Positions 1 to 64,000 of a DNA stretch of 64,000 nt are shown piece by piece. Every line of letters begins with the position of its first letter. Positions within the stretch are counted from its first letter, which is position 1. Made by a program: the position numbers and the translations under genes. Source of the DNA: an uncultured Rhizobiaceae bacterium (lineage in GTDB: Bacteria; Pseudomonadota; Alphaproteobacteria; Rhizobiales; Rhizobiaceae); NCBI GenBank assembly GCA_951813045.1, contig CATOTF010000002.1:2108001-2172000 (forward strand), read 5' to 3'. The notes under the pieces are model-generated. The model worked only from the letters and a program-made list of their open reading frames with translations, searched no databases and was not told the DNA's origin.

Positions 1-2
1 GA

Positions 3-1088
3 GATGTTTCGGTCTGTGGCCAGACAATGCAAGGGGTTGGAATTCAAGAATGCCTTGACGCGCTGGTTCCCCATTGGAAACTTGCGCAAGACAGAGCAAA
101 AGAATTCAACGAGAAGTCAGGAACAGTAAGGCGCGGGGTCGGTGTGGCGTCTTGCTGGTACGGTTGTGGGAATACTGCCCTACCCAATCCGTCAACCATT
201 CGCTTGGGCATCACCACCGACGGGCACCTGAGGTTGCATCAGGGAGCTACAGATATCGGTCAAGGTTCGAATACCATTATAACTCAGATATGCGCGGACG
301 CGCTTGGCCTACCAATTGATAAATTTGAGCTGATTAGCCCAGATACCGCTCTTACTCCTGATTGCGGGAAAACATCAGCGTCCCGCCAAACGGTCGTTAC
401 GGGAAATGCCGCACAACTTGCCGGGCGTGGACTGCGCCACCGAATACTACGAACGAGCAATATGGGCCAAACTGCTGAAATTAAGCTCGAAGAAAACATG
501 CTGATTATTTCAGAAAATGGTATTACGCAGACCATCCACTTAGACGAGTTAGAGACCGACAAGCTTGGCTACGCTCTCTCATGCGAAGAGACATATGATC
601 CACCCACAGAACCGCTCGATGAAAACGGACAAGGCAAGCCCTACGCTGTCTATGGATATGGCGCCCAAATTGCTGAGGTTGAAGTTGATATGAAACTTGG
701 CACCGTAAAAGTCTGCAACATCGTCGCGGCCCATGACCTCGGCAAAGTAATCAACCCTCTGCTCGCAGAAGGCCAAATCGAAGGCGGCATTGCCCAGGGA
801 CTCGGTATGGCATTGATGGAAGAATATGTTCCCGGCCGAACAGAAAATCTGCACGATTATCTCATTCCCACTATTGGCGATATGCCGCCTGTCCAATCTA
901 TCCTTGTCGAAAAACCCGATCCGGAAGGGCCGATGGGCGCAAAGGGATTGGGTGAGCATGTCCTCATTCCAACAGCTCCCGCGATTCTCAATGCTATTCG
1001 TGATGCCAGTGGAGCGAAAATAACAAAGCTCCCTGCCCTTCCGCACCGCGTATTAGCGGCAATCAAGCAAGCAGAGGCGCAATCGTGA
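3..1088 (+). CDS. Xanthine dehydrogenase-family molybdopterin-binding subunit, C-terminal part
   Basis: The reading frame is open to the left edge, so the gene starts outside the window and about 362 C-terminal residues are seen. Such large subunits hold the molybdenum cofactor and hydroxylate an aromatic or N-heteroaromatic carbon with water as oxygen source. Visible family features are the cofactor segment HQGATDIGQGSNT, the segment GGIAQGLGMALMEEY, and GAKGLGEH near the end, whose Glu matches the catalytic base of xanthine dehydrogenase (GxGE). The stop overlaps the next start as GTGA, so the two genes are probably coupled. The substrate cannot be read from this part; xanthine, nicotinate or pterin types are all possible. 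Confidence 0.9.
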   Translation, partial: DVSVCGQTMQGVGIQECLDALVPHWKLAQDRAKEFNEKSGTVRRGVGVASCWYGCGNTALPNPSTIRLGITTDGHLRLHQGATDIGQGSNTIITQICADALGLPIDKFELISPDTALTPDCGKTSASRQTVVTGNAAQLAGRGLRHRILRTSNMGQTAEIKLEENMLIISENGITQTIHLDELETDKLGYALSCEETYDPPTEPLDENGQGKPYAVYGYGAQIAEVEVDMKLGTVKVCNIVAAHDLGKVINPLLAEGQIEGGIAQGLGMALMEEYVPGRTENLHDYLIPTIGDMPPVQSILVEKPDPEGPMGAKGLGEHVLIPTAPAILNAIRDASGAKITKLPALPHRVLAAIKQAEAQS

Positions 1089-2551
1089 CTCAACAAGCCG
1101 AGAAAGTCCGCTGCGATGCATGTCCGGTCATGTGTTACGTTGCCGACGGCAGAACTGGCGCTTGTGACCGCTATGCAAATCACAATGGCAAGATCATTCG
1201 TTGCGATCCGCTGACAATACTGAATAGTCGTCTTGCTACCGGAGGAGAAATTACCCCATTCCTGAAATCAGAATGGGATGGTAGTCTCGTGCGTGATGAT
1301 GAGGTTTTTGTCACCGCGAATGGCGCGGGCACAACATATCCTGACTACAAGCCCGCCCCTTTCATCGTCAGTCGGCAGGTTGATGGTGTTGACTTTGTAA
1401 CGGTCGTTACAGAGGCGATTTTCTCCTATTGCGGCGTAAAAGTTAAGATCGATACAGATCGACATCTGGGCCATGAAGGTGCTGTAGTGAGGGTGGGTGG
1501 CGAAGCAATCGGTCATGTTACCACCAGCGAATACGGCTCGCAGATGTTATCATTAGGCGGAGTAGATCATCTTACCGGCGGGTCAAAGGCGGAAGGCCGG
1601 ATAACCTGCGATTCACTCATGAAACTGTGTAACAAGGAACCGGTAGAGCTATCGATAGATGAAGGCTCCACAGTCGTTGTACAAGCCGGTCAAGCGCCAA
1701 TTGTTGACGGTCATGGAGAAGAACGAATGAGAGTCGGATGTGGATCCGCGACGATCGGAATGTTTGCCTCACAGTGGCTTGGTCTGGTTGACGAGGTTGT
1801 CGTGGTTGACGACCACATTACCGGTGTGGTTTCAGAACATCAGGCTGGTAAGGTATTGGACTGGCCCGACACCGGCGTTAAGATCCAGGGGCGTCGATCA
1901 ACCCCCGGTCGCTACTTTCAGGTTTCAGAACCGGGGCTCGGCTGGGGTGGGACAAAAGTTGATGACCCTCTTTCAATATTAGGGCCGTGGAACGCGAAAA
2001 AAGGTGCAAAACCTGGCCTTACTTTGCTCATGGTTTCGACGACCGGCGAGCAATACGCGTATTACGAACTAGACGACGATCTTATTCCTCAAAAGGGTGA
2101 GCTGCCAGACAGGCTCCGCCCCTCCGTAGAACTCATAGCTGAAAATTGTGAACCGGCATTGTGCACAGTTCTGTTTATGGGCGGTGCGGGTGGGTCATTG
2201 CGGTCAGGTGTCACCTCAAATCCAGTCAGACTCACGCGGTCTGTACAAGCCCTTAAAACAAATGTGACGTGCGGTGGGGCGCCACTCTACGTGTGGCCGG
2301 GTGGTGGAATAACCGTCATGGTTGACGTTACCCGGATGCCGGATAATTCCTTTGGTTATGTACCCACCCCTGCTCTGGTTGCCCCGTTGGAATTCACCGT
2401 TGCCAAAGAGGACTATAAGACACTGGGAGGTCACGACGCCGCAATCCGTACCATTGACGATATACTGGACTCCGGTGGTGAGTATGGAGACGACGTACGC
2501 GCAATTTCACCACCTGAAGGTAGTAATATGAAATCTCTTGAAGGTTCGTAG
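1085..2551 (+). CDS. 6-hydroxynicotinate reductase-like iron-sulfur protein
   Basis: This 488-residue protein starts with GTG overlapping the upstream stop. Near the N-terminus it has RCDACPVMCYVADGRTGACD, a CxxCxxxC motif plus a fourth Cys suited to a [4Fe-4S] cluster. The remainder is Gly-rich and includes a cluster-like GGAGGSLRSGV segment. It resembles proteins annotated as 6-hydroxynicotinate reductase, known from anaerobic nicotinate fermentation, where the enzyme reduces a hydroxylated pyridine ring with ferredoxin. That assignment is from remembered family resemblance. The place between a molybdenum hydroxylase and a UPF0280 gene agrees with a reductive step on a hydroxylated N-heterocycle, but the substrate here is inferred only. 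Confidence 0.65.
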   Translation: MTQQAEKVRCDACPVMCYVADGRTGACDRYANHNGKIIRCDPLTILNSRLATGGEITPFLKSEWDGSLVRDDEVFVTANGAGTTYPDYKPAPFIVSRQVDGVDFVTVVTEAIFSYCGVKVKIDTDRHLGHEGAVVRVGGEAIGHVTTSEYGSQMLSLGGVDHLTGGSKAEGRITCDSLMKLCNKEPVELSIDEGSTVVVQAGQAPIVDGHGEERMRVGCGSATIGMFASQWLGLVDEVVVVDDHITGVVSEHQAGKVLDWPDTGVKIQGRRSTPGRYFQVSEPGLGWGGTKVDDPLSILGPWNAKKGAKPGLTLLMVSTTGEQYAYYELDDDLIPQKGELPDRLRPSVELIAENCEPALCTVLFMGGAGGSLRSGVTSNPVRLTRSVQALKTNVTCGGAPLYVWPGGGITVMVDVTRMPDNSFGYVPTPALVAPLEFTVAKEDYKTLGGHDAAIRTIDDILDSGGEYGDDVRAISPPEGSNMKSLEGS

Positions 2552-3421
2552 ATGGACGGCGCGCAAGCAACACTCTTGGCCGACGGACGGCGGATACACC
2601 TGCATCATGGTCCCATTGACCTTATTATCGAGGCGTTTGGACCCGGTCGTAATCACGCCTATACGGTTGCAACCCGCAGATTTCAAACTGTGCTGGAAGA
2701 ACTCGTAACTGAGCTTCCACTTCTTCGGAACTCTGTGTGCCACGGCACAAGGTTTTCAGGTACAATTGCCAAAAGGATGCAACGGGCAGTAGAACCGTAT
2801 TTTGCTAATTTCGTAACACCGATGGCGGCGGTAGCTGGCGCGGTTGCGGATGAAATACTTCACCACATCAAACAGGTTCCAGATTTAGATAAAGCCTATG
2901 TCAATAATGGCGGTGATGTCGCGTTTTACTTAACCGAAGGTCAAACCATCAAAGCAGCCATGCCGGCATTGCCTCAGGGAATCATATCGCTCGGTAATTC
3001 CACGTTATGTCGAGGAGTGGCAACATCTGGATGGAGCGGACGTAGCTATTCACTTGGGATTGCAGATTCTGTTAGCGTGGTTGCAACAAATGCAGCTGCT
3101 GCGGATGCTGCAGCAACCATGATTGCCAATGCGGTAAATATCCCAGGCCATCCCAACATAAAGCGCACACCAGCAGATGAACTGTCACCTGATAGTGATC
3201 TGGGTGACATGGAGGTAACAACATACGTCGGCGATTTATCAATTGAAGAAATAGAAATTGCACTTGAAGACGGCGCTAAAACCGCTCAATCCTATGTGGA
3301 TGGTAATCTGATTGGTGGTGCAGTTTTACAACTCAAACATCTGAACCGACAGGTGGGCGCGTCAGCAATCCAAGCATCTATGACCAATTCAATTTCAAAA
3401 CGGGAACTTATCCATGCCTGA
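2552..3421 (+). CDS. UPF0280 family protein (ApbE-related)
   Basis: The start codon follows the previous stop directly. The 289-residue product has YVNNGGDVAFYL and LCRGVATSGWSGRSYSLG, which recall the NxGGD and ATSG elements of ApbE-type FMN transferases, then an Ala-rich helix (AAAADAAATMIANAV). UPF0280 proteins are regarded as ApbE relatives of unproven activity. No signal peptide is visible, so it should act in the cytoplasm, unlike lipoprotein ApbE. The tight linkage with the Fe-S reductase-like gene suggests it modifies or assembles that enzyme, which is inference. The last 8 bp overlap the next gene. Confidence 0.75.
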   Translation: MDGAQATLLADGRRIHLHHGPIDLIIEAFGPGRNHAYTVATRRFQTVLEELVTELPLLRNSVCHGTRFSGTIAKRMQRAVEPYFANFVTPMAAVAGAVADEILHHIKQVPDLDKAYVNNGGDVAFYLTEGQTIKAAMPALPQGIISLGNSTLCRGVATSGWSGRSYSLGIADSVSVVATNAAAADAAATMIANAVNIPGHPNIKRTPADELSPDSDLGDMEVTTYVGDLSIEEIEIALEDGAKTAQSYVDGNLIGGAVLQLKHLNRQVGASAIQASMTNSISKRELIHA

Positions 3422-3995
3422 ATATACGTTGCGCAAGACTATGATTTTCAATGAAGAAATACACCATGAAAACGGGCCTGCAAGTTCCAATCCGCGCCAA
3501 CGCGCTGCAATCATCGCAATCGTCAAAAACCCTTTCGCGGGTAATTATACCGCCAACCTTCAAAGCGCGATGGACGATCTAAAACCACTTGGCTTAATGA
3601 TGACTGATAAGCTGATCGACGCAATGGGCGGACTTGGGAGGATAGACGGGTATGGAAAAGCGGCGATTGCCGGTGAAAATGGAGAGCTGGAACACACTGC
3701 CCTTTGGCATGTACCGGGTGGATATTCCATGCGTGAACGCTTGGGTGAAGCAAAAGCTATTGTCCCTTCCACCATGAAGGTTGGCGGCACCGGCTGCCGT
3801 ATCGATATACCGCTTGGCCACATAAACGCAGCTTATGTACGCAGCCATTTTGATGCTATGGAAGTTGGCGTACCGGATGGTCCTCGTGCAAATGAGCTGT
3901 TGTTCGCATTAGCCATGACAAAGGGCCCGCGTATACACAACCGCATGGGTGGCCTGACGATGGAAGAGGTCGAGGGAGTTGACGGGTTGCGATAG
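3414..3995 (+). CDS. Amino acid synthesis family protein (DUF1185)
   Basis: This 193-residue protein starts 8 bp inside the preceding gene, so it is translationally coupled. It has the family pattern of DUF1185: an N-terminal RKTMIFNEEIHHENG stretch, AIVKNPFAGNY, and a conserved GYGKAAIAGENGELEH segment followed by PGGYSMRERLGEAKAIVPS. The name 'amino acid synthesis' is historical and no reaction is established that I know of. Members recur in catabolic clusters with molybdenum hydroxylases and ABC importers. A role in the same heterocycle pathway is inferred from the operon alone. Confidence 0.8.
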   Translation: MPEYTLRKTMIFNEEIHHENGPASSNPRQRAAIIAIVKNPFAGNYTANLQSAMDDLKPLGLMMTDKLIDAMGGLGRIDGYGKAAIAGENGELEHTALWHVPGGYSMRERLGEAKAIVPSTMKVGGTGCRIDIPLGHINAAYVRSHFDAMEVGVPDGPRANELLFALAMTKGPRIHNRMGGLTMEEVEGVDGLR

Positions 3996-4009
3996 TCATC
4001 AGCGCGCAA

Positions 4010-4291
4010 ATGCAGGAGACAACTACAGTTCAGCTTACAGTCCTTGGGGACTTTCGCAGCGGTGAATATACCGACTGGGTTAGACACCGCGCAAACATTC
4101 TGGATTTAACCGGTTGGATCAACACGCGTGACAACAATTTTGTGGAGATCGAAATATGCGGCAACCCGATTCTCGTTGAAGCTTTTGAATTAGCCTGCAG
4201 CATTGGCCCCTATAGTGTTACAGTGAGAGATATTCAGGTGAGAACAGTATCGAATGGTCCATATTCATGCAGCGCCTTTGAAGTTCGATGA
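4010..4291 (+). CDS. Acylphosphatase-like protein lacking catalytic residues
   Basis: The 93-residue product aligns by eye with acylphosphatases: TVQLTVLGDFRSG at the start, WVRHRANILDLTGWI in the middle, then EIEICGN and a GPYSVTVRDIQV strand. In the family the phosphate loop reads GxVQGVGFR and ends in the catalytic Arg; here it is GDFRSGEYTDW and the Arg position is Thr. The catalytic Asn after GW is also replaced (GWINT). The fold is therefore probably kept but hydrolysis of acyl phosphates is unlikely. It lies 14 bp after the DUF1185 gene and probably belongs to the same transcript. No strong ribosome-binding site is seen. Confidence 0.6.
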   Translation: MQETTTVQLTVLGDFRSGEYTDWVRHRANILDLTGWINTRDNNFVEIEICGNPILVEAFELACSIGPYSVTVRDIQVRTVSNGPYSCSAFEVR

Positions 4292-4439
4292 GGCTATCTT
4301 CGCAATGGAATAATTGGACCTTGATAACCTCAATAAATATTTCTCACCTGAAATGTATGCAAGCGACAAACGGTCTGCTTAGATTAAAAAGTAGAAATTT
4401 TAAATCGGGAAGAGCTGGCAATCGCGAGCTCAGTTTTTG

Positions 4440-5126
4440 ATGGTCACAGAGCCGGTCGGACTTTCAAATAATCTACCCATCAAAAGGGTCATGCCTGCGC
4501 GTGTCGGTGACACGGATATCGCAGTCTGGCGGAGCGCATCGGGTGTCGTTTCAGCTTGGTTAAATCGATGCCCGCACAGAGGAATGCGTCTTTCACATGG
4601 GTTTGTGCGCGGTGAATCATTGGCTTGTCTTTATCATGGTTGGCAATATGGCTGTGACAACAAATGCAAATATATTCCAGCCCACCCGGCGTTGGAACCG
4701 CCAACGACTATTCAAACAATGGCATACACAGTCGTCGAAAAACATGGCGTGTTATGGGTATCGTTAGACGGAACCCCAGAAATCCCGGCGCTGTTTGAAA
4801 AGCTTCAACCCGTGAGAAGCATTTCTTTCAATTGTTCAAATGAGGATGTTTTAAGCGCGTTGGCTGAAACAACTTTAACATGTGATGACGGTCAGGTCCT
4901 GTCGGCTTCGGATATGCAAAGCCAAAACATATTAATTTTGGACAATCCACAGAACAAACCAAAGCTCGCAGTCCTGTTTCAGAAATCATCAGCAGCAAAC
5001 GTGACTGCTCACCTATTGGCTGACAACAGTTGGTCAATTGATGGATTAATACGAATTTCCCGATGGTGTGAACTCGTTCGGCGACGTGCCGAAATAAAAA
5101 TCCCTGATAATCGAAGGAATTTATAA
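4440..5126 (+). CDS. Stand-alone Rieske [2Fe-2S] protein, cluster subunit of a split oxygenase
   Basis: This protein of about 228 residues carries the Rieske motif in CPHRGMRLSHGF and CLYHGWQYG (CxH and CxxH ligands), followed by IPAHPALEPP and VVEKHGVLWVSL, the order found in the N-terminal domain of oxygenase alpha subunits. The mononuclear-iron domain is missing; the last 100 residues match nothing I recognise. The start could be TTG at 4437 or ATG at 4440; ATG was chosen. The stop codon shares one base with the start of the next gene, which encodes the missing catalytic domain. It probably delivers electrons to that partner. No dedicated reductase gene is seen in the window. Confidence 0.8.
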   Translation: MVTEPVGLSNNLPIKRVMPARVGDTDIAVWRSASGVVSAWLNRCPHRGMRLSHGFVRGESLACLYHGWQYGCDNKCKYIPAHPALEPPTTIQTMAYTVVEKHGVLWVSLDGTPEIPALFEKLQPVRSISFNCSNEDVLSALAETTLTCDDGQVLSASDMQSQNILILDNPQNKPKLAVLFQKSSAANVTAHLLADNSWSIDGLIRISRWCELVRRRAEIKIPDNRRNL

Positions 5127-5974
5127 TGGCAGGGTTGGAGCGCGCAAAAGAAGACTGGTATCCAATTGCGATTGCCGGAAGCACGGTCGACGGGGAACAA
5201 TTGGACACCAGTCTACTTGGTATAAATATCACGCTTCATGGCGATAAAGATCGTGAAATTTCTGTCACTGCTGATGGCAATAATCTGCCGGTTCAAACGC
5301 GGTATGATCATGTGTGGACGACATTTAGCGAGAACCCACGCCCTCTATTCGATATTCCTGAAGCAGATGAAGCCGGAAGGGTTTTGGTTCCATGTGGCGT
5401 GGTGCGGGTTAAGTGCTCACCATTACGCGCGGTGGAAAACTTCCTCGACATAGCGCATTTTCCCTTCGTGCACACTGATGTGCTTGGGGCCGAGCCTCAC
5501 ACGGAAGTCGAGCCCTATGATGTGAAAATCGACGAGACCATAGACGAAGTTATTGCCACGAAAGTGAAGTTCTTTCAGCCCCAAGCCGCAAAATCAGCGG
5601 GTGATGGTATTGTGACAGATTATGTCTATCGGGTGGCTGCCCCCATGGTTTCGATATTGTACAAAACATGCCCCCCGAAACCTGGTTCCCAAGACGTGAT
5701 AACACTGTTCGTCCAGCCCTTGGATGAGGAAACCTGCAACGTTTGGCCTTGGATGGCGCTCTACGATTATGAAAACTCCATGGCCGACATGATCAGTTTT
5801 CAGCAAATGATATTTGTCCAGGACCGCTCTATTCTTGAAAATCAATTACCGCGCAAATTACCTCTCGACCCGAAGATGGAGATACCAACCCGCGCTGACA
5901 TGACATCAATTGCCTACCGCCGTTGGTTGAAACGCGGTGGCGCAATTTATGGTGCTCTCACGGAGGCCGTATGA
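5126..5974 (+). CDS. Rieske-oxygenase catalytic domain protein without Rieske cluster
   Basis: The 282-residue product opens like a vanillate-demethylase-type alpha subunit (DWYPIAIAGS, then LLGINITL), but the roughly 45 residues that should hold CPHRG and CxYHGW are absent. It resumes with a pre-catalytic stretch and the mononuclear-iron motif ENFLDIAHFPFVH (ligands by family: two His and a later Asp; MIFVQDRSILE is a candidate for the last). The cluster is supplied by the gene just upstream, overlapping by one base. Function is predicted as hydroxylation or demethylation of a small, possibly N-heterocyclic substrate; Rieske oxygenases acting on purines (HpxD type) are known. The stop overlaps the next start as ATGA. 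Confidence 0.8.
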   Translation: MAGLERAKEDWYPIAIAGSTVDGEQLDTSLLGINITLHGDKDREISVTADGNNLPVQTRYDHVWTTFSENPRPLFDIPEADEAGRVLVPCGVVRVKCSPLRAVENFLDIAHFPFVHTDVLGAEPHTEVEPYDVKIDETIDEVIATKVKFFQPQAAKSAGDGIVTDYVYRVAAPMVSILYKTCPPKPGSQDVITLFVQPLDEETCNVWPWMALYDYENSMADMISFQQMIFVQDRSILENQLPRKLPLDPKMEIPTRADMTSIAYRRWLKRGGAIYGALTEAV

Positions 5975-6624
5975 GTTTCAAGCTTTATAATTATGTTTTA
6001 TCTGGAAATTGCTACAAAGTCAGACTTTTTGCGGGTGTGCTTGGTATCAATTACGATTCAATTGCAGTCGATTTTCATCCAGGACAAGAGCATAAATCTG
6101 ACGATCTCATGCAGTTAAACCCAGCTGGCACACTACCCATCATGATCGCAGATGATTTGGTGCTGACGGAAACATCTGCAATGCTAATTTGGATGGCGTC
6201 AAAATTTGATTCCGACAACACCTGGTGGCCAGCCACCGACGCCGCTAAAACAGCTGCCATTGTGCAGTGGCTAGGCTTTTCTTCTGATCTAACATCTACA
6301 ATCGGTGAAGCACGGTTACACACAATGCTTAATCGTGATGTTAAAATAGAAAAAGCATTAGCTGATGGAATTGTGGCCTTACGCCGGATAGAAGCTCAAC
6401 TGACAGAACAGGGATTGAGAGGCGGCGCATGGTTAGTTGGTGAAAGCCCAACAATTGCAGACATTGCCTGTTTCCCATATGTCGCGCTGGCACCGGATGC
6501 CGGTCTCGAACATGATGATTATCCTGCCATTAGAAATTGGCTTTACGCGATCAGAAGCCTATCCGGATTCGTGACAATGCCCGGAATTCACGAAGTCCAC
6601 GAACTACGAAATGAAGGCGACTAA
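5971..6624 (+). CDS. Glutathione S-transferase family protein
   Basis: I chose the ATG at 5971, which overlaps the preceding stop as ATGA, giving 217 residues, the usual size. The N-terminal thioredoxin-like domain shows FKLYNYVLSGNCYKVRLF with a Ser/Cys pair at the usual active site, and the glutathione-binding NPAGTLPIMIADDLVLTETS with its cis-Pro and the Glu-Thr/Ser pair. The C-terminal helical domain has ESPTIADIACFPYV, the conserved N-capping box. In a catabolic operon such enzymes often isomerise, dehalogenate or detoxify intermediates. The particular reaction cannot be told here. Confidence 0.85.
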   Translation: MSFKLYNYVLSGNCYKVRLFAGVLGINYDSIAVDFHPGQEHKSDDLMQLNPAGTLPIMIADDLVLTETSAMLIWMASKFDSDNTWWPATDAAKTAAIVQWLGFSSDLTSTIGEARLHTMLNRDVKIEKALADGIVALRRIEAQLTEQGLRGGAWLVGESPTIADIACFPYVALAPDAGLEHDDYPAIRNWLYAIRSLSGFVTMPGIHEVHELRNEGD

Positions 6625-6626
6625 AT

Positions 6627-8024
6627 TTGATTGAGAAGAAAAAACACACGTTGTTTAAGGCATGCGACGCGATTGTGACCTGCGATGATCAAGGCACAAT
6701 CCACCGCAATTGCGACTTGTTGGTTTCCGGCAATCGCATCGAAAAAGTTGCCAAACTCATCACAGAACAAGACATTCCTTCCGACACTGAAATCATCGAC
6801 GCAACTGGGCATTTCATTTATCCGGGATTGATCAATACCCATCATCATTTCTTCCAGTGTTTTGTTCGTAACAACGCCGATTTGGATTGGACAAAACTGA
6901 CTGTAATCGAATGGCTTGATCGCATTTACCCCATATTCTCACGATTAGACGAAGAGTGTTTTTACCACTCCTCGCTGGTTGCGATGGGAGAGCTCATAAA
7001 ACACGGATGTACCACGGCATTTGATCATCAATATAATTTTCCCCGTCATGCAGGAAAAAATATCGTGGATCGCCAGTTTCAGGCGGCCACGAAGCTTGGA
7101 ATGCGTTTTCATGCGGGCCGGGGTGGGAATACACTACCAAAATCGGAAGGAAGCACCATTCCCGATGAAATGCGGGAAGGCACCGACGAATTCATAAATG
7201 ATTGCGCCCGTCTAATTGAAACATACCATGACGCAAACCCGTTGAGCATGCGCCAGGTCGCGATCGCGCCCTGCCAACCGGTCAACTCCTACAAAGAGAC
7301 ATTTATTGAATCGATAGCACTGGCGCGCGATAAAGGTGTCCTGCTCCATTCCCATGTTGGTGAAGGCGAAAGCGAAGTCATAAAACAGCGTACCGGAACG
7401 CGTACCGTCGATTGGTGCGAAGATATTGGATTTGTTGGTGAAGATGTCTGGCTCGCACACTGTTGGGAATTGACATCAGACGAGATAGGCAAACTTGCCA
7501 AAACCCGCACCGGCGTGTCCCACTGTCCAGAGCCTGTTTATCTGGTAGGTGCGGAGGTTACCCCCATCCCCGAGATGGAAGCGCAAGGGGTGAGGCTCAG
7601 TCTTGGAGCGGATGGAGCAGCTTCCAATGACAATTCAAATCTCATGCAATGCATTCACAGCGCCTACATGCTGCAATCCCTTGTTGCATCGTCCAGAAAC
7701 CACCCAGTTCCCGATCCCAAACGTTTCTTACAATATGCAACACGAGGCGGAGCCGATATTTTAAGACGCCCTGATCTGGGCCAGTTGAAACAAGGCCTTG
7801 CCGCTGACCTGTTTATGATTGACACCAGAAAAATCGAATTTGTCGGGACCTTACATGATCCAGAAAGCCTGATTGCTAAAGTAGGCATCGCTGGAAACGT
7901 TGACCTGACCATGATTAACGGACAGGTTGTCTGGAGGGACGGGGAATTCCCGGGGATAGATGAACAAGAACTGGTGGCGCAAGCACAATCTCACGTCAAT
8001 CGGGTTGTTTATAATGTAGGCTGA
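6627..8024 (+). CDS. COG0402 amidohydrolase, 8-oxoguanine/isoxanthopterin deaminase-like
   Basis: The 465-residue enzyme starts with TTG two bases after the GST stop. Metal and catalytic residues of the subgroup-III amidohydrolases are visible: NTHHHFFQCF (HxH), LLHSHVGEGESE, LAHCWEL and LGADGAASNDNSNL (Asp). The HHHFFQ and DGAASNDNSNL forms match members annotated as 8-oxoguanine deaminase, isoxanthopterin deaminase or hydroxyatrazine hydrolase. It should hydrolyse an amino group from a purine- or pterin-like ring in the cytoplasm. Placement just before a BMP-type ABC importer is common for the 8-oxoguanine deaminase branch. Which ring is used cannot be decided from sequence alone. Confidence 0.75.
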   Translation: MIEKKKHTLFKACDAIVTCDDQGTIHRNCDLLVSGNRIEKVAKLITEQDIPSDTEIIDATGHFIYPGLINTHHHFFQCFVRNNADLDWTKLTVIEWLDRIYPIFSRLDEECFYHSSLVAMGELIKHGCTTAFDHQYNFPRHAGKNIVDRQFQAATKLGMRFHAGRGGNTLPKSEGSTIPDEMREGTDEFINDCARLIETYHDANPLSMRQVAIAPCQPVNSYKETFIESIALARDKGVLLHSHVGEGESEVIKQRTGTRTVDWCEDIGFVGEDVWLAHCWELTSDEIGKLAKTRTGVSHCPEPVYLVGAEVTPIPEMEAQGVRLSLGADGAASNDNSNLMQCIHSAYMLQSLVASSRNHPVPDPKRFLQYATRGGADILRRPDLGQLKQGLAADLFMIDTRKIEFVGTLHDPESLIAKVGIAGNVDLTMINGQVVWRDGEFPGIDEQELVAQAQSHVNRVVYNVG

Positions 8025-8052
8025 AGTTTCATAACGGGAGGAATATCTATCA

Positions 8053-9141
8053 ATGAAATCACTTGTAAAAAAGCTAACAAAATTGTCACTTGCGTTGACG
8101 GTTGTAGGAGCATTTGCACATTCAACCGCGAATGCAGAACCGCTTGAAATCGGTCTTTTAACACCATCACCTCTTGCAGATGTGGGTTGGTCAAAAGCAC
8201 TCGCCGATGGTTTGGACAAGGTTAAGGCGAAGCACGGAGACAACGTCAAAATCAATTTAGTCGAAAATATCCAAGAAGGCCCAGACGCTGAGCGGATCAT
8301 GAATAAGATGGTTGGCGACGGAAATAAGTTTCTTGTGCTTGGATCGTTTGGCTACATGAACGGCGGCCTGAAGCTGGCAAAGCGAAATCCAAATCTCTCT
8401 TTTGTCCACGCATCCGGCTATAAAGTTGCCAAGAACTTCTCACCGTTTACTGCGAAGTATTTTGAAGGCGCCTATCTTATGGGTATGGCAGCGGCTGAAT
8501 TGACGAAAACTAAGAAGCTCGGAGTTGTGTCCGCGTTCGCTATTCCGGAGCTTATTTCGACAATCAATGGATTTACCCTTGGCGCACGGAGTATTGATCC
8601 TGAAATCACTGTAGATGTTGTGTGGATCAACTCCTGGTTTGACCCCGCAAAAGCACAAGATTCCGCTAAAGCACTTATCGCAGGTGGCTCAGATGTATTG
8701 TTCTCAAATGCTCAGGACACACCTTCTGTTGTAGCAGTGGCCGAAAAAGCCGGAGTTTATGTTTATAATCTCAATAGCTCCATGAAGGAATATGCTCCCA
8801 AGAAATACCTTGGTGTTGTAAAAACAGATTGGGCACCATTCTTCATGGCTTCTGTTGAAGCACATATGGCCGGTAAGTTTGATGGCAAAAACCAGTGGTT
8901 GGGTATGAAGGAAAATACCGTCGTTGTGGAAGACTGGAGCTCAGACATCAGTCCAGACATGATGGCCAAGATCAAGGCTACTGAGGCTGCAATCGCGTCT
9001 GGCGAAAAACACGTCTATGACGGTCCCATCGTCAATCAGGAAGGTAAGGAAGTCATTCCCGCCGGCCAACGACTTGAAGATGGTGCCATACTCGGCATGA
9101 ATTGGCATGTTCAAGGTGTGAACTCACCACTGCCCAAATAA
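8053..9141 (+). CDS. BMP-family ABC transporter substrate-binding protein
   Basis: The ATG at 8053 follows a GGGAGGA ribosome-binding site. Residues 1-28 form a Sec signal peptide (KKLTKLSLALTVVGAFAHS, cleavage near ANA). The mature domain has the basic-membrane-protein fold seen in IGLLTPSPLADVGWSKAL, FVHASGYK and YFEGAYLMGMAAAELTKTKKLG. Family members bind nucleosides, purines or related rings, which fits the adjoining deaminase. At 362 residues it has normal length. The ATPase and two permease genes follow on the same strand after a hairpin. Confidence 0.9.
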   Translation: MKSLVKKLTKLSLALTVVGAFAHSTANAEPLEIGLLTPSPLADVGWSKALADGLDKVKAKHGDNVKINLVENIQEGPDAERIMNKMVGDGNKFLVLGSFGYMNGGLKLAKRNPNLSFVHASGYKVAKNFSPFTAKYFEGAYLMGMAAAELTKTKKLGVVSAFAIPELISTINGFTLGARSIDPEITVDVVWINSWFDPAKAQDSAKALIAGGSDVLFSNAQDTPSVVAVAEKAGVYVYNLNSSMKEYAPKKYLGVVKTDWAPFFMASVEAHMAGKFDGKNQWLGMKENTVVVEDWSSDISPDMMAKIKATEAAIASGEKHVYDGPIVNQEGKEVIPAGQRLEDGAILGMNWHVQGVNSPLPK

Positions 9142-9150
9142 GCAACATGA

Positions 9151-9189
9151 ACTGTGTGGCCGGTTGAGAATGTTTCGCGGCCACACAGT
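9151..9189 (+). terminator. Intercistronic hairpin after the binding-protein gene
   Basis: An 11-bp perfect stem (ACTGTGTGGCC with GGCCACACAGT) encloses a 17-base loop in the 65-bp gap before the ATPase gene. No T-run follows, so it is more likely to stabilise or partly terminate the transcript, giving more binding protein than ATPase, than to end it. This is the usual explanation for hairpins in this position. Confidence 0.6.
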
Positions 9190-9206
9190 GTTCTCATTGT
9201 AATTCC

Positions 9207-10778
9207 ATGTCAGATTCATCAACAACGCCGCTGCTTTCTCTCCGGAAAGTGTCAAAACGATACCCTGCCCTGATCGCCAATGATCAAATTGATCTCGACG
9301 TAATGCCGGGTTCAATACACGCTGTTTTGGGTGAAAACGGAGCGGGTAAATCGACATTAATGAAACTCATATACGGCGTGATTGATGCTGATGGAGGCGA
9401 ATTTATCTGGGACGGTGAACGAGTCGAACTACGGAACACAGCCACGGCAAGGCAACTGGGAATTGGCATGGTATTCCAGCATTTCTCCCTGTTCGAAACC
9501 CTTAGCGTTGTTGAAAACATCTCCCTGACAATCTCCGGCACCCGCAAGGAACTGGCTAAACGTGTGCGTGAATTGGGCGCAACTTTCCATCTGGAAGTTG
9601 ACCCCGAAGCCTCAGTTCATTCGTTGTCCGTCGGTGAACGCCAGCGCGTCGAAATTATTCGTTGCCTGCTACAGGATCTCAAGCTGCTGATCCTTGATGA
9701 GCCAACATCCGTATTGCCGCCACAGCATGTACGCTCACTTTTCGATGCCTTGAGAAAACTTCAGTCAAATGGCGTTTCTATTCTGTATATTTCACACAAG
9801 CTCGAAGAAATTCGTGAGTTGTGCGACACCGCTACAATTTTGCGCGGCGGAAAAGTTACAGGCATTGTCAATCCTAATGAAAAAACGGCACGAGAATTAG
9901 CTACTTTGATGATCGGTCGCAACATCCCACAAATTGAGGCACGGGCTCATAAACGGGATACAGATACACCGATTTTGGAAATTACGCATCTCAATGCGAA
10001 AAACCCGGATCCGTTCGGAACCCATCTTTCTGATATCAATTTGTCGGTTTACGGAGGCGAGATCGTGGGTATCGCTGGTGTGTCTGGCAATGGGCAACAG
10101 GAACTTGCCCGCATCATTTCTGGTGAAGACCTAAGCCATCGTCTTTCGGACGCGACAATAAAGATGCTGGATAGGCCAGCCGCTGCGTTAAGTGTTACCG
10201 ACCGCCGAAATCTCGGATTTTCGTTTGTCCCGGAGGAAAGATTGGGACGTGGCGCTATACCACCCATGACTTTATCTCAAAACACATTGCTAACCGCCTA
10301 TGAAAAAGGCCTCCTGAACAACGGATTTATTCGCAAGGATAAGCTCGCGGAATATGCTTCACAATGCATAGAAGATTTTGACGTTCGATGCTCTGGAATT
10401 GATGCGAATGCAAATTCCCTGTCCGGCGGAAATCTACAAAAGTTCATCGTAGGCCGCGAACTTATGTTGAAGCCAAAACTGCTATTTGTTTCACAGCCAA
10501 CTTGGGGAGTAGATGTTGGAGCCGCCGTCGCAATACGCCAGCGATTGCTAGACTTAAGAGACGAAGGCGTGGCAATTTTGGTCATATCAGAGGAATTGGA
10601 AGAATTGTTTGAAATCTGTGATCGGCTCCATGTCATACGGGATGGAACCCTGTCACCGCCTCTCATTTCTTCCAAGGTGACCCCCGACGATATCGGCGAG
10701 TACATGATTGGTACCGCCAATTCTTCTGACAACCTTTCTCCTGGCGTGAAAGAAAGCACCTATGCACATCAAGTTTGA
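9207..10778 (+). CDS. ABC transporter ATP-binding protein (duplicated ATPase, nucleoside type)
   Basis: This 523-residue protein contains two fused ATPase domains. The first has Walker A GENGAGKST, signature LSVGERQRVEI and Walker B LLILDEPTS. The second, from about residue 260, has a degenerate Walker A (GVSGNGQQEL), a conserved LSGGNLQKFIVGRE signature and an altered Walker B (LLFVSQPTWGVD), the pattern known for sugar/nucleoside type ATPases. It energises uptake with the two permeases, and its 3' end overlaps the first permease gene by 17 bp. The altered second site is typical of the family and not a sign of decay. Confidence 0.9.
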   Translation: MSDSSTTPLLSLRKVSKRYPALIANDQIDLDVMPGSIHAVLGENGAGKSTLMKLIYGVIDADGGEFIWDGERVELRNTATARQLGIGMVFQHFSLFETLSVVENISLTISGTRKELAKRVRELGATFHLEVDPEASVHSLSVGERQRVEIIRCLLQDLKLLILDEPTSVLPPQHVRSLFDALRKLQSNGVSILYISHKLEEIRELCDTATILRGGKVTGIVNPNEKTARELATLMIGRNIPQIEARAHKRDTDTPILEITHLNAKNPDPFGTHLSDINLSVYGGEIVGIAGVSGNGQQELARIISGEDLSHRLSDATIKMLDRPAAALSVTDRRNLGFSFVPEERLGRGAIPPMTLSQNTLLTAYEKGLLNNGFIRKDKLAEYASQCIEDFDVRCSGIDANANSLSGGNLQKFIVGRELMLKPKLLFVSQPTWGVDVGAAVAIRQRLLDLRDEGVAILVISEELEELFEICDRLHVIRDGTLSPPLISSKVTPDDIGEYMIGTANSSDNLSPGVKESTYAHQV

Positions 10779-11853
10779 ACGCCGGGTCGAATACTCCCGA
10801 AAAATTCTGATAAGCGTCCCCGTCATTACCATTGCATTATCCATTTTGATCAGCAGCGCCCTGCTGCTTATTCTTGGAAAATCTGTGCCGTTGACAATGT
10901 ATTCGTTCTTTATCGCACCTTTTGAATCCTTTTATTCGATAACGGAGATTTTTCTTAAATTCGGCCCGCTGCTCCTGATTGCGCAGGCGCTCGCAATCGG
11001 ATTCCGTGCCAAAGTTTGGAATATCGGTGCCGAGGGTCAGATGATTATGGGGGCGATTGCCGCCAGCGCTGTTCCTGTATATTTCGTAGATAGCACTTCG
11101 ATCTTCCTGCTTCCCGCTATGTTGGTACTTGGTGCAGCCGGTGGCATGGGATGGGCAGCAATAGCCGCATTTTTGCGCACTCGCTTTAACGCAAACGAAA
11201 TCCTGGTCACATTAATGCTAACGTCGATTGCACTGCAGGTATTGTACTATCTGTTGTTGGGTCCGTGGAAAGACCCTCAAGGCTTCAATTTTCCTCAAAC
11301 CGTGTTGTTTCAGGATGAGGCGCTGTTCAGCCCGCTATTTCAGGCAACGAGACTGAATACTTCAGTTCTAATACCTATTCTTTTCACCATAGGCGCCTGG
11401 GTATTTATGGAAAAAAGATTCGGTGGATTCAAACTTCAGGTCGGTGGTCTTGCTCCAAATGCTGCTATCTACGCCGGGTTTAGCGCTAAAGGGGCCGTAT
11501 GGCGTAGCTTGCTTATTGCTGGATTCGCTGCAGGGCTTGCTGGTATGAGTGAAGTCGCTGGGCCGATTGCGCAACTGCAACGCTCTATTACATCAGGATA
11601 TGGATATTCAGCCATTATCGTTGCCTATCTGGGTGCGTTACATCCAATTGGCATCATTTTTGCCGCATTCTTTTTGGCTGTAATCCAGATCGGAGGGGAC
11701 GTCGCGCTTGTTTCCGCGGGAGTACCGATCAGCGCGGTGCACGTATTTCAAGGCCTGTTGCTGGTGTTCTACCTCGCAACGTACACATTCGTGAATTATC
11801 GCCTTCGAATACTCAGACCAGGTAAGTCGCTACCGGTTGGAGCAACCTCATGA
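10762..11853 (+). CDS. ABC transporter permease (nucleoside/purine type, first)
   Basis: The 363-residue membrane protein has about nine or ten hydrophobic segments and the family core LLIAQALAIGFRAKVWNIGAEGQMIMGAIAA (residues about 70-100), where NIGAEGQ is characteristic of BranchedAA/BMP-type permeases. It begins inside the ATPase gene and its stop overlaps the next start by 4 bp, so the importer is made from one transcript. It forms the inner-membrane channel with the following permease. Confidence 0.9.
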   Translation: MHIKFERRVEYSRKILISVPVITIALSILISSALLLILGKSVPLTMYSFFIAPFESFYSITEIFLKFGPLLLIAQALAIGFRAKVWNIGAEGQMIMGAIAASAVPVYFVDSTSIFLLPAMLVLGAAGGMGWAAIAAFLRTRFNANEILVTLMLTSIALQVLYYLLLGPWKDPQGFNFPQTVLFQDEALFSPLFQATRLNTSVLIPILFTIGAWVFMEKRFGGFKLQVGGLAPNAAIYAGFSAKGAVWRSLLIAGFAAGLAGMSEVAGPIAQLQRSITSGYGYSAIIVAYLGALHPIGIIFAAFFLAVIQIGGDVALVSAGVPISAVHVFQGLLLVFYLATYTFVNYRLRILRPGKSLPVGATS

Positions 11854-12776
11854 CCACTATCGAGTTCTTTCTCGCAGGCACGATGAGCGCAGCCACCGTA
11901 TTTCTGCTTGCTGCCCTTGGCGAATTGGTGGCGGAGAAGTCCGGCATGCTAAATCTGGGTGTAGAAGGTATGATGGCGGTATCAGCGGCCGTCGGATTCG
12001 TTGTAACATATGAAACTGGCAGTCATATTGTGGGATTTACAGTTGCTGGCATATCCGGAGTATTAGTCTCGCTGATATACGCTGGCGTTGCCATTACGTT
12101 TTTGGCCAATCAGGTCGCAACCGGTCTAGCGGTTGGAATACTCGGACTTGGCCTTTCTGCGCTTATTGGCCGCCAACACGAAAGCCTGACTGTCGAGGCT
12201 GCTGGTGGGATCTATATTCCCATATTGAGCGACATTCCGTTGTTGGGCCCCGCATTTTTTCAACATAACATCGTTGTGTATCTTACTCTCGCAATCGCAG
12301 TGGCAATTGGGTATTGCCTCAAACATACGCGTCTTGGTCTTGCAATCCGCTCCGTTGGAGAAAATCCCAATGCGGCGCAGGCATTGGGTTATTCCGTGCA
12401 CCTCATCCGATATGGTGCAGTTGCATTTGGCGGTCTACTCGCGGGATTCGCAGGGGCATATGCTTCTACTATCTACACCCCATTATGGGCCGATGGCATG
12501 ATTGCCGGACGTGGCTGGATTGCAGTTGCACTCGTGGTGTTTGGTACATGGAAAACAGGGCGAATTATTTTGGGTGCCTACCTGTTTGGAATGGTGTCCC
12601 TTGGAGAATTGATCGCACAGTCTCTGGGAGCTTCCATCCCATCTCAATTACTGTCGAGCATGCCCTACATTGTGACAATTGTCGTGCTGGCGATCATTTC
12701 CACAAACGCTGCACGATTAAAGCTCCATGCACCATTTGCATTAGGTGAGAGTTTCGACGGTTCAGAGTCAAAGTGA
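11850..12776 (+). CDS. ABC transporter permease (nucleoside/purine type, second)
   Basis: The 308-residue product starts with an ATGA overlap on the first permease. It shows the family motif EKSGMLNLGVEGMMAVSAAVG near residue 30 and then eight or so membrane segments; IRSVGENPNAAQALGY in the middle is the cytoplasmic loop that contacts the ATPase. It is the partner channel subunit of the importer. This is the last gene of the plus-strand catabolic block; 43 bp separate it from the convergent marR-type gene. Confidence 0.9.
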   Translation: MTTIEFFLAGTMSAATVFLLAALGELVAEKSGMLNLGVEGMMAVSAAVGFVVTYETGSHIVGFTVAGISGVLVSLIYAGVAITFLANQVATGLAVGILGLGLSALIGRQHESLTVEAAGGIYIPILSDIPLLGPAFFQHNIVVYLTLAIAVAIGYCLKHTRLGLAIRSVGENPNAAQALGYSVHLIRYGAVAFGGLLAGFAGAYASTIYTPLWADGMIAGRGWIAVALVVFGTWKTGRIILGAYLFGMVSLGELIAQSLGASIPSQLLSSMPYIVTIVVLAIISTNAARLKLHAPFALGESFDGSESK

Positions 12777-12819
12777 GTGAAAAAGTGCACGATTAACTTC
12801 GGCACCGTCACAAACAGCT

Positions 12820-13326
12820 TCAGCTCTTACCGGGTTTCTTTATGCGCTCATCGCACAAGGCGTTGGCCCGGTCGAGCATATCCCTGATTTTGATGAACTC
12901 ATCATCATCAAACAACTCCGCAATATCAGCCGCAAATTGTTGGGCGCGTGGCCAATAAGCTTTGATGATTTTCGTACCCGCGTCAGTCAATGAATATTGA
13001 ATACGCCTTTGATCATCCTGGTCTGGCCGACTTGCAATCCAGCCTTCTGAGATCATGGATTTTACAACCCGGCTTGTGTGGGCGGGATCCTGCGATGAAT
13101 GGCGCGCCAATGATCGCAGGTGTAGTTCACCAAACTGCGCAAGGCTTACCAATATTCTCCACTGTTGGGCTTTTACCCCAGCTGGGCGCAGTGTTTCCCG
13201 CTGAAAAATCAATGATAATTTAGATGCAAGCCGCAAAATCCTGATGTTCAGGATTTGATCGATATCCTCTTGGGGAATCAGGGCCACAATTATCTCATCA
13301 ACTTTGCTATATTCGCTTCCAACCAT
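12820..13326 (-). CDS. MarR-family transcriptional regulator
   Basis: The ATG at 13326 gives 168 residues and begins MVGSEYSKVDEI; upstream in-frame starts add an unlikely Cys/His-rich stretch. The winged-helix core is visible as QQWRILVSLAQFGELHLRSL, ARHSSQDPAHTSRVVKSM and the wing WIASRPDQDDQRRIQYSLTD. MarR proteins are dimeric repressors or activators relieved by small aromatic ligands. The gene lies convergent to the ABC operon and divergent from the TAXI-TRAP operon, so it most likely controls the latter from the shared 90-bp region. Confidence 0.9.
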   Translation of the reverse strand: MVGSEYSKVDEIIVALIPQEDIDQILNIRILRLASKLSLIFQRETLRPAGVKAQQWRILVSLAQFGELHLRSLARHSSQDPAHTSRVVKSMISEGWIASRPDQDDQRRIQYSLTDAGTKIIKAYWPRAQQFAADIAELFDDDEFIKIRDMLDRANALCDERIKKPGKS

Positions 13327-13350
13327 CACAAAGTGTTTTCGTTGACTATG

Positions 13351-13381
13351 CAACAAATTTATTGACACAAACCCGTTGTTG
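13351..13381. promoter_or_regulatory. Candidate MarR operator dyad between marR-type gene and TRAP operon
   Basis: CAACAA at 13351-13356 and TTGTTG at 13376-13381 form a widely spaced dyad (19 bases between) inside the divergent promoter region. A TTGACA that could be a -35 box lies at 13362, but no good -10 follows at the right distance. The position suits a regulator site; the sequence support is weak. Confidence 0.25.
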
Positions 13382-13416
13382 TACCCACAATGGTGCCTCA
13401 AATATGGGAGGAATTT

Positions 13417-14463
13417 ATGTTGAAAAAACTATTCGCAGGCAGCTTTGTTGCCGCAAGTCTTATGAGCGCGTCCGCACTGGGTCAGGCAAACTTGACGGCG
13501 GAGACGGCGTCACCCGGTGGTGCTACTCACCTTTCACTTGCTCACTTAACTGAAATAGCTGGTACAAAGGGCGTGGCGAGCATTCAACTTGCTGACGGTC
13601 AAACCCTGACCAACTCAATTCAAAACGTAGCCGAGGGTAAAACCGATATCGCGGGCACCCCCTACATTCTGCCGTTCCTGATGAGCCGCGGTGTGGGCCC
13701 CTACGGGTCTCTTGGTAAAGAAAAAGGCGCCGAACTGGCCGAAAATCTTAGAGCAATTAACCCTTTTACGTTGGGCGTATTTTTCCTATTCGCCTACGAC
13801 GCTAAAGGTATCAACGGTTGGGATGATCTGAAGGGCCGCAAAATTTATAACGGTCCGCCACGTGGTGGCGCACTGACAAACGCGCGCAGCATGGTTCAGA
13901 TAGTGGCCGGCCTCAAGGACGGTGAAGATTACGAAGGCATGCAAATTAACTGGGGTCAGGGCACAACGCTGATCACCAGTGGCGAGCCGGATGCAATCGT
14001 TCTACCTGAATTGTTTCCCAGTAGCAGGCTGACGTCCTCTACCGCAGCGGGTAAAATGACCGGCTGGTCAATGCCTAAAGCTGCATACGAAGGCGACGCG
14101 ATGCAAAAATACATGAAGGCTCCAGGCAGTGCTCCATTTACAGCAAAAGTCGCCGACCTAAAAAATACGATGGGCGATGATTGGACCTTCGTTTCCGAGG
14201 ATGACACGTTTCGAGCTTTTGCGACTATCGGTGGTAATGTTGTTCACAAGAACATGGACGAAGATTTAGCATACAAGCTGACCGCGGCTTACGTTGCTAC
14301 GCTGGACGACTTGAAAGCGAAAGCTCCGTACGGAAATACAGTTGGTTATGACCTCCCAATGCAAGGCATGTGTGGTCGAAACCCTGTAAAATATCACCCT
14401 GGCGCCGTGCGTGCCTGGACAGAAGCCGGATATAAAATCGACGACTGCGCAATCGCGCAATAA
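13417..14463 (+). CDS. TAXI-family TRAP transporter solute-binding subunit
   Basis: The ATG at 13417 follows GGGAGGAATTT, an excellent ribosome-binding site, so the upstream in-frame start is not used. Residues 1-24 are a signal peptide (KKLFAGSFVAASLMSASALG). The 348-residue protein has TAXI-type features: early ETASPGGATHLSLAHL, NSIQNVAEGKTDIAGTPYI and a late GMCGRNPVKYHPGAVR. It captures an anionic or organic acid ligand in the periplasm for the sodium-driven permease encoded next. Which ligand is unknown; linkage to a sulfatase suggests a sulfate ester or its carboxylate part. Confidence 0.85.
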   Translation: MLKKLFAGSFVAASLMSASALGQANLTAETASPGGATHLSLAHLTEIAGTKGVASIQLADGQTLTNSIQNVAEGKTDIAGTPYILPFLMSRGVGPYGSLGKEKGAELAENLRAINPFTLGVFFLFAYDAKGINGWDDLKGRKIYNGPPRGGALTNARSMVQIVAGLKDGEDYEGMQINWGQGTTLITSGEPDAIVLPELFPSSRLTSSTAAGKMTGWSMPKAAYEGDAMQKYMKAPGSAPFTAKVADLKNTMGDDWTFVSEDDTFRAFATIGGNVVHKNMDEDLAYKLTAAYVATLDDLKAKAPYGNTVGYDLPMQGMCGRNPVKYHPGAVRAWTEAGYKIDDCAIAQ

Positions 14464-14486
14464 GGCTAAATCAATATCTGATATTT

Positions 14487-14512
14487 GGGCGCCGCACTAA
14501 ATCGCGGCGTCC
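14487..14512 (+). terminator. Intercistronic hairpin after the TAXI binding-protein gene
   Basis: GGGCGCCGC pairs with GCGGCGTCC (one G-U pair) around an 8-base loop in the 80-bp gap before the permease gene. Only a short CTTTT follows a few bases on. As with the ABC operon it probably sets a surplus of binding protein over permease. Confidence 0.5.
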
Positions 14513-14543
14513 AACCTTTTAATTTCACCTCCGCAGGTAAGTT

Positions 14544-16904
14544 ATGTCTGAAACATCAGACCGCGAGGCGCGCGCCTCAGTGTTTCCAAATCGAGCTGTC
14601 TACGTACTTGCGCTAATATTTATCGCGATAGGAATTATCAACAGCACACCCGTAATTCCGGGGTGGGATAACCTGTGGCGAGGCATAACCGGGATAGATA
14701 ACCTCAAGACGCGCGCATTTGCGACTGAATGGTTTTATCCAATCACCTTCTTCATCATGATGATGCTGGTCGCTTTGAAACACTCCATGTGGCGAGACTG
14801 GCGGGACACTTCACGTGCACGGCTTGGAATGTTCATGGACGCGGCGCTGATTATTGCCGCTGCTGCTATTTCCATCACTTATTTGGTTGAGATCGACAGC
14901 GTCTGTCTGATCGACAGTTTCACGGGTGAAAGAGCCCGCATCATTGCGCAAACTATGCAAGCGGAGATCGAGTTTGCAGAAACAATGGGCCTTCCTGTTC
15001 CAGATACAGTGGAAGATCCAAAGTGCGTCGCAACAACCGGCATATGGCTAGTCCTGATTATGGCCGCTGCGATTTTGGTGTTTTTGGGATACAACATTAA
15101 GGTCTGGGGCTTGCCTTTAGTGCTGGTTGCCATTGCAATTGCGGCCTACACCATCGGAACGGTTCTGGTTTGGTATTTCCACGGGCCCGAAGACATCAAC
15201 AAATATCTTATGACCAAGTTGGGCGGAGAACCGCGGACTTTTCTTGACGGTAGACCTAACGTTCATGATGCGCTCGTGAACAACGCGTCTGGAATGCTGG
15301 GACGCTTCATGAATGTAATCATGAACATCGTCTTCCCCTACATCATTCTGGGTGCACTATTTGGCAAATCGGCGGGTGGGCAATCGCTTATCAAGCTCGC
15401 TTTTCGCTGGACCCGTAATTTACGCGGAGGTCCGGCCCACGCGGCGATAATTAGCTCCGCGATGTTCGGCACGATTACGGGCGGACCCGTCGTCAACGTA
15501 TTGTCCACCGGTGTATTGACCATCCCAATGATGGTCAAACGGGGTTTCTCGCGTATTTTCGCCGGGGGAATGGAGGCGGCTGCATCATCTGGTGGGTCGA
15601 TCATGCCGCCTGTAATGGGCGTCGCAGCGTTCATTTTGGCAGCCATGACCGGTGTTCCCTACGGAGATGTCATCATCGCGGCCACTCTGCCCGCAATTGC
15701 CTATTTCCTGTGTTTGTTCCTCACCGCAAGTTTCCAATCTCGCAAACAGGGCATAGAGGCTTTCGGCGAACTGACCGATGATATGCTAATCAGTCGCAAG
15801 GATATAATTCATCTGCTTCAGATATTCCTGCCCATATTATTGATCCTGGTATTATTGCTCACTCCAAAGGACGCCGTCGGGTGCGGATTTATGGGGTGGC
15901 TTTTAGGGGCAGATACGGTACAGCAAGGGGACCGCTGTACGGTAAATTCTCTGCCGTGGGTTTTACAGATATACCAAAATGCAGCCGGAGACCCGGGCGC
16001 TACCGGATGGTGGGCTGCCGCTTTAGTTCTTGTTCTGTTGTTCCTTGACGAAGATTTCCGTTCCAGACCTCGTAAACTTCTCGATGCTTTAGCTGAAGCG
16101 GGCATCACCATATCAACACTCTATCTAATGCTGCTTGCGGTTACTGTAATCGACATCTGCCTGAACTTTACTGGCCTGTCGAAATTTGTCGCAATCGACG
16201 TCTTGCGTTTCTTGCTCTCTTTAGACCTCGGCGGAGGTGGATCGGCGTTCTTCCAGTTAATTGCTTTGACTATCACCATGTTGCTTGCAGTATTGCTGGG
16301 TATGGGAATGCCTGCCGTGCCAGCATACATTAACGTAGCCCTGTTAATGGGCCCCCTATTGATCGGCCTCGGCATTGCAACATTTACCGCTAATATGTTC
16401 ATCTTCTACTTTGCGATTGCATCAGCAATCACGCCGCCCGTTGCACTCGCCGCTTTCGCGGCTTCGACTATAACCAAGGCTGAGCCCATGGCGACGGGTT
16501 TCAGCGCGGTGCGCTCTGGTATCGTGATGTTCGCCATCCCATTCATATTCGCATTTTATCCTGAACTTTTACTCATTGATCAGGCTCTTATTGATCCGTC
16601 CAGCCCATCACTTGCACCACTTCCCGGTTACGAAAATGGTGTGGAGATAGGCCCGCTTGCATGGTTGTTGATCAGACTTGTTTTGACACTTTATCTCGTT
16701 GCCAGCGCGTTAGCGCGTTATGATGCCACCGCACTTTCGACCGTATGGGTCATCATTCGCCTGGCATTAGCAGTCGCGATCCTGTTTCGGCCGGAAACAA
16801 TCAACATCAGCGCATTTGTCATCGCATTGGCCATGCTCGCCTGGCATCATATGTCCAACAGAACGGGTGACAAACCGGCGCCCCGAAAAACAGCTTTGGA
16901 GTGA
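14544..16904 (+). CDS. TRAP transporter fused permease (4TM/12TM)
   Basis: This 786-residue membrane protein is the fused form of the small and large TRAP permease subunits that pairs with TAXI binding proteins. The first 230 residues hold about five hydrophobic helices; the remainder has the DctM-like core with SSAMFGTITGGPVVNVLSTG, MEAAASSGGSIMPPVMG and, later, LLGMGMPAVPAYINVALL. The repeated GSIMPP/GMPAVP turns match the ion- and substrate-binding hairpins of the family. It is coupled to the sulfatase gene by overlap at its stop. Uptake is expected to be driven by sodium ions rather than ATP. Confidence 0.9.
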   Translation: MSETSDREARASVFPNRAVYVLALIFIAIGIINSTPVIPGWDNLWRGITGIDNLKTRAFATEWFYPITFFIMMMLVALKHSMWRDWRDTSRARLGMFMDAALIIAAAAISITYLVEIDSVCLIDSFTGERARIIAQTMQAEIEFAETMGLPVPDTVEDPKCVATTGIWLVLIMAAAILVFLGYNIKVWGLPLVLVAIAIAAYTIGTVLVWYFHGPEDINKYLMTKLGGEPRTFLDGRPNVHDALVNNASGMLGRFMNVIMNIVFPYIILGALFGKSAGGQSLIKLAFRWTRNLRGGPAHAAIISSAMFGTITGGPVVNVLSTGVLTIPMMVKRGFSRIFAGGMEAAASSGGSIMPPVMGVAAFILAAMTGVPYGDVIIAATLPAIAYFLCLFLTASFQSRKQGIEAFGELTDDMLISRKDIIHLLQIFLPILLILVLLLTPKDAVGCGFMGWLLGADTVQQGDRCTVNSLPWVLQIYQNAAGDPGATGWWAAALVLVLLFLDEDFRSRPRKLLDALAEAGITISTLYLMLLAVTVIDICLNFTGLSKFVAIDVLRFLLSLDLGGGGSAFFQLIALTITMLLAVLLGMGMPAVPAYINVALLMGPLLIGLGIATFTANMFIFYFAIASAITPPVALAAFAASTITKAEPMATGFSAVRSGIVMFAIPFIFAFYPELLLIDQALIDPSSPSLAPLPGYENGVEIGPLAWLLIRLVLTLYLVASALARYDATALSTVWVIIRLALAVAILFRPETINISAFVIALAMLAWHHMSNRTGDKPAPRKTALE

Positions 16905-16915
16905 GGGAAACCAAC

Positions 16916-18478
16916 TTGCCTAAACGCCCGAATTTTTTATTTCTAATTACAGACCAACAACGCGCGGACTGGCTGGGTTGCTACGGTCACCCTGTTTTAA
17001 AAACACCCAATATCGACGCTATTGCCGCGCGCGGAACCCGGTTTGATAATTTTCATGTAGCATCACCCGTCTGCATGCCGAACCGCGCATCGCTCCTGAC
17101 TGGACGTTATCCATCCCTTCACGGGTTGAGGTATAACGGCTGCCGGTTACCATTGTCCGCCAATACATTTGTCGATCTACTTGGAAATGATGGCTACCAC
17201 ACCGCTGCAATCGGCAAGAGTCATCTTCAACCGTTTACCAATTTGCCACCGATGGGGCGAGATCTCGAAGATTCGAGCGAGCAGTCGGAGGCCTGGAAAA
17301 AGGATGACGGCGATTACGCGCAGGAAGAGCCAGGTCGCTATAGAAGTGATGGCAAGTATGAATTCCAAACGCCCTACTACGGCTACCAACATGTAGATAT
17401 GGTAACCAGCCACGGCGACCGGTGTGGTGGACATTATCACCAATGGCTACGCGAAAAAGCACCGGACTGGCAGGCATTGCACGATGATGCCAACGAGTTA
17501 CCACACAATTATTCCTGCCCGCAGGCTTACCGGACACCGATACCGGAAGACCTTTATCCAACCGCATTTGTTCGCGACCGTGCTGTCGATTACCTCGCTT
17601 CCCGTTCCGATGAGGACGATCCGTTTTTCACGTTTGTCTCGTTTCCCGACCCGCACCATCCATTCAACCCTCCTGGGAAATATTGGGATATGTATTCACC
17701 GGACGATTTTGAAGTCTCTCTCCCGTTTTCAGCTCATAACAACCCCACGGTTCCCATGCGCTGGCTTCACGACGGCTGGAAAAACAGCGGTAGACAGACA
17801 ACGCCGCAAACGGCAATGATGGTGGATGACCAGCAGGTCAAAGAAGCGATGGCTTTGACTGCTGGCATGATGGCTTTTGTCGACGACGCCGTCGGAGATA
17901 TAATGCGAGCCCTTGAAGAAAGCGGCCAGCTGGAAAATACCGTAATTTGCTACAATTCAGATCACGGGGATTATCTGGGTGATTTTAACATGCTGCTTAA
18001 GGGTGCCCTGCCCTTCAGGAGCGTCACCCGTGTACCATTTATCTGGTCAGACCCCGCCAGTCGAAAAGCTGATTCGTCAAACGCGCTCACCTCAACAGTC
18101 GATCTTGCACCAACTATTTTGGAAAGAGCAGGAATTGAACCTTTCAATGGCAATCAGGGTAAAAGCTTCAAGAACATCATCGACGGAGGCCAAGGCGCAC
18201 GGGATGAATTGTTGATCGAATACAATGATGGTGGCAGAAGATTGGGGTTTGAAAAACCTGCCAGAGTGCGTGCGCTTGTAACACAGCAATGGCGGTATAC
18301 AATTTATCTTGATCAGGATTGGGGCGAACTCTACGATCTTCAAAACGATCCCCATGAGACACATAATCTATGGGACAGCGCCGATCACTTCAAAACACGA
18401 GCTAAACTGGCCGAGCGCATGAACCATCATTTAGCCGCACAGATGGACGAAAGCCCGCTATCTGAGCGTATGGCGTAG
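16916..18478 (+). CDS. Type I sulfatase (formylglycine-dependent sulfatase-like hydrolase)
   Basis: Two starts are possible: GTG at 16901, overlapping the permease stop, or TTG at 16916 with GAGGG eight bases ahead; the second is preferred (520 residues). The active site is CMPNRASLLTGRYP (CxPxR), where Cys is converted to formylglycine by a maturase that is not in this window. Metal ligands are suggested by LITDQQRADWLG at the start and NSDHGDYLGDFNMLLKG later. No signal peptide is seen, so it should act in the cytoplasm on a sulfate ester brought in by the TRAP system. Choline-sulfatase and phosphonate hydrolase relatives share this layout. Confidence 0.88.
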   Translation: MPKRPNFLFLITDQQRADWLGCYGHPVLKTPNIDAIAARGTRFDNFHVASPVCMPNRASLLTGRYPSLHGLRYNGCRLPLSANTFVDLLGNDGYHTAAIGKSHLQPFTNLPPMGRDLEDSSEQSEAWKKDDGDYAQEEPGRYRSDGKYEFQTPYYGYQHVDMVTSHGDRCGGHYHQWLREKAPDWQALHDDANELPHNYSCPQAYRTPIPEDLYPTAFVRDRAVDYLASRSDEDDPFFTFVSFPDPHHPFNPPGKYWDMYSPDDFEVSLPFSAHNNPTVPMRWLHDGWKNSGRQTTPQTAMMVDDQQVKEAMALTAGMMAFVDDAVGDIMRALEESGQLENTVICYNSDHGDYLGDFNMLLKGALPFRSVTRVPFIWSDPASRKADSSNALTSTVDLAPTILERAGIEPFNGNQGKSFKNIIDGGQGARDELLIEYNDGGRRLGFEKPARVRALVTQQWRYTIYLDQDWGELYDLQNDPHETHNLWDSADHFKTRAKLAERMNHHLAAQMDESPLSERMA

Positions 18479-18650
18479 TATGCACGATTGTAAGCTCTAG
18501 GGTTGAAGATCATCAACCGTGTAGCGCCATAACTGATAGTGCCGTGAATGTAATCTGGATTATCCGCAGGTGAAGTGTGCATCAAAGTCATGTAGCTGCC
18601 TGGTATGACAACACCACTGGCCAATCAAGGACCCAATTCACAAACTAAAA

Positions 18651-18681
18651 TACCTCGCCAAAATTTATATTGGGCGAGGTA
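18651..18681 (-). terminator. Terminator for the peroxidase gene
   Basis: TACCTCGCC and GGCGAGGTA form a 9-bp stem with a 13-base loop. On the minus strand it is followed by TTTTAGTTTG, so it should end the peroxidase transcript; the plus-strand side has no T-run. The 170 bp between the sulfatase stop and this hairpin hold no other feature I can support. Confidence 0.65.
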
Positions 18682-18706
18682 GCACACTCATACTTCAGTC
18701 ACCGCG

Positions 18707-20212
18707 CTAGCCACAGTAAAGATCTTCTTTATTGGTAACTGAATCTCGGTGTGATTCAACAAACGCCATCATGTTGGCCAAGGTGCATTTATCGCCAAAA
18801 CCGTGCCACGGCTCAAACCCTGGAACATTCAACACACTTTCCGGATCAAGTTTCAAGAGGCGGATGATCACGGAAGCAACAATTGAACCACCAACCCCGG
18901 TGAGTCGTCCATTGCCACGCTCTTCGGCCTCCTGCAGACAATAAAACCATAAAGGGGTTTTATCGATGTGGTTGTCTTTCAGGATCTTCGGTGGTGCTAA
19001 TTCTGTGATGCCGTGCATCGTTCGTGCCATCTGCTGTCCTGATGGCAAATGTATAGATGTACGGTCCCTCAGCAAATTGCGGAGCGCCAGCTTCTTCGCC
19101 CGAGTTTCACTAATTTCGAACCCATCCCAGTCGAGTTTTCCTTTCACGACATTATCGGGCAATTGAAAAAGTGTATCAGCCATTTTCGTTCCAACCGGCA
19201 GCGCCTTTTGCGCCCTTGAACCGGCCACATCGAAAAACTGGGCAAACTCGATATCATGTTGGCTACCGCGTGGGCCAAATCCTTTATGCATCTGAAAGAG
19301 ATGGATAGGGTCTTCCCCTTTACGCAAACAATATTTCGGCTGAACGGTCGCATGGCCAAACCGGTAGGCCGCCACTGAAAATTCAGCTGGCATAATCGGC
19401 CCTTTATTGTGGAAAGGGTCATGTTCAAGCACACTTTTTATCACCTTCGGGTCGACAAACGATGGAAGGAAATCATGCAGAACCACATATTGATAATGTA
19501 GGCGGATGAAGCGCCGTACCTGTTCAAAGCTCATTAGTGACGGGGGCATCGCCTTATCCCACACCTCTGAGCGAACGCCCATTGCCGCGCAATGGTGAAT
19601 ATCACTGCCGGTATCATCCTTTTCCATCACGTGAGACATCAGGATGTTATGCAGAGCGATGAATGCGCCCTGAACCTGACTAACAATGATATTCTCATCG
19701 TTTCTGGGGTCACCAATGAGTGCCCTGCCTTTGCAGTTTCGGGCAAGATCATAAGGATTATCATCCCACCCGTGGTGGCTGTCCTTACGGCCTAAAAGCA
19801 TGAATCCTTCATGGTCGCCGGAATAGAGATGGGGAGAAGCATCCGGCCCATCACCATAAACGCAATCCAGATCGAGGTTTGGTGTTCTGATATTGCGAAT
19901 AGTCCGCGGGTCAGTGCGTGTTCCTATCGCACTGCGGGCATCCAGTGTAATATCATGGTCAACAAACTGACCAAAAAAAGTCATCCCGGCGTCCGCCGGA
20001 CCGTTTTCAATTTCATCTTCGCGCATACTTTCAACAAGTTCGTCAAACGTATCCACGATATGCTTTTTGCTCAGATTTCCGGTAACCGGATTTTCCCCCA
20101 GCAAATAGCCAAAGACCTGCGGAAGCGGTTTAGGGTCGTTCAACGCTCGATTATCAAGACATTGCTTTAACAGATAGTCATAACGGGATAGTGCATGATT
20201 GAGATTGGCCAT
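18707..20212 (-). CDS. Animal-type haem peroxidase family protein
   Basis: The ATG at 20212 follows GAGGAGAATATT on the minus strand, which settles the start; the product has 501 residues. It belongs to the myeloperoxidase/cyclooxygenase superfamily: TFFGQFVDHDITLD carries the distal Gln and His, and AAYRFGHATVQ carries the proximal His, in the same spacing order as in myeloperoxidase. YGDGPDASPHLY resembles the calcium-loop region. There is no signal peptide, unlike secreted animal enzymes. It should oxidise halide or organic substrates with peroxide; which one is unknown. It is a single-gene unit with its own terminator. Confidence 0.88.
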   Translation of the reverse strand: MANLNHALSRYDYLLKQCLDNRALNDPKPLPQVFGYLLGENPVTGNLSKKHIVDTFDELVESMREDEIENGPADAGMTFFGQFVDHDITLDARSAIGTRTDPRTIRNIRTPNLDLDCVYGDGPDASPHLYSGDHEGFMLLGRKDSHHGWDDNPYDLARNCKGRALIGDPRNDENIIVSQVQGAFIALHNILMSHVMEKDDTGSDIHHCAAMGVRSEVWDKAMPPSLMSFEQVRRFIRLHYQYVVLHDFLPSFVDPKVIKSVLEHDPFHNKGPIMPAEFSVAAYRFGHATVQPKYCLRKGEDPIHLFQMHKGFGPRGSQHDIEFAQFFDVAGSRAQKALPVGTKMADTLFQLPDNVVKGKLDWDGFEISETRAKKLALRNLLRDRTSIHLPSGQQMARTMHGITELAPPKILKDNHIDKTPLWFYCLQEAEERGNGRLTGVGGSIVASVIIRLLKLDPESVLNVPGFEPWHGFGDKCTLANMMAFVESHRDSVTNKEDLYCG

Positions 20213-20370
20213 AATATTCTCCTCGGTTTGGCTAATTTTTCTCAGTGGTTGCATGTGCCCCAGTTGTGATTTCTCATCGGCGTTCATTCCGGGTTGGGAA
20301 TGAAAGGCAGACCTCCATTTCTTGCTATTATTACTTTCGTTGGTGAGCAAAAAAATAACTCACTCAAAAA

Positions 20371-20406
20371 GCCCTGAGACGTTTGATCGGTAGAACGCCC
20401 CAGGGC
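20371..20406 (-). terminator. Rho-independent terminator-like hairpin upstream of the peroxidase gene
   Basis: GCCCTG and CAGGGC close a stem that extends to 13 positions with two mismatches. On the minus strand it is followed by TTTTTGAGTG. It could end a minus-strand transcript from the gene-poor region to the right, or act as an attenuator in the peroxidase leader. No gene ending here is recognised. Confidence 0.45.
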
Positions 20407-21429
20407 AAAAAATCAACTCTTATAAAAACTTTGTGTTGATGTAATCAAGGTATCAATACATATCCCGAACGTACGTGCATTTGCGCACATGCTAGATTCA
20501 AACCCAAATAGTTTTATTTCTATGGTTGGGTCCAATTTGTACTGCGGATATCAATACACAACTTTGAAGGCCAACTTCACAGACGCGCAGCTTCTGGATT
20601 AAGTCCGTGTTGTGCGGAGGCTGACCGACGATATATTTTTTCGAATTGAAGTCGAATTCAGCTTATCAAAAGCTCGCAATGGTCGGCGTGGTATTCCCCG
20701 TCATTTCATCGCATAAACCCGTACGGACGACCATATTGGCGTCTAACATCGTTGACAAAGCATCCGAACTGATAGGCCATTAGAAGACGACCCCGTCTTC
20801 AACGTTTCTGAACTGGTACAAAATTGCGTAGATTCCAAATTGCTGATTTACAGCGTTGTATTTTTCATTGGGCAACAACAGATCAAGCTGTTGCGGGCGC
20901 TTCTACAGTTACAATAACGACTTCGTTTTTTTATTAGCTATGATGCCCGGCTCAATTGGGGCGTTCGATTAAAGGCGCGGCTTAATCATGATGGATACGC
21001 GAAAATCCATTGACTCTTTTGTGGGCGTGGCTCTTAAATTCTTACATATCCTGTGTTTTGTAAGATATTCATGAATTTCGCACGCAAAGAAATCGAAACA
21101 GTTTTGAGTTCGGCCGTCAGCGCGTTTCCCGGGGATATATCTATTGAAGAAACAGCTCCCAATGAACGTTTCAAGATGGTCGGGTTGCTCACCCGTTGTA
21201 GAAGATCACGTCATTCTAGGCGTGGAGCAATGACACTGTTGATTCATGAGGAGCTGGTTAAAGCGAACGCCCAGCGGGGATTTAGCAGTGACATTAACAA
21301 GGAAAATCAATACCAACATGAATCCCCTGTAATGGCGTCTCTGAAGACGCCTGCACGAGCCAGAATACGTGTAGGGATAAATTCAAATTTGAGGAAGACT
21401 TCTAAATTCATCATCCATGGAGAATCAAA
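20407..21429. other. Gene-poor stretch before the insertion-sequence cluster
   Basis: About 1 kb with no recognisable gene. All frames are broken by stops up to 21053; an open frame from 21053 to 21433 (126 codons) has no ribosome-binding site and no family resemblance and is doubtful. Two copies of TATCAATACA lie at 20451 and 20549. The stretch probably represents decayed coding DNA at the edge of the mobile region. Confidence 0.5.
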
Positions 21430-21507
21430 ATGAGCAAAGTCACAAGAAGAACATCACTAAAACTGCTGAGTCTGATGGGGGGTGCAGCTGCATCCGTCAT
21501 GTCATAA
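21430..21507 (+). pseudogene. Truncated gene start encoding a Tat signal peptide
   Basis: After GGAGAATCAAA, an ATG opens a 25-codon frame reading SKVTRRTSLKLLSLMGGAA and then a stop. RRTSLK followed by a hydrophobic stretch is a twin-arginine export signal. The frame ends within a few bases of the left end of an IS481-type remnant (about 21510), so the mature part of the exported protein has been cut off. What the protein was cannot be said. Confidence 0.6.
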
Positions 21508-21509
21508 AT

Positions 21510-21975
21510 TGTAAAAGTCTCGACTTAATCTGACACTGCCGCCTTTTCACCGGAGTGAATTGGCAGCAGCGCATCTCTTGCAAGAGAATGTTGTTATCCG
21601 TTTTGATGGTGGTGCTCACCAACCACAAAACGAAAGAGAACCACAATGTTGAATACTAATGACAAGATCATCAAACACAAAACTGGATTGTTGAACCTGG
21701 CTGAGGAGTTGGGGAATGTATCGAAAGCCTGCCAAGTTATGGGCTATTCACGCGATACATTTTATCGCTACAAAAGTGCCGTCGATGAGGGCGGCGTGGA
21801 AGCCCTTCTGGAGCGCACACGCCGCAAGCCCAACATGGCAAATCGGGTGGACGAAGCCACTGAACAGGCGGTCATCAATTACGCCATTGAGTTTCCCCCC
21901 TACGGTCAAACGCGCACATCGAATGAACTGCGCAAGGCAGGTGTCTTCGTGTCACCGTCTGGTGTTCGTGTTCGT
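21510..21975 (+). mobile_element. IS481-type insertion sequence, left-end remnant
   Basis: The left end is taken as TGTAAAAGTC at 21510, a terminus of the kind seen on IS481-type elements. The first 110 or so codons of its transposase follow, and then the sequence switches to an unrelated element near 21975. The catalytic domain and right end are missing. Confidence 0.6.
21646..21975 (+). pseudogene. IS481-family transposase, N-terminal fragment
   Basis: The frame encodes a helix-turn-helix head, LAEELGNVSKACQVMGYSRD then TFYRYKSAVDEGG and ALLERTRRKPNMANR, as in IS481-family transposases. About 110 residues are intact; the DDE domain (about 200 more residues) is lost where a second element joins. 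The frame runs on to a stop at 21990 in foreign sequence. Confidence 0.75.
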
Positions 21976-22041
21976 AGTCAGGGTATTTGAGACAGATGGT
22001 GGTCTGATTTAAGAGAGACTCTAGCTCATCTGTTGTTTGTA

Positions 22042-22317
22042 TTATGCGGCTTGTTTGCGGTGTTGCAAGCGCCGCGTTTCGATGGTTTTTTGTTTGATCC
22101 TTTCTCTTCGCTTCAATATCTCATTTTTGCGCCCGAAGTAGACGTCCGCAGGCGTGAGATTACTCAGGCTCTCGTGGTATCTGTGATGATTATAATGTTC
22201 GATGAAAGCTTCGATCTGCCGGTTTAAGTCACTTGGTATGAAGTAGTGTTCCAGCAAGATGCGGTTCTTCAGGGTTTGATGCCAGCGTTCAATCTTGCCT
22301 TGGGTTTGCGGGTGATA
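22042..22317 (-). pseudogene. IS3-type transposase OrfB, C-terminal fragment
   Basis: On the minus strand the frame reads YHPQTQGKIERWHQTLKNR, with the catalytic Glu region of the DDE domain, then HYNHHRYHESLSNLTPADVY and a basic tail to a stop at 22042. The upstream part is cut at 22318 by the terminal repeat of the next IS3-type element, and nothing matching it appears beyond that element's far end, so a deletion must have followed the insertion. The far end of this fragment's element lies near 21976. Confidence 0.75.
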
Positions 22318-22355
22318 TGGACTTGTCCCGTATTAATTCCGCATCCTGTTCTCGT

Positions 22356-23213
22356 TTAACTCGTTTTTCGTTCAAATTTGATGGGCGACATTCCTCCTAT
22401 TGCTGAGTGTCTTCTGCGGCTGTTGTAAAAGCCGTTGATGTATTGGAACAGGGCGTCGGTTGCTTGCTGTCGTGTTTGCCATGTGCCGCGCCAGATGAGT
22501 TCGGCTTTGAGTGTTTTGAAGAACGTCTCGACCACGGCGTTGTCCCAGCAATTGCCTTTTCGGCTCATGGACACTTTAAACTTCAGTTCACGCATTCGTT
22601 TTTGATAATCATGAGAGCAGTATTGACTGCCACGGTCCGTATGATGAATGCAGCCCGGCGGTGGGTTTCGAAGGGCCAAAGCCCGGTTGAGAGCCTGCAA
22701 TGCCAAGTCTTTCTTCAACCGGTTGCTGACAGCCCAACCCACCACACGGCGTGAATGTAGATCGATCATCACTGCCAGATACAGCCAGCCCTCACGGGTC
22801 CAGATGTAGCTGATGTCACCTGCCCATTTCTGGTTGGGTTTATCCGCTTGGAAGTTCCGCCCCAGCAAGTTAGGCGCAATGTTGAAGCGGTGATTGCTAT
22901 CGGTCGTAGCTTTGTATTTGCGTGTTCTGACCACTCGAATGCCGTTGTCGCGCATCAGGCGGCCAACACGGCGGTGACCAATAGCAAGGCCGGCTTCCTT
23001 CAACTCCTGCGTCATTCTCGGGCGACCATAACTGCCAAGGCTCAAGTGATGCTGTTCACGGATGTGCGCCAGAACCACCATGTCATCGCGCTGCCGTTGA
23101 CTAACAGGGCGGTTGTGCCAGGCACGATAACCACGCGATGTAACATTCAGAATATGGCAAAGCCGATCCACCGGAACGTGTTTCCTGTGTTCTTCGACAA
23201 ACGCAAATCTCAC
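22356..23213 (-). CDS. IS3-family transposase OrfB (DDE domain)
   Basis: The 285-residue frame starts with GTG overlapping the end of orfA by 4 bp. The catalytic triad is visible as WAGDISYIWT (Asp), HTDRGSQYCS (Asp) and WDNAVVETFF (Glu), and the preceding HTH_21-like region reads LGSYGRPRMTQELKEAG. It appears intact. In IS3 elements the active protein is usually an OrfAB fusion made by frameshifting; the GTGA overlap here may instead give coupled translation. Confidence 0.92.
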   Translation of the reverse strand: MRFAFVEEHRKHVPVDRLCHILNVTSRGYRAWHNRPVSQRQRDDMVVLAHIREQHHLSLGSYGRPRMTQELKEAGLAIGHRRVGRLMRDNGIRVVRTRKYKATTDSNHRFNIAPNLLGRNFQADKPNQKWAGDISYIWTREGWLYLAVMIDLHSRRVVGWAVSNRLKKDLALQALNRALALRNPPPGCIHHTDRGSQYCSHDYQKRMRELKFKVSMSRKGNCWDNAVVETFFKTLKAELIWRGTWQTRQQATDALFQYINGFYNSRRRHSAIGGMSPIKFERKTS

Positions 23214-23485
23214 TTGCTTTGACCCGCGAAGAACACTGTTGCCTTCTTTAATATCTCCCTCTCCTCCGTGAGGAGACGAACCTCTCTGCGAAGCCGCTCA
23301 TTCTCTTTGGCCAGATCAATATCAACCGATGGTGGAAGGTCATCAGGCCGGGATTGTTGTATCCATTTCGATAACGTCGAAAAGCCGACCCCCAAATCTG
23401 ATGCCACTTGTTTCCGGGTAAGTCCGCTGGTCAGCGCAATACGCACCGCTTCACGCTTGAATTCGTCTGTGTGGCCTCGTGCCAT
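23210..23485 (-). CDS. IS3-family transposase OrfA
   Basis: This 91-residue protein has the HTH_Tnp_1 head GHTDEFKREAVRIALTSG and VASDLGVGFSTLSKWI, then a leucine-zipper-like coiled coil LAKENERLRREVRLLTEERE ending in ILKKATVFFAG, the standard OrfA layout. It recognises the element ends and pairs with OrfB. The start follows AAGGAGAACTATT on the minus strand. Confidence 0.92.
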   Translation of the reverse strand: MARGHTDEFKREAVRIALTSGLTRKQVASDLGVGFSTLSKWIQQSRPDDLPPSVDIDLAKENERLRREVRLLTEEREILKKATVFFAGQSK

Positions 23486-23548
23486 AATAGTTCTCCTTGA
23501 TGGGATTAATCCAATTCAAGGACACGGAACTAAACCGTGACAAGTCCA

Positions 23549-24169
23549 TACACCTCCATTTTTTATTCTCAGACCAAGATGTTTTGAGGAAGGCCAATCC
23601 TTTCCAGTTGGAAAAACCAAAGGATGCTATGTCCATATCTGAATCTGCCTCGCTTCTTTTGAGACAAACTAACCCTGAGCTTTTAATGATTTTCGCGAAG
23701 TGAGGACTTAGGCAACTTAGTCTTGGATGCGAGCGAATATACTGTCAACTAGCGGAAACAGCTCAATTGTTGGTGAATTAGATGGGGCTCAAAAAGGCCA
23801 TTGATTTCCCGGATCGCCAGCGATCAACAACCACGTCGCAAATTCGACGCTGAAAGTATGTCTCACAGTCAATTTGTCCCACCTCTGTCATTGATGTTTT
23901 TCTGAACCCAGATTTCTCAATGGCTGCTTCGGTGAAATCCAACATCAAATTTAGACGGTACCCGAATGTCCGCAGTGGGCCGTCCCTTCCGATGGGATAT
24001 TCAAATTTCGAAAATGGCGAGGGTCGGAACCGAGGCCTTATTGTCATCTTACTCGTACGTATCGGATGGCAGTTTTCGCAGATGGCATTCAGCAGATTGC
24101 GGCAACGGCGCTAGACAAAAGAAAGCGTCATGTCATGATGGTGAGATACTTATTGGGAAAGATGAAGCA
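23549..24169. other. Gene-poor stretch between IS3 element and NTF2-like gene
   Basis: No gene can be supported here. A minus-strand open frame at 23778-24047 has a faint TetR-like patch (EAAIEKSGFRKTSMTE) but lacks the rest of that domain. The stretch is probably flanking DNA broken by IS activity. Confidence 0.5.
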
Positions 24170-24562
24170 ATGATTGATGCATCAGCAGTAGCTAAAATGG
24201 CTGCAGACTATACTGCAGCTTGGAACTCCAAATCTGCTGAGGCAGTAGCCTCATTTTACGCAGAAGACGGGGGAATTATAATCAACAATGGTGACCCGTG
24301 GAGTGGTCGGTCGCGTGTTCAGGAAATGGCAGCGGGTTTTTACGCGGATGTCCCAGATTTGACGCTTACCTGTGATGATGTGCGTTGTGCCGGGACACAT
24401 GTGATTTTCGTTTGGACATTCACCGGGCACGATGCAACAAGTGGAAATCCACTGAACATTCGGGGCTGGGAGGAGTGGGAGTTGGGTGACGACCTCAAGG
24501 TAAAGGCTTCACTCGGGTGGTTTGACGCTGAAGATTATGGACGGCAGGCCGAGGGCAAATAG
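24170..24562 (+). CDS. NTF2-like / SnoaL-like domain protein
   Basis: Starting at the ATG at 24170 the product has 130 residues, a standard length for the cone-shaped NTF2-like fold. MAADYTAAWNSKSAEAVASF is the typical first helix pair, followed by YAEDGGIIINNGDPWSGR, HVIFVWTFTGHDATSG and an ending WEEWELGDDLKVK. Such proteins are small isomerases, hydrolases or ligand-binding proteins; no specific function can be given. The longer frame upstream (from 23966) is not protein-like. It stands alone among mobile DNA remnants. Confidence 0.7.
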   Translation: MIDASAVAKMAADYTAAWNSKSAEAVASFYAEDGGIIINNGDPWSGRSRVQEMAAGFYADVPDLTLTCDDVRCAGTHVIFVWTFTGHDATSGNPLNIRGWEEWELGDDLKVKASLGWFDAEDYGRQAEGK

Positions 24563-24840
24563 CAATTTCATAGATTGCACATTTGCATTTTGGTTGCTCG
24601 CGATAGTGCCAACAGGCGTTCTAGTAAACATCTTGGAAAGCCGCCATTCGGTGGTGTCGGTGAAATGGTCATTTTGTTCGCTCTGCCGACCTTGACCTGA
24701 CAAAATTTGTACGGTGACGGACGGCGGCAGAGATGCAGGTTTCTCGGACGCCACGCTCGAATTTTGAGTCGCGGGTAGTGATTGTCTGGCGTCGGAGAAG
24801 CGCTCAAGCACGGAATCGCATGAGGTTTAGCTGAGATGGT

Positions 24841-25107
24841 TCAGCGGGTTCTATGGGGATTTGGGCGGCATTGTGGGGTTTGGATTGTCTGACAGGGTAG
24901 AGTTACCACCGAACTGATGCCGGTTTTGGAGGCCATTTGGGCACGATTTCGCCTCGGTTTCTTCCGTTTAGGCAGATCGGGGCATAGCGTTTTGGTTCTG
25001 CCGTTTGTTTTGCACATATCGGCAGTGTCGTCTGCCATTCGGCGGACGGTTAGGCAGGTCTGCTGATATGTGCGCGCCGTGTTCTGGGCCATGATTTGGA
25101 TTGTCAT
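24841..25107 (-). CDS. Hypothetical small basic protein
   Basis: The 88-residue frame has a polar, Arg/Lys-rich composition with TVRRMADDTADMCK, LCPDLPKRKKPRRNRAQMA and a Pro/Gln-rich tail. I do not recognise the family. The sequence looks more protein-like than the frames on the opposite strand, but there is no clear ribosome-binding site and it lies in a decayed region next to a recombinase remnant. It may be a real small gene or a leftover. Confidence 0.3.
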   Translation of the reverse strand: MTIQIMAQNTARTYQQTCLTVRRMADDTADMCKTNGRTKTLCPDLPKRKKPRRNRAQMASKTGISSVVTLPCQTIQTPQCRPNPHRTR

Positions 25108-25185
25108 GCGGCGGTCTTCTTTGATATTGGTGGTGCTCTTGGTTGCTGTTTAGGCGCGAAAGCCTTGCCGATGATCAATCGTCCG

Positions 25186-25299
25186 CCGCAGCATGGGCAC
25201 GATCAAAGAATGATCCAAGAATACCTCGGCCATGCCAGCCCGGAAAGTACGGCAATCTACACGCGGGTGTCAGCTAAGGCCTTTGAAGGAATTTGGTAG
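25186..25299 (+). pseudogene. Tyrosine recombinase (integrase), C-terminal remnant
   Basis: The frame ends MIQEYLGHASPESTAIYTRV then SAKAFEGIW and a stop. The LGHASPESTAIYTRV portion matches the last conserved block of tyrosine recombinases, with His of LGH and the catalytic Tyr of IYT. The preceding sequence (HGHDQRM) fits the same family, but the rest of the enzyme is missing upstream. It is a sign that an integrative element once lay here. Confidence 0.7.
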
Positions 25300-25536
25300 A
25301 TATGCTTTTGGCCACCCCTCAAATGGCCGGATCGAAGTACTGCTCCCCAATCTGCCGTCTGTCGCTAGCAGAGCATTTTCAAATAGTGATGTCGGTAAGG
25401 TTTGGCCCATTGCAGACCTTGGCTCACTATTTTCAAAGGCACCATTGCAGAGCAGTTTTAACTCGAGCGCTGGTGAGCGTGTGCACTCGATTGAACCGTG
25501 AACTCCAGAACTAGTTGACGAAAATCAATGTAGTCC

Positions 25537-27048
25537 CTAGTCGCCATCTGCGACGCCGTCGGCACGGTGTCGAGCACGCCGTGCCCGGTAGCTGGGTAGT
25601 AGGATCAGAATCGCTGCGATGACCAGCAAGCCAAGTGTCATTGGCCGCTCCCAGATGAACGCTACACCGTCATAGAGCTGCATGGAACGGGAGAAGTTGT
25701 TCTCCAACATTCCACCCAAGATGAATCCGATCAATAGTGGGGCTAATGGGTAATCAGCAAATTTCAAAGCTGTGGCGCAAACACCAAAACCCACAAGAAT
25801 TAGCAGTTCGGTAGCGTTGTTCTGACCGATATAGGCTCCCATCAGAGTAAAGAACAAAATGAACGGTATCAGGAAGTTGCGCGGTATCGATAAAACCTTT
25901 GCGATGTAAGGTATCAACGGAAGATTCAAGATTAATAGAACCAGATTGCCGATGAACATTGACATTATGACGGCCCAGAAAATTTGCGGCTCGTCGATCA
26001 TCAGGCGCGGCCCCGGCGAGACGTTCAGCGCAATAAGCGCACCCAGCAGGATAGCCGTGGTGCCAGAACCGGGAATGCCAAGCGTTAGCAACGGCACGAA
26101 AGAGCCCGTGCAAGCGGCATTGTTGGCTGTTTCGGGCGCGGCGAGGCCTTTAATTGAACCTTTGCCGAACTCCGCCTGTTCTTCTTTGGTTGCGAGGTTG
26201 CGTTCGACTGCATAGCCCAGGAAACTAGCAATCGTCGCGCCTGCACCTGGCAAAACTCCGATGAAGAAACCTTGAATAGATTGGCGCCCGATGACCGGAG
26301 CAATAGCATGCGCTTCGGCTGGTGTGATGCGTAATTCCCTTATCTCGCCTTCGGCGCTACCCTTTGTTTTGGGTTTCAACACCAAAAATATAGCCTCAGG
26401 TAAAGCAAACATCGCCATCGCCAGCGTAATAAAGCCAAAGCCCGATTGCAGGTCCATGACGCCGCCAGTAAAGCGTGGAAGGTTGAACAGCGCGCCTTCG
26501 CCTACCGTCGCCATGATCAGGCCGAATACCGTCATAATCATCGCTTTGGCGACCTGACCGGTGCCAGCAAAGGCGGCGATAGCTGAAAGGCCTACGACCA
26601 TTAACGCAAAGTATTCCGCCGAGTGGAACAGCAGTGCGACCGACGACAGCATTGGCGCGAACACCATTAACAGGATCGCACCAATTGTGCCGCCAGCGAA
26701 GCTAGAAACGGCGGCGATGGTCAGCGCCTTACCTGCCTTGCCCTGTCTGGCCATTGGGTAGCCGTCGAAACTGGACGCGACGGTCCCCGCTACGCCAGGG
26801 GCGTTGAGTAGAATTGAGGAGGTGGAGCCGCCAAAGATGGCCCCATAGTAGACACCCGCTAGCAGAATGAGCGCAGCAGACGCATCGCCCATTGAAATTG
26901 CTATAGGGATCATAATCGCGATGATTGACATCGGCCCAAGCCCGGGCAGCATGCCGATGAAGGTGCCAATCAGGCAACCCGCAATGACCATTGCAAGGTT
27001 TTGGAATGACAAGGCGGTCTGAAGACCAATGAGAAGACCTTCTAACAT
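25537..27048 (-). CDS. tctA: Tripartite tricarboxylate transporter permease, large subunit
   Basis: The chosen start at 27048 begins MLEGLLIGLQTALSFQNLAM and gives 503 residues, as usual for TctA. Family motifs are GTFIGMLPGLGPMSIIAIMI, YYGAIFGGSTSSILLNAPG and a later repeat GFFIGVLPGAGATIASFLGY. About eleven membrane segments are present. It forms the channel that takes up citrate-like or other carboxylates delivered by TctC. The start lies just past the tctB stop, in the order tctC-tctB-tctA. Confidence 0.95.
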   Translation of the reverse strand: MLEGLLIGLQTALSFQNLAMVIAGCLIGTFIGMLPGLGPMSIIAIMIPIAISMGDASAALILLAGVYYGAIFGGSTSSILLNAPGVAGTVASSFDGYPMARQGKAGKALTIAAVSSFAGGTIGAILLMVFAPMLSSVALLFHSAEYFALMVVGLSAIAAFAGTGQVAKAMIMTVFGLIMATVGEGALFNLPRFTGGVMDLQSGFGFITLAMAMFALPEAIFLVLKPKTKGSAEGEIRELRITPAEAHAIAPVIGRQSIQGFFIGVLPGAGATIASFLGYAVERNLATKEEQAEFGKGSIKGLAAPETANNAACTGSFVPLLTLGIPGSGTTAILLGALIALNVSPGPRLMIDEPQIFWAVIMSMFIGNLVLLILNLPLIPYIAKVLSIPRNFLIPFILFFTLMGAYIGQNNATELLILVGFGVCATALKFADYPLAPLLIGFILGGMLENNFSRSMQLYDGVAFIWERPMTLGLLVIAAILILLPSYRARRARHRADGVADGD

Positions 27049-27049
27049 A

Positions 27050-27532
27050 TCAGTCTCCCAAAATGCCGGGCAGAGGGCGCATGTAAATGCCCAACACCTG
27101 CTGCACAAGATACCAAACAATCAGTGTTGTAACGACCGCAACAGAAAACATCAGCAGCCACTTGCGTTCTCCGAGAATGAACGCCCCGAGGAACAGAAAT
27201 GAGATTGTGGAGATGATGAAACCTACAGGGCGCAGGCAAATCGCATAGGCAACCATAAGAAGGAGGAGCAGCACTGCTTGGCCAAGCTTGTATTCGTGCA
27301 AACGACGGTAGTCGATTTCGGCCTCTTTGACGTCAGATTTCTCAATGCCCATCAGTATTATCAGGCAGGCGATTGTGCCCAAGATGGACAAGACTTTCGG
27401 GAAGGTGCTCGGCCAAATCGGAGCACGTTTCATGAAAGGCGCGAGGCCTGCATCCATGGCAAACCAGGCTGTGTAACCGTAGGCGAGGCAAAGCCCCAAA
27501 AGTATCAGTGCAATCCAACGATCAAGCGCCAT
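27050..27532 (-). CDS. tctB: Tripartite tricarboxylate transporter, small membrane subunit
   Basis: The 160-residue protein has four hydrophobic helices (for example WIALILLGLCLAYGYTAW and AVLLLLLMVAYAICL) and the short RAPIWPSTFPKVLS segment typical of TctB. It accompanies TctA in the membrane. It is placed 60 bp after tctC and runs into the start of tctA. Confidence 0.9.
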   Translation of the reverse strand: MALDRWIALILLGLCLAYGYTAWFAMDAGLAPFMKRAPIWPSTFPKVLSILGTIACLIILMGIEKSDVKEAEIDYRRLHEYKLGQAVLLLLLMVAYAICLRPVGFIISTISFLFLGAFILGERKWLLMFSVAVVTTLIVWYLVQQVLGIYMRPLPGILGD

Positions 27533-27592
27533 AGTCTACTCCTAAAAGTGAAACTGGCAGAACGGCGAACCGCTGTGCCAGTCTAATATTTC

Positions 27593-28579
27593 TTAGAGGA
27601 AGCCCAGCTTCTTCATCAGATCACCGATGACTTTCTCTTGACCTTCAAGGAAGGTTTTGAACTCATCGCCAGGGTTGTGGATGTTAACCCAACCGTTGCG
27701 AGCCCGCACTGCTTCCCACTCTGGAGTGGCGTACATTTTGGCAATCGCATCCTGGTACATCGCGGTTTTTTCCGCAGGCAGACCAGGAGCGCCGAAGAAA
27801 CCGCGCCAGTTCACGAAGGTTGTGTCGATACCTTGTTCTTTCATAGTCATAGCATCAGGTGCTGCTGCAACGCGTTCATCAGCAGTCACGCCAACGATTT
27901 TCACTTCGCCAGCTTTGGCCAATTCGATGGCTTCCGAAAGACCGGTTGAAAGAGCTGCAATTTCGCCAGACAGCAGCGCTGCCATGGCCTTGCCGCCTGC
28001 ATCATAAGGAATGTACTTCACTTCCAGCGCATCTTTACCGGCAGCTTCCATCACCATGGCTGCGACGAGGTGATCCATGCCGCCGGGCACGGATCCGCCG
28101 CCAATTGCGGTGCCAGCTTTGTCAGCATCATAAGCTGCGATCAATTCGCTCATATTGTTGACGGGGCTGTCCTTGCCCACAACGATAGCGGCATAGTCGC
28201 CGATAGTGCCTGCGACCAGCGTCAGGTCTCGGAAACTTTGCGGAAATACACCTGTCAGCGAGCGGATTACGATGGGGGTAGAGTTGACCATCAAGGTGCC
28301 ATGGTTGCTGTCAGCGTTCTCGATCAAGAATCCGATGGCTTTACCGCCACCACCGCCAGACATGTTTTCATAGGATGCTGTACCCACGAGACCTGCTTTC
28401 GTTAACGCCTCACCCGTGCCACGAGCCGTACCGTCCCAGCCACCACCAGCGCCGCCGGGGATCAGAAAGTGAATGCTATCCAGAACTTTGGGTCCGTCCG
28501 CAAAAGCACTAGAACCAAAACTCATGGTGGCGAAGGCTGCTGCTATCAGGGCTCTGCGGCCCAGTTTAATAATTGTCAT
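27593..28579 (-). CDS. tctC: Tripartite tricarboxylate transporter substrate-binding protein
   Basis: The ATG at 28579 follows GGGAGAATAAC on the minus strand; the product of 328 residues begins with a signal peptide (RRALIAAAFATMSFGSSAFA). HFLIPGGAGGGWDGTARGTG is the ligand-gripping loop of the TctC branch, with MSGGGGGKAIGFLI and GTAIGGGSVPGGMDH later. It collects a carboxylate in the periplasm. The divergent tctDE pair across a 106-bp region should control its expression. The exact carboxylate is not predictable. Confidence 0.93.
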   Translation of the reverse strand: MTIIKLGRRALIAAAFATMSFGSSAFADGPKVLDSIHFLIPGGAGGGWDGTARGTGEALTKAGLVGTASYENMSGGGGGKAIGFLIENADSNHGTLMVNSTPIVIRSLTGVFPQSFRDLTLVAGTIGDYAAIVVGKDSPVNNMSELIAAYDADKAGTAIGGGSVPGGMDHLVAAMVMEAAGKDALEVKYIPYDAGGKAMAALLSGEIAALSTGLSEAIELAKAGEVKIVGVTADERVAAAPDAMTMKEQGIDTTFVNWRGFFGAPGLPAEKTAMYQDAIAKMYATPEWEAVRARNGWVNIHNPGDEFKTFLEGQEKVIGDLMKKLGFL

Positions 28580-28641
28580 GTTATTCTCCCATTTGACAAC
28601 TGTCCGCACTGCGGCTCAGTTACAAGATTACAGCACGACAA

Positions 28642-28660
28642 CCTGACACAGACCTGACAC
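28642..28660. promoter_or_regulatory. Direct-repeat operator candidate for TctD
   Basis: CCTGACAC occurs at 28642-28649 and again at 28653-28660, exactly 11 bp apart, between divergent tctC and tctD. OmpR/PhoB-type regulators bind head-to-tail repeats spaced by one helical turn, so this is a good candidate site for the TctD protein encoded 26 bp further on. Confidence 0.5.
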
Positions 28661-28685
28661 CTATCAATTATGGCAAACTTAGATC

Positions 28686-29354
28686 ATGAAATACCTACTC
28701 ATCGAAGACAATCAGGAGCTTGCAGATGCGATCTCCTCGCGCATGCGCTTGGACGGACATGTCATTGATCATGCGGCCAAATTGGAAGACGCAACTGCCT
28801 TTGTAGAGACCGGTGAATATGATTTGATCCTTCTTGATATTATGCTGCCAGATGGTGACGGACGCTCGTTTCTAAAAGAGCACCGAGCAAGCCATTTAGA
28901 CACTCCAGTGATCATTTTGACTGCACGTAGCCAAGTCTTAGATCGAATCGACTCACTTGATTTGGGTGCGGATGACTACGTCACAAAACCATTCGACCAT
29001 GCCGAACTAGAGGCCCGATGTAGGGCGGTTCTACGTCGCAATGCCGGTAAATCTCAAACCGTAATCGTGACAGGTGGTGTTGTTTTTGACCCGCTGGCAG
29101 GACATATGGCTGTGCACGGTCAATCGCTGACATTACGTAACCGCGAGTTGCGCCTTCTTGAGCTGTTGATCAATTCTCCAGGGCAGGTGTTTTCAAAGCA
29201 GAAGCTTTCCGACCGGTTGTTTTCTTACGACGATGATGTCTCTGAAAACGCAATCGAGGTTTATATCGGGCGGCTGCGAAAGCACCTTGAGAATTCAGAC
29301 TTGAAAATTACCACTCTACGCGGGCTCGGCTATCGGCTTGATCATGACACGTAA
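28686..29354 (+). CDS. tctD: Two-component response regulator, OmpR family
   Basis: The 222-residue protein has a receiver domain with acidic pocket (LIEDNQE), phosphoacceptor Asp in DLILLDIMLPDGDGR, conserved Thr in VIILTARS and Lys in DDYVTKPFDHAELEAR. The C-terminal winged helix shows LTLRNRELRLLELLIN, SKQKLSDRLFSYDDDVSENA and IEVYIGRLRKHLE. It should activate the divergent tctCBA transporter genes. Its end overlaps the kinase gene by 11 bp. Confidence 0.92.
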   Translation: MKYLLIEDNQELADAISSRMRLDGHVIDHAAKLEDATAFVETGEYDLILLDIMLPDGDGRSFLKEHRASHLDTPVIILTARSQVLDRIDSLDLGADDYVTKPFDHAELEARCRAVLRRNAGKSQTVIVTGGVVFDPLAGHMAVHGQSLTLRNRELRLLELLINSPGQVFSKQKLSDRLFSYDDDVSENAIEVYIGRLRKHLENSDLKITTLRGLGYRLDHDT

Positions 29355-30708
29355 TCTACCAACTTCCGGTTCGCTCCGAAACCACCTAGTTCTAACGTTG
29401 ATCGGCGGCGCTGCGATCCTTGCACTGTTGCTTTTCTTTGCGATCCGCAACTATGCGACCCAAGTCGCTCAACAGGGACAGGACAACATCCTTGGCGCCT
29501 CGGTAACCTCGATATTGGATGCTGCGTCCATACGGGATGGAACCATCGAAGTCGACATCCCATATGCCTCGTTTTCAATGCTCAGCACCCAGTCTGACGA
29601 CCGAATTTTTTATGCAATTTATCAGGATGAGACGTTTCTCTCTGGCTACCCCAAGTTATCTTTGGCAACGGTATCGGGACAAGAAAGCATCTTTCAATCA
29701 GTTAAACATCGAGGTAAAACCGTTCGATTGGTTACGGCAAGTCGTACGCTGATCGGAATAGAAAAACGAACTCAAATCCGTGTTGCCTTGGCGCAAACCC
29801 AAGATGCTCTATCCGGGACACTCGCCCAAATTTCGCGCAACGCGGCCCTTTTTGGTACAGGCTTCTTTGCGTTAGCTGCACTACTGTCTATTTGGGCCAG
29901 TTCGACAACCGTTGGTCAATTGAAGCGCCTGACAAACTCTGTCACCAGGCGCGGGCCTCAAGATCTGAGCCCTTTCGAAAAGCCAGTTCCTTCGGAAATG
30001 TTGCCGTTGGTTACATCTCTGAATTCCCTCATGCAACGGCTGGACCATTCGCTTGGCCAATCAGAGGATTTCATTGCAGAAGCGGCACACCGAGTCCGGA
30101 CACCGCTCGCTACCGTTCGCTCCTACGCAGAAGCGACGTTGCAGCGAGTAGACAAGGAAGAAAACCGTCAGGCCCTGCGGTCTATGGTGCGAGCCATCGA
30201 TGAAAGCTCGCGCGCTGCTGGTCAACTTTTGGACCACGCGATGATTACGTTTAGGGCAGATCATCTTGAGCACCAAAATCTGGATTTGGTTGCTTTGGTT
30301 AACGAACTTGTGGTTCGACTCATGCCGATTGCAGAAATGAAGGACCTCGAATTACGCTTTCACAGCGACGCGCAAATCACTTATTCTGGCGATCCGGTAC
30401 TCATTCAGAATGCCGTTCGAAATTTGATCGACAATGCTTTGAAATACTCGCCCAGTGAGGGAACTGTGAACATCTTGGTAACAGCCGCACCAAACGTACA
30501 CGTCCGCGTTTGTGACAGCGGTAATGGGTTTCCCAGTGAAGAACTCAACACGCTTGCGACACGCTTCAAACGCGGGAAAAACGCTGAAGGGACAATTGGT
30601 TCTGGCCTCGGCTTGACCATCGCGATGGACGTGGCCAGAGCGCACGGTGGTAATTTGCAGTTGTCAAACGGAACGGAGGGCGGCGCATGCGCATTGCTAT
30701 CGCTCTAG
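29344..30708 (+). CDS. tctE: Sensor histidine kinase, TctE type
   Basis: The ATG at 29344 was preferred to TTG at 29338. The product of about 454 residues has a membrane segment near residues 15-35 (LIGGAAILALLLFFA), a periplasmic domain of the TctE type, a second segment near 165-185 and HAMP-like linker. The H-box is FIAEAAHRVRTPLATVRSYA with the phosphorylated His, followed by N-box AVRNLIDNALKYSP, DSGNGFPSEE and GSGLGLTIAMD. It senses a carboxylate or a binding-protein signal and phosphorylates TctD. The 3' end overlaps the next gene by 22 bp. Confidence 0.92.
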   Translation: MTRNLPTSGSLRNHLVLTLIGGAAILALLLFFAIRNYATQVAQQGQDNILGASVTSILDAASIRDGTIEVDIPYASFSMLSTQSDDRIFYAIYQDETFLSGYPKLSLATVSGQESIFQSVKHRGKTVRLVTASRTLIGIEKRTQIRVALAQTQDALSGTLAQISRNAALFGTGFFALAALLSIWASSTTVGQLKRLTNSVTRRGPQDLSPFEKPVPSEMLPLVTSLNSLMQRLDHSLGQSEDFIAEAAHRVRTPLATVRSYAEATLQRVDKEENRQALRSMVRAIDESSRAAGQLLDHAMITFRADHLEHQNLDLVALVNELVVRLMPIAEMKDLELRFHSDAQITYSGDPVLIQNAVRNLIDNALKYSPSEGTVNILVTAAPNVHVRVCDSGNGFPSEELNTLATRFKRGKNAEGTIGSGLGLTIAMDVARAHGGNLQLSNGTEGGACALLSL

Positions 30709-31703
30709 TTCTTTGGGTGCTGCCACAGGTCATCTTTGCGCAGGAGTGGGAAGACCGGCAATTGTTTAACGACCATGCCTCAGAGCAGAAGCTGCGGATC
30801 ATCTCCTCCACCGACACATCTTTTTTTACCCCCATAATCAAGAGCTTCATTTCCAAATACCCCAATGTCGCTGTCGAATATCTGGTGACGGGAACCGCGG
30901 ACATTGATCGGATATTTCGGGCAACCCCGGATGCATTCGATGTTGTAATTTCCAGCGCAATGGACTTGCAGCTTAAAATTGTAAACGACGGTTTGGCACG
31001 CCCAGTTTCTAACGTGCCACTTCCATCCTGGGCTCAGTGGCGCCAAAGCCTGTTTGCGTTCACGTCTGAGCCTGCCGCCATCGTGATCAATCGGGAGGCG
31101 TTTGCGGGGCACCCGATCCCCGACACCCGTCAGAAATTGATCGAGGCCCTCCGGGCGCGGCCCGAAATATTTCGTGGCCGCATTGGCACATATGATGTGC
31201 GAAAATCCGGCTTGGGATATCTGTTCGCAACCCAAGACGCCCGCGCTTCTGAAACCTATTGGCGCTTGATGGAAGTCATGGGAGCCTTAGACATAAGATT
31301 GTACTGCTGTTCCGGTGACATGATCAACGATCTGTCAGATGGCACCATCGCAGTCGCATATAATGTTTTGGGTAGTTATGCGACTGCCCGTGTTGAAAGT
31401 AAGGGCGCTATCGAAATCATCCTACCTTCAAATTTTCCAACGACAATGATGCGAACAGCCATGGTTTCCATTGATGCACCGCATTTTGAAGACGCTTCTG
31501 CATTCATACGACATTTGATTGCCCTACAATCAGGCTCAGAAAAAGCCGCCTTTCCATTGCCGCCACTAAACTCGAAACTGAACGATGTCGAGCGCTCAAC
31601 TATAGCACTGGAGCCCGCATTGATGACATTCCTTGATACGCTTAAACGACGTAGGTTTCTCGCCGAGTGGGAGGACGCCGTCATTCAAAAGCAACAAAAG
31701 TGA
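30687..31703 (+). CDS. Periplasmic substrate-binding protein linked to the TctDE system
   Basis: The 338-residue protein begins with a signal peptide (IAIALVLWVLPQVIFA) and continues RIISSTDTSFFTPIIKSFIS, DAFDVVISSAMDLQLK and GSYATARVESKGAIEI, the pattern of iron/thiamine-type ABC binding proteins. No ABC permease or ATPase gene is nearby, and the gene starts inside the kinase gene, so it is probably a periplasmic sensor partner of TctE rather than a transport component. This three-gene arrangement recurs in related bacteria as far as I recall. Ligand unknown. Confidence 0.75.
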   Translation: MRIAIALVLWVLPQVIFAQEWEDRQLFNDHASEQKLRIISSTDTSFFTPIIKSFISKYPNVAVEYLVTGTADIDRIFRATPDAFDVVISSAMDLQLKIVNDGLARPVSNVPLPSWAQWRQSLFAFTSEPAAIVINREAFAGHPIPDTRQKLIEALRARPEIFRGRIGTYDVRKSGLGYLFATQDARASETYWRLMEVMGALDIRLYCCSGDMINDLSDGTIAVAYNVLGSYATARVESKGAIEIILPSNFPTTMMRTAMVSIDAPHFEDASAFIRHLIALQSGSEKAAFPLPPLNSKLNDVERSTIALEPALMTFLDTLKRRRFLAEWEDAVIQKQQK

Positions 31704-32017
31704 CGACTAAGTCAGGTCCCTAATCTTTGATCAAACTCTCAGTGAAGTGCTTTCCGCGGAGGACTCAATTGATCGGCGCGACACACTCAGCAAACTTCTC
31801 TGCTGAGGACGATTTGCCCAATGTCCCCTCTTGGCACTTCGCGACATTCTGGCCGCAGTCGCCGATTGAACACTGGCGCTTGGCAAATCAAAGCGAACCT
31901 TCAAATGAAACGCCGCCGTCAAGGGCAGTGATCATTCCACATTCCGAAAACGTCGAACCACAGTCTGGTGATAAAGCGACAAGCGCATCCAGCCCTTTTC
32001 AGATATAATGGCAGGAT
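31704..32017. other. Intergenic stretch before the HTH gene
   Basis: About 310 bp with no supported gene. Short frames (for instance 31727-32008 from a TTG) have low-complexity Ser/Pro sequences without family resemblance. It probably contains the promoter of the HTH gene. Confidence 0.45.
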
Positions 32018-32368
32018 ATGAAACGTGTCGATGAAATGCTTGATCGCAACATCAAGATCATTGGAGCCGACCCGCTAACTCAGCGGGGCTTTACTCAAAT
32101 CCCCAACGTCATTTTGAAGTCATCAAAAATTTCTGGTGGTGCCAAGCTCGTTTACACATTGTTGTTGGCTTACGGTCAGGGAAAGGATGAATGTTTTCCT
32201 GGTCAAGAGCGCCTAAGCGAAGACATGGGCATCTCCCGCCAATCGACCAACAAATACGTCAAAGAATTGCAGACCAAGGGCTTCATCAACATCAAGCGCC
32301 GTGGGCAGGGTCGATCCAACATTTACGAGATAAACCTTCGGGCCAAAGTGCTCAAAGCAGCACGGTAA
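32018..32368 (+). CDS. Helix-turn-helix replication-type protein (possibly shortened)
   Basis: The 116-residue product has GFTQIPNVILKSSKISGGAK, then LVYTLLLAYGQGKDECFPGQ and the winged helix RLSEDMGISRQSTNKYVKEL followed by GFINIKRRGQGRSNIYEI. This HTH type occurs in replication initiators and regulators of plasmids, phages and integrative elements. Longer relatives continue past this domain; here the frame stops just before three palindromes, and overlapping frames continue for some distance, so the gene may be truncated by frameshift. The dyads beside it are likely its binding sites. Its presence supports a mobile origin of this block. Confidence 0.7.
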   Translation: MKRVDEMLDRNIKIIGADPLTQRGFTQIPNVILKSSKISGGAKLVYTLLLAYGQGKDECFPGQERLSEDMGISRQSTNKYVKELQTKGFINIKRRGQGRSNIYEINLRAKVLKAAR

Positions 32369-32377
32369 GGAGCGTTC

Positions 32378-32446
32378 AGATGTCAAAATATTTGACATCT
32401 AGATGTCGGTTTGTTGGACATCTGGTTGTCAAAATTTTTGACACTA
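32378..32446. repeat. Three abutting 23-bp dyad units
   Basis: Units at 32378-32400, 32401-32423 and 32424-32446 are each centred on a dyad (centres 32389, 32412 and 32435). The first has perfect 10-bp arms (AGATGTCAAA/TTTGACATCT), the second 7-bp arms (AGATGTC/GACATCT), the third 8-bp arms (TGTCAAAA/TTTTGACA). The 23-bp period is not a multiple of three, so the repeat is kept at DNA level. They start 10 bp after the HTH gene and resemble iterons or a multimeric operator. Confidence 0.75.
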
Positions 32447-32702
32447 AGAATATGAAGAGAAGAATATCAAAGAATAATATGAAGATTGCAAAAAAGGAAA
32501 ACCAAAACGAGCTGACGATGATGATCCGTCTGGATTGCCAATTTCCGGTTTCAAACGCTCACTCAGACCACACAGTCAAACTACCCGTGATCCAGTTCTG
32601 AACCAGCATCCAGTTACTTCCACAAGATCGGCTGAGAAGCCCAAAAATGGCCCGTCACATTAAGGCAACCACCAAAGCCGACACTTTTCCTTACTGAACA
32701 AC

Positions 32703-32725
32703 AAAAGCCCCTTAGAGAGGCTTTT
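32703..32725. terminator. Bidirectional terminator
   Basis: AAAAGCC and GGCTTTT form a stem that extends inward to ten positions with one mismatch and a 3-base loop, with a T-run on the plus strand and an A-run on its left side that serves the minus strand. It separates the HTH region from the convergent small membrane protein gene. Confidence 0.65.
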
Positions 32726-32744
32726 TGAGCTACTGGAGCGAAGT

Positions 32745-32984
32745 CTAGATATATGCGCGAAGGATCAGCGTCATGATCCCCGTTAAAACTGCGATCTGAC
32801 CAAGGGCAACAGCTAAGAACGTGCTGACAATCCATTTGGTCTGCCTGTGCAGGTCTTCTTTTGTCACGAGAGTTTGAAAGGCCTCCTCTTTTGTGAGGAT
32901 TGAATCAACGGCTTCCTCTGCAACAGCGCGGTCAACTTTCAAATCAACGAGCACATTGTAGAGTTTGATGGTTTTTGTGGACAT
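32745..32984 (-). CDS. Small membrane protein with coiled-coil stretch (DUF1640-like)
   Basis: The 79-residue product (start at 32984, MSTKTIKLYNVLVDLK) has a charged helical part DRAVAEEAVDSILTKEEA and TLVTKEDLHRQTKWI, then one C-terminal membrane helix, VSTFLAVALGQIAVLTGIMT. This layout resembles DUF1640/CCDC90-type proteins, often found near mobile or phage DNA and as small bacterial membrane proteins of unknown role. It lies between the terminator and tRNA-Thr. No strong ribosome-binding site is seen. Confidence 0.6.
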   Translation of the reverse strand: MSTKTIKLYNVLVDLKVDRAVAEEAVDSILTKEEAFQTLVTKEDLHRQTKWIVSTFLAVALGQIAVLTGIMTLILRAYI

Positions 32985-33130
32985 AAGTGATTTGGTTATA
33001 GCCCAACGATAGCACATCCACAGAAATCTCGCGAACTAGAGGCAGCAATTATCAAAAGGTGGACTGGTGAGCGGGTCGCAAAATCAGCGGCAGTATAAGT
33101 AGTTGAAAAATAACGATAAAATAATATAAA

Positions 33131-33206
33131 TGGTGCCCCCACACGGACTCGAACCGCGGACCTACTGATTACAAATCAGTTGCTCTACCAGCTGAGCTAT
33201 AAGGGC
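33131..33206 (-). tRNA. tRNA-Thr (anticodon TGT)
   Basis: On the minus strand the gene runs GCCCTTA...TGGGGGC plus discriminator A and encoded CCA (33131-33133). The D-arm (AGCTCAGCTGGTAGAGC), anticodon stem-loop CTGATTTGTAATCAG with anticodon TGT, and T-arm GCGGTTCGAGTCCGT are all in place, giving 76 nucleotides. The 3' end faces the accessory region on the left, the usual target side for integrases. Confidence 0.95.
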
Positions 33207-33480
33207 ATCCGTTGAGATGAAACGGTTATTTCCGCCTGTCTCTTTGCAGGGCAATAGCTTATTCGTTTTGGTGCTGCAAGGGGGATTTTGATGGAAATTT
33301 GCCAGTGGTAAATGGCTAAATGAGTATTTTGCGCCGAGGCTTTCTTTTTTCCCACTCTCTCGCTATCAAAATGCTAAGTATCAACCTCAATTGAACAGAA
33401 TTAGCGGTTTTACGCTCGAATCAACGGTCGTAACTACACAGTTATTCCTGCTCAGGACGAAAATCATCTCGGGAACAAAC

Positions 33481-35043
33481 ATGACGACAATTGGCACCCC
33501 AAAAGAACTATCCGCCGGTGAGAACCGCGTGGCAATGACACCACAATCGGCAAAAGAGCTGCAAAAATTGGGCTTCGACTGCGTTATCCAGTCTGGTGCA
33601 GGAGATGCCGCCCGGTTTTCAGACTCCGAATACGAAAATGCCGGTGTGAAAGTGGTTAAAACCGCTGCCGCCCTTTGGAAAGGAGCGGATGTTATTGCCA
33701 AAGTCCGGCCAACAACAACAGCGGAATCGAAAAAGATGCGCGATGGTCAAACCATCATCTCGTTTGTTTATCCTGCTGAAAACAAAAAACTGATGGAAAC
33801 GGCAAAGACGGCCGGTTCCACCCTGATCGCAATGGACATGGTGCCGCGGATTTCACGCGCGCAGAAAATGGATGCCCTCTCATCAACTGCTAATATTGCA
33901 GGTTACAGGGCGGTGATTGAGGCTAGTAATTCGTTTGGCCGATTTTTTACGGGCCAGGTAACGGCCGCCGGTAAAGTGCCGCCCGCCAAAGTGTTGGTTA
34001 TTGGCGCGGGTGTTGCCGGACTTGCTGCCATTGGCGCGGCTCAATCAATGGGCGCCATTGTGCGGGCATTTGATGTGCGTCCTGAAGTTGCCGAGCAAAT
34101 CGAATCCATGGGCGCTGAATTCCTGTTTCTCGACTTTAATGAATCCGGCTCAGGTGACGGCGGGTATGCTGCCCCTTCTTCGCCAGAGTTTCGTGAAAAG
34201 CAACTTGAATTATTTCGCCAACAAGCGCCGGAGATTGATATCGTCATCACAACGGCGCTCATTCCTGGGCGGGATGCACCAAAACTCTGGTTGAAAGACA
34301 TGGTGGAAGCTATGAAGCCGGGTTCGGTCATCGTAGATCTCGCCGCCGAGCGAGGTGGCAATTGTGACCTGACTAAAAAAGATGAGAAAATCGAAACGCC
34401 AAATGGTGTTACCATCATCGGATACACCGATCTCGCCAGCCGGATGGCAACGCAGGCTTCGACTTTATATGCCACCAATGTCCGCCATATGATGACCGAT
34501 CTGACGCCGGAAAAAGACGGCGTCATCGTGCAAAATATGGAAGATGACGTTATCCGCGGTTCAACGGTGGCCCATGCCAGGGAAATTACCTTTCCGCCGC
34601 CGCCACCGAAAATTCAGGCAATCGCAAAGGCACCACCAAAAGCACCTGAACCCACGAAAGAAGAGATTGCAGCAAAAGAAGCCGCGGAAATACAGAAATC
34701 AGGCATCCGCGAAATCTTAATGCTAGCCTGCGGCGGCCTCGTAATGCTGATAATTGGTGCCTATGCACCGGCGAGTTTCATGCAACACATGATTGTATTT
34801 GCACTTGCCTGTTTTGTTGGTTTCCAGGTCATCTGGAACGTGAGCCACGCACTCCACACCCCGTTAATGTCAATAACCAACGCAATTTCCGGCATTATTG
34901 TGCTGGGCGCGCTGTTGCAGATCGGCTCCAGCAGTTGGATCGTTGTTATTCTGGCAGCAATATCGGTGTTCATCGCAACCATCAACATTGTTGGCGGCTT
35001 CATGGTCACACGGCGCATGCTCGCCATGTTCCAGAAAAGTTAA
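33481..35043 (+). CDS. pntA: NAD(P) transhydrogenase subunit alpha
   Basis: The ATG at 33481 gives 520 residues, close to the E. coli subunit; the in-frame ATG-like starts upstream add a non-family extension. The NAD-binding domain has [40 protein letters not shown] and [14 protein letters not shown]. Residues about 420-520 hold four membrane helices ([18 protein letters not shown] onward). With PntB it couples proton entry to reduction of NADP by NADH in the inner membrane. The two genes are 12 bp apart and nadK follows nearby. Confidence 0.95.
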
Positions 35044-35055
35044 GGGGCAAAGATT

Positions 35056-36429
35056 ATGGAAAATGGTTTTATTACCGCCGTTTATGTAACGGCAGCAGTT
35101 CTCTTCATTCTCGCCCTCGGAGGCATGAGCAATCAAGAGAGCGCCAAACGTTCAATCTGGTACGGAATTGTGGGTATGGGTTTGGCCGTGCTGGCCACCC
35201 TGTTCTCTGCGCAGGTGAGCAATTACTGGCTTGTCGTACTCATGATCGGTGGCGGCGCTGCCATTGGCGCGGTGGTCGCAAGAAAGGTGGAGATGACGGG
35301 AATGCCGCAGCTCGTGGCCGCCCTGCACTCTTTTGTTGGCCTTGCTGCAGTTTTTATCGGGTTGAACTCCGCCTATTCCCCCCCGGAAGGGTTGGTTGGT
35401 GCTGAGCGGGTTATCCATGAATGGGAGATCATCATCGGTGTATTCATCGGTGCCATAACATTCACCGGTTCCATCATCGCTTACGGCAAGCTTGCCGGAT
35501 CGCTGGATGGCAAGCCCCTTATGTTACCATTTCGGCACGGCCTAAATGCTGCCGGTATTGTTTTATGCCTCATTCTCGGCTTCATGTTTGCCGCCCACTA
35601 CGGGATGTGGACGATCATTTTAATAACTTTGATCGCCTTTGCCATAGGTGCCCACCTTGTGATGGGCATTGGCGGTGCCGACATGCCAGTGGTTGTATCG
35701 ATGTTGAACTCCTATTCGGGTTGGGCAGCAGCAGCGACCGGATTCCTGCTCGGCAACGACCTGTTGATCGTAACCGGGGCGCTCGTTGGCTCATCGGGTG
35801 CGATCCTCTCTTACATCATGTGCCGGGCGATGAATCGAAATTTCATTTCGGTAATTCTTGGCGGCTTTGGTGGTACATCAGGGCCTGCCATGGATATTGA
35901 AGGCGAGATGGTGGAAACTTCCGCTGAAGGCGTTGCGGCGGCACTACAGGATGCTGAGAGCGTTGTAATCGTGCCCGGATACGGCATGGCAGTTGCGCAA
36001 GCGCAGGGTTCCATATCCGAGCTCATCCGCCGCCTGCGGGACGCTGGAAAAAACGTTCGTTTTGCTATTCACCCTGTAGCAGGGCGCCTGCCCGGCCATA
36101 TGAACGTACTCTTGGCAGAGGCCAAGGTTCCCTACGATATTGTTCTGGAAATGGATGAGATCAACGATGACTTTCCAGAGACGGACGTCGTCATGGTGGT
36201 TGGCTCCAATGATATCGTTAATCCGGCAGCGCAGGAAGATCCAAACTCCCCCATCGCTGGAATGCCCGTTCTCGAGGTCTGGAAGGCAAAACAGGTATTC
36301 ATCTCAAAACGAGGTGCCGGTACAGGTTACTCCGGAATCGAGAACCCTTTGTTCTTTAAAGAAAACAGCCGCATGTTCTACGGAGACGCAAAAGCTTCTG
36401 TAGACATGCTGTTGCAAAAATTAGGCTAG
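35056..36429 (+). CDS. pntB: NAD(P) transhydrogenase subunit beta
   Basis: The 457-residue protein has about eight membrane helices (first 260 residues) and a C-terminal NADP-binding domain with [35 protein letters not shown] and [14 protein letters not shown], all standard for PntB. It completes the proton channel and binds NADP. Its length is normal and all expected motifs are present. Confidence 0.95.
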
Positions 36430-36505
36430 AAAATACTTCTGACGTAACGTAATAAAAAACTATGTTATGAAGATCGAATGCAATTAGGCTTTTTGGAGGC
36501 ACAAC

Positions 36506-37030
36506 ATGTCAACCGTATATTCCCTTCTCAGTCGCATAACGGCGGTGCTTGCCCTGATGGCAGCCCTCACGTTGTTCACCAATGGGCCAGTTCACGCCCA
36601 ATCCATTTGTAAGGGCCTTTCCAAATCAGCATGCGAGCGAAACGATGTTTGCTCCCATGTAAATGGATATACCCGATCTGACGGCGCCAAAGTTAAATCA
36701 TTTTGTCGGTCGAAGCCCGGCGGGGGCGCCAAATCTGCCAAGAAATCGACTAAAAAGAAGCCGGCAGTCAAAAAAGTCTCTGCAAAAAAGGAAACCGCGA
36801 CCGAAAAGAAAAAGCGTCTAGCGGCTGAAAAGAAGAAAAAACCAGCAAAAAAGAAAACTGCTAAAGCCAAAAAACCGAAGGCAAAAAAGAAAACTGTCGT
36901 AAAAACAAAACCAAAGAAGGCGGCTGAAAAAAAGAAGACCGCTAAAGCGAAAAAGACCAGCACAAAGAAAAAGCCTGCAAAGCGGAAACCAACAAAGAAA
37001 AAGAAGAAAAAAGCCGACGCGAGCAGCTGA
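36506..37030 (+). CDS. Exported protein with Cys-containing head and Lys/Ala-rich histone H1-like tail
   Basis: After GGAGG a 174-residue frame starts with a signal peptide (AVLALMAALTLFTNGPVHAQ). The mature head, about 45 residues, has four Cys (SICKGLSKSACERNDVCSH and KSFCRSK). From about residue 75 to the end nearly every second residue is Lys in KK/AKK/PAKK repeats, as in histone H1 C-termini. The combination of an export signal with a DNA-like-charge-binding tail is odd; it may bind envelope polyanions or nucleic acid. The family occurs in related bacteria, but its role is unknown. An open frame on the other strand is a composition artefact. Confidence 0.75.
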   Translation: MSTVYSLLSRITAVLALMAALTLFTNGPVHAQSICKGLSKSACERNDVCSHVNGYTRSDGAKVKSFCRSKPGGGAKSAKKSTKKKPAVKKVSAKKETATEKKKRLAAEKKKKPAKKKTAKAKKPKAKKKTVVKTKPKKAAEKKKTAKAKKTSTKKKPAKRKPTKKKKKKADASS

Positions 37031-37178
37031 CCTCATTATTCCCTGAAGTATATTTCCCTTCCTTAACGACCGGCTTTGAGGATGATCTGTTGACCGTGAA
37101 CAGGCTTGCCTTTGACAGCTCATCGGGCAATCATAATTTATTTAAAGCGGGCAACCGCGATTGTGATTGATCGGCCAA

Positions 37179-37946
37179 ATGACCACGCCTAAACTTTGTT
37201 TCATTGCCAATTCAACTGACACTGCAAAGAGTTCCAGAGACACATTAATTAAGCTCTATGGTTCAGTTGAGGCAAGTGAAGCAGATGTGATTGTCGCGCT
37301 TGGCGGTGACGGCTTTATGCTGGAAACACAGCTCAAGTTCATGAGTTCAGGAAAACCCGTTTATGGCATGAACAAAGGCACAGTCGGGTTTCTCATGAAC
37401 GAATATCGTGAAGACCGGCTTCACCAACGATTGAGCACGACGCTGCGTGCAACAATTCATCCACTTCAGATGGTGACAATTGATGAAGAAGGAGTGCGCC
37501 ACGAAGCGATGGCCTTCAACGAAGTCTCATTATTTCGTCAATCACATCAGGCCGCGCGTTTACGTATCACGATTGATGAAAAGCAGCGTATGGATTCTCT
37601 CACCTGTGATGGCGTTATGATCGCGACGCCACAGGGGTCAACCGCCTATAATCTATCAGCACACGGACCGATACTACCCCTTAAGGCTCCTCTACTCGCT
37701 TTAACGCCCGTCAGTGCATTTCGCCCACGTAACTGGCGAGGCGCCCTATTGCCGAACACATCAAGGGTAAAGATCGAAGTGCTTGAGCCATCTAAACGGC
37801 CTGTGAACGCCGTAGCAGACAACACCGAAATCAAGTCAGCGGTTGAGGTGAATATTCACGAGGACCGCCAAGCTTCCGGCGTCTTGTTGTTTGATCCCGA
37901 ACACACCTGGGAAGAACGTATACTGGACGAGCAGTTCCGGTATTGA
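37179..37946 (+). CDS. nadK: NAD kinase
   Basis: The ATG at 37179 gives 255 residues, normal for bacterial NAD kinase; TTG at 37167 would add four residues. The active-site motif is VIVALGGDGFMLETQLKFMS (GGDG), followed by VYGMNKGTVGFLMNEY, CDGVMIATPQGSTAYNLSAHG and PVSAFRPRNWRG. It phosphorylates NAD to NADP in the cytoplasm, which fits its place just after the transhydrogenase genes. Confidence 0.93.
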   Translation: MTTPKLCFIANSTDTAKSSRDTLIKLYGSVEASEADVIVALGGDGFMLETQLKFMSSGKPVYGMNKGTVGFLMNEYREDRLHQRLSTTLRATIHPLQMVTIDEEGVRHEAMAFNEVSLFRQSHQAARLRITIDEKQRMDSLTCDGVMIATPQGSTAYNLSAHGPILPLKAPLLALTPVSAFRPRNWRGALLPNTSRVKIEVLEPSKRPVNAVADNTEIKSAVEVNIHEDRQASGVLLFDPEHTWEERILDEQFRY

Positions 37947-37971
37947 GACTGATACTATTCAACCAACCGGT

Positions 37972-39063
37972 TCAAGCCGCTAACAGCAGTTGGCGCTCAT
38001 AATTGGCTGCGTTTTCACGTGAGGCTTCGCCGCTCATGCGTCCGAGCAGCGAGAATAAAGCTCCGTCCACCCCCGGATCATTTTCCACTCGGGATACAAT
38101 TTCGTTCAGCGCATCTGCAGCGGTGCATGGTTTTTGCCAAACCTGCACTGCGGCTTTAAACAGATTATAAGCACCGACGGGCAGCCCTGTGCGTTGATAC
38201 ATGGATTTGAAAGATGCTGTTCGCGCGTCGTCAACAATTGCCTGCACCCGTTTTAACGACATCCCGCTGAGAATTGAAAACGCCGCTTCCATAAACGCTG
38301 CGTGACCGCTGCATGCTGCTCGCACCAGCAGAGCTGTTGTAAGCTGATTGGTATTCCCCAAATGCTCCACATATTCTTTCATGTCCACTGGATTAACTCG
38401 TTCAGCAATTTCCAATGCTGAGCGATTGCAAGCATCATTCGCAATTTTCGAGAGACGGTCATTGCCGATCCAATTGCTTGATGTCGCCAGATTTACCAGG
38501 GACGAAGAAACCCGTTCAACGAGTATCTGACGGGTCCTTGCCTCTAGCCCGACTTGCATTAAAAGCTCCGCACGTATTGCAGCGCAATCGCCCAAGCGCG
38601 CGGCAACTTCATGCAGGAGACAGGGGCTCAATACAACGAGCTCGTTTTTCAGCAGCGCTTCAACCGCGCGCTCACACCCTTCCGCAACGAGGTACCGAAT
38701 TGCATCTCCGTCAACATTTTCTCGGTTTGCAACCGCTATTTGGGTGAGACATTCGCCCCGTTTGAGTTCGTGCAATAAATCTGCGGATCGCATCTGATCA
38801 CAGTATTGGAACACATGGGACGAGACTTCGGCGACGTCCTCCGCCAAACTCCACACCAACGTGCGTGGCGCATTTGAATGTTGGGAAATGGCTTTCGCCA
38901 TAGCCGCACGCACCCTGCAGCATGGGTCGTCCAGATAAAGTGTCATCACTTGCAGTGCGCCGTCTCGCTCATCATCGGCGATCCGGTCATCTAGAAAATT
39001 TTTAGCCAAACGGGTAATGGCATCAGCTCTTTGCTCAGTCCCTACACTCACAGACCAGGCCAT
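37972..39063 (-). CDS. DUF2336 domain-containing protein
   Basis: The start at 39063 (MAWSVSVGTEQRADAITRLA) gives 363 residues; the longer frame begins with a hydrophobic stretch without family match. The protein is all helical with HEAT-like repeats, such as RVRAAMAKAISQHSNAPRTL and NRENVDGDAIRYLVAEGCER, typical for DUF2336 of alphaproteobacteria. Members are cytoplasmic proteins of unknown role, some thought to be linked to regulation. It converges on nadK with a 25-bp gap. Confidence 0.85.
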   Translation of the reverse strand: MAWSVSVGTEQRADAITRLAKNFLDDRIADDERDGALQVMTLYLDDPCCRVRAAMAKAISQHSNAPRTLVWSLAEDVAEVSSHVFQYCDQMRSADLLHELKRGECLTQIAVANRENVDGDAIRYLVAEGCERAVEALLKNELVVLSPCLLHEVAARLGDCAAIRAELLMQVGLEARTRQILVERVSSSLVNLATSSNWIGNDRLSKIANDACNRSALEIAERVNPVDMKEYVEHLGNTNQLTTALLVRAACSGHAAFMEAAFSILSGMSLKRVQAIVDDARTASFKSMYQRTGLPVGAYNLFKAAVQVWQKPCTAADALNEIVSRVENDPGVDGALFSLLGRMSGEASRENAANYERQLLLAA

Positions 39064-39277
39064 AAAACGCTCTACAAACAAAACAAAACTCCAACGCAAC
39101 AAAAACTTGCCCAAAAACAATATAAATATTGGGCTTGGGATCACGATAGAATAAATTCCTTAATTGAACGTTCATCATAAAAATTTGCCATTTGCTAACC
39201 ATGTTTTCGCCCCAAAAGCTTGCCGCAGTTGCTCGCCTCGCTTAGCGTTTGGTGGGAAAATTCAAGGAGAATAAATA

Positions 39278-39742
39278 TTGGCTGGCCTGTTTTTTGAAGA
39301 ATTCTTTGAAGGTCAAACCTTCGAACATGAACTGCGTAAAACGCTTACTGAGAGCGACAACATGACGTTCTCCACCATGACATTAAACCCACAACCGCTG
39401 CATATTGACCGTCATTTTGCTGAACAAACGGAGTGGGGAAAGCCCCTGATGAATTCCATTATCACCTTGGGACTGGTAATTGGCGTATCTGTGGGCGACA
39501 CAACTCTGGGCACGACAATTGGCAATTTGGGGATGAGTGAAACAACTTTCCCGCATCCGGTTTTTCAGGGTGACACCGTATATGCTCGAACCGAGGTTGT
39601 TGCCGTTCGCGCTTCCCGTACCAAGCCGGATCGGGGAATCGTTGATTTCGTCCACCGTGGTTACAATCAGGATGATGTTCTTGTTTGCCAATGCCGGAGG
39701 CAAGCAATGATGCGCCGTCGTCCAGAAAATGGAACAATCTGA
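39278..39742 (+). CDS. MaoC-family dehydratase
   Basis: The gene starts with TTG at 39278 behind AAGGAGAATAAATA. The 154-residue hot-dog-fold protein has TESDNMTFSTMTLNPQPLHI then D, the hydratase motif with the catalytic Asp and His, and VFQGDTVYARTEVVAVRASR. It resembles mesaconyl-CoA (beta-methylmalyl-CoA) hydratases and other MaoC enzymes that act on 2-enoyl-CoA thioesters. Its stop overlaps the start of the CoA-ester lyase gene (TGATG), so the two act on the same thioester route, such as the ethylmalonyl-CoA or a related pathway. Confidence 0.85.
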   Translation: MAGLFFEEFFEGQTFEHELRKTLTESDNMTFSTMTLNPQPLHIDRHFAEQTEWGKPLMNSIITLGLVIGVSVGDTTLGTTIGNLGMSETTFPHPVFQGDTVYARTEVVAVRASRTKPDRGIVDFVHRGYNQDDVLVCQCRRQAMMRRRPENGTI

Positions 39743-40629
39743 TGCGTTCCGGACTATTCATACCAGGAGACAGTGAGCGTAAGCTCGAAAAAGGCATGGT
39801 CAGCCAAGCGGATAGTTTGTTCGTCGACCTGGAGGATTCAGTGGCGCTTGATAAAAAGGAGAAAGCCCGCGCCATCACTACTGATTTTCTCAGAAACGTA
39901 AGCACTGAAGAAAACCGCCCTCTCTTGTTTGTCCGCGTAAATGCATTTGACACCGGCCTGACTGAGGCAGACCTCGCTGCTGTAATGCAAGCAAAACCAG
40001 ACGGAATTGTCCTGCCCAAATCCGAAAACGGTAGCGACGTGACAAAGCTCGATGTCATCATGCGGGTCCATGAGGCCGACAATGGAATTGAAGATGGGTC
40101 GACAGATATCATTGCCATCATCACCGAAACTGCAATTGGCACGTTGAACGCAGGCACCTACCGAAAGTCCAGCAATCGTTTGCGCGGCGTGGCTTGGGGT
40201 GCAGAAGACCTGTCTGCAGATGTCGGCGCCTTGAGACGGCGCAACGAAAACGGAACGTACCGGGACCTGTTTCGTTTTGCGCGAATTCAGACGCTATTAG
40301 GTGCAATTGCTGCGGAAGTTGACCCAATTGATACGGTTTATCCGGATTTTCGCGATGAAAAAGGTTTCGAATCCGAGTGCCGTGAAGGCCTTTACGACGG
40401 ATTCACCGCCAAAATGGCTATCCACCCGGCTCAAGTGGCAATCATCAATGAGGTTTTTACACCGAGCGATATGGAAATAAAAAATGCACAATCCATTGTC
40501 GATGCATTTAACGCTGCCGGAAACCCGGGTGTAATAAGCATTAACGGTGAAATGCTGGACAGGCCCCATCTACGCAAAGCCGAGAAATTATTGAAACGGG
40601 TTTGCGGACTTAATAGTCAGGGGACGTAA
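39742..40629 (+). CDS. HpcH/HpaI-type CoA ester lyase
   Basis: The 295-residue enzyme starts at ATG 39742 overlapping the upstream stop. Motifs of the citrate lyase beta / malyl-CoA lyase group are MRSGLFIPGDSERKLEKG, SLFVDLEDSVALDKK (Glu and Asp metal ligands), IIAIITETAIGTLNAG, GVAWGAEDLSADVGA and GFTAKMAIHPAQVAIINEVF. It cleaves or forms a 3-hydroxyacyl-CoA such as malyl-CoA or beta-methylmalyl-CoA with magnesium. Together with MaoC it forms a two-gene operon ended by a hairpin. Confidence 0.9.
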   Translation: MRSGLFIPGDSERKLEKGMVSQADSLFVDLEDSVALDKKEKARAITTDFLRNVSTEENRPLLFVRVNAFDTGLTEADLAAVMQAKPDGIVLPKSENGSDVTKLDVIMRVHEADNGIEDGSTDIIAIITETAIGTLNAGTYRKSSNRLRGVAWGAEDLSADVGALRRRNENGTYRDLFRFARIQTLLGAIAAEVDPIDTVYPDFRDEKGFESECREGLYDGFTAKMAIHPAQVAIINEVFTPSDMEIKNAQSIVDAFNAAGNPGVISINGEMLDRPHLRKAEKLLKRVCGLNSQGT

Positions 40630-40631
40630 AA

Positions 40632-40659
40632 AAACCGCCGTTTCAAAAAACGACGGTTT
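40632..40659 (+). terminator. Terminator of the MaoC/lyase operon
   Basis: AAACCGCCGTTT pairs with AAACGACGGTTT (12 bp with one mismatch) around a short A-rich loop, 2 bp past the lyase stop. The right arm ends in a short T stretch. Confidence 0.65.
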
Positions 40660-40663
40660 CGGC

Positions 40664-40701
40664 ACTTCAACAATGATGTCAAAAAACATCAATTGTGAAG
40701 T
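40664..40701 (-). terminator. Terminator of the cold-shock gene
   Basis: ACTTCAACAATGATGT and ACATCAATTGTGAAGT form an imperfect 16-position stem just past the cold-shock stop, with an A-run in the loop. It probably ends the minus-strand transcript and faces the terminator of the lyase operon. Confidence 0.55.
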
Positions 40702-40704
40702 AAA

Positions 40705-40914
40705 TTATGCAGCTTCGATCTTGCTAACGGCAGGCTTGCCGCTACGTGGATCGATATCGGTTTCATAGCTGACCTTCTGACCTTCAGAAAGAGTTGCCAA
40801 GCCATTGCGCTCAAGCGCTGTCGCGTGAACGAATACATCGCTTCCGCCTTCAGTTGGCTCAATAAAGCCGAAGCCTTTGGTTTCATTGTAAAATTTAACG
40901 GTACCTGGTGTCAT
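40705..40914 (-). CDS. Cold-shock domain protein (CspA family)
   Basis: The 69-residue protein is a single cold-shock domain: [20 protein letters not shown] contains RNP1 (KGFGFI), and [14 protein letters not shown] contains RNP2 (VFVHA). It binds single-stranded RNA or DNA and acts as an RNA chaperone. The upstream region of about 215 bp carries a palindrome at 40998-41010 and may be a long leader, as is usual for csp genes. Confidence 0.95.
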
Positions 40915-40997
40915 AATATAAGTCTTTCACTTCCAGTTTGCATTGGAACACTCGCGTGTCCGGTTATTCGAGATCGATGAATATTCTGAATGCTAAA

Positions 40998-41010
40998 CTA
41001 TCAGTGATAG
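40998..41010. promoter_or_regulatory. 13-bp palindrome (CTATCA-G-TGATAG) upstream of the cold-shock gene
   Basis: CTATCAGTGATAG is a perfect dyad 84 bp upstream of the cold-shock start. The same 13 bases form the core of the tet operator, but no tetR-like gene is near and flanks differ. It probably binds an unrelated dimeric regulator. Confidence 0.35.
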
Positions 41011-41131
41011 GTATGCGGACAGGCGTTCGTCTAATTTCGATAAGCCTCACTAGTCCTGAAATGAGACATTAACAAGACAATTCTAAATATTTCTTCCAGT
41101 TCGTTGCTGTGAAATTCATGTATTAAACAGC

Positions 41132-41731
41132 CTATCCTGGTCTTACCATCTCAAATAGTTCGTCCAGACAGACATAATCATGATAGCCCGAACGTAAAAT
41201 CGGATCGGCTTTCATCGTATCGAACCGTCCTTCTGTTGTAATCATCGCATCGTCGATATGAATGCCGGTCACCTGCCCCAAAACAATTGAATAAGTGGCT
41301 TTTCCGCCTTCCAATCGGTTCGGTGTAATAATGTCCAGAAGCTTACATTCCATGGAAGCAGCAGCGGCAGCAACCCGTGGGCAGGCAACCGTAATTCCTG
41401 GCGCTGCCTCTAATCCGGACTTTTCAAACTCGTTGACCCCTGGTTCAAAACCTGCGGATGATTGATTCATCTCATCTTTGAGAGACCGGCTCACATAATT
41501 AAAAGTAAACTCTCCGGTGTCAGCAGCATTTTGCGCGCTATCCTTCATCCCGCCGGATGCAAACATCAAAATAATTGGGTCGTCTGACACACCGTTGAAA
41601 AATGAATAGGGCGCCAAATTTGGCACACCGTTCTTGTCCAGGGTTGAAATCCACCCAATTGGACGGGGGGCAACAATTGCTTTGAATGGGTTATGAGGTA
41701 GACCATGAGGTTCATCGGCACGATAAAACAT
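41132..41731 (-). CDS. Flavin reductase-like FMN-binding protein
   Basis: The 199-residue product has the split-barrel FMN domain of flavin reductases: NPFKAIVAPRPIGWISTLDK then GVPNLAPYSFFNGVS, and ASGGMKDSAQNAADTGEFTF. It should bind FMN and reduce it or use it on a substrate. It follows the nitroreductase gene by 5 bp on the same strand and is likely cotranscribed with it. Confidence 0.85.
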   Translation of the reverse strand: MFYRADEPHGLPHNPFKAIVAPRPIGWISTLDKNGVPNLAPYSFFNGVSDDPIILMFASGGMKDSAQNAADTGEFTFNYVSRSLKDEMNQSSAGFEPGVNEFEKSGLEAAPGITVACPRVAAAAASMECKLLDIITPNRLEGGKATYSIVLGQVTGIHIDDAMITTEGRFDTMKADPILRSGYHDYVCLDELFEMVRPG

Positions 41732-41736
41732 GAATG

Positions 41737-42306
41737 TCAGCTTTCGCGAATGGTGAATAGAGAATCGATGTCGGGTCGTGGCCGCTCGTTTTTGGAAACC
41801 GGTGACGATCCAACATGAAGAATTCCCGCTACCCGCTCCCCCTCATCGAGGCCCAATATCTCGTCAGCATCATGCTCATAAACATACCAGGCCGTTAGCC
41901 ATTGGGCTTCATACCCAAGTGAATTTGCAGCTATCAGCGCATTCATACAGACCGCACCAGTAGAAAGATGCTGTTCCCATATCGGAATTTTTGGATGTTC
42001 TTGTGCCGTACTGATAACACCAAGAACGCACGGAGCATGCAATAACTTATCAGTACCTTGCTGCTTTTTAGCTGCATCTTCCATTTCTGGTTTGCTTTTC
42101 AGCAGGTCTGTCAGCTTGCCATGCATATTTTTGCGCGCTTCAGGTGTCCACAGGACAAACCTCCAGGGGGCAAGTTTGCCGTGGTCAGGAACACGGGAGG
42201 CAATCTCCAGAATTGTGTTGATCTCAGCGGAGCTGGGTCCCGGTTCCTCCAAGGTCATGGAAAGCGCAGATCGCCTGCTTTTCATATATTCTGTCAGTGA
42301 TGTCAT
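41737..42306 (-). CDS. Nitroreductase family protein
   Basis: The 189-residue protein has the nitroreductase FMN site: MKSRRSALSMTLEEPGPSSA, RVPDHGKLAPWRFVLWTPEA and AANSLGYEAQWLTAW. Size and motifs match the YdjA-like branch of short nitroreductases. It reduces nitroaromatics or quinones with NAD(P)H; the physiological substrate is unknown. It is the first gene of a pair with the flavin reductase-like gene. Confidence 0.88.
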   Translation of the reverse strand: MTSLTEYMKSRRSALSMTLEEPGPSSAEINTILEIASRVPDHGKLAPWRFVLWTPEARKNMHGKLTDLLKSKPEMEDAAKKQQGTDKLLHAPCVLGVISTAQEHPKIPIWEQHLSTGAVCMNALIAANSLGYEAQWLTAWYVYEHDADEILGLDEGERVAGILHVGSSPVSKNERPRPDIDSLFTIRES

Positions 42307-42390
42307 GGGAGGAATTCCGTAGAGTGTGTATTAACATTACCTGACCGATGGCCTCTTGAAAATGCCACAAGAACAGGAGAAAGGTGGAAT

Positions 42391-43263
42391 ATGTTAAAAT
42401 ATATATCATCCTGCCTGTTCCTCTTCTTCATCTGCGTTAACGCGTTCGCACAGCAGACTAAAACTGAATATGCGCCCGCTTCACCGGATGCGGACCCGAA
42501 CCGACCCGGTTATGAAATGCTGTTAGAAGCCAAACTGACTGATAAGAGCAAAACAATTGAACGGGGAATGGTTTGGCGCGTTTTTCGCGAGCGTGGGGAC
42601 AAGGAAGGAAAGCTACCACTCGTCGCCACTGCGAAAGGTGGCACAGCAGCCATCTCACTAAACGCTGGCACGTATCTGGTGCACGCAGCATTTGGACGGG
42701 CTGGTGCGATCAAACGCATCGTGCTGGACAGCGAAGGCGCCAGCGAATCCTTCATATTAAAGGCTGGTGGACTGGAGCTGAACGCAGAGACCGGGGGGAA
42801 ATCGATCCCGGAAAAAGACCTGAGATTCTCCATCTACGAGCTGGCCCAAAATGAGGAAGGGCAAAGAAAGCTAATTGCGCAAAGTGTTTCTGCAAACAAA
42901 ATTGTACAACTGAATGAAGGTACCTATCACGTGCTTTCACGTTACGGCGGCATCAACGCGACTGTACGTGCTGACCTTGAAGTTAAAGCGGGAACAGTCA
43001 CCCGCGCGGTCATGCAACATCGTGGCGCTTCAATTTCATTACGGCTTGTTTCCCGCACTGGTGGAGATCCAATCGCCAACACCGCATGGACTGTGTTTAC
43101 CCAGGACGGCGACGAGGTTTTTTCAAGCCGCTCAATCGCGCCGTCGCTCGTCCTATCGGAAGGCAGTTATGAAGCCGTTGTCCAAAACGGCTCCAATAAT
43201 TTTCGTAGGAACTTCGATGTCAAACCCGGCAAAAATATTCTGGTCGAAATCCTGTTGAATTAA
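42391..43263 (+). CDS. Exported hypothetical protein with three beta-rich repeats
   Basis: The 290-residue protein starts with a signal peptide ([18 protein letters not shown]). Three related segments follow at about residues 70-125, 160-215 and 245-290, each with a [10 protein letters not shown]-like core ([10 protein letters not shown] and [10 protein letters not shown]), then a strand ending in a Lys-Gly turn. This looks like tandem beta-sandwich domains for binding in the periplasm or cell surface. I do not recognise a named family. Its stop shares the TTAA tetranucleotide at 43260-43263 with the convergent thrS stop. Confidence 0.7.
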
Positions 43264-45245
43264 GCTGCGGCTTTGGCGTCGCGCTTACGACGCACGTCCG
43301 GCGCAATAGCTTCTTCCGTCAGGCTTGTAACCGCCTCTTCCAACGTCATGGAAGTCTGGTGCTTGGAGCCTAGGCGTCGGATGCTGACGGTTCCCTGTTC
43401 TGCCTCGCGGGCACCAATCGCTATGATTGCAGGAACTTTCGCCAAGGAATGTTCGCGTACTTTGTAACTGATCTTTTCATTTCGAAAATCTGTATCAACC
43501 CGCAATCCAGCCTCACGTAAAGTTTCCGCGACTTTCTCGCCGTAGTCATCCGCTTCCGATGTAATTGTCGCGATCACCGCCTGTATGGGCGCTATCCAAA
43601 GTGGAAAATGCCCGGCGTAGTTCTCGATAAGAATACCAATAAATCGCTCGATTGAGCCGCAGATAGCGCGGTGCACCATCACCGGCTGTTTCTTGTTGCT
43701 GTTGGCGTCAATATAAAATGCGCTGAATCGTTCCGGCAATGCAAAATCGACCTGAGTCGTTCCCATTTGCCATTCGCGACCGATCGCATCTTTGAGTGTA
43801 TATTCAAATTTTGGACCGTAAAAGGTGCCTTCCCCTTCATTGATACCCGTTTTAATCCTACCATCCGACTCGGCGGTCATTTTTTCTAGGACATTACGCA
43901 AGATCCCTTCCGCATGATCCCACATTGCGTCGGTGCCAACGCGTTTCTCCGGACGTGTAGCCAGTTTAACCAGCACTTCTTCAAATCCAAAATCGGCATA
44001 TACCGACATCATCAGATCATTGATGCGCAGACATTCCGCTTCCAATTGTTCTTCCGTACAGAACACATGGGCGTCATCCTGAGTGAATCCGCGAACCCGT
44101 AATAATCCATGAAGTGCACCGGACGGCTCATAACGATGCACCGCACCAAATTCAGCTAATCTAACAGGGAGTTCCCGATACGACCTTAAGCCATTCTTGA
44201 AGATTTGCACATGACCTGGACAATTCATTGGCTTAATCGCGAACTGACGATCATCTTCTGTAACCGTCGTGAACATGTTTTCACGATACCAACCCCAGTG
44301 GCCCGACTGTTCCCAAAGGGCTTTGTCGAGGATTTGTGGTGCGTTGACCTCTTCATACCCGTGTTCTTCAACGCGGCGGCGCATGTAGTTCACTAGAGAC
44401 TGAAATACCTTCCACCCCTTACCGTGCCAAAATACAACGCCAGGCCCCTCTTCCTGAAAATGGAACAGATCCATTTCCCGGCCCAACTTACGGTGGTCTC
44501 GTTTTTGAGCCTCTTCCAGCATGAACAGATACTGCTTGAGTTGTTTTTCATCGGCCCAAGCTGTTCCGTAAATACGGCTCAACATCTGATTATCACTATC
44601 ACCGCGCCAATAGGCGCCCGCGACGCTCATCAGTTTGAAAGCGTTACCTACCTGCCCTGTTGATGGCATATGCGGCCCGCGACACAGGTCAGTCCATTCA
44701 CCTTGGCTATAGAGTTTTACATCTTCCCCTTCGGGGATGGCGTCAAGCAACTCGACCTTGTAATTCTCACCCATATTTTCAAAGAGCACGCGAGCCTCAT
44801 CCCGGCTAACCACTCTTTTTTCAAATGGCAGGTTGCGCGCAATAATCTGGCGCATTTTCTTCTCAATAGCCTCAAGGTCTTCCGGCGTGAAAGGCTCATC
44901 CCGGTCGAAATCGTAATAAAAGCCGTTTTCAATGACCGGCCCGATTGTAACTTTCGTGTCGGGCCAGATTTCCTGCACGGCTTCAGCAAGCACATGGGCA
45001 CAATCGTGACGAATGAGTTCGAGCGCTTGGTCGTCAGTGCGTGTGACGATCTCAATTTTACCCGACGAGCCAATCGGTTCCGCGAGATCGGTCAACTCAC
45101 CGTTCAGGACATAAGCGACAGATTTCTTGGCAAGAGACTTGGAAATTCCTTCTGCGATTTGAGCACCGGTAATTCCGGAATCAAATTCACGTACAGAACC
45201 GTCAGGAAATTCAAGGCTAAGGGGGGATTGGGCTGGATTGGCCAT
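43260..45245 (-). CDS. thrS: Threonyl-tRNA synthetase
   Basis: The ATG at 45245 ([13 protein letters not shown]) follows GAGGAGC on the minus strand and gives 661 residues. An N-terminal TGS domain and the editing domain ([11 protein letters not shown] with the HxxxH motif) precede the class II core: motif 2 [18 protein letters not shown], zinc ligands in [11 protein letters not shown] and MVHRAICGS, motif 3 [19 protein letters not shown]. The C-terminal anticodon-binding domain is complete. It charges tRNA-Thr in the cytoplasm. Confidence 0.97.
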
Positions 45246-45332
45246 GGCATGCTCCTCTATCCAGTCCCGCAAACGAAGCGGGTGGTTGATTTATTCCCTG
45301 CCTTTAGGTGAACCATTAGGAGCCGTCAAACA

Positions 45333-46949
45333 TTATCGCAAGTGTTTTGGAATGGATTTTCCCTTTTTGAAGTACCAATAACGTGTCCAATTCCGCGTTT
45401 GGTCCTTTGAACTCAAACGCGCGAGTTGCTTGTTGCTAAGCTTGGTAAACCGGGCGGTGGACAGCGCGGTCGCCTTTACCGATGAAACCCTAACCTTTTT
45501 TCTCGTCAAACGCTTCGGCGCGGCTGTTTTGACTCGCTTTTTTACCACCGGCTTGCGCGGTGGCACGGTTCCTGTCGCTAGAACGGCCGTACCGAACGAA
45601 GACCCGCAACTTGACACTGCTGCGCGATATGTTCGTGCGTCTCGCTGATCGTATTTACGATACGACTTGCAAAGAGAAGCGGTTTTTGGATTTTCCTGCG
45701 CGACGGATGTGCAGAACAATCCGGTGCCGTCCTCTTGAATATCAAACCTAATTCCTTCTGCGCCCTGTGAAGGCTGGTCAAATTGGGTGGCTAATCCATT
45801 CAACACCGCAATCCGTTTTGCCGCTTTTCTTGGAGAAAGGGGTTCAGGTCGCAGATGTGTGGCTGTAAGCGGCACTACCTCAATGGCAGCCAGCTTGGGC
45901 TTCTTCCCGCTGATTTTCACAAGGTGAGCACGAGCGAGAAGACTGTAATCCCGGCAGCCACCGCTTTTCGCCATATTAGCCGTACCCTGATGCAGAAAAT
46001 TACCAAGACCGTAAAAGATCACGCGCCCTTTGTTCAGTTCCACACCGCGCGCAACATGTGCGTGGTGGCCAGCAATCAGATCGACATTGGCATCACCAGT
46101 GAGATAATTGCGCGCTTGTCTGATTTCATCACGGCTGACTTTGACCTGACGCTCTATTCCCCGATGAACGGACAGAATCCGATAATCACCTGCACTTTCG
46201 GCAAAGTTATTGGCAAGCAGGTCTCGATCATTCCGATCGTAAATACTAAGCTGGCCGGGGCGCTTATCCGACGCCCTCGCTCCCCCTCTTGATGCGCCAA
46301 TCCCGATAGACCCAAATAAAAACCTGGTATCTTTAACAGTGAAAGGGACAACGGCTGCGGCCTGATTACGGTTGAGGCCAGCACCGGCATGGTGCAGGTG
46401 CCCTTCTTTCCTCAACGCGTTCATATGCTCCAATGAATCAACCACTCCCTGCGCTCCATAATCAAACGTGTGATTATTCGCCATCGCAAACAGATTGAAG
46501 CCAATATCTGTAAGATGCTTCACGCCGTTTGGATGCGTCATGAAATTAAAAGCTTTAGGACGCGGCCGCAAAGCCCCATTGCTGGAGACAACGCTTTCCA
46601 TATTCGCGAAATTTATGTCACCGTTAATGAGGTGTTTGACGCGATCTGTTGTCTGCGACCACTTTAACCAGGTGCCGTGTTTGGAAACACCATCTGCTTT
46701 TGGCGAAACACCTGAGGGGGCAAACCCGGTATCGCCGACCATTACTATGGATATATGTTCAGATTCCGAGCTTTCCTCATTTCCGACAATTATCGGGTCA
46801 ATTCGACCGCGAATAGTTGCAGACTGGAACCCGGATTTTTCGCCGCCAGCGAGCTGTTCTTCCGCATCAATCCGAGGAGGCTGCGCTGATGCAATCCCCC
46901 CGATCGCGATACAAATTACTGTCGACAAAACCAGATGCGGGCGCCTCAT
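45333..46949 (-). CDS. CapA family (poly-gamma-glutamate-type) protein with basic C-terminal tail
   Basis: The ATG at 46949 starts a signal peptide (PHLVLSTVICIAIGGIASAQ); the product has 538 residues. The metallophosphatase-like core has SIVMVGDTGFAP, FANMESVVSS, AMANNHTFDYG and LIAGHHAHVARGVELNKGR, the CapA/DUF pattern. From about residue 440 the sequence is rich in Lys, Arg, Thr and Ser (KKRVKTAAPKRLTRKKVRVS), unusual for the family, and could bind the envelope. CapA proteins act on polyglutamate capsules or peptidoglycan precursors; the role here is not known. Confidence 0.85.
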   Translation of the reverse strand: MRRPHLVLSTVICIAIGGIASAQPPRIDAEEQLAGGEKSGFQSATIRGRIDPIIVGNEESSESEHISIVMVGDTGFAPSGVSPKADGVSKHGTWLKWSQTTDRVKHLINGDINFANMESVVSSNGALRPRPKAFNFMTHPNGVKHLTDIGFNLFAMANNHTFDYGAQGVVDSLEHMNALRKEGHLHHAGAGLNRNQAAAVVPFTVKDTRFLFGSIGIGASRGGARASDKRPGQLSIYDRNDRDLLANNFAESAGDYRILSVHRGIERQVKVSRDEIRQARNYLTGDANVDLIAGHHAHVARGVELNKGRVIFYGLGNFLHQGTANMAKSGGCRDYSLLARAHLVKISGKKPKLAAIEVVPLTATHLRPEPLSPRKAAKRIAVLNGLATQFDQPSQGAEGIRFDIQEDGTGLFCTSVAQENPKTASLCKSYRKYDQRDARTYRAAVSSCGSSFGTAVLATGTVPPRKPVVKKRVKTAAPKRLTRKKVRVSSVKATALSTARFTKLSNKQLARLSSKDQTRNWTRYWYFKKGKSIPKHLR

Positions 46950-47301
46950 AGGCTTACACTCACTCAATACTAAAATAACAGTGCCGCATCGTTGTTCAGT
47001 AACGGAGAGATAGCTCTCCTTCTGAACGTAGGTATCGTTACACGAAGGCGATCTTTTTGTCAGAGGTTGTAATTTTTATCGCTCAATTTGGTTAAAATTT
47101 TCGATGACTGGGATCATTGAGCCTATGATTACTTAAAGACGATTGGCTCGCATTAATTGCCTGACAAAACCGCCGTCGGACACGTTGTCCTTGCAAAGTT
47201 CACGTATGTGGTGAGCAATTACAAATCGATTTCGCGTGCGTTAACAAAAATACAACTTATAGGTGTATAAATCTTCGAACACACAATTGTAGGTATCGCC
47301 A
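46950..47301. other. Divergent intergenic region with a hairpin
   Basis: The 352 bp between the CapA-type gene and the EAL gene hold no open frame of note. A hairpin at 46995-47026 has GGAGAG-ATAG-CTCTCC inside TTCAG...CTGAA and lies in the CapA leader. Promoters for both genes are expected here but none is clear. Confidence 0.5.
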
Positions 47302-48135
47302 ATGTTGTTAAATGCATTTCTCGAAAACTTCGAAGAAAAAACTGCCGAACGTAAAATCAGGGATTTTCTGACGACCCATAAGGACGGGACGGTTCGCGCT
47401 GCTTTTCTGGAGCACTTTCTTGACAGTGTATTCCAGCCGATATTTGAGATCCGCAACACACAGTTGCGCGTCGTTGGCTATGAAGCCCTTATCCGCCCAG
47501 TCGCAGGACGGGAAGATGTAGACCCGTCCTTATATTTCGGTTCGCTGCTTCAGGATGATCAAAGTTTTGTCGACCTCCTGTGCCGGGAGCTACACCTGAC
47601 TAATTTTAGCCAACGGGCACTATCCCATGAATTATTGGCGTTAAACATCTCGCCAGAAGCTCTCTCCGAACATATGCACCGGTTTGAGGAGCTTAAACAA
47701 CAAATTGGTTCGATTTCCAATCTGGGGTTAAAAAATCATCAAATATGTTTTGAACTGGATCTGTCTCAAGGTATTGATGCAGGAGTGGTGTACACATTCG
47801 CAAGCAACTTGAAAGAAACGGGTGTTACCGTTGCGCTTGAGGGATTTGACGCCGACTGCGCAAGCTTCGCTCGTGTACTCCATTGTCGTCCCGATGTGGT
47901 GAAGTTTAATCGCTCCTGGCTTGAGGGAAACCTTTCAAACAGCGCGCAGATTGAGCTTGTCGCCAACGTCGTCACCGCGATAAAATCAACCGGCGCAAAA
48001 ACCCACATCGAGCGGGTGGAAAATCAAGCTGAATATCTATTCGCCATGTCTTGCGGATTTGACAGATTACAAGGGTTTTATTTCGCCAAACCGAATCCTG
48101 ATTTGGAGCGACCGGTTTATAATCCAATTCAGTGA
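47302..48135 (+). CDS. Degenerate EAL-domain protein
   Basis: The 277-residue product is an EAL-type fold: YEALIRP has the name motif, LNISPEAL the Asn, CFELDLSQ the Glu, VKFNRSWL the Lys and LQGFYFAKP the end signature. The DDFG-type loop that gives two metal ligands is replaced by LEGFDADCA. It therefore probably binds cyclic di-GMP or acts as a protein interaction module rather than cleaving it. The N-terminal 40 residues are helical and charged. It is a lone gene before the convergent yidD. Confidence 0.8.
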   Translation: MLLNAFLENFEEKTAERKIRDFLTTHKDGTVRAAFLEHFLDSVFQPIFEIRNTQLRVVGYEALIRPVAGREDVDPSLYFGSLLQDDQSFVDLLCRELHLTNFSQRALSHELLALNISPEALSEHMHRFEELKQQIGSISNLGLKNHQICFELDLSQGIDAGVVYTFASNLKETGVTVALEGFDADCASFARVLHCRPDVVKFNRSWLEGNLSNSAQIELVANVVTAIKSTGAKTHIERVENQAEYLFAMSCGFDRLQGFYFAKPNPDLERPVYNPIQ

Positions 48136-48219
48136 AAAATATATCGATATGGATTCAAAACTTACCCCGCTCCCAAATCGATCGATCGCGTCCGTATCGC
48201 TCCAACGGGGGTAAACACG

Positions 48220-48519
48220 TTAATCAGGCACCGGATCGTGGCCATGCTTTCCGCCCAGAGATTTCCAGGGATTACACCTTATTAATCGCACCAACCCCAA
48301 CCTACCACCTCGTAACAAGCCGTGCCGGGCTATTGCCTCATAAGCATATTCTGAGCAACTGGGTACAAATCGGCAGGAGTTTCCAATAAACCCGGACAAT
48401 GTCAGTTGATAAAACCGGACCAGCCCGACACCCAATATCCGGCCCGGCGTCTTTGGCCATGGGCCGCGATAGTTTCTTGAATAGTTGGATGGCTCAGGCA
48501 ACTTCGCCCCGTTTTTCAC
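48220..48519 (-). CDS. yidD: Membrane protein insertion efficiency factor
   Basis: The 99-residue protein has the YidD pattern: LGVGLVRFYQLTLSGFIGNS then CRFVPSCSEYAYEAI with three conserved Cys, RGGRLGLVRLIRCNPW and GGKHGHDPVP. It is peripheral to the inner membrane and helps insertion by YidC. The gene start overlaps the end of the iron-sulfur scaffold gene by 26 bp. Confidence 0.95.
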   Translation of the reverse strand: MKNGAKLPEPSNYSRNYRGPWPKTPGRILGVGLVRFYQLTLSGFIGNSCRFVPSCSEYAYEAIARHGLLRGGRLGLVRLIRCNPWKSLGGKHGHDPVPD

Positions 48520-48952
48520 TGGCCTTGCTCAACGCTTCATTCATCGCTTCGACAACAGCATCAAGTGCCAACATGGTAGATGCGTGACGAGCGCGATAAT
48601 CCCGCACAGGCTCCAAAAACTTAAGCTCTTCAAATTTCCCGCCGGGAGGTGGGCCGTTATCTTTCAGCATCGCAAGCATTTCACCACGAACTTTCACGAG
48701 CTCATCATAGGTCGAGCCCACTACGTTTTTCGCTAGAATCGATGCGGACGCCTGCCCTAACGCGCAGGCTTTGACATCCTGACCATAGTCCAGGACCATT
48801 CCATCCTTCACCTTTACGTCAACAAAAACAGTCGAGCCGCACAGTTTGGAATGCGCTTTTGCTGAACCATCAGGCGTTTCCAGACGGCCAATTCGACCTA
48901 TATTCCCGGCGTAATCGAGGATTTTGACATTATAGACAGCATCAATGCTCAT
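48494..48952 (-). CDS. Iron-sulfur cluster assembly scaffold (IscU/NifU-like)
   Basis: The 152-residue protein has HSKLCGSTVFVDVKV and VKACALGQASASILA with two of the cluster Cys and a His (RARHASTML) in place of the third, as is usual in this alphaproteobacterial branch. It holds a nascent Fe-S cluster and passes it to target proteins. It is translationally coupled to yidD and lies divergent from folE. Confidence 0.88.
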   Translation of the reverse strand: MSIDAVYNVKILDYAGNIGRIGRLETPDGSAKAHSKLCGSTVFVDVKVKDGMVLDYGQDVKACALGQASASILAKNVVGSTYDELVKVRGEMLAMLKDNGPPPGGKFEELKFLEPVRDYRARHASTMLALDAVVEAMNEALSKASEKRGEVA

Positions 48953-49239
48953 TTACGGCTCCTGGGAGTTTTGAAGAAGTTGAACCTCTGCGACGTTTGA
49001 TTCCGCAATTAGTCTTGGCAGCACCATCATTTCACCTATATTAGGACGTGTAGGCTGAAATTCAAACTTAGGTTTGCTATTTCTGCGTATTAATTTGGTC
49101 ACCGTGCCGAAAGGCCCCGGAACCTGACTTAAGTCCTTAGTCGTTCATCCGCGTGATGCTGCGGCGACCCCAGAGTGCGGTTGGCTTGAGTGGTTTACCG
49201 GTTTTATATAAACCAGCTACTCGAATTGGATTCCCACTG

Positions 49240-49866
49240 ATGGATCAGATCGTCGATAAATCGTCTCTGGACCTTGAAAAGTTCACCCGTAAGAAACAAA
49301 TCAATCGCCCTACTCTGGAAGAAGCTGAAGCGGCTGTTCGCACCCTGCTGCTATGGACAGGGGATGACCCGGAACGCGAAGGACTTCTGGATACACCTTC
49401 CCGCGTTGTGAAAGCGTATGGAGAATTGTTCAGCGGATACGCCCAAGACCCCAAAGATGTGCTTGGAAGAACCTTTGAAGAAGTTGCTGGCTACGACGAT
49501 ATAGTCGTGGTGAAGGACATTCCGTTCCATTCCCATTGTGAACATCACATGGTGCCCATAATCGGCAAGGCACACGTTGGATATCTTCCAGACGGTCGCG
49601 TCCTTGGCCTATCGAAAATCGCACGTGTTGTTGATATCTTCGCCCGCAGACTACAGACGCAGGAGAGCATGACGTCACAAATTGCGCATTCGATTCAAGA
49701 CGCATTGGAGCCTCGCGGTGTCGCAATTACAATTGAAGCGGAACATATGTGCATGGCCATGCGCGGCATTCGCAAAGAGGGGTCATCAACCCTTACCAGC
49801 ACATTCACAGGTGCATTCAACGACGATCCGCACGAGCAATTGCGTTTCATGAGCCTGATTAGATAG
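49240..49866 (+). CDS. folE: GTP cyclohydrolase I
   Basis: I use the ATG at 49240 ([15 protein letters not shown]), giving 208 residues; an in-frame start at 49153 adds a non-family stretch. The active-site motifs are [17 protein letters not shown] (zinc Cys and His), [20 protein letters not shown] and [15 protein letters not shown] (second zinc Cys). It opens GTP to dihydroneopterin triphosphate, the first step of folate synthesis. The neighbouring hisI starts 23 bp on. Confidence 0.96.
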
Positions 49867-49889
49867 ATTATCCCTGCGTTTAAAGTCCT

Positions 49890-50303
49890 ATGAGTGATCC
49901 AGACAACCTTGAGACCGGTATCCGGCTCTCGCCAAATTTCGATGCCAATGGTTTGATAACCGCCATTGTCAGTGAGGCGGGAACCGGCGAACCATTAATG
50001 GTCGCCTACATGAACCAGGAAGCGCTTTCGCTTTCGCTGCAAACCGGTGAGGCACATTTCTACAGCCGATCACGCCAGGAAATTTGGCACAAGGGCGCGA
50101 CTTCCGGCAATGTGCTGACAATCACTCAAATGCGTATTGACTGCGATCAGGATGCCATTTGGGTCGAAGCAACGTTGAGCGGCCACGGCGCGGCCTGTCA
50201 TACCGGGCGAAAGTCCTGCTTTTATCGCCGCATAACGAACAACGGAAAGCTTGAACTGACCGGTGATAGCCCGATGTTCGACCCCAAAGTTGTTTATGGT
50301 TGA
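49890..50303 (+). CDS. hisI: Phosphoribosyl-AMP cyclohydrolase
   Basis: The 137-residue product has SRSRQEIWHKGATSGN, the MRIDCDQDAIWV magnesium/zinc site and GAACHTGRKSCFYRR with zinc Cys, all diagnostic. It opens the ring of phosphoribosyl-AMP in histidine synthesis. It is the monofunctional form without the HisE domain. Confidence 0.96.
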   Translation: MSDPDNLETGIRLSPNFDANGLITAIVSEAGTGEPLMVAYMNQEALSLSLQTGEAHFYSRSRQEIWHKGATSGNVLTITQMRIDCDQDAIWVEATLSGHGAACHTGRKSCFYRRITNNGKLELTGDSPMFDPKVVYG

Positions 50304-50391
50304 TTAGCCATGTGACAATTTTCATAAACTTTTCAGAAAATCGTTATCATTATGCCTTACCAAAGGACCGACGTAGAAGGATGAGCGCGGA

Positions 50392-51366
50392 ATGTTTGGT
50401 TTGGAAAAGTCTACAGATCACGGATCGATAGAAAATGTACCGCCCCATGAGCCGGGCCATGGTGAAGGGGAAAGTCATCGCGGAGTAGCGCTTGCGCTTG
50501 GTGGTGGGGTTGCAAGGGGCTGGGCACATATTGGAATATTGCGCGCACTGGATGACGCAAATATCCCGGTCAAGATGATTGCGGGAACATCAGTGGGCGC
50601 GTTAGTCGGCGGCTGTTATCTGGCGGGAAAGCTGGATGAACTGGAGGAGTTCGCCCTCAACCTAACCCCTCGACGTATTGTTGGGTTTTTAGATTTCAGC
50701 TTGAGGGGTTCCGGACTAATTTCGGGCTACAGGCTTGCCGAACGAATGGAAGAACATTTGGGAAATGTTCGAATTGAAAACCTAGACCGCACCTTGGTAT
50801 GCGTCTCAACGGAAATTAACACGGGCCATGAAATCTGGTTGACCAAGGGGCCATTGATTGACGCCATGCGTGCTTCATACGCCCTGCCCGGCATCTTCGA
50901 ACCGGTCCACGTAGGGAAACGAATTCTTGTTGACGGCGCCCTTGTTAATCCGGTCCCCGTATCGGTTTGTCGGGCGTTTGAAGCGGATGCCGTTGTTGCA
51001 ATCAATCTTTCTTCAGACGTATTTGGCCGCGGCACCGTCGTACGCGACGCCACGGCCGACCGTAGTTCGTCCAAAATCGAAACCTCGCTTAAAATTGTCG
51101 AAAAAGATAAATCCAAATCTGCGCTCAACAGACTGGGTCGCGCGTTGGGAATTACTGGGGCAATTGTCGAAGGTTTCGACATCATTCAAGACCGCATTTC
51201 ACGGTCCAGATTAGCAGGCGACCCACCGGATATTTCAATCCGTCCATCGGTCGGCAACATTGGCATGGCGGATTTTCATCGCGCTGAAGAAGCAATTGAA
51301 GCAGGGTACAAAGCGGCGATGAACGAAATCCACCGCCTTGAAGCCTTAGCTCAACCGGTTATATAG
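50392..51366 (+). CDS. Patatin-like phospholipase family protein
   Basis: The 324-residue protein has GVALALGGGVARGWAHIGIL (oxyanion loop), MIAGTSVGALVGGCYLAG (Ser of GxSxG) and ILVDGALVNPVPV (Asp of DGA), the complete catalytic dyad of patatins. It has no signal peptide and should be a cytoplasmic or membrane-associated lipid hydrolase of the RssA type. Its 3' end overlaps the convergent rhomboid gene by 21 bp. Confidence 0.93.
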   Translation: MFGLEKSTDHGSIENVPPHEPGHGEGESHRGVALALGGGVARGWAHIGILRALDDANIPVKMIAGTSVGALVGGCYLAGKLDELEEFALNLTPRRIVGFLDFSLRGSGLISGYRLAERMEEHLGNVRIENLDRTLVCVSTEINTGHEIWLTKGPLIDAMRASYALPGIFEPVHVGKRILVDGALVNPVPVSVCRAFEADAVVAINLSSDVFGRGTVVRDATADRSSSKIETSLKIVEKDKSKSALNRLGRALGITGAIVEGFDIIQDRISRSRLAGDPPDISIRPSVGNIGMADFHRAEEAIEAGYKAAMNEIHRLEALAQPVI

Positions 51367-52110
51367 AGCATCGTTTACTCGCGCTTCATGCGTGCGGTCG
51401 AAAAAAGAAAACGTTAACCAACCGAAGATAAAGCCACCCATATGAGCTTCCCAGGCAATTTGTGCGCCTACTCCAAGATCAATTACACCGGAACCGTAAA
51501 GCCAGTTGAGCCCGAACCATATGACAACAAACGTCATGATGTTACGATTTAGAAGTGACTGGAACAGGGAATACGCAGGGGAAGTCGTGGCGTGCTCCAT
51601 CGATCGTCCGGGTACAAACGCAAAGCGCACCGCAGCCCCCATACATGCAGAAACCGCGCCCGATGCACCAATCACGGGCACGTTGTCCATCGAATGAAAT
51701 ACAAAATGTGCCAGCGCACCAGCCGCAGCGGAAAACGCTAGAAATAACATAAACCGAAGCGCGCCAAAGCGTCTTGCAACAGCGCTGCCAAAAGCGGCTA
51801 ACCACACAAGGTTTATCAGCAAATGCGTCCAATCTCCGTGAAGGAACCCGTGGGTAATGGGGCTCCAATAAGGCGAGAACGGAACCAACAATTGATCAGG
51901 AGATGCCTGATAAAAACTCGGTACAAAAGCAAACCCGTTTAGCACCCAAATATCGGACTCCTGCGAAATCACCATTGTGCGTAAAACATGAACAGCAATT
52001 AATATCACTGCCAGACCAACAACGCTGGACGGTAGATTGAATGCGGGCGGATTATCTACTGGCCTATCCCCATTGGGATCATTGTCACCTATCGCCTGCT
52101 GGCTGTTCAT
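51346..52110 (-). CDS. Rhomboid family intramembrane serine protease
   Basis: The 254-residue protein has six or so membrane helices with HLLINLVWLAAFGSAVARRF, VIGASGAVSACMGAAVRF (Ser of GASGA) and EAHMGGFIFGW (His), the catalytic pair of rhomboids. It cleaves membrane proteins inside the bilayer. Substrate unknown. The 3' end overlaps the patatin gene. Confidence 0.92.
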   Translation of the reverse strand: MNSQQAIGDNDPNGDRPVDNPPAFNLPSSVVGLAVILIAVHVLRTMVISQESDIWVLNGFAFVPSFYQASPDQLLVPFSPYWSPITHGFLHGDWTHLLINLVWLAAFGSAVARRFGALRFMLFLAFSAAAGALAHFVFHSMDNVPVIGASGAVSACMGAAVRFAFVPGRSMEHATTSPAYSLFQSLLNRNIMTFVVIWFGLNWLYGSGVIDLGVGAQIAWEAHMGGFIFGWLTFSFFDRTHEARVNDALYNRLS

Positions 52111-52167
52111 TACAATCTCACCTTCGGCGGTTCCAATAACGCGCCCGCCATATACGTAAATTTAAGC

Positions 52168-52198
52168 AAAAAAAAGCCCGGTGCATTAGCACCGGGCT
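52168..52198 (-). terminator. Rho-independent terminator
   Basis: Perfect 10-bp GC-rich stem at 52175-52184 and 52189-52198 with a 4-base loop, followed on the minus strand by an eight-T run. It is the strongest terminator in the window and lies just upstream of the rhomboid start, where no protein gene ends. Confidence 0.9.
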
Positions 52199-52320
52199 GT
52201 TGGTCGGTCCCTACACTTCCGTCCCCCGACGGTAATTGCTGACCATAACCAGTTTTTCGAAGCAATATCGCTGTCAGTGCTTCGAGAGCCGGAGCCACCA
52301 GGATTAAATGGCGCTCTGAG
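52168..52320 (-). ncRNA. Candidate structured small RNA with strong terminator
   Basis: On the minus strand a region of about 150 nt carries a hairpin TCGAAGCA...TGCTTCGA (8 bp), a CCGTC-GGGG-GACGG hairpin and ends with a 10-bp perfect stem AGCCCGGTGC/GCACCGGGCT (loop ATTA) followed by eight T. No gene on this strand ends here except through an unrelated open frame, and a CTTGAC box of the alphaproteobacterial -35 type lies at 52352-52357 with no clear -10. The start point is a guess. It lies upstream of the rhomboid gene and could be its leader or a separate RNA. Confidence 0.45.
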
Positions 52321-52592
52321 GAGTTGAAAGGTGAATAACCCATTAATATCGGTCAAGCAATTAGAACTGCATTTTAAAGTTAACGGCCAGGATTAAGTCG
52401 AAACCAAAATTCGCCGTTCTGTAGCACTCAAATATCAACGCGCGCACTTACGGCCTGCATGCGCCCTCCTCCGCAGAGAACTGGCACACAGTCTGCATCT
52501 TCTTATGCATGTGAATGATTTCGCCCCAAATTCTGTCTCGATTCGGGACGAAACCGCGAAATCATGTGAGTTTGGATCGGACAAGGCTGAAA

Positions 52593-53321
52593 ATGCGCCA
52601 AAAAAAGACAAAACAGATGCTCGATTACTGGATGCAACTTTTCCGAGACGCTGGAAATGAACAGATTGACAATCTACAATCTGACTTCGGCATAGCCTGG
52701 CCCGAACGCAGCGACATTCAGCCTGCGAATTGCCGATCACTGTTGGGAAACATGTTCATCCTTGAACGCGAAACTCCCACTTCACAAATACGCTACAGAC
52801 TGGCAGGCACCAACCTGTGCAGCGTCTACGGTCGGGAACTTAAACGAGAGACTTACACGCGTGCGTTTGCAGAATCTGAGCAACAGGCTGCGTCCAACTG
52901 GATAACAAGATTGGGCCTGGATGAATATTTGGTTCTAATCTGTTCAAACGCTGAAACGGTGCGCCAGGATCGCATAAATCTCGAAACCCTACTGATGCCC
53001 CTCAATCATCACGGTGAACGAGGCAAACGAATCCTTGGCATTACGACCGCAAGCGACCAACCCTATTGGTTGGGAATCCGGCCGTTAATTACGCAAACAA
53101 TTCAAAGTGCGCGCGTTCTTCGACCATGGGAATCAAATGGTTCGCGACATGAGATCATCGGGAAAAATATTTCATCCCCGAACTTCAAAGAACAAAGGCA
53201 ATCTTTACAAGCTCCGCAATTGTTCGATGAACTGAAAAATACAGAAAATAACGGGATGCACGATGATAAATCGCCAAGACGTGTGGGGCACCTTACCGTA
53301 ATCGATGGTGGGCGAACCTGA
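52593..53321 (+). CDS. PAS-domain protein (DUF1457/PAS_5 type)
   Basis: The ATG at 52593 gives 242 residues (MRQKKTKQMLDYWMQLFRDA). The PAS_5 region covers about residues 20-170 with WPERSDIQPANCRSLLGNMF, RYRLAGTNLCSVYGRELK and ENGERGKRILG-like MPLNHHGERGKRILGI. Such proteins of alphaproteobacteria are cytoplasmic sensors without output domain and usually precede a PilZ gene, as here. Ligand unknown. Confidence 0.85.
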   Translation: MRQKKTKQMLDYWMQLFRDAGNEQIDNLQSDFGIAWPERSDIQPANCRSLLGNMFILERETPTSQIRYRLAGTNLCSVYGRELKRETYTRAFAESEQQAASNWITRLGLDEYLVLICSNAETVRQDRINLETLLMPLNHHGERGKRILGITTASDQPYWLGIRPLITQTIQSARVLRPWESNGSRHEIIGKNISSPNFKEQRQSLQAPQLFDELKNTENNGMHDDKSPRRVGHLTVIDGGRT

Positions 53322-53466
53322 TTGGCGCCGAACCTGCCCAAATCTATTGCCACAAAAACATAATTATCTGCCGCAATCGGTACAATGCTGACACTTCATT
53401 AACCAAGAAAAGTGTATCGTCACAATATTGTCAGCGCGACTGACCCCGGTAGCATTATTATTTTTC

Positions 53467-54063
53467 ATGTCCCAGGTCGAATTTCAGTCAGAATTTGAAT
53501 CAAACCGACGTTCTTATGGCCGTACTCCGGTCGCGTTGTTCGGTCGTTGCCTGCTGCCCAATCAACTGGAAATTCCCTGTCAGGCAACTGATATCTCTCC
53601 TGGAGATGTCGGCATCATTTCTGCGCATACCCCCTTGGCAGGTGAATCTATCATCCTTTACCTTGACCACGTTGGTCGGCTTGAAGGCCAATGTGCCCGT
53701 GTATTTCGAGGCGGTTTCGCCCTTACAATAGATTGTACGCCGCGGAAGCGGGAGAAATTGACTGCTCGCATTGAATGGCTGAAAGCGCACAAACAATTTC
53801 TGGCGGAAGATCAACGTCAGCACGATCGGATTGAACCGGAAAACCCGAATTCACAGATTCGCCTATCGGATGGTCGAAGCTATCCCATTAAAATCATTGA
53901 TATTTCCCTATCTGGCGCGGCGATTAAATGTGATGTAAAACCAGCGATTGGATCAAAGGTTTCATTGGCCGGCATGGAAGGTTCGGTGGTTCGCCATTTT
54001 ATTGGCGGGGTCGGCATCCAATTTGCCGGAATTGCCGACAGGAACGGTAATCTCGCCAACTAA
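53467..54063 (+). CDS. Protein with two PilZ domains
   Basis: With the ATG at 53467 the product has 198 residues. The first PilZ domain starts with NRRSYGRTPVALFGRCLL and QATDISPGDVGI, the second with RQHDRIEPENP and IKIIDISLSGAAIKC; the RxxxR and DxSxxG elements that bind cyclic di-GMP are partly kept (RRSYGR; DISLSGA). It is probably a cyclic di-GMP receptor. The start is uncertain since no good ribosome-binding site is seen at either in-frame start. Confidence 0.8.
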   Translation: MSQVEFQSEFESNRRSYGRTPVALFGRCLLPNQLEIPCQATDISPGDVGIISAHTPLAGESIILYLDHVGRLEGQCARVFRGGFALTIDCTPRKREKLTARIEWLKAHKQFLAEDQRQHDRIEPENPNSQIRLSDGRSYPIKIIDISLSGAAIKCDVKPAIGSKVSLAGMEGSVVRHFIGGVGIQFAGIADRNGNLAN

Positions 54064-54234
54064 GGGCGACGATCCAATTTATACCCATCCATTGTGGTTG
54101 CACCGCTCAAACGCACACTCCGTTACGCGCATCGCTCACGGGTAGGTTCCCGATAGTAAGTCCCACAAGCCATAAATGGCTGAATCGACTGCCAATCAAC
54201 TCATCTATATCAGTCCTCAACCAATTAGATAAAA

Positions 54235-54278
54235 TTTGAATCAAATTTGACTAAAACTAACATCGAATTTGAATCAAA
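54235..54278. promoter_or_regulatory. Three TTTGA-type sites in 11-bp phase upstream of a transglutaminase-like gene
   Basis: TTTGAATCAAA at 54235-54245 and 54268-54278 are perfect 11-bp dyads and TTTGACTAAAA at 54246-54256 is a near copy. Their starts are 0, 11 and 33 bp apart, so all lie on the same face of the helix. They sit about 90-130 bp upstream of the next gene in otherwise empty DNA (54064-54366) and look like a cooperative operator. Confidence 0.5.
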
Positions 54279-54366
54279 CAATAAGAAAATTCGTTTTAAA
54301 ACAGAGCGTTATTTCTAATCTGACATAAAATCGTCTGTGTCATCTTCTCCCAACGGACGGGAGAAT

Positions 54367-54972
54367 ATGAACATGACGAACATAAAAAACAAAATCATGG
54401 CAATGACCATGGCAGCCACAGGGATCTTCGCAGCCTCAACCATTGCGTATGCATCAGCGCATATGCAGACGGGTGGGAGAACATCACAGCCAATCGGCCA
54501 CGCTTATTTCTGCCAACAGTTGCCCCAGGAATGTGCTATTCGATCCAAGAAACCTGAAGCACCAGTTTTGACAAGAAAGCGCTGGGACGACCTGATCGAG
54601 ATCAACAGTTATTCCAACAATTCAATTCAGCCTGTTACTGATCAGGAGTTTTATGGCGTCGAAGAACATTGGACATACCCAAAGTCTTATGGCGATTGCG
54701 AAGACTACGTTCTTTTAAAGCGATATATGCTCATGCAACGGGGATGGCCAGAATCGAGCCTGCTTATCACCGTCGTCAAACAGCCAAACGGTGAAGGACA
54801 TGCGGTTCTCACTGTTCGCACAGATCGCGCTGATTACGTTCTCGATAATCTCGAAGCAACTGTAAAACAGTGGGACGACACACCGTACAAATATTTGAAA
54901 CGACAGTCTGTGAAACATACGGGCAAATGGACTTCAATCAGAGACCACCGCCGTAAGGTTGCGAGTTACTGA
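54367..54972 (+). CDS. Transglutaminase-like cysteine peptidase (BTLCP family)
   Basis: The ATG at 54367 follows GGGAGAAT and opens a signal peptide (IMAMTMAATGIFAASTIAYA). The 201-residue product has the bacterial transglutaminase-like pattern: PKSYGDCEDYVLLKR (catalytic Cys), PNGEGHAVLTVRTD (His) and YVLDNLEATV (Asp). In related bacteria such periplasmic enzymes process adhesins together with cyclic di-GMP signalling, which fits the PilZ gene just upstream; that link is inference here. Confidence 0.88.
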   Translation: MNMTNIKNKIMAMTMAATGIFAASTIAYASAHMQTGGRTSQPIGHAYFCQQLPQECAIRSKKPEAPVLTRKRWDDLIEINSYSNNSIQPVTDQEFYGVEEHWTYPKSYGDCEDYVLLKRYMLMQRGWPESSLLITVVKQPNGEGHAVLTVRTDRADYVLDNLEATVKQWDDTPYKYLKRQSVKHTGKWTSIRDHRRKVASY

Positions 54973-55002
54973 TACAAATCGACGGGTATCCGACGACACC
55001 AA

Positions 55003-55051
55003 TTGACCTGGTCGCGTCCCCACTTCCCCGTCCCCACCGAGGCCAGGTCAA
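55003..55051 (+). terminator. Hairpin after the transglutaminase-like gene
   Basis: TTGACCTGG at 55003 and CCAGGTCAA at 55043 form a 9-bp stem with a 31-base loop, directly before the stronger terminator at 55054. Confidence 0.45.
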
Positions 55052-55053
55052 CG

Positions 55054-55091
55054 GGAGCCGGTTTGCAACATGCAGACCGGCTCCATTTTTT
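55054..55091 (+). terminator. Rho-independent terminator
   Basis: GGAGCCGGT pairs with ACCGGCTCC (9 bp) around a 13-base loop and is followed by ATTTTTT. It ends the transglutaminase-like transcript just before the convergent carbonic anhydrase gene. Confidence 0.85.
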
Positions 55092-55095
55092 ACCG

Positions 55096-55635
55096 CTAGA
55101 TTAATTCCATTTGTGTACGGAAACGTTTGCTGTTGGCGACGTAATGTTCTGCAGCACCTTTGAGGCCTGCAATCACTCCATCATCCAGCTTTCTGACCAC
55201 CCTACACGGTGCACCCACGACCAAAGAGCCATCGGCAATTTCTTTACCTTCAGCGATCAATGCTCCAGCACCAATCAGGCAATTTTTGCCAATGATTGCA
55301 CCATTCATAATGATCGCCCCCATTCCGATCAGGGTATTATCGCCGATTGTGCAGCCGTGAATAATAGCCTTGTGGCCAATGGTGCAATTAGCCCCTACCG
55401 TCAACGGGAAACCCATGTCCGTATGCATCATGGTTAGTTCCTGCACGTTGCTGCCTTCACCAATGGTGATCATTTCGTTGTCCCCACGCAACACCGCGCC
55501 GAACCATATATTAGCATCAAGATGCAACTCAACTTTGCCAACCAATGTTGCGCACGGAGCAACCCAGCATTTATCATTGGGATTTGATTCCCCCGCTAGG
55601 TTCGGTGAATGGCCTTCAAGTTTGTAAATTGGCAT
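55096..55635 (-). CDS. Gamma-type carbonic anhydrase family protein
   Basis: The ATG at 55635 (MPIYKLEGHSP) gives 179 residues of left-handed beta-helix: NIWFGAVLRGDNEMITIGEG, MMHTDMGFPL, ANCTIGHKAIIHGCTIGDNT and NGAIIGKNCLIGAGA. The His of MMHTD and of IGHKAIIHG are the zinc ligands. These YrdA/PaaY-like proteins hydrate CO2 or hydrolyse thioesters; the specific role cannot be told. Confidence 0.92.
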   Translation of the reverse strand: MPIYKLEGHSPNLAGESNPNDKCWVAPCATLVGKVELHLDANIWFGAVLRGDNEMITIGEGSNVQELTMMHTDMGFPLTVGANCTIGHKAIIHGCTIGDNTLIGMGAIIMNGAIIGKNCLIGAGALIAEGKEIADGSLVVGAPCRVVRKLDDGVIAGLKGAAEHYVANSKRFRTQMELI

Positions 55636-55726
55636 GGGCGGTTCTTCCCCTATCATTGGAACGGGTTAGATACCGCTGGTACTGACGCTTGACAAGCAAC
55701 CACCATTTGGGCGTTGAGTATTATTC

Positions 55727-56074
55727 ATGAAACACAACCCGTCTGTTCCAAACACGCATACCTCCAAACGCATCTCGGTGAGCGTAGCGATTATTCTTAC
55801 CCTTATCGTTTCCATTGTGTTGGTTGCAGCAGGCACAATTTGGGTAAAATCTCAATTTGGCAAAAGCGGATTTACTGAAAATACAACCCGCAAACAATTT
55901 GTAATCGGTAATGACGTATTAAACATTCCGCTAAATTTAACACGCTTCCCCCACCAAAGAGACAATTCGGTTCAGGACAAAATCGACATTGCCTTGCATT
56001 GGCCTGACGGTGAGGGATATTCGGCCGAGAATTCTGCATCCTTCAATGATGTATCCGGGATTGCCGACATCATC
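55727..56074 (+). pseudogene. Membrane-anchored hypothetical protein, 5' part split by IS21 element
   Basis: The first 116 codons encode a single membrane anchor (VSVAIILTLIVSIVLVAAG) and a periplasmic part ending NDVSGIADII. The frame is cut by the insertion sequence after ATCATC at 56069-56074, and the remaining codons up to 56122 come from the element. The other half lies at 58549-58905. Joined, they give about 234 residues of a conserved alphaproteobacterial protein of unknown function, as far as I recall. Confidence 0.8.
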
Positions 56075-56183
56075 TGTGAATCCCGGAGACAAAATGACCA
56101 CAGAAATGGTTGGGTAATCTGACCGTCGCGGAGTAAAATTCCGCACTCTGACACCTTGTGCTTGTGAGTATTAGGTGGGGAAG

Positions 56184-57683
56184 ATGTATTCTGTGGATTT
56201 GTATAGTCGGGTGCGTCGAGCGTGCCATGTGGATGGGAAGAACAATAGCGAGGTGGCCCGTTTGTTCGGGATTGATCGCAAAACCGTGGCGAAGATCCTG
56301 AAGCACTCGGTTCCGCCCGGTTATCAAAGAACGACCGCGCCTGTTCGCCCGAAGTTGGATCCGTTTGTTGGGATAATTGATCAGATCCTGAAAGACGACA
56401 AAAAGGTCATCAAAAAGCAACGGCACACAGCCAAGCGTATTCATGCGCGGTTACGGGATGAGCACGGGTTCACTGGCGGGATCACCATTGTCACTGATTA
56501 TGTGCGTGAGAAGCAAAGACGAACCCAGGAGGTGTTTGTTCCTCTGGTTCACGCGCCCGGCCATGCTCAGGTCGATTTTGGTGAGACGTTCGGCGTGATC
56601 GACGGTGTCGAACGCAAGCTGCATTACATCGCTATATCGTTGCCGCATTCGGATGCGTTCTTCATGAAGGCGTATCCGGCGGAAACAACAGAAGCCTTCT
56701 GTGACGGTCACAATGCTGCGTTTGCTTTCTTCGGCGGTGTGCCGTTGTCGATGCTCTACGACAACACCGTGATTGCAGTTGCAAAGATCCTGGGCGGTGG
56801 CAAACGGATACGCACGAGAACTTTCTCAGAGCTACAATCGCACTATCTGTTTGAGGATAAGTTTGGTCGCCCTGGCAAAGGCAATGATAAAGGGAATGTC
56901 GAAGGCGTCATTGGTTACGGTCGCAGGAACTTTCTCATCCCAGCCCCACGGTTCGACAGCTTTGATGCCTTGAACGCCTGGTTGGAAGAATGCTGCCTGA
57001 AGCGTCAGGATGATGTTGTTCGCGGACATGGTGAGAGTATTGGTGAACGATTGCTGAGAGACCTGGACGCGCTGATGGCATTGCCCCCAACGCCATACGA
57101 CGCGTGTGAAAAGTTTAGCACGCGGGCAACGTCAATCTCGATGATCCGCTACCGCAATAATGATTACTCCGTTCCTGTCGCCTTTGCCCATCATGAGGTT
57201 CAGGTTCGCGGTTACATCCATGAGGTTGTGATTGGCAGTGGAACCGAGATTATTGCCCGCCATCGTCGGTCTTATGAGAAGGCAGACATGATCTTCGACC
57301 CGCTTCACTATCTGCCCTTGCTGGAACAAAAGGTAGGTGCTCTCGATCAGGCGGCACCATTGCAAGGCTGGGGTTTACCCGATGCATTTGCGATCCTTCA
57401 TCGTTTATTAGAAGCCCGCATGGGTAAGGCGGGAAAACGCGAGTATGTTCAGATCCTGCGTCTGCTGGAAACTTTTGAGCTGGAGCACGTTCACGCCGCA
57501 ATCCAACAAGCTTTGGATCTGGGTGCCATTGGCTATGATGCGATCAAGCACCTTATTCTGTGCCGGATCGAGCGGCGACCGCCCAGGCTTGATCTCGACA
57601 TCTACCCCTATTTGCCCAAAGCGGTGGTCGAGACGACAAAACCTGCCAGCTATGCCGTGCTGTTGTCGGAGGCGGCAGCATGA
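56184..57683 (+). CDS. istA: IS21-family transposase IstA
   Basis: The ATG at 56184 with AGGTGGGG ahead is preferred to GTG at 56175; the product has 499 residues. An HTH head (SEVARLFGIDRKTVAKIL) precedes the DDE domain with HAQVDFGETFGVIDG (Asp), SMLYDNTVIA (Asp) and KGNVEGVIGYGRRNF (Glu). All catalytic positions are present. IstA cuts and joins the element ends. It overlaps istB by 4 bp. Confidence 0.95.
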   Translation: MYSVDLYSRVRRACHVDGKNNSEVARLFGIDRKTVAKILKHSVPPGYQRTTAPVRPKLDPFVGIIDQILKDDKKVIKKQRHTAKRIHARLRDEHGFTGGITIVTDYVREKQRRTQEVFVPLVHAPGHAQVDFGETFGVIDGVERKLHYIAISLPHSDAFFMKAYPAETTEAFCDGHNAAFAFFGGVPLSMLYDNTVIAVAKILGGGKRIRTRTFSELQSHYLFEDKFGRPGKGNDKGNVEGVIGYGRRNFLIPAPRFDSFDALNAWLEECCLKRQDDVVRGHGESIGERLLRDLDALMALPPTPYDACEKFSTRATSISMIRYRNNDYSVPVAFAHHEVQVRGYIHEVVIGSGTEIIARHRRSYEKADMIFDPLHYLPLLEQKVGALDQAAPLQGWGLPDAFAILHRLLEARMGKAGKREYVQILRLLETFELEHVHAAIQQALDLGAIGYDAIKHLILCRIERRPPRLDLDIYPYLPKAVVETTKPASYAVLLSEAAA

Positions 57684-58456
57684 ACGACACTGTTACCGAT
57701 ACACCGCAAGTTCTACTCAAACATCATCTGACCAAACTTCGGCTGCCAACCTTCCAGAGTGAATATACCAAACAGGCCCAACAATGTGCCGCTGAGAATA
57801 AGGATCATGTCCAATATCTCCTGCGGTTATGTGAGTTGGAGCTGATTGAACGTGAGCGCCGAATGGTGGAGCGACGCATCAAAGCTGCGAAGTTCCCGGC
57901 AACCAAGAGCCTCGACAGCTTTGACTTCAAAACGATCCCGTCAGTGAACAAGGTGCTCGTGATGGAACTGGCCCGTTGCGAGTACGCTGCGAAACGCCAA
58001 AACATCATCGCGTTAGGACCAAGTGGAACCGGCAAAACCCATGTTGCCCTCGGCCTTGGACTGGCTGCCTGCCAAAAGGGGATGAAAGTCCGCTTCACCA
58101 CGGCTGCTGCACTGGTTCATGAGATGATCGAGGCCGTTGATGAACGTCGCTTGCAACGGCATCAAAAACAACTGGCAGCTCAAGACCTGCTGATCATTGA
58201 CGAACTGGGCTTCGTCCCTCTCTCCAAAACCGGGGCGGAGTTGCTGTTCGAAGTAATCAGCCAACGGTATGAACGCGGTTCCATCATCATCACATCCAAT
58301 CTACCATTCGACGAATGGACAGAGGTCTTCGGATCAGAACGCCTAACGGGCGCAATACTCGACCGGCTGACACACCACGTCCACATCCTGGAGATGAATG
58401 GTGAAAGCTACAGGTTGCACCAGAGCCGAAAACAAAAATCTGTTCAAATCAACTGA
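57680..58456 (+). CDS. istB: IS21-family ATP-binding helper protein IstB
   Basis: The 258-residue AAA+ protein has Walker A in LGPSGTGKTHVALGLGLA, Walker B in LLIIDELGFVPLSKTGA and a sensor stretch SIIITSNLPFDEW. It assists IstA in target choice. It is translated from ATGA overlapping the istA stop and looks intact. Confidence 0.95.
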   Translation: MNDTVTDTPQVLLKHHLTKLRLPTFQSEYTKQAQQCAAENKDHVQYLLRLCELELIERERRMVERRIKAAKFPATKSLDSFDFKTIPSVNKVLVMELARCEYAAKRQNIIALGPSGTGKTHVALGLGLAACQKGMKVRFTTAAALVHEMIEAVDERRLQRHQKQLAAQDLLIIDELGFVPLSKTGAELLFEVISQRYERGSIIITSNLPFDEWTEVFGSERLTGAILDRLTHHVHILEMNGESYRLHQSRKQKSVQIN

Positions 58457-58548
58457 CACTAAACCAGATCAAAAACACAAACGTCCCAAAATCTGGCCAA
58501 TTTTACTCCGGGATCAAGACCCATTTTAGGCTGGGATTGACAATCATC

Positions 58549-58905
58549 TTTATCTCCTTAAGCAAACAAGAGTTGCGGCTCGACATGTCTCAACGTCTGG
58601 AACCGATCTATTCGAAACTCTTTGAAGGATCCCCACAAACCGGACCTGCTGATCTGATTTTTCAAGGGTTAAAACCCGGGGCAGGATATGACGGCGAAAG
58701 ATTGGCGATTTTCAGTAGCGGTGTTTACGCGTGGGTCGCACGCTGCCAAATCGAACGTGCGGGCGTCCATACAACATGTTTGCGCGACATTAACCTGGGT
58801 GCATCACTAAGCGTGCGTGTACGATTTTCTACAAATCACCTGCCTCGATGGCGGCGAATAGAGAACCTTGTCATTAACACGCTCGAAAATTTATTGACCA
58901 ATTAA
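58549..58905 (+). pseudogene. Membrane-anchored hypothetical protein, 3' part split by IS21 element
   Basis: After the second ATCATC the frame continues FISLSKQELRLDMSQRLEP, then YSKLFEGSPQTGPADLIFQG and ends with a helix RRIENLVINTLENLL. It is in the same phase as the 5' part at 55727-56074. An in-frame TTG at 58537 inside the element end could start a truncated product lacking the membrane anchor. Confidence 0.8.
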
Positions 58906-58909
58906 CAGA

Positions 58910-59317
58910 TTAGTCTTCCATATCCAGGTCGATATCAAGGATGGCCATGTTGAAGACCTGCATGCCGTCCGAATTGCCATCATCATCGTAGAGAACACCC
59001 AGAAACTCGCCACTTTTATAAATTTCAGTGGAATCAGTTTTATTGGCCCGTTTACGCACCTCAATTGAGGCCGAGTTGAACACCACCTTCATGTGCTCGC
59101 ACAACTCGTCATACGGCTGATCTGGAATTTCCTTGCTGAAATTATACGACAGTTCGCCTTCATCCTCGTCACGCTCAAGTCTGGCAAAAAACTCCTGACC
59201 GATCGCAACCAGCGCTTGATCATCTTCTTCAGGGTGTTCCAGAACTAAAAGCTCACTGGTACTGAACACCTTGCATAGATAGACAGTCAGACTGTCAATT
59301 TCAGACTGTTTCAACAT
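58910..59317 (-). CDS. DUF3126-type protein with tandem domain
   Basis: The ATG at 59317 (MLKQSEIDSLTVYLCKVF) follows GGAGATTTAT on the minus strand; 135 residues. The C-terminal half has the DUF3126 pattern, DSTEIYKSGEFLGVLYDDDG and FNMAILDIDLDMED. The N-terminal half looks like a second, diverged copy (QALVAIGQEFFARLERDEDE then GELSYNF). Usual members have about 70 residues. Function is unknown. It lies between the disrupted gene and cysE. Confidence 0.75.
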   Translation of the reverse strand: MLKQSEIDSLTVYLCKVFSTSELLVLEHPEEDDQALVAIGQEFFARLERDEDEGELSYNFSKEIPDQPYDELCEHMKVVFNSASIEVRKRANKTDSTEIYKSGEFLGVLYDDDGNSDGMQVFNMAILDIDLDMED

Positions 59318-59397
59318 ATAAATCTCCGCGCAGACCAACAGGAATCATTTTAAAGACGCCTATAGCATAGCCCCGCACATTGGAATTGGTTTTCGAT

Positions 59398-60240
59398 CTA
59401 TATTTCTTTTTCATCGGCTAAAATTTGGTCCATCGTACGTGATGGCTGCGAACACCCGGCAACACCGACAACCCTGGCAGGAACACCTGCAACGGTTGAT
59501 TTAGGCGGAACCGGTTTTACAACCAGCGCGCCCGCGGCAACCCGCGAGCATTCACCAACCTCTATGTTGCCAAGAACAATGGCACCAGCGCCTACCAGAA
59601 CACCGTTGCTCACTTTTGGGTGCCGATCGCTACCTTCTTTACCGGTTCCGCCAAGAGTTACCCCCTGCAAGATGGATACATCGTCCCCAACCACTGCGGT
59701 CGCACCCACAACGATGCCGGTTGCGTGGTCAATAAAAATTCCTTGCCCGAACTTTGCTTCGGGATTGATATCAGTCTGGAAAACCTGGCTGGAGCGGCTT
59801 TGAAGATAAAGCGCAAAATCTCTCCTGCCCTGATGCCAAGCCCAATGGGCAAGCCTGTGGGTCTGCAAGGCATGAAATCCCTTGAAATACAATATGGGTT
59901 CAACAAACCGAGTGCAGGCAGGATCCCTGTCATAAACGGCGGCTATATCAACCCGGACAACCTTGGACCATTCTGGCCAATCTTGCTGCATCTCATTGAA
60001 GACACCACGAATCATTTCCGCAGAAAATTCCGGCTGATGTAAACGCTGGCAAATACGTTGAATTATCGCATCTTCAAGCGATTTCTGGTTGAGAATGTTA
60101 CCGTAAACGAAGCCACACATTGCCGGATCGGTGGCTGCAATTTTTTCCGCTTCGTCACGTACCGCCAACCAGACCGGGTCCAGGTGGGCAATTTCTACAC
60201 TTTCGGTTGTAGAGAAGTCCGTAGGTGTGATGTTTCCCAT
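59398..60240 (-). CDS. cysE: Serine O-acetyltransferase
   Basis: The 280-residue protein has an N-terminal helical domain (DPAMCGFVYGNILNQKSLED) and a hexapeptide beta-helix: FGQGIFIDHATGIVVGATAV, VSILQGVTLGGTGKEGSDRH and GAIVLGNIEVGECSRVAAGA. It acetylates serine for cysteine synthesis in the cytoplasm. The stop is 70 bp from the DUF3126-type gene, which precedes it in opposite sense of nothing else. Confidence 0.95.
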   Translation of the reverse strand: MGNITPTDFSTTESVEIAHLDPVWLAVRDEAEKIAATDPAMCGFVYGNILNQKSLEDAIIQRICQRLHQPEFSAEMIRGVFNEMQQDWPEWSKVVRVDIAAVYDRDPACTRFVEPILYFKGFHALQTHRLAHWAWHQGRRDFALYLQSRSSQVFQTDINPEAKFGQGIFIDHATGIVVGATAVVGDDVSILQGVTLGGTGKEGSDRHPKVSNGVLVGAGAIVLGNIEVGECSRVAAGALVVKPVPPKSTVAGVPARVVGVAGCSQPSRTMDQILADEKEI

Positions 60241-60332
60241 GGCACTGTTCCTTACAAAACGTATGTTGCTTGAAGACTATACATAGGTCATGCATTTGTC
60301 AGCTTAAAGAAAAAAATGACGGCGCCAACACG

Positions 60333-61103
60333 ATGACCCAATCGATGATCAAAGTTTTGATGAATGGCGCGGTTGGCCGACTCATTTTTTCAAACCCGCA
60401 AAAACACAACGCCCTTACTCAAAACGCCTGGCAATCCATAAGCAAAGATGTGGGGCACCTTTTGAATGAAGGCGCTCGTGTGATTATTGTGAGCGGCGAT
60501 GGCAAAAGCTTTTGTGCCGGCGCTGATATTTCAGAATTCGACGTTGTTCGTAAAAACGCGCAAACCGCTCGTGTCTACGAACAGAGCAATATCGACGCGT
60601 TCGCGGCCATCCGCTCAGCGCCCGTCCCTACCCTGGCAATGATAAGGGGCAATTGTCTTGGCGGCGGTTTTGGTCTTGCAGCCGCATGCGATTTACGACT
60701 GGCAGATACAAGCGCAAAATTCAGCGTGCCTGCAGCCCGACTGGGTCTGGGTTATCCTGTGGATGCGATGGCAGATATCGTGCACAGCATCGGTGTCCAA
60801 AATACCAAAAAGTTATTGTTTTCTGTCGATCGATTGAGCGCCGAACAAATGACAGATCTCGGTTTTATTCTGGAGGTCTACAGCCCCGAAGAACTGGATA
60901 CTCAGGTTATGATGTTAGCCAATCAAATTGCTAACCTCGCGCCCCTCACCCACCAGGCGACGAAAGCAGCAATTGCGGCTATTTTCGATGGAACCCGTGA
61001 TATTGCAGCACAGCTCAGCGACGAAACCTTCACGAGCAATGATTATCTCGAAGGGCGGACCGCTTTCCGGGAAAAACGTACGGCCAGGTTCAAAGGCAAC
61101 TGA
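60333..61103 (+). CDS. Enoyl-CoA hydratase/isomerase-fold protein without the catalytic Glu pair
   Basis: The ATG at 60333 (MTQSMIKVLMNGAVGRLIFS) gives 256 residues of crotonase fold with IVSGDGKSFCAGADISEFDV (oxyanion loop) and GNCLGGGFGLAAACDLRLAD. In enoyl-CoA hydratases two Glu act, one in GGGxE and one in the following xPE; here both are replaced (GGGFG; SVPAARLGLG). It is probably an isomerase, hydrolase or other crotonase-type enzyme. The cupin gene follows 54 bp on. Confidence 0.82.
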   Translation: MTQSMIKVLMNGAVGRLIFSNPQKHNALTQNAWQSISKDVGHLLNEGARVIIVSGDGKSFCAGADISEFDVVRKNAQTARVYEQSNIDAFAAIRSAPVPTLAMIRGNCLGGGFGLAAACDLRLADTSAKFSVPAARLGLGYPVDAMADIVHSIGVQNTKKLLFSVDRLSAEQMTDLGFILEVYSPEELDTQVMMLANQIANLAPLTHQATKAAIAAIFDGTRDIAAQLSDETFTSNDYLEGRTAFREKRTARFKGN

Positions 61104-61157
61104 ACCAATTGTTTAATGTCAAATCTGAACAACCAGACCAACGCACGGGGAAATTAA

Positions 61158-61514
61158 ATGCTTCCAATAAACCTCGCAGATAAATTGGCCAAATTCTCGA
61201 CCCATTGGGATCCACACGTGGTGGCTGATTACAACGAAAACGAGATTATGGTCGTTAAATTTCAGGGCGAATTTCCATTCCATCAACACGAAAATACCGA
61301 TGATTTTTTCTATGTATTGGAAGGCGAAATGATTATGGACATAGAAGGCCAACCGTCCCAGACAGTTACCACGGGAGAATTATTTGTCGTTCCAAAAGGA
61401 GTTGTTCATCGACCTCGCGCTGAAAATGAAGTCAAAGTTCTTTTAATCGAACCGAGGGGCGAGCCCAATTCCGGGGATGCACAAAGGCAACCTGCGCCAA
61501 AGCCTCGCATTTAG
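61158..61514 (+). CDS. Cupin-domain protein
   Basis: The 118-residue product is a single cupin: FPFHQHENTDDFFYVLEGEM carries the first metal-binding motif (two His and Glu), and FVVPKGVVHRPRAENEV the second (His). It is a small beta-barrel, possibly a dioxygenase or isomerase or a sensor. It shares a strand with the crotonase-fold gene and may be in the same transcript. Confidence 0.85.
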   Translation: MLPINLADKLAKFSTHWDPHVVADYNENEIMVVKFQGEFPFHQHENTDDFFYVLEGEMIMDIEGQPSQTVTTGELFVVPKGVVHRPRAENEVKVLLIEPRGEPNSGDAQRQPAPKPRI

Positions 61515-61521
61515 GATGGGG

Positions 61522-62448
61522 CTAAACCAGATTTTCTCTCTTCAGAAATCCCAGAACAGCGTCTGAAAATATATCGTTTTCATCACCCGCCACCATGTGA
61601 CCTGCGTCGCTCACGTCAACATAGTGAGCTGACGGCACAAGTTCGAGAAACTCGTCGGCAGCTTCTTGTGTGACCAGTTCGGATTTTCCACCTCGAACGA
61701 GAAGCGTAGGCATATTGAGGCTAGCTGCAGCTTCGAGCAGAAAATCATGCGGTGAAATGCCATCAGGTGCAAAACTGTTCAAAACTCCATTTTTGCCATC
61801 AACGAACGCGGGATCCCAATGCCAATACCAGCGTCCATCATCTCGCTGCCTCAGATTCTTTCTAAGACCGTTTTGGGATTTTGGACGTTTACGGCCAGGC
61901 AAATAAGCTGCAACGACATCTGCAGCTTCCTCGACCGTTGCAAACCCCTTGCGCATATCTTTCGCCATAAAACCCATGATCTTATCAACACCTGAACTCG
62001 CCATACGAGGAGTGATATCAACGAGTATCAGCGCGGAAAACAATTGGCCAATTCCACTTACCTGATGTTTAAAATGAGCCAGCATCGCTGAAATACCACC
62101 CATGGAAGCACCGATTAAAATTGGCGCATGACCACCATTCGCTGTCGCAATCTGCTGTTGAAGAGCTAAAAGATCATCCCTGAAATAGTCAAATGTATAG
62201 CGACCGCTTAGGACCCATTCACTATCCCCATGCCCACGCGCATCAATCGTATAAGAACTGATACCCATTTGGGATATCTGCATCGCGGCGTCATGCCAGG
62301 AGTGTCTCGTCTGCCCTCCCCCATGCATGAAAACAACCGCAGGCCCTGAACCTACCGTGGAGCTCTCCCCACGATAGTGAGAGCCGACGAGCTGGTTACT
62401 TTCACAACCGACAAAGTGCACTTCCTTGAAACTGGATTGCAGCATCAT
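61522..62448 (-). CDS. Alpha/beta hydrolase (second of a tandem pair)
   Basis: The 308-residue protein has VVFMHGGGQTRHSWHDAA (oxyanion strand), SYTIDARGHGDSEW, PILIGASMGGISAML (Ser nucleophile) and the C-terminal VDVSDAGHMVAGDEND (His). It is a cytoplasmic alpha/beta hydrolase, of esterase or C-C hydrolase kind. It starts overlapping the stop of the next hydrolase gene on the same strand by 4 bp, so they are made together. Confidence 0.88.
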   Translation of the reverse strand: MMLQSSFKEVHFVGCESNQLVGSHYRGESSTVGSGPAVVFMHGGGQTRHSWHDAAMQISQMGISSYTIDARGHGDSEWVLSGRYTFDYFRDDLLALQQQIATANGGHAPILIGASMGGISAMLAHFKHQVSGIGQLFSALILVDITPRMASSGVDKIMGFMAKDMRKGFATVEEAADVVAAYLPGRKRPKSQNGLRKNLRQRDDGRWYWHWDPAFVDGKNGVLNSFAPDGISPHDFLLEAAASLNMPTLLVRGGKSELVTQEAADEFLELVPSAHYVDVSDAGHMVAGDENDIFSDAVLGFLKRENLV

Positions 62449-63221
62449 TGCGGACCGTCCATCAAAAATCTCAGCACCCTTTTTTTGAACACGGAGGCGC
62501 CGGTCATTTTCATATGATCCAAGCCATCTGGAGAAAATGAAGTCGCGTGAGGCATATCATTTGCCAACTGCTCAGCTGACCCACCAATTTCATCATCATT
62601 ACCAACCGCCACAAGAACCGGCACTGAAATTCCTGCGGTAATTTCAGGTGTGATTTTATTTTTTGACGGCCGTATGCAAGCGGCAAGTGCCAAACGGTCG
62701 CTGCCCATTGCATCGGAAAATTTTCGAAACAATTTGCCGCCCGGGTCTGTAATCGTCTCCGGGTCATCCGCTTCGAGAGCCTGAGCTATTTCTTCATAAC
62801 CGCCGCGATTTCCGTAGATGTTTGCGCCCATTCCGCCGAACACAGCTTTTCGAAAACGTCCAGGTGCCTGGTGGCACAGCCAGCAGGTAATGCGTGCTCC
62901 CATCGAGTATCCCATCACATCACATTCATGGATATCCAGGTAGTCCAACAATTTGAGCGCGTCACATGCGAATATATCCGGACCATATTGATCAGGAGAA
63001 TAAAACTTTTCGCTGTCTCCGTGCCCCCGGTTATCTATGGAGATAACACGGTACCCGTTTTCGATCAGCAATTGTACCCAGCCAGTACCCGCCCAATTCA
63101 CGGAGGCATTGGAAGCAAACCCGTGAATAAGCAAAATTACCCGACCACAGGATCCTGCGCCAGTGTCAAAATAAGCCAGATTAACGCCATTTAATTGGGC
63201 ATTTTGCTTTGTCGGGGTCAT
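62445..63221 (-). CDS. Alpha/beta hydrolase (first of a tandem pair)
   Basis: The 258-residue protein has VILLIHGFASNASVNWAGTG, VISIDNRGHGDSEKFYSP, CDVMGYSMGARITCWLC (Ser) and FSPDGLDHMKMTGASVF (His). The pair with the downstream hydrolase differs in length and core loop but probably came from an old duplication. No substrate can be assigned. Confidence 0.88.
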   Translation of the reverse strand: MTPTKQNAQLNGVNLAYFDTGAGSCGRVILLIHGFASNASVNWAGTGWVQLLIENGYRVISIDNRGHGDSEKFYSPDQYGPDIFACDALKLLDYLDIHECDVMGYSMGARITCWLCHQAPGRFRKAVFGGMGANIYGNRGGYEEIAQALEADDPETITDPGGKLFRKFSDAMGSDRLALAACIRPSKNKITPEITAGISVPVLVAVGNDDEIGGSAEQLANDMPHATSFSPDGLDHMKMTGASVFKKRVLRFLMDGPQ

Positions 63222-63367
63222 GGGGAATTCTAAATTTTGAGGGTCAATGCGGTTTTGATCACAAATCGGAATAATCGCAAGGGGCAGTTCGGAATTTCCA
63301 CCTTTGCAAATCCCATGGCACGGGTTAAACCAAATCTCAGATTCTTAAGAAGACGCATGGATTTCCA

Positions 63368-63613
63368 ATGGCCAAAGCGATTGTGCCTCATTTTCATAAC
63401 AACGACGGTGTGCGACAAATCGAGATTGGTGTGAAGGAGTTTATGTGTGTGGGTGCAACCGCGCCTTACGATCACCCTCATGTTTTCCTCGATATGGGCG
63501 ATGACAGCGAAAAAGTTTGTCCCTATTGTTCAACGTTGTTCAAATACAATGCTGATCTAGGTGCAGACTCAACGGATCCCGCTGGCTGCCTTCTCATTGA
63601 AGAAGTTGCTTGA
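63368..63613 (+). CDS. Zinc-finger domain protein (zf-CHCC, NDUFS6-like)
   Basis: The 81-residue protein has KEFMCVGATAPYDHPHVFLD and KVCPYCSTLFKYN, the C-H-C-C pattern of the zf-CHCC family, related to the small NDUFS6 subunit of mitochondrial complex I. In alphaproteobacteria it is found as an accessory subunit or assembly factor. It begins 146 bp after the divergent hydrolase start and is followed by the monooxygenase gene. Confidence 0.9.
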   Translation: MAKAIVPHFHNNDGVRQIEIGVKEFMCVGATAPYDHPHVFLDMGDDSEKVCPYCSTLFKYNADLGADSTDPAGCLLIEEVA

Positions 63614-63628
63614 TTACAGCAAAACACA

Positions 63629-64000
63629 ATGGTCGTTGACCGCCAAACATTTGCAATCTCCGGCGCAGGGATCGCCGGGTTAACAGCTGCATTGTGCCTC
63701 GCGAAAGCTGGGTTTTTGATAAAGCTGTTTGAAAAAACAGCGGTACCCGCGATCTCCGGAACAGGGATTCAGCTTTCCCCCAACGGATTTCGAATTCTGG
63801 CCGAACTCGGGCTTCAGGATGCGCTTGAGTTGATTGGTAACGCACCGGATTTCATTCAGGTCGGCAATGGATCAAACGGCAAACCTCTCACACGGTTCAT
63901 GCTTGGAGATGCGATCAGGAAACGACATGGCGCGCCCTATGTCGTCCTTCATCGCAAGGATTTGAGTAAGGTTCTGGAGAACGCATGCCTCGAAAACCCC
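63629..64000 (+). CDS. FAD-dependent monooxygenase, N-terminal part
   Basis: The reading frame from ATG at 63629 stays open to the right edge (124 codons). AISGAGIAGLTAALCLAKAG is the Rossmann FAD-binding motif (GxGxxG), followed by LFEKTAVPAISGTGIQLSPN, FRILAELGLQDAL and YVVLHRKDLSKVLENAC, the pattern of UbiH/salicylate hydroxylase-type flavoprotein hydroxylases. It starts 15 bases after the zinc-finger gene stop. The substrate and C-terminal half are outside the window; UbiH-type quinone synthesis or aromatic hydroxylation are both possible. Confidence 0.88.
   Translation, partial: MVVDRQTFAISGAGIAGLTAALCLAKAGFLIKLFEKTAVPAISGTGIQLSPNGFRILAELGLQDALELIGNAPDFIQVGNGSNGKPLTRFMLGDAIRKRHGAPYVVLHRKDLSKVLENACLENP

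Follow-up and report, generated by a model that had tools for sequence, protein, structure and literature searches.

A probable two-protein Rieske oxygenase of the NdmCDE type with a free-standing cluster protein in an uncultured Rhizobiaceae bacterium

Gene organisation of the locus

In Rieske oxygenases, the iron of a subunit receives an electron from the cluster of the subunit next to it. Within the window (the whole 64,000-nucleotide stretch of DNA that was analysed, from an uncultured Rhizobiaceae bacterium), these two centres appear to be divided between the products of two adjoining genes, here named R and C, which raises the question of whether the two proteins make up one oxygenase and how such an enzyme would work. 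The genes of the locus are as follows.

4010..4291, + strand: acylphosphatase-like small protein of 93 aa, companion of free-standing R (Pfam PF00708, E 3e-7)
4440..5126, + strand: R, free-standing Rieske [2Fe-2S] protein of 228 aa counted from the ATG (Pfam Rieske, E 3e-18)
5126..5974, + strand: C, NdmC-like non-heme iron oxygenase without the cluster segment, 282 aa (VanA_C, E 7e-22)
5971..6624, + strand: E, GST-like, NdmE-like protein of 217 aa (Pfam GST_N, E 2e-10; GST_C_2, E 9e-8)
6627..8024, + strand: amidohydrolase, relative of 8-oxoguanine deaminase (NCBIfam PRK08203, E 1e-119)
8053..9141, + strand: BMP-family substrate-binding protein, presumed nucleoside/purine uptake (ORF; homologues so annotated in named records)
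9207..10778, + strand: ABC transporter ATPase of the uptake system with the BMP protein (ORF; homologues so annotated)
10762..11853, + strand: ABC transporter permease 1 (ORF; homologues so annotated)
11850..12776, + strand: ABC transporter permease 2 (ORF; homologues so annotated)

The ORF list places the start of R at the ATG at 4440 and its stop (TAA) at 5124–5126, with an alternative upstream start (TTG at 4437) given by the extension of the ORF tool, and the start of C at the ATG at 5126 with its stop (TGA) at 5972–5974. R and C overlap by one base, and C and E by four (ATGA). The gene coordinates and the one-base overlap of R and C in a first-pass annotation of this DNA agreed with this ORF check.

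The Rieske protein and its probable remnant domain

At E ≤ 0.01 the only Pfam domain of R was Rieske (residues 7–86, E 3e-18), with the ligand motifs CPHRG and CLYHGW present as the first-pass annotation had described them. The ligands C44, H46, C63 and H66 were invariant in the 53 rows of an alignment (A1) made up of 36 R proteins, 16 of 24 NdmD-type proteins and the window protein. R was also described in that annotation as having no mononuclear-iron domain. The iron ligands are indeed absent, and DxxHxxxxH was found in no R or NdmD-type tail examined, but for the final ~110 residues a catalytic-type fold of reduced size is predicted. The protein thus consists of a Rieske domain (residues ~1–115) followed by a shrunken catalytic-type domain without iron ligands (residues ~120–228).

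R could be aligned over its full length with the N-termini of NdmD-type proteins, covering the first ~230 residues of NdmD with no reductase. By profile comparison, the tail of R matched the NdmD segment between the Rieske domain and the reductase (hhalign 96%, 107 columns), while the same tail gave 4.6% against the catalytic domain of C and 0.2% against intact oxygenases; NdmD-type tails gave 73% across 42 columns against the catalytic domain of C. The AlphaFold model of R (pLDDT 92.4) found its closest solved structures among oxygenase chains such as SxtT, with TMq values of 0.69–0.78 and superposition rmsd of 4.4–8.0 Å for the 24 listed SxtT/GxtA chains. With about 120 of the 228 residues, the Rieske part by itself would by arithmetic reach a TMq of only ~0.53, so that the tail contributes to the fold match. 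Mainly on the basis of the predicted fold, R may be read as a Rieske-oxygenase fold in which the catalytic domain has shrunk and the iron ligands have been lost. It does not fit the description of a Rieske-type ferredoxin, a small single-domain protein, as it carries an oxygenase-type second domain. A search for related loci with R as query returned one weak relative.

The Rieske-less catalytic protein

Pfam matches of C at E ≤ 0.01 were to VanA_C (E 7e-22) and KshA_C (1e-4, just below its cut-off), and no match to a Rieske domain was obtained at this threshold. The iron motif ENFLDIAHFPFVH and the missing cluster had both been recorded by the first-pass annotation. Residues D108, H111, H116 and D233 were invariant in 59 aligned rows (A2, comprising 58 of 71 C references and the window protein, the 13 omitted being near-duplicates and the short L092), and H111, H116 and D233 are presumed to be the iron ligands with D108 as the presumed bridging aspartate. 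Of the further alignments, A3 and A4 were made without 7 and 8 plasmid rows, respectively, and A5 without 4. The Rieske motif was absent from all 80 ORFs matching C above 150 bits. The model of C (pLDDT 89.4) gave TMq values of 0.81–0.88 to the same 24 SxtT/GxtA chains as R.

When R and C were aligned jointly with four intact oxygenases, C was seen to lack the cluster segment, and R the helix with the iron ligands as well as most of the catalytic core. We read these complementary losses as the reciprocal decay of one ancestral fold.

Comparison with NdmCDE and single-chain oxygenases

The first-pass annotation presumed that known oxygenases carry both parts in one alpha chain. This is incorrect, as NdmCDE of the caffeine degrader Pseudomonas putida CBB5 has already been published as a split system, in which NdmC is without a Rieske cluster, NdmD joins a Rieske domain to a reductase in one chain and NdmE resembles GSTs (PMC4408171). 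According to a review (PMC10380055), the three proteins form a stable 3:3:3 complex with a cluster–iron distance of 12.1 Å between neighbouring subunits, and NdmC alone goes into inclusion bodies. This fused relative acts on 7-methylxanthine as an N7-demethylase (PMC4408171, PMC10380055). A 2025 review gives ~12 Å as the general cluster–iron distance and α3α′3 for NdmA/NdmB, with NdmC going unmentioned in the available sections (PMC12445004).

C belongs to the same Rieske-less family as the catalytic proteins of NdmCDE and of the plasmid relatives L127 and L128 (43–48% identity to the latter two), and it is 47.9% identical to a Paraburkholderia caffeinilytica plasmid protein. That plasmid carries C, a fused NdmD-type protein, GST and formaldehyde-oxidation genes, adjoining two full Rieske oxygenases. 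As in NdmCDE, the catalytic subunit has a mononuclear iron site and no Rieske cluster, a GST-like partner is encoded alongside (a GST-like ORF was present in 40 of 40 R loci), and the cluster would be supplied in trans by the same module of Rieske and shrunken domains. Unlike in NdmCDE, this module is free-standing, stopping after 228 aa where NdmD continues into an FNR-type reductase, and it has a small acylphosphatase-like companion, with a deaminase-like gene and a BMP-type transporter as neighbours in the window. R and C probably operate in the manner of NdmCDE, but one of its defining features, the Rieske–reductase fusion, is missing.

Taken together, R and C have the same two-domain fold and the same kinds of cluster and iron ligand motifs as the single-chain SxtT/GxtA, NdmA/NdmB and VanA-type enzymes. 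These carry both domains in one chain, as the definition of a single-chain alpha subunit demands, whereas R and C each hold a single functional domain together with what is left of the other one. Among the intact oxygenases found, L157–L162 and L175 are the closest relatives (36–40% identity to C and nearest to it in the C tree); they likewise adjoin BMP-family genes but have both domains in one protein, unlike R and C.

It is considered probable that R and C constitute a real, conserved two-protein oxygenase, a variant of the NdmCDE type with the cluster module as a protein of its own. In the literature searched, which included the available parts of PMC4408171, PMC10380055, PMC12445004 and PMC8055839 and lay outside the original NdmCDE paper, no description was found of a free-standing split Rieske donor, its acylphosphatase-like companion, the reciprocal decay of R and C, or the shared 62-genome distribution, two-C/one-R genomes and R genomes without a Fer2 plus NAD-binding frame reported below.

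Distribution of R and C

The main sample of 397 genomes of the order was searched with C and, independently, with an R-type profile (at most 7 candidates scored per genome); R regions were taken from the C searches, the profile search being the one independent of C. The search with C matched 81 genomes at E ≤ 1e-3, many of the weaker matches being intact oxygenases. With the R-type profile, 62 genomes each had a single match above 200 bits, the next match anywhere scoring 138 bits; the next four (129–138 bits) covered the Rieske part alone, and those in G144 and G079 were seen to be intact oxygenases. Comparison of the lists showed that C and the R-type module occupy the same 62 genomes, of which, by locus and frame, 41 have free-standing R, 21 the fused NdmD-type form and none both. 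A full oxygenase labelled R by script (L080:12301-13398) was left out of the R counts. A search for other genomes with the same pair had been proposed in the first-pass annotation, which held that a cluster protein always found with an unrelated partner would speak against its reading; the pair with free-standing R was found in 41 of 397 genomes, and the R-type module keeps to the genomes that have C.

In 15 of 40 R loci, C does not lie directly behind R on the same strand; some of these genes are divergent neighbours (e.g., L076, L107–L109) and others are kilobases apart. An oxygenase of two proteins with a dedicated cluster protein, one of the readings offered at first pass, is best supported, with the amendment that the partners need not adjoin.

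In a phylum-wide sample, 23 of 398 genomes matched C at E ≤ 1e-40, 8 of the 23 being intact oxygenases. A search of 72,556 plasmid records gave 310 with a match to C; in 124 the identity was 60–80%, and 128 of the 310 came from Rhizobium. R, C, GST and BMP-transporter genes were found on four plasmids with annotation, namely p42c of R. etli, pRL10 of R. johnstonii and one each of Qingshengfaniella and R. tumorigenes; in the last of these, C adjoins guanine deaminase several kilobases from R. The fused arrangement occurs on plasmids of P. caffeinilytica, P. putida and S. meliloti, the first two confirmed by domains.

The acylphosphatase-like companion

The catalytic residues of acylphosphatase are an Arg and an Asn. 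By profile the small protein encoded at 4010–4291 belongs with the acylphosphatases (PF00708), but it differs from them in having an invariant Cys in place of an invariant Arg or Asn, neither of which was found across 29 aligned rows. The invariant residues of this alignment were G13, G51, L55, E60, C63, G66 and P67, with Cys63 lying within an ExxCxxGP motif (ELACSIGP in the window).

A profile of the small protein (at most 13 candidates scored per genome) matched 242 of the 397 genomes at E ≤ 1e-3. In 40 genomes the match reached at least 67.6 bits, the next scoring 55.0 bits, and we take the weaker matches to be ordinary acylphosphatases. The protein accompanies R in 40 of the 41 R genomes (the exception being G226) and the fused form in none of 21, with a Fisher p of 1e-15 that overstates independence since the genomes are related. 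In G010 the small protein and R lie on different contigs. By blastp it was detected in 34 of 40 R loci and in none of 27 fused loci; two of the loci missed (L072, L101) were positive by profile, L170 had a weak match (34 bits), in L082 the gene lay elsewhere, and L173 and L177 had none. The tight association with R points to an undescribed assembly or docking factor.

Gene context and possible substrate

The deaminase of the window scored 399.9 bits against 8-oxoguanine deaminase, below the curated cut-off of 532. When ten neighbouring deaminases were chosen, five passed the cut-off for guanine deaminase and two that for 8-oxoguanine deaminase, while three passed neither (L066 and L126, below the 8-oxoguanine deaminase cut-off, and L096, with none). 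Of the 40 R loci and the 27 fused loci, 22 and 2, respectively, had deaminase-like ORFs, and 26 and 11 had BMP genes, so that BMP genes are not specific to the split form; both sets of counts are lower bounds, as the slices were at most 20 kb. No formaldehyde-detoxifying gene was seen by eye adjoining the window genes. The nearby guanine and 8-oxoguanine deaminases and the nucleoside-type transporters suggest an N-methylpurine demethylase. Given this context and the 7-methylxanthine activity of NdmCDE, our best guess for the substrate, by analogy, is an N-methylpurine, perhaps 7-methylguanine. The context thus suggests an uncharacterised route for methylated purines, common on Rhizobium plasmids.

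Upstream of the locus (window 27-3995 and L012:15484-17999) lies a cluster of genes for an xdh-like molybdenum hydroxylase, a 488-aa protein that presumably resembles 6-hydroxynicotinate reductase, a UPF0280-type protein and an AA_synth protein. This cluster may represent a separate N-heterocycle pathway.

Alternative explanations

The upstream genes also bear on another possibility, namely that R and C do form a split oxygenase but have an N-heterocycle other than a purine as substrate, as the molybdenum-hydroxylase-like, hydroxynicotinate-reductase-like, UPF0280 and AA_synth genes stand directly before it in the window. However, none of the other loci scanned has the last three, and only 4 of the 40 R loci have xdh-like ORFs, so that the split system is not defined by these genes; instead, it is purine deaminases that recur with R far more than with the fused form, and the fused relative has 7-methylxanthine as its substrate (PMC4408171, PMC10380055). 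A non-purine substrate is accordingly thought unlikely. As for the architecture, R and C, which overlap by one base, do together follow the order of parts in a single alpha chain, as they might if an ordinary Rieske oxygenase had decayed or been frameshifted, or if the assembly were wrong. Such an origin is scarcely credible, as both proteins are conserved over 41 of 397 genomes with ligands invariant in the aligned rows, are frequently non-tandem, and each retain remnants of the other's domain, which is not expected from one broken gene. This conservation of R and C, with their invariant ligands, rules out chance neighbours, a pseudogene or an artefact.

The small, free-standing R could also be a diffusing, Rieske ferredoxin-like carrier serving several oxygenases, and not a fixed subunit with C, in keeping with the 15 of 40 loci where C is not directly downstream and with seven genomes where one R occurs with two C. 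Against this, the top solved-structure matches of R are oxygenase chains such as SxtT, its second domain is common to NdmD, none of the 397 genomes has an R-type module but no C, and NdmCDE forms a stable complex (PMC10380055). A diffusing carrier is for these reasons held to be improbable, and R as a dedicated partner of C remains the preferred reading.

Proposed mechanism

From the computed anatomy, homology, complementary losses, predicted folds and co-occurrence of R and C, we infer the following scheme for their complex, electron path, reaction and substrate and for the role of the fourth protein. R would supply the Rieske cluster on an oxygenase-like scaffold with a shrunken catalytic domain that has lost its iron, and C, with the cluster segment lost, would retain the mononuclear iron site and bridging aspartate. 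The two would assemble with the GST-like E as structural partner, placing the cluster of R ~12 Å from the iron of C, the spacing that ordinary Rieske oxygenases have between adjoining subunits. Electrons would pass from a separate, non-dedicated donor to R and on to the iron of C, where they would drive the O2-dependent removal of an N-methyl group, as formaldehyde, from a methylated purine taken up by the cell (most likely a methylguanine), and the adjacent deaminase would act on the base after demethylation. The acylphosphatase-like protein would be a fourth component tied to free-standing R, perhaps in assembly or electron-donor docking. With the metal centres on separate proteins, each with a remnant of the other's domain, cluster and iron could be prepared, mutated and mixed independently, which would make inter-subunit electron transfer directly testable.

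Electron source and possible sharing of the cluster donor

As no reductase was found near the R and C genes of the window, the electron source for R is a guess. With three own-genome reductases as queries, a separate reductase-like ORF was found near R in 3 of 40 R loci (L080, L092 and L177). In 11 of 26 chosen R genomes, among them G134 with a completeness of 78%, nothing matched the L092 reductase at E ≤ 1e-20. A survey by family of ten of the eleven showed Fer2 and NAD_binding_1 in one frame in G347, G244, G383, G155, G021 and G067, which indicates other reductase types there. No frame joining Fer2 and NAD-binding domains was found in G225, G130, G099 and G145, the last being less certain with a 524-aa frame that has a weak Fer2 match; PF00175 scores NdmD-type proteins weakly (22–29 bits), so that some reductases could be missed in this survey. 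A housekeeping ferredoxin route would be the likeliest donor in these four genomes. The best of the reductase candidates found elsewhere in the window genome was 34% identical to a P. putida NdmD-type reductase and lies beside another oxygenase, and nothing was found to link any own-genome candidate to R.

In the 26 R genomes where all candidates were scored, exactly one R above 200 bits was present in each, with the next match at 102 bits. The seven genomes with two C-type proteins and one R, all among these 26, were G099, G347, G278, G293, G334, G237 and G738. In five of the seven, the second C has neither R nor GST in its 20-kb slice (L096, L097, L098, L100 and L122) and adjoins xanthine-dehydrogenase-like ORFs. 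S. meliloti pSymA (L130:8926-12558) encodes two Rieske-less C proteins and one NdmD-type protein, from which it may be that donor sharing also occurs in the fused arrangement. One donor serving two catalytic proteins would show a modular electron supply. It is tentatively proposed, as a possibility that we would put somewhat short of even, that a general cassette for cluster supply, made up of R, the acylphosphatase-like protein and the GST-like E, serves more than one Rieske-less catalytic protein and is fed by housekeeping ferredoxins. The cassette would descend from a duplicated Rieske oxygenase through reciprocal decay and have been free-standing before the NdmD fusion.

Evolution of the split and fused forms

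Quick trees were constructed, with long branches flagged. The C tree (80 C and 14 intact oxygenases) separates split from fused C by one change, with a support of 53 for the fused group, and the R/NdmD tree likewise has one change between free-standing and fused forms, with a fused-group support of 97. L173, a locus from a different family of the phylum that has C with a free-standing R, is the first to diverge in the C tree (support 90) and takes no firm position in the R/NdmD tree. Its place in the C tree hints that the free-standing state may predate the NdmD-type fusion.

Other features of the window and its genome

A full-length Rieske oxygenase is encoded ~7 kb upstream of the window (L012:9816-10886, − strand), surrounded, as judged by eye, by genes for a branched-chain amino-acid-type transporter and hydantoinase subunits. 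A 664-aa ORF at L014:4599-6593 (− strand; genome C2:2704599-2706593) has a Rieske match near its N-terminus followed by what appears by eye to be a thiamine-diphosphate enzyme, an unusual domain pairing. An IstA/IstB-like transposase pair was also noted by eye at 56175-58456 of the window and at L014:15818-18000, with translated ORFs that look identical.
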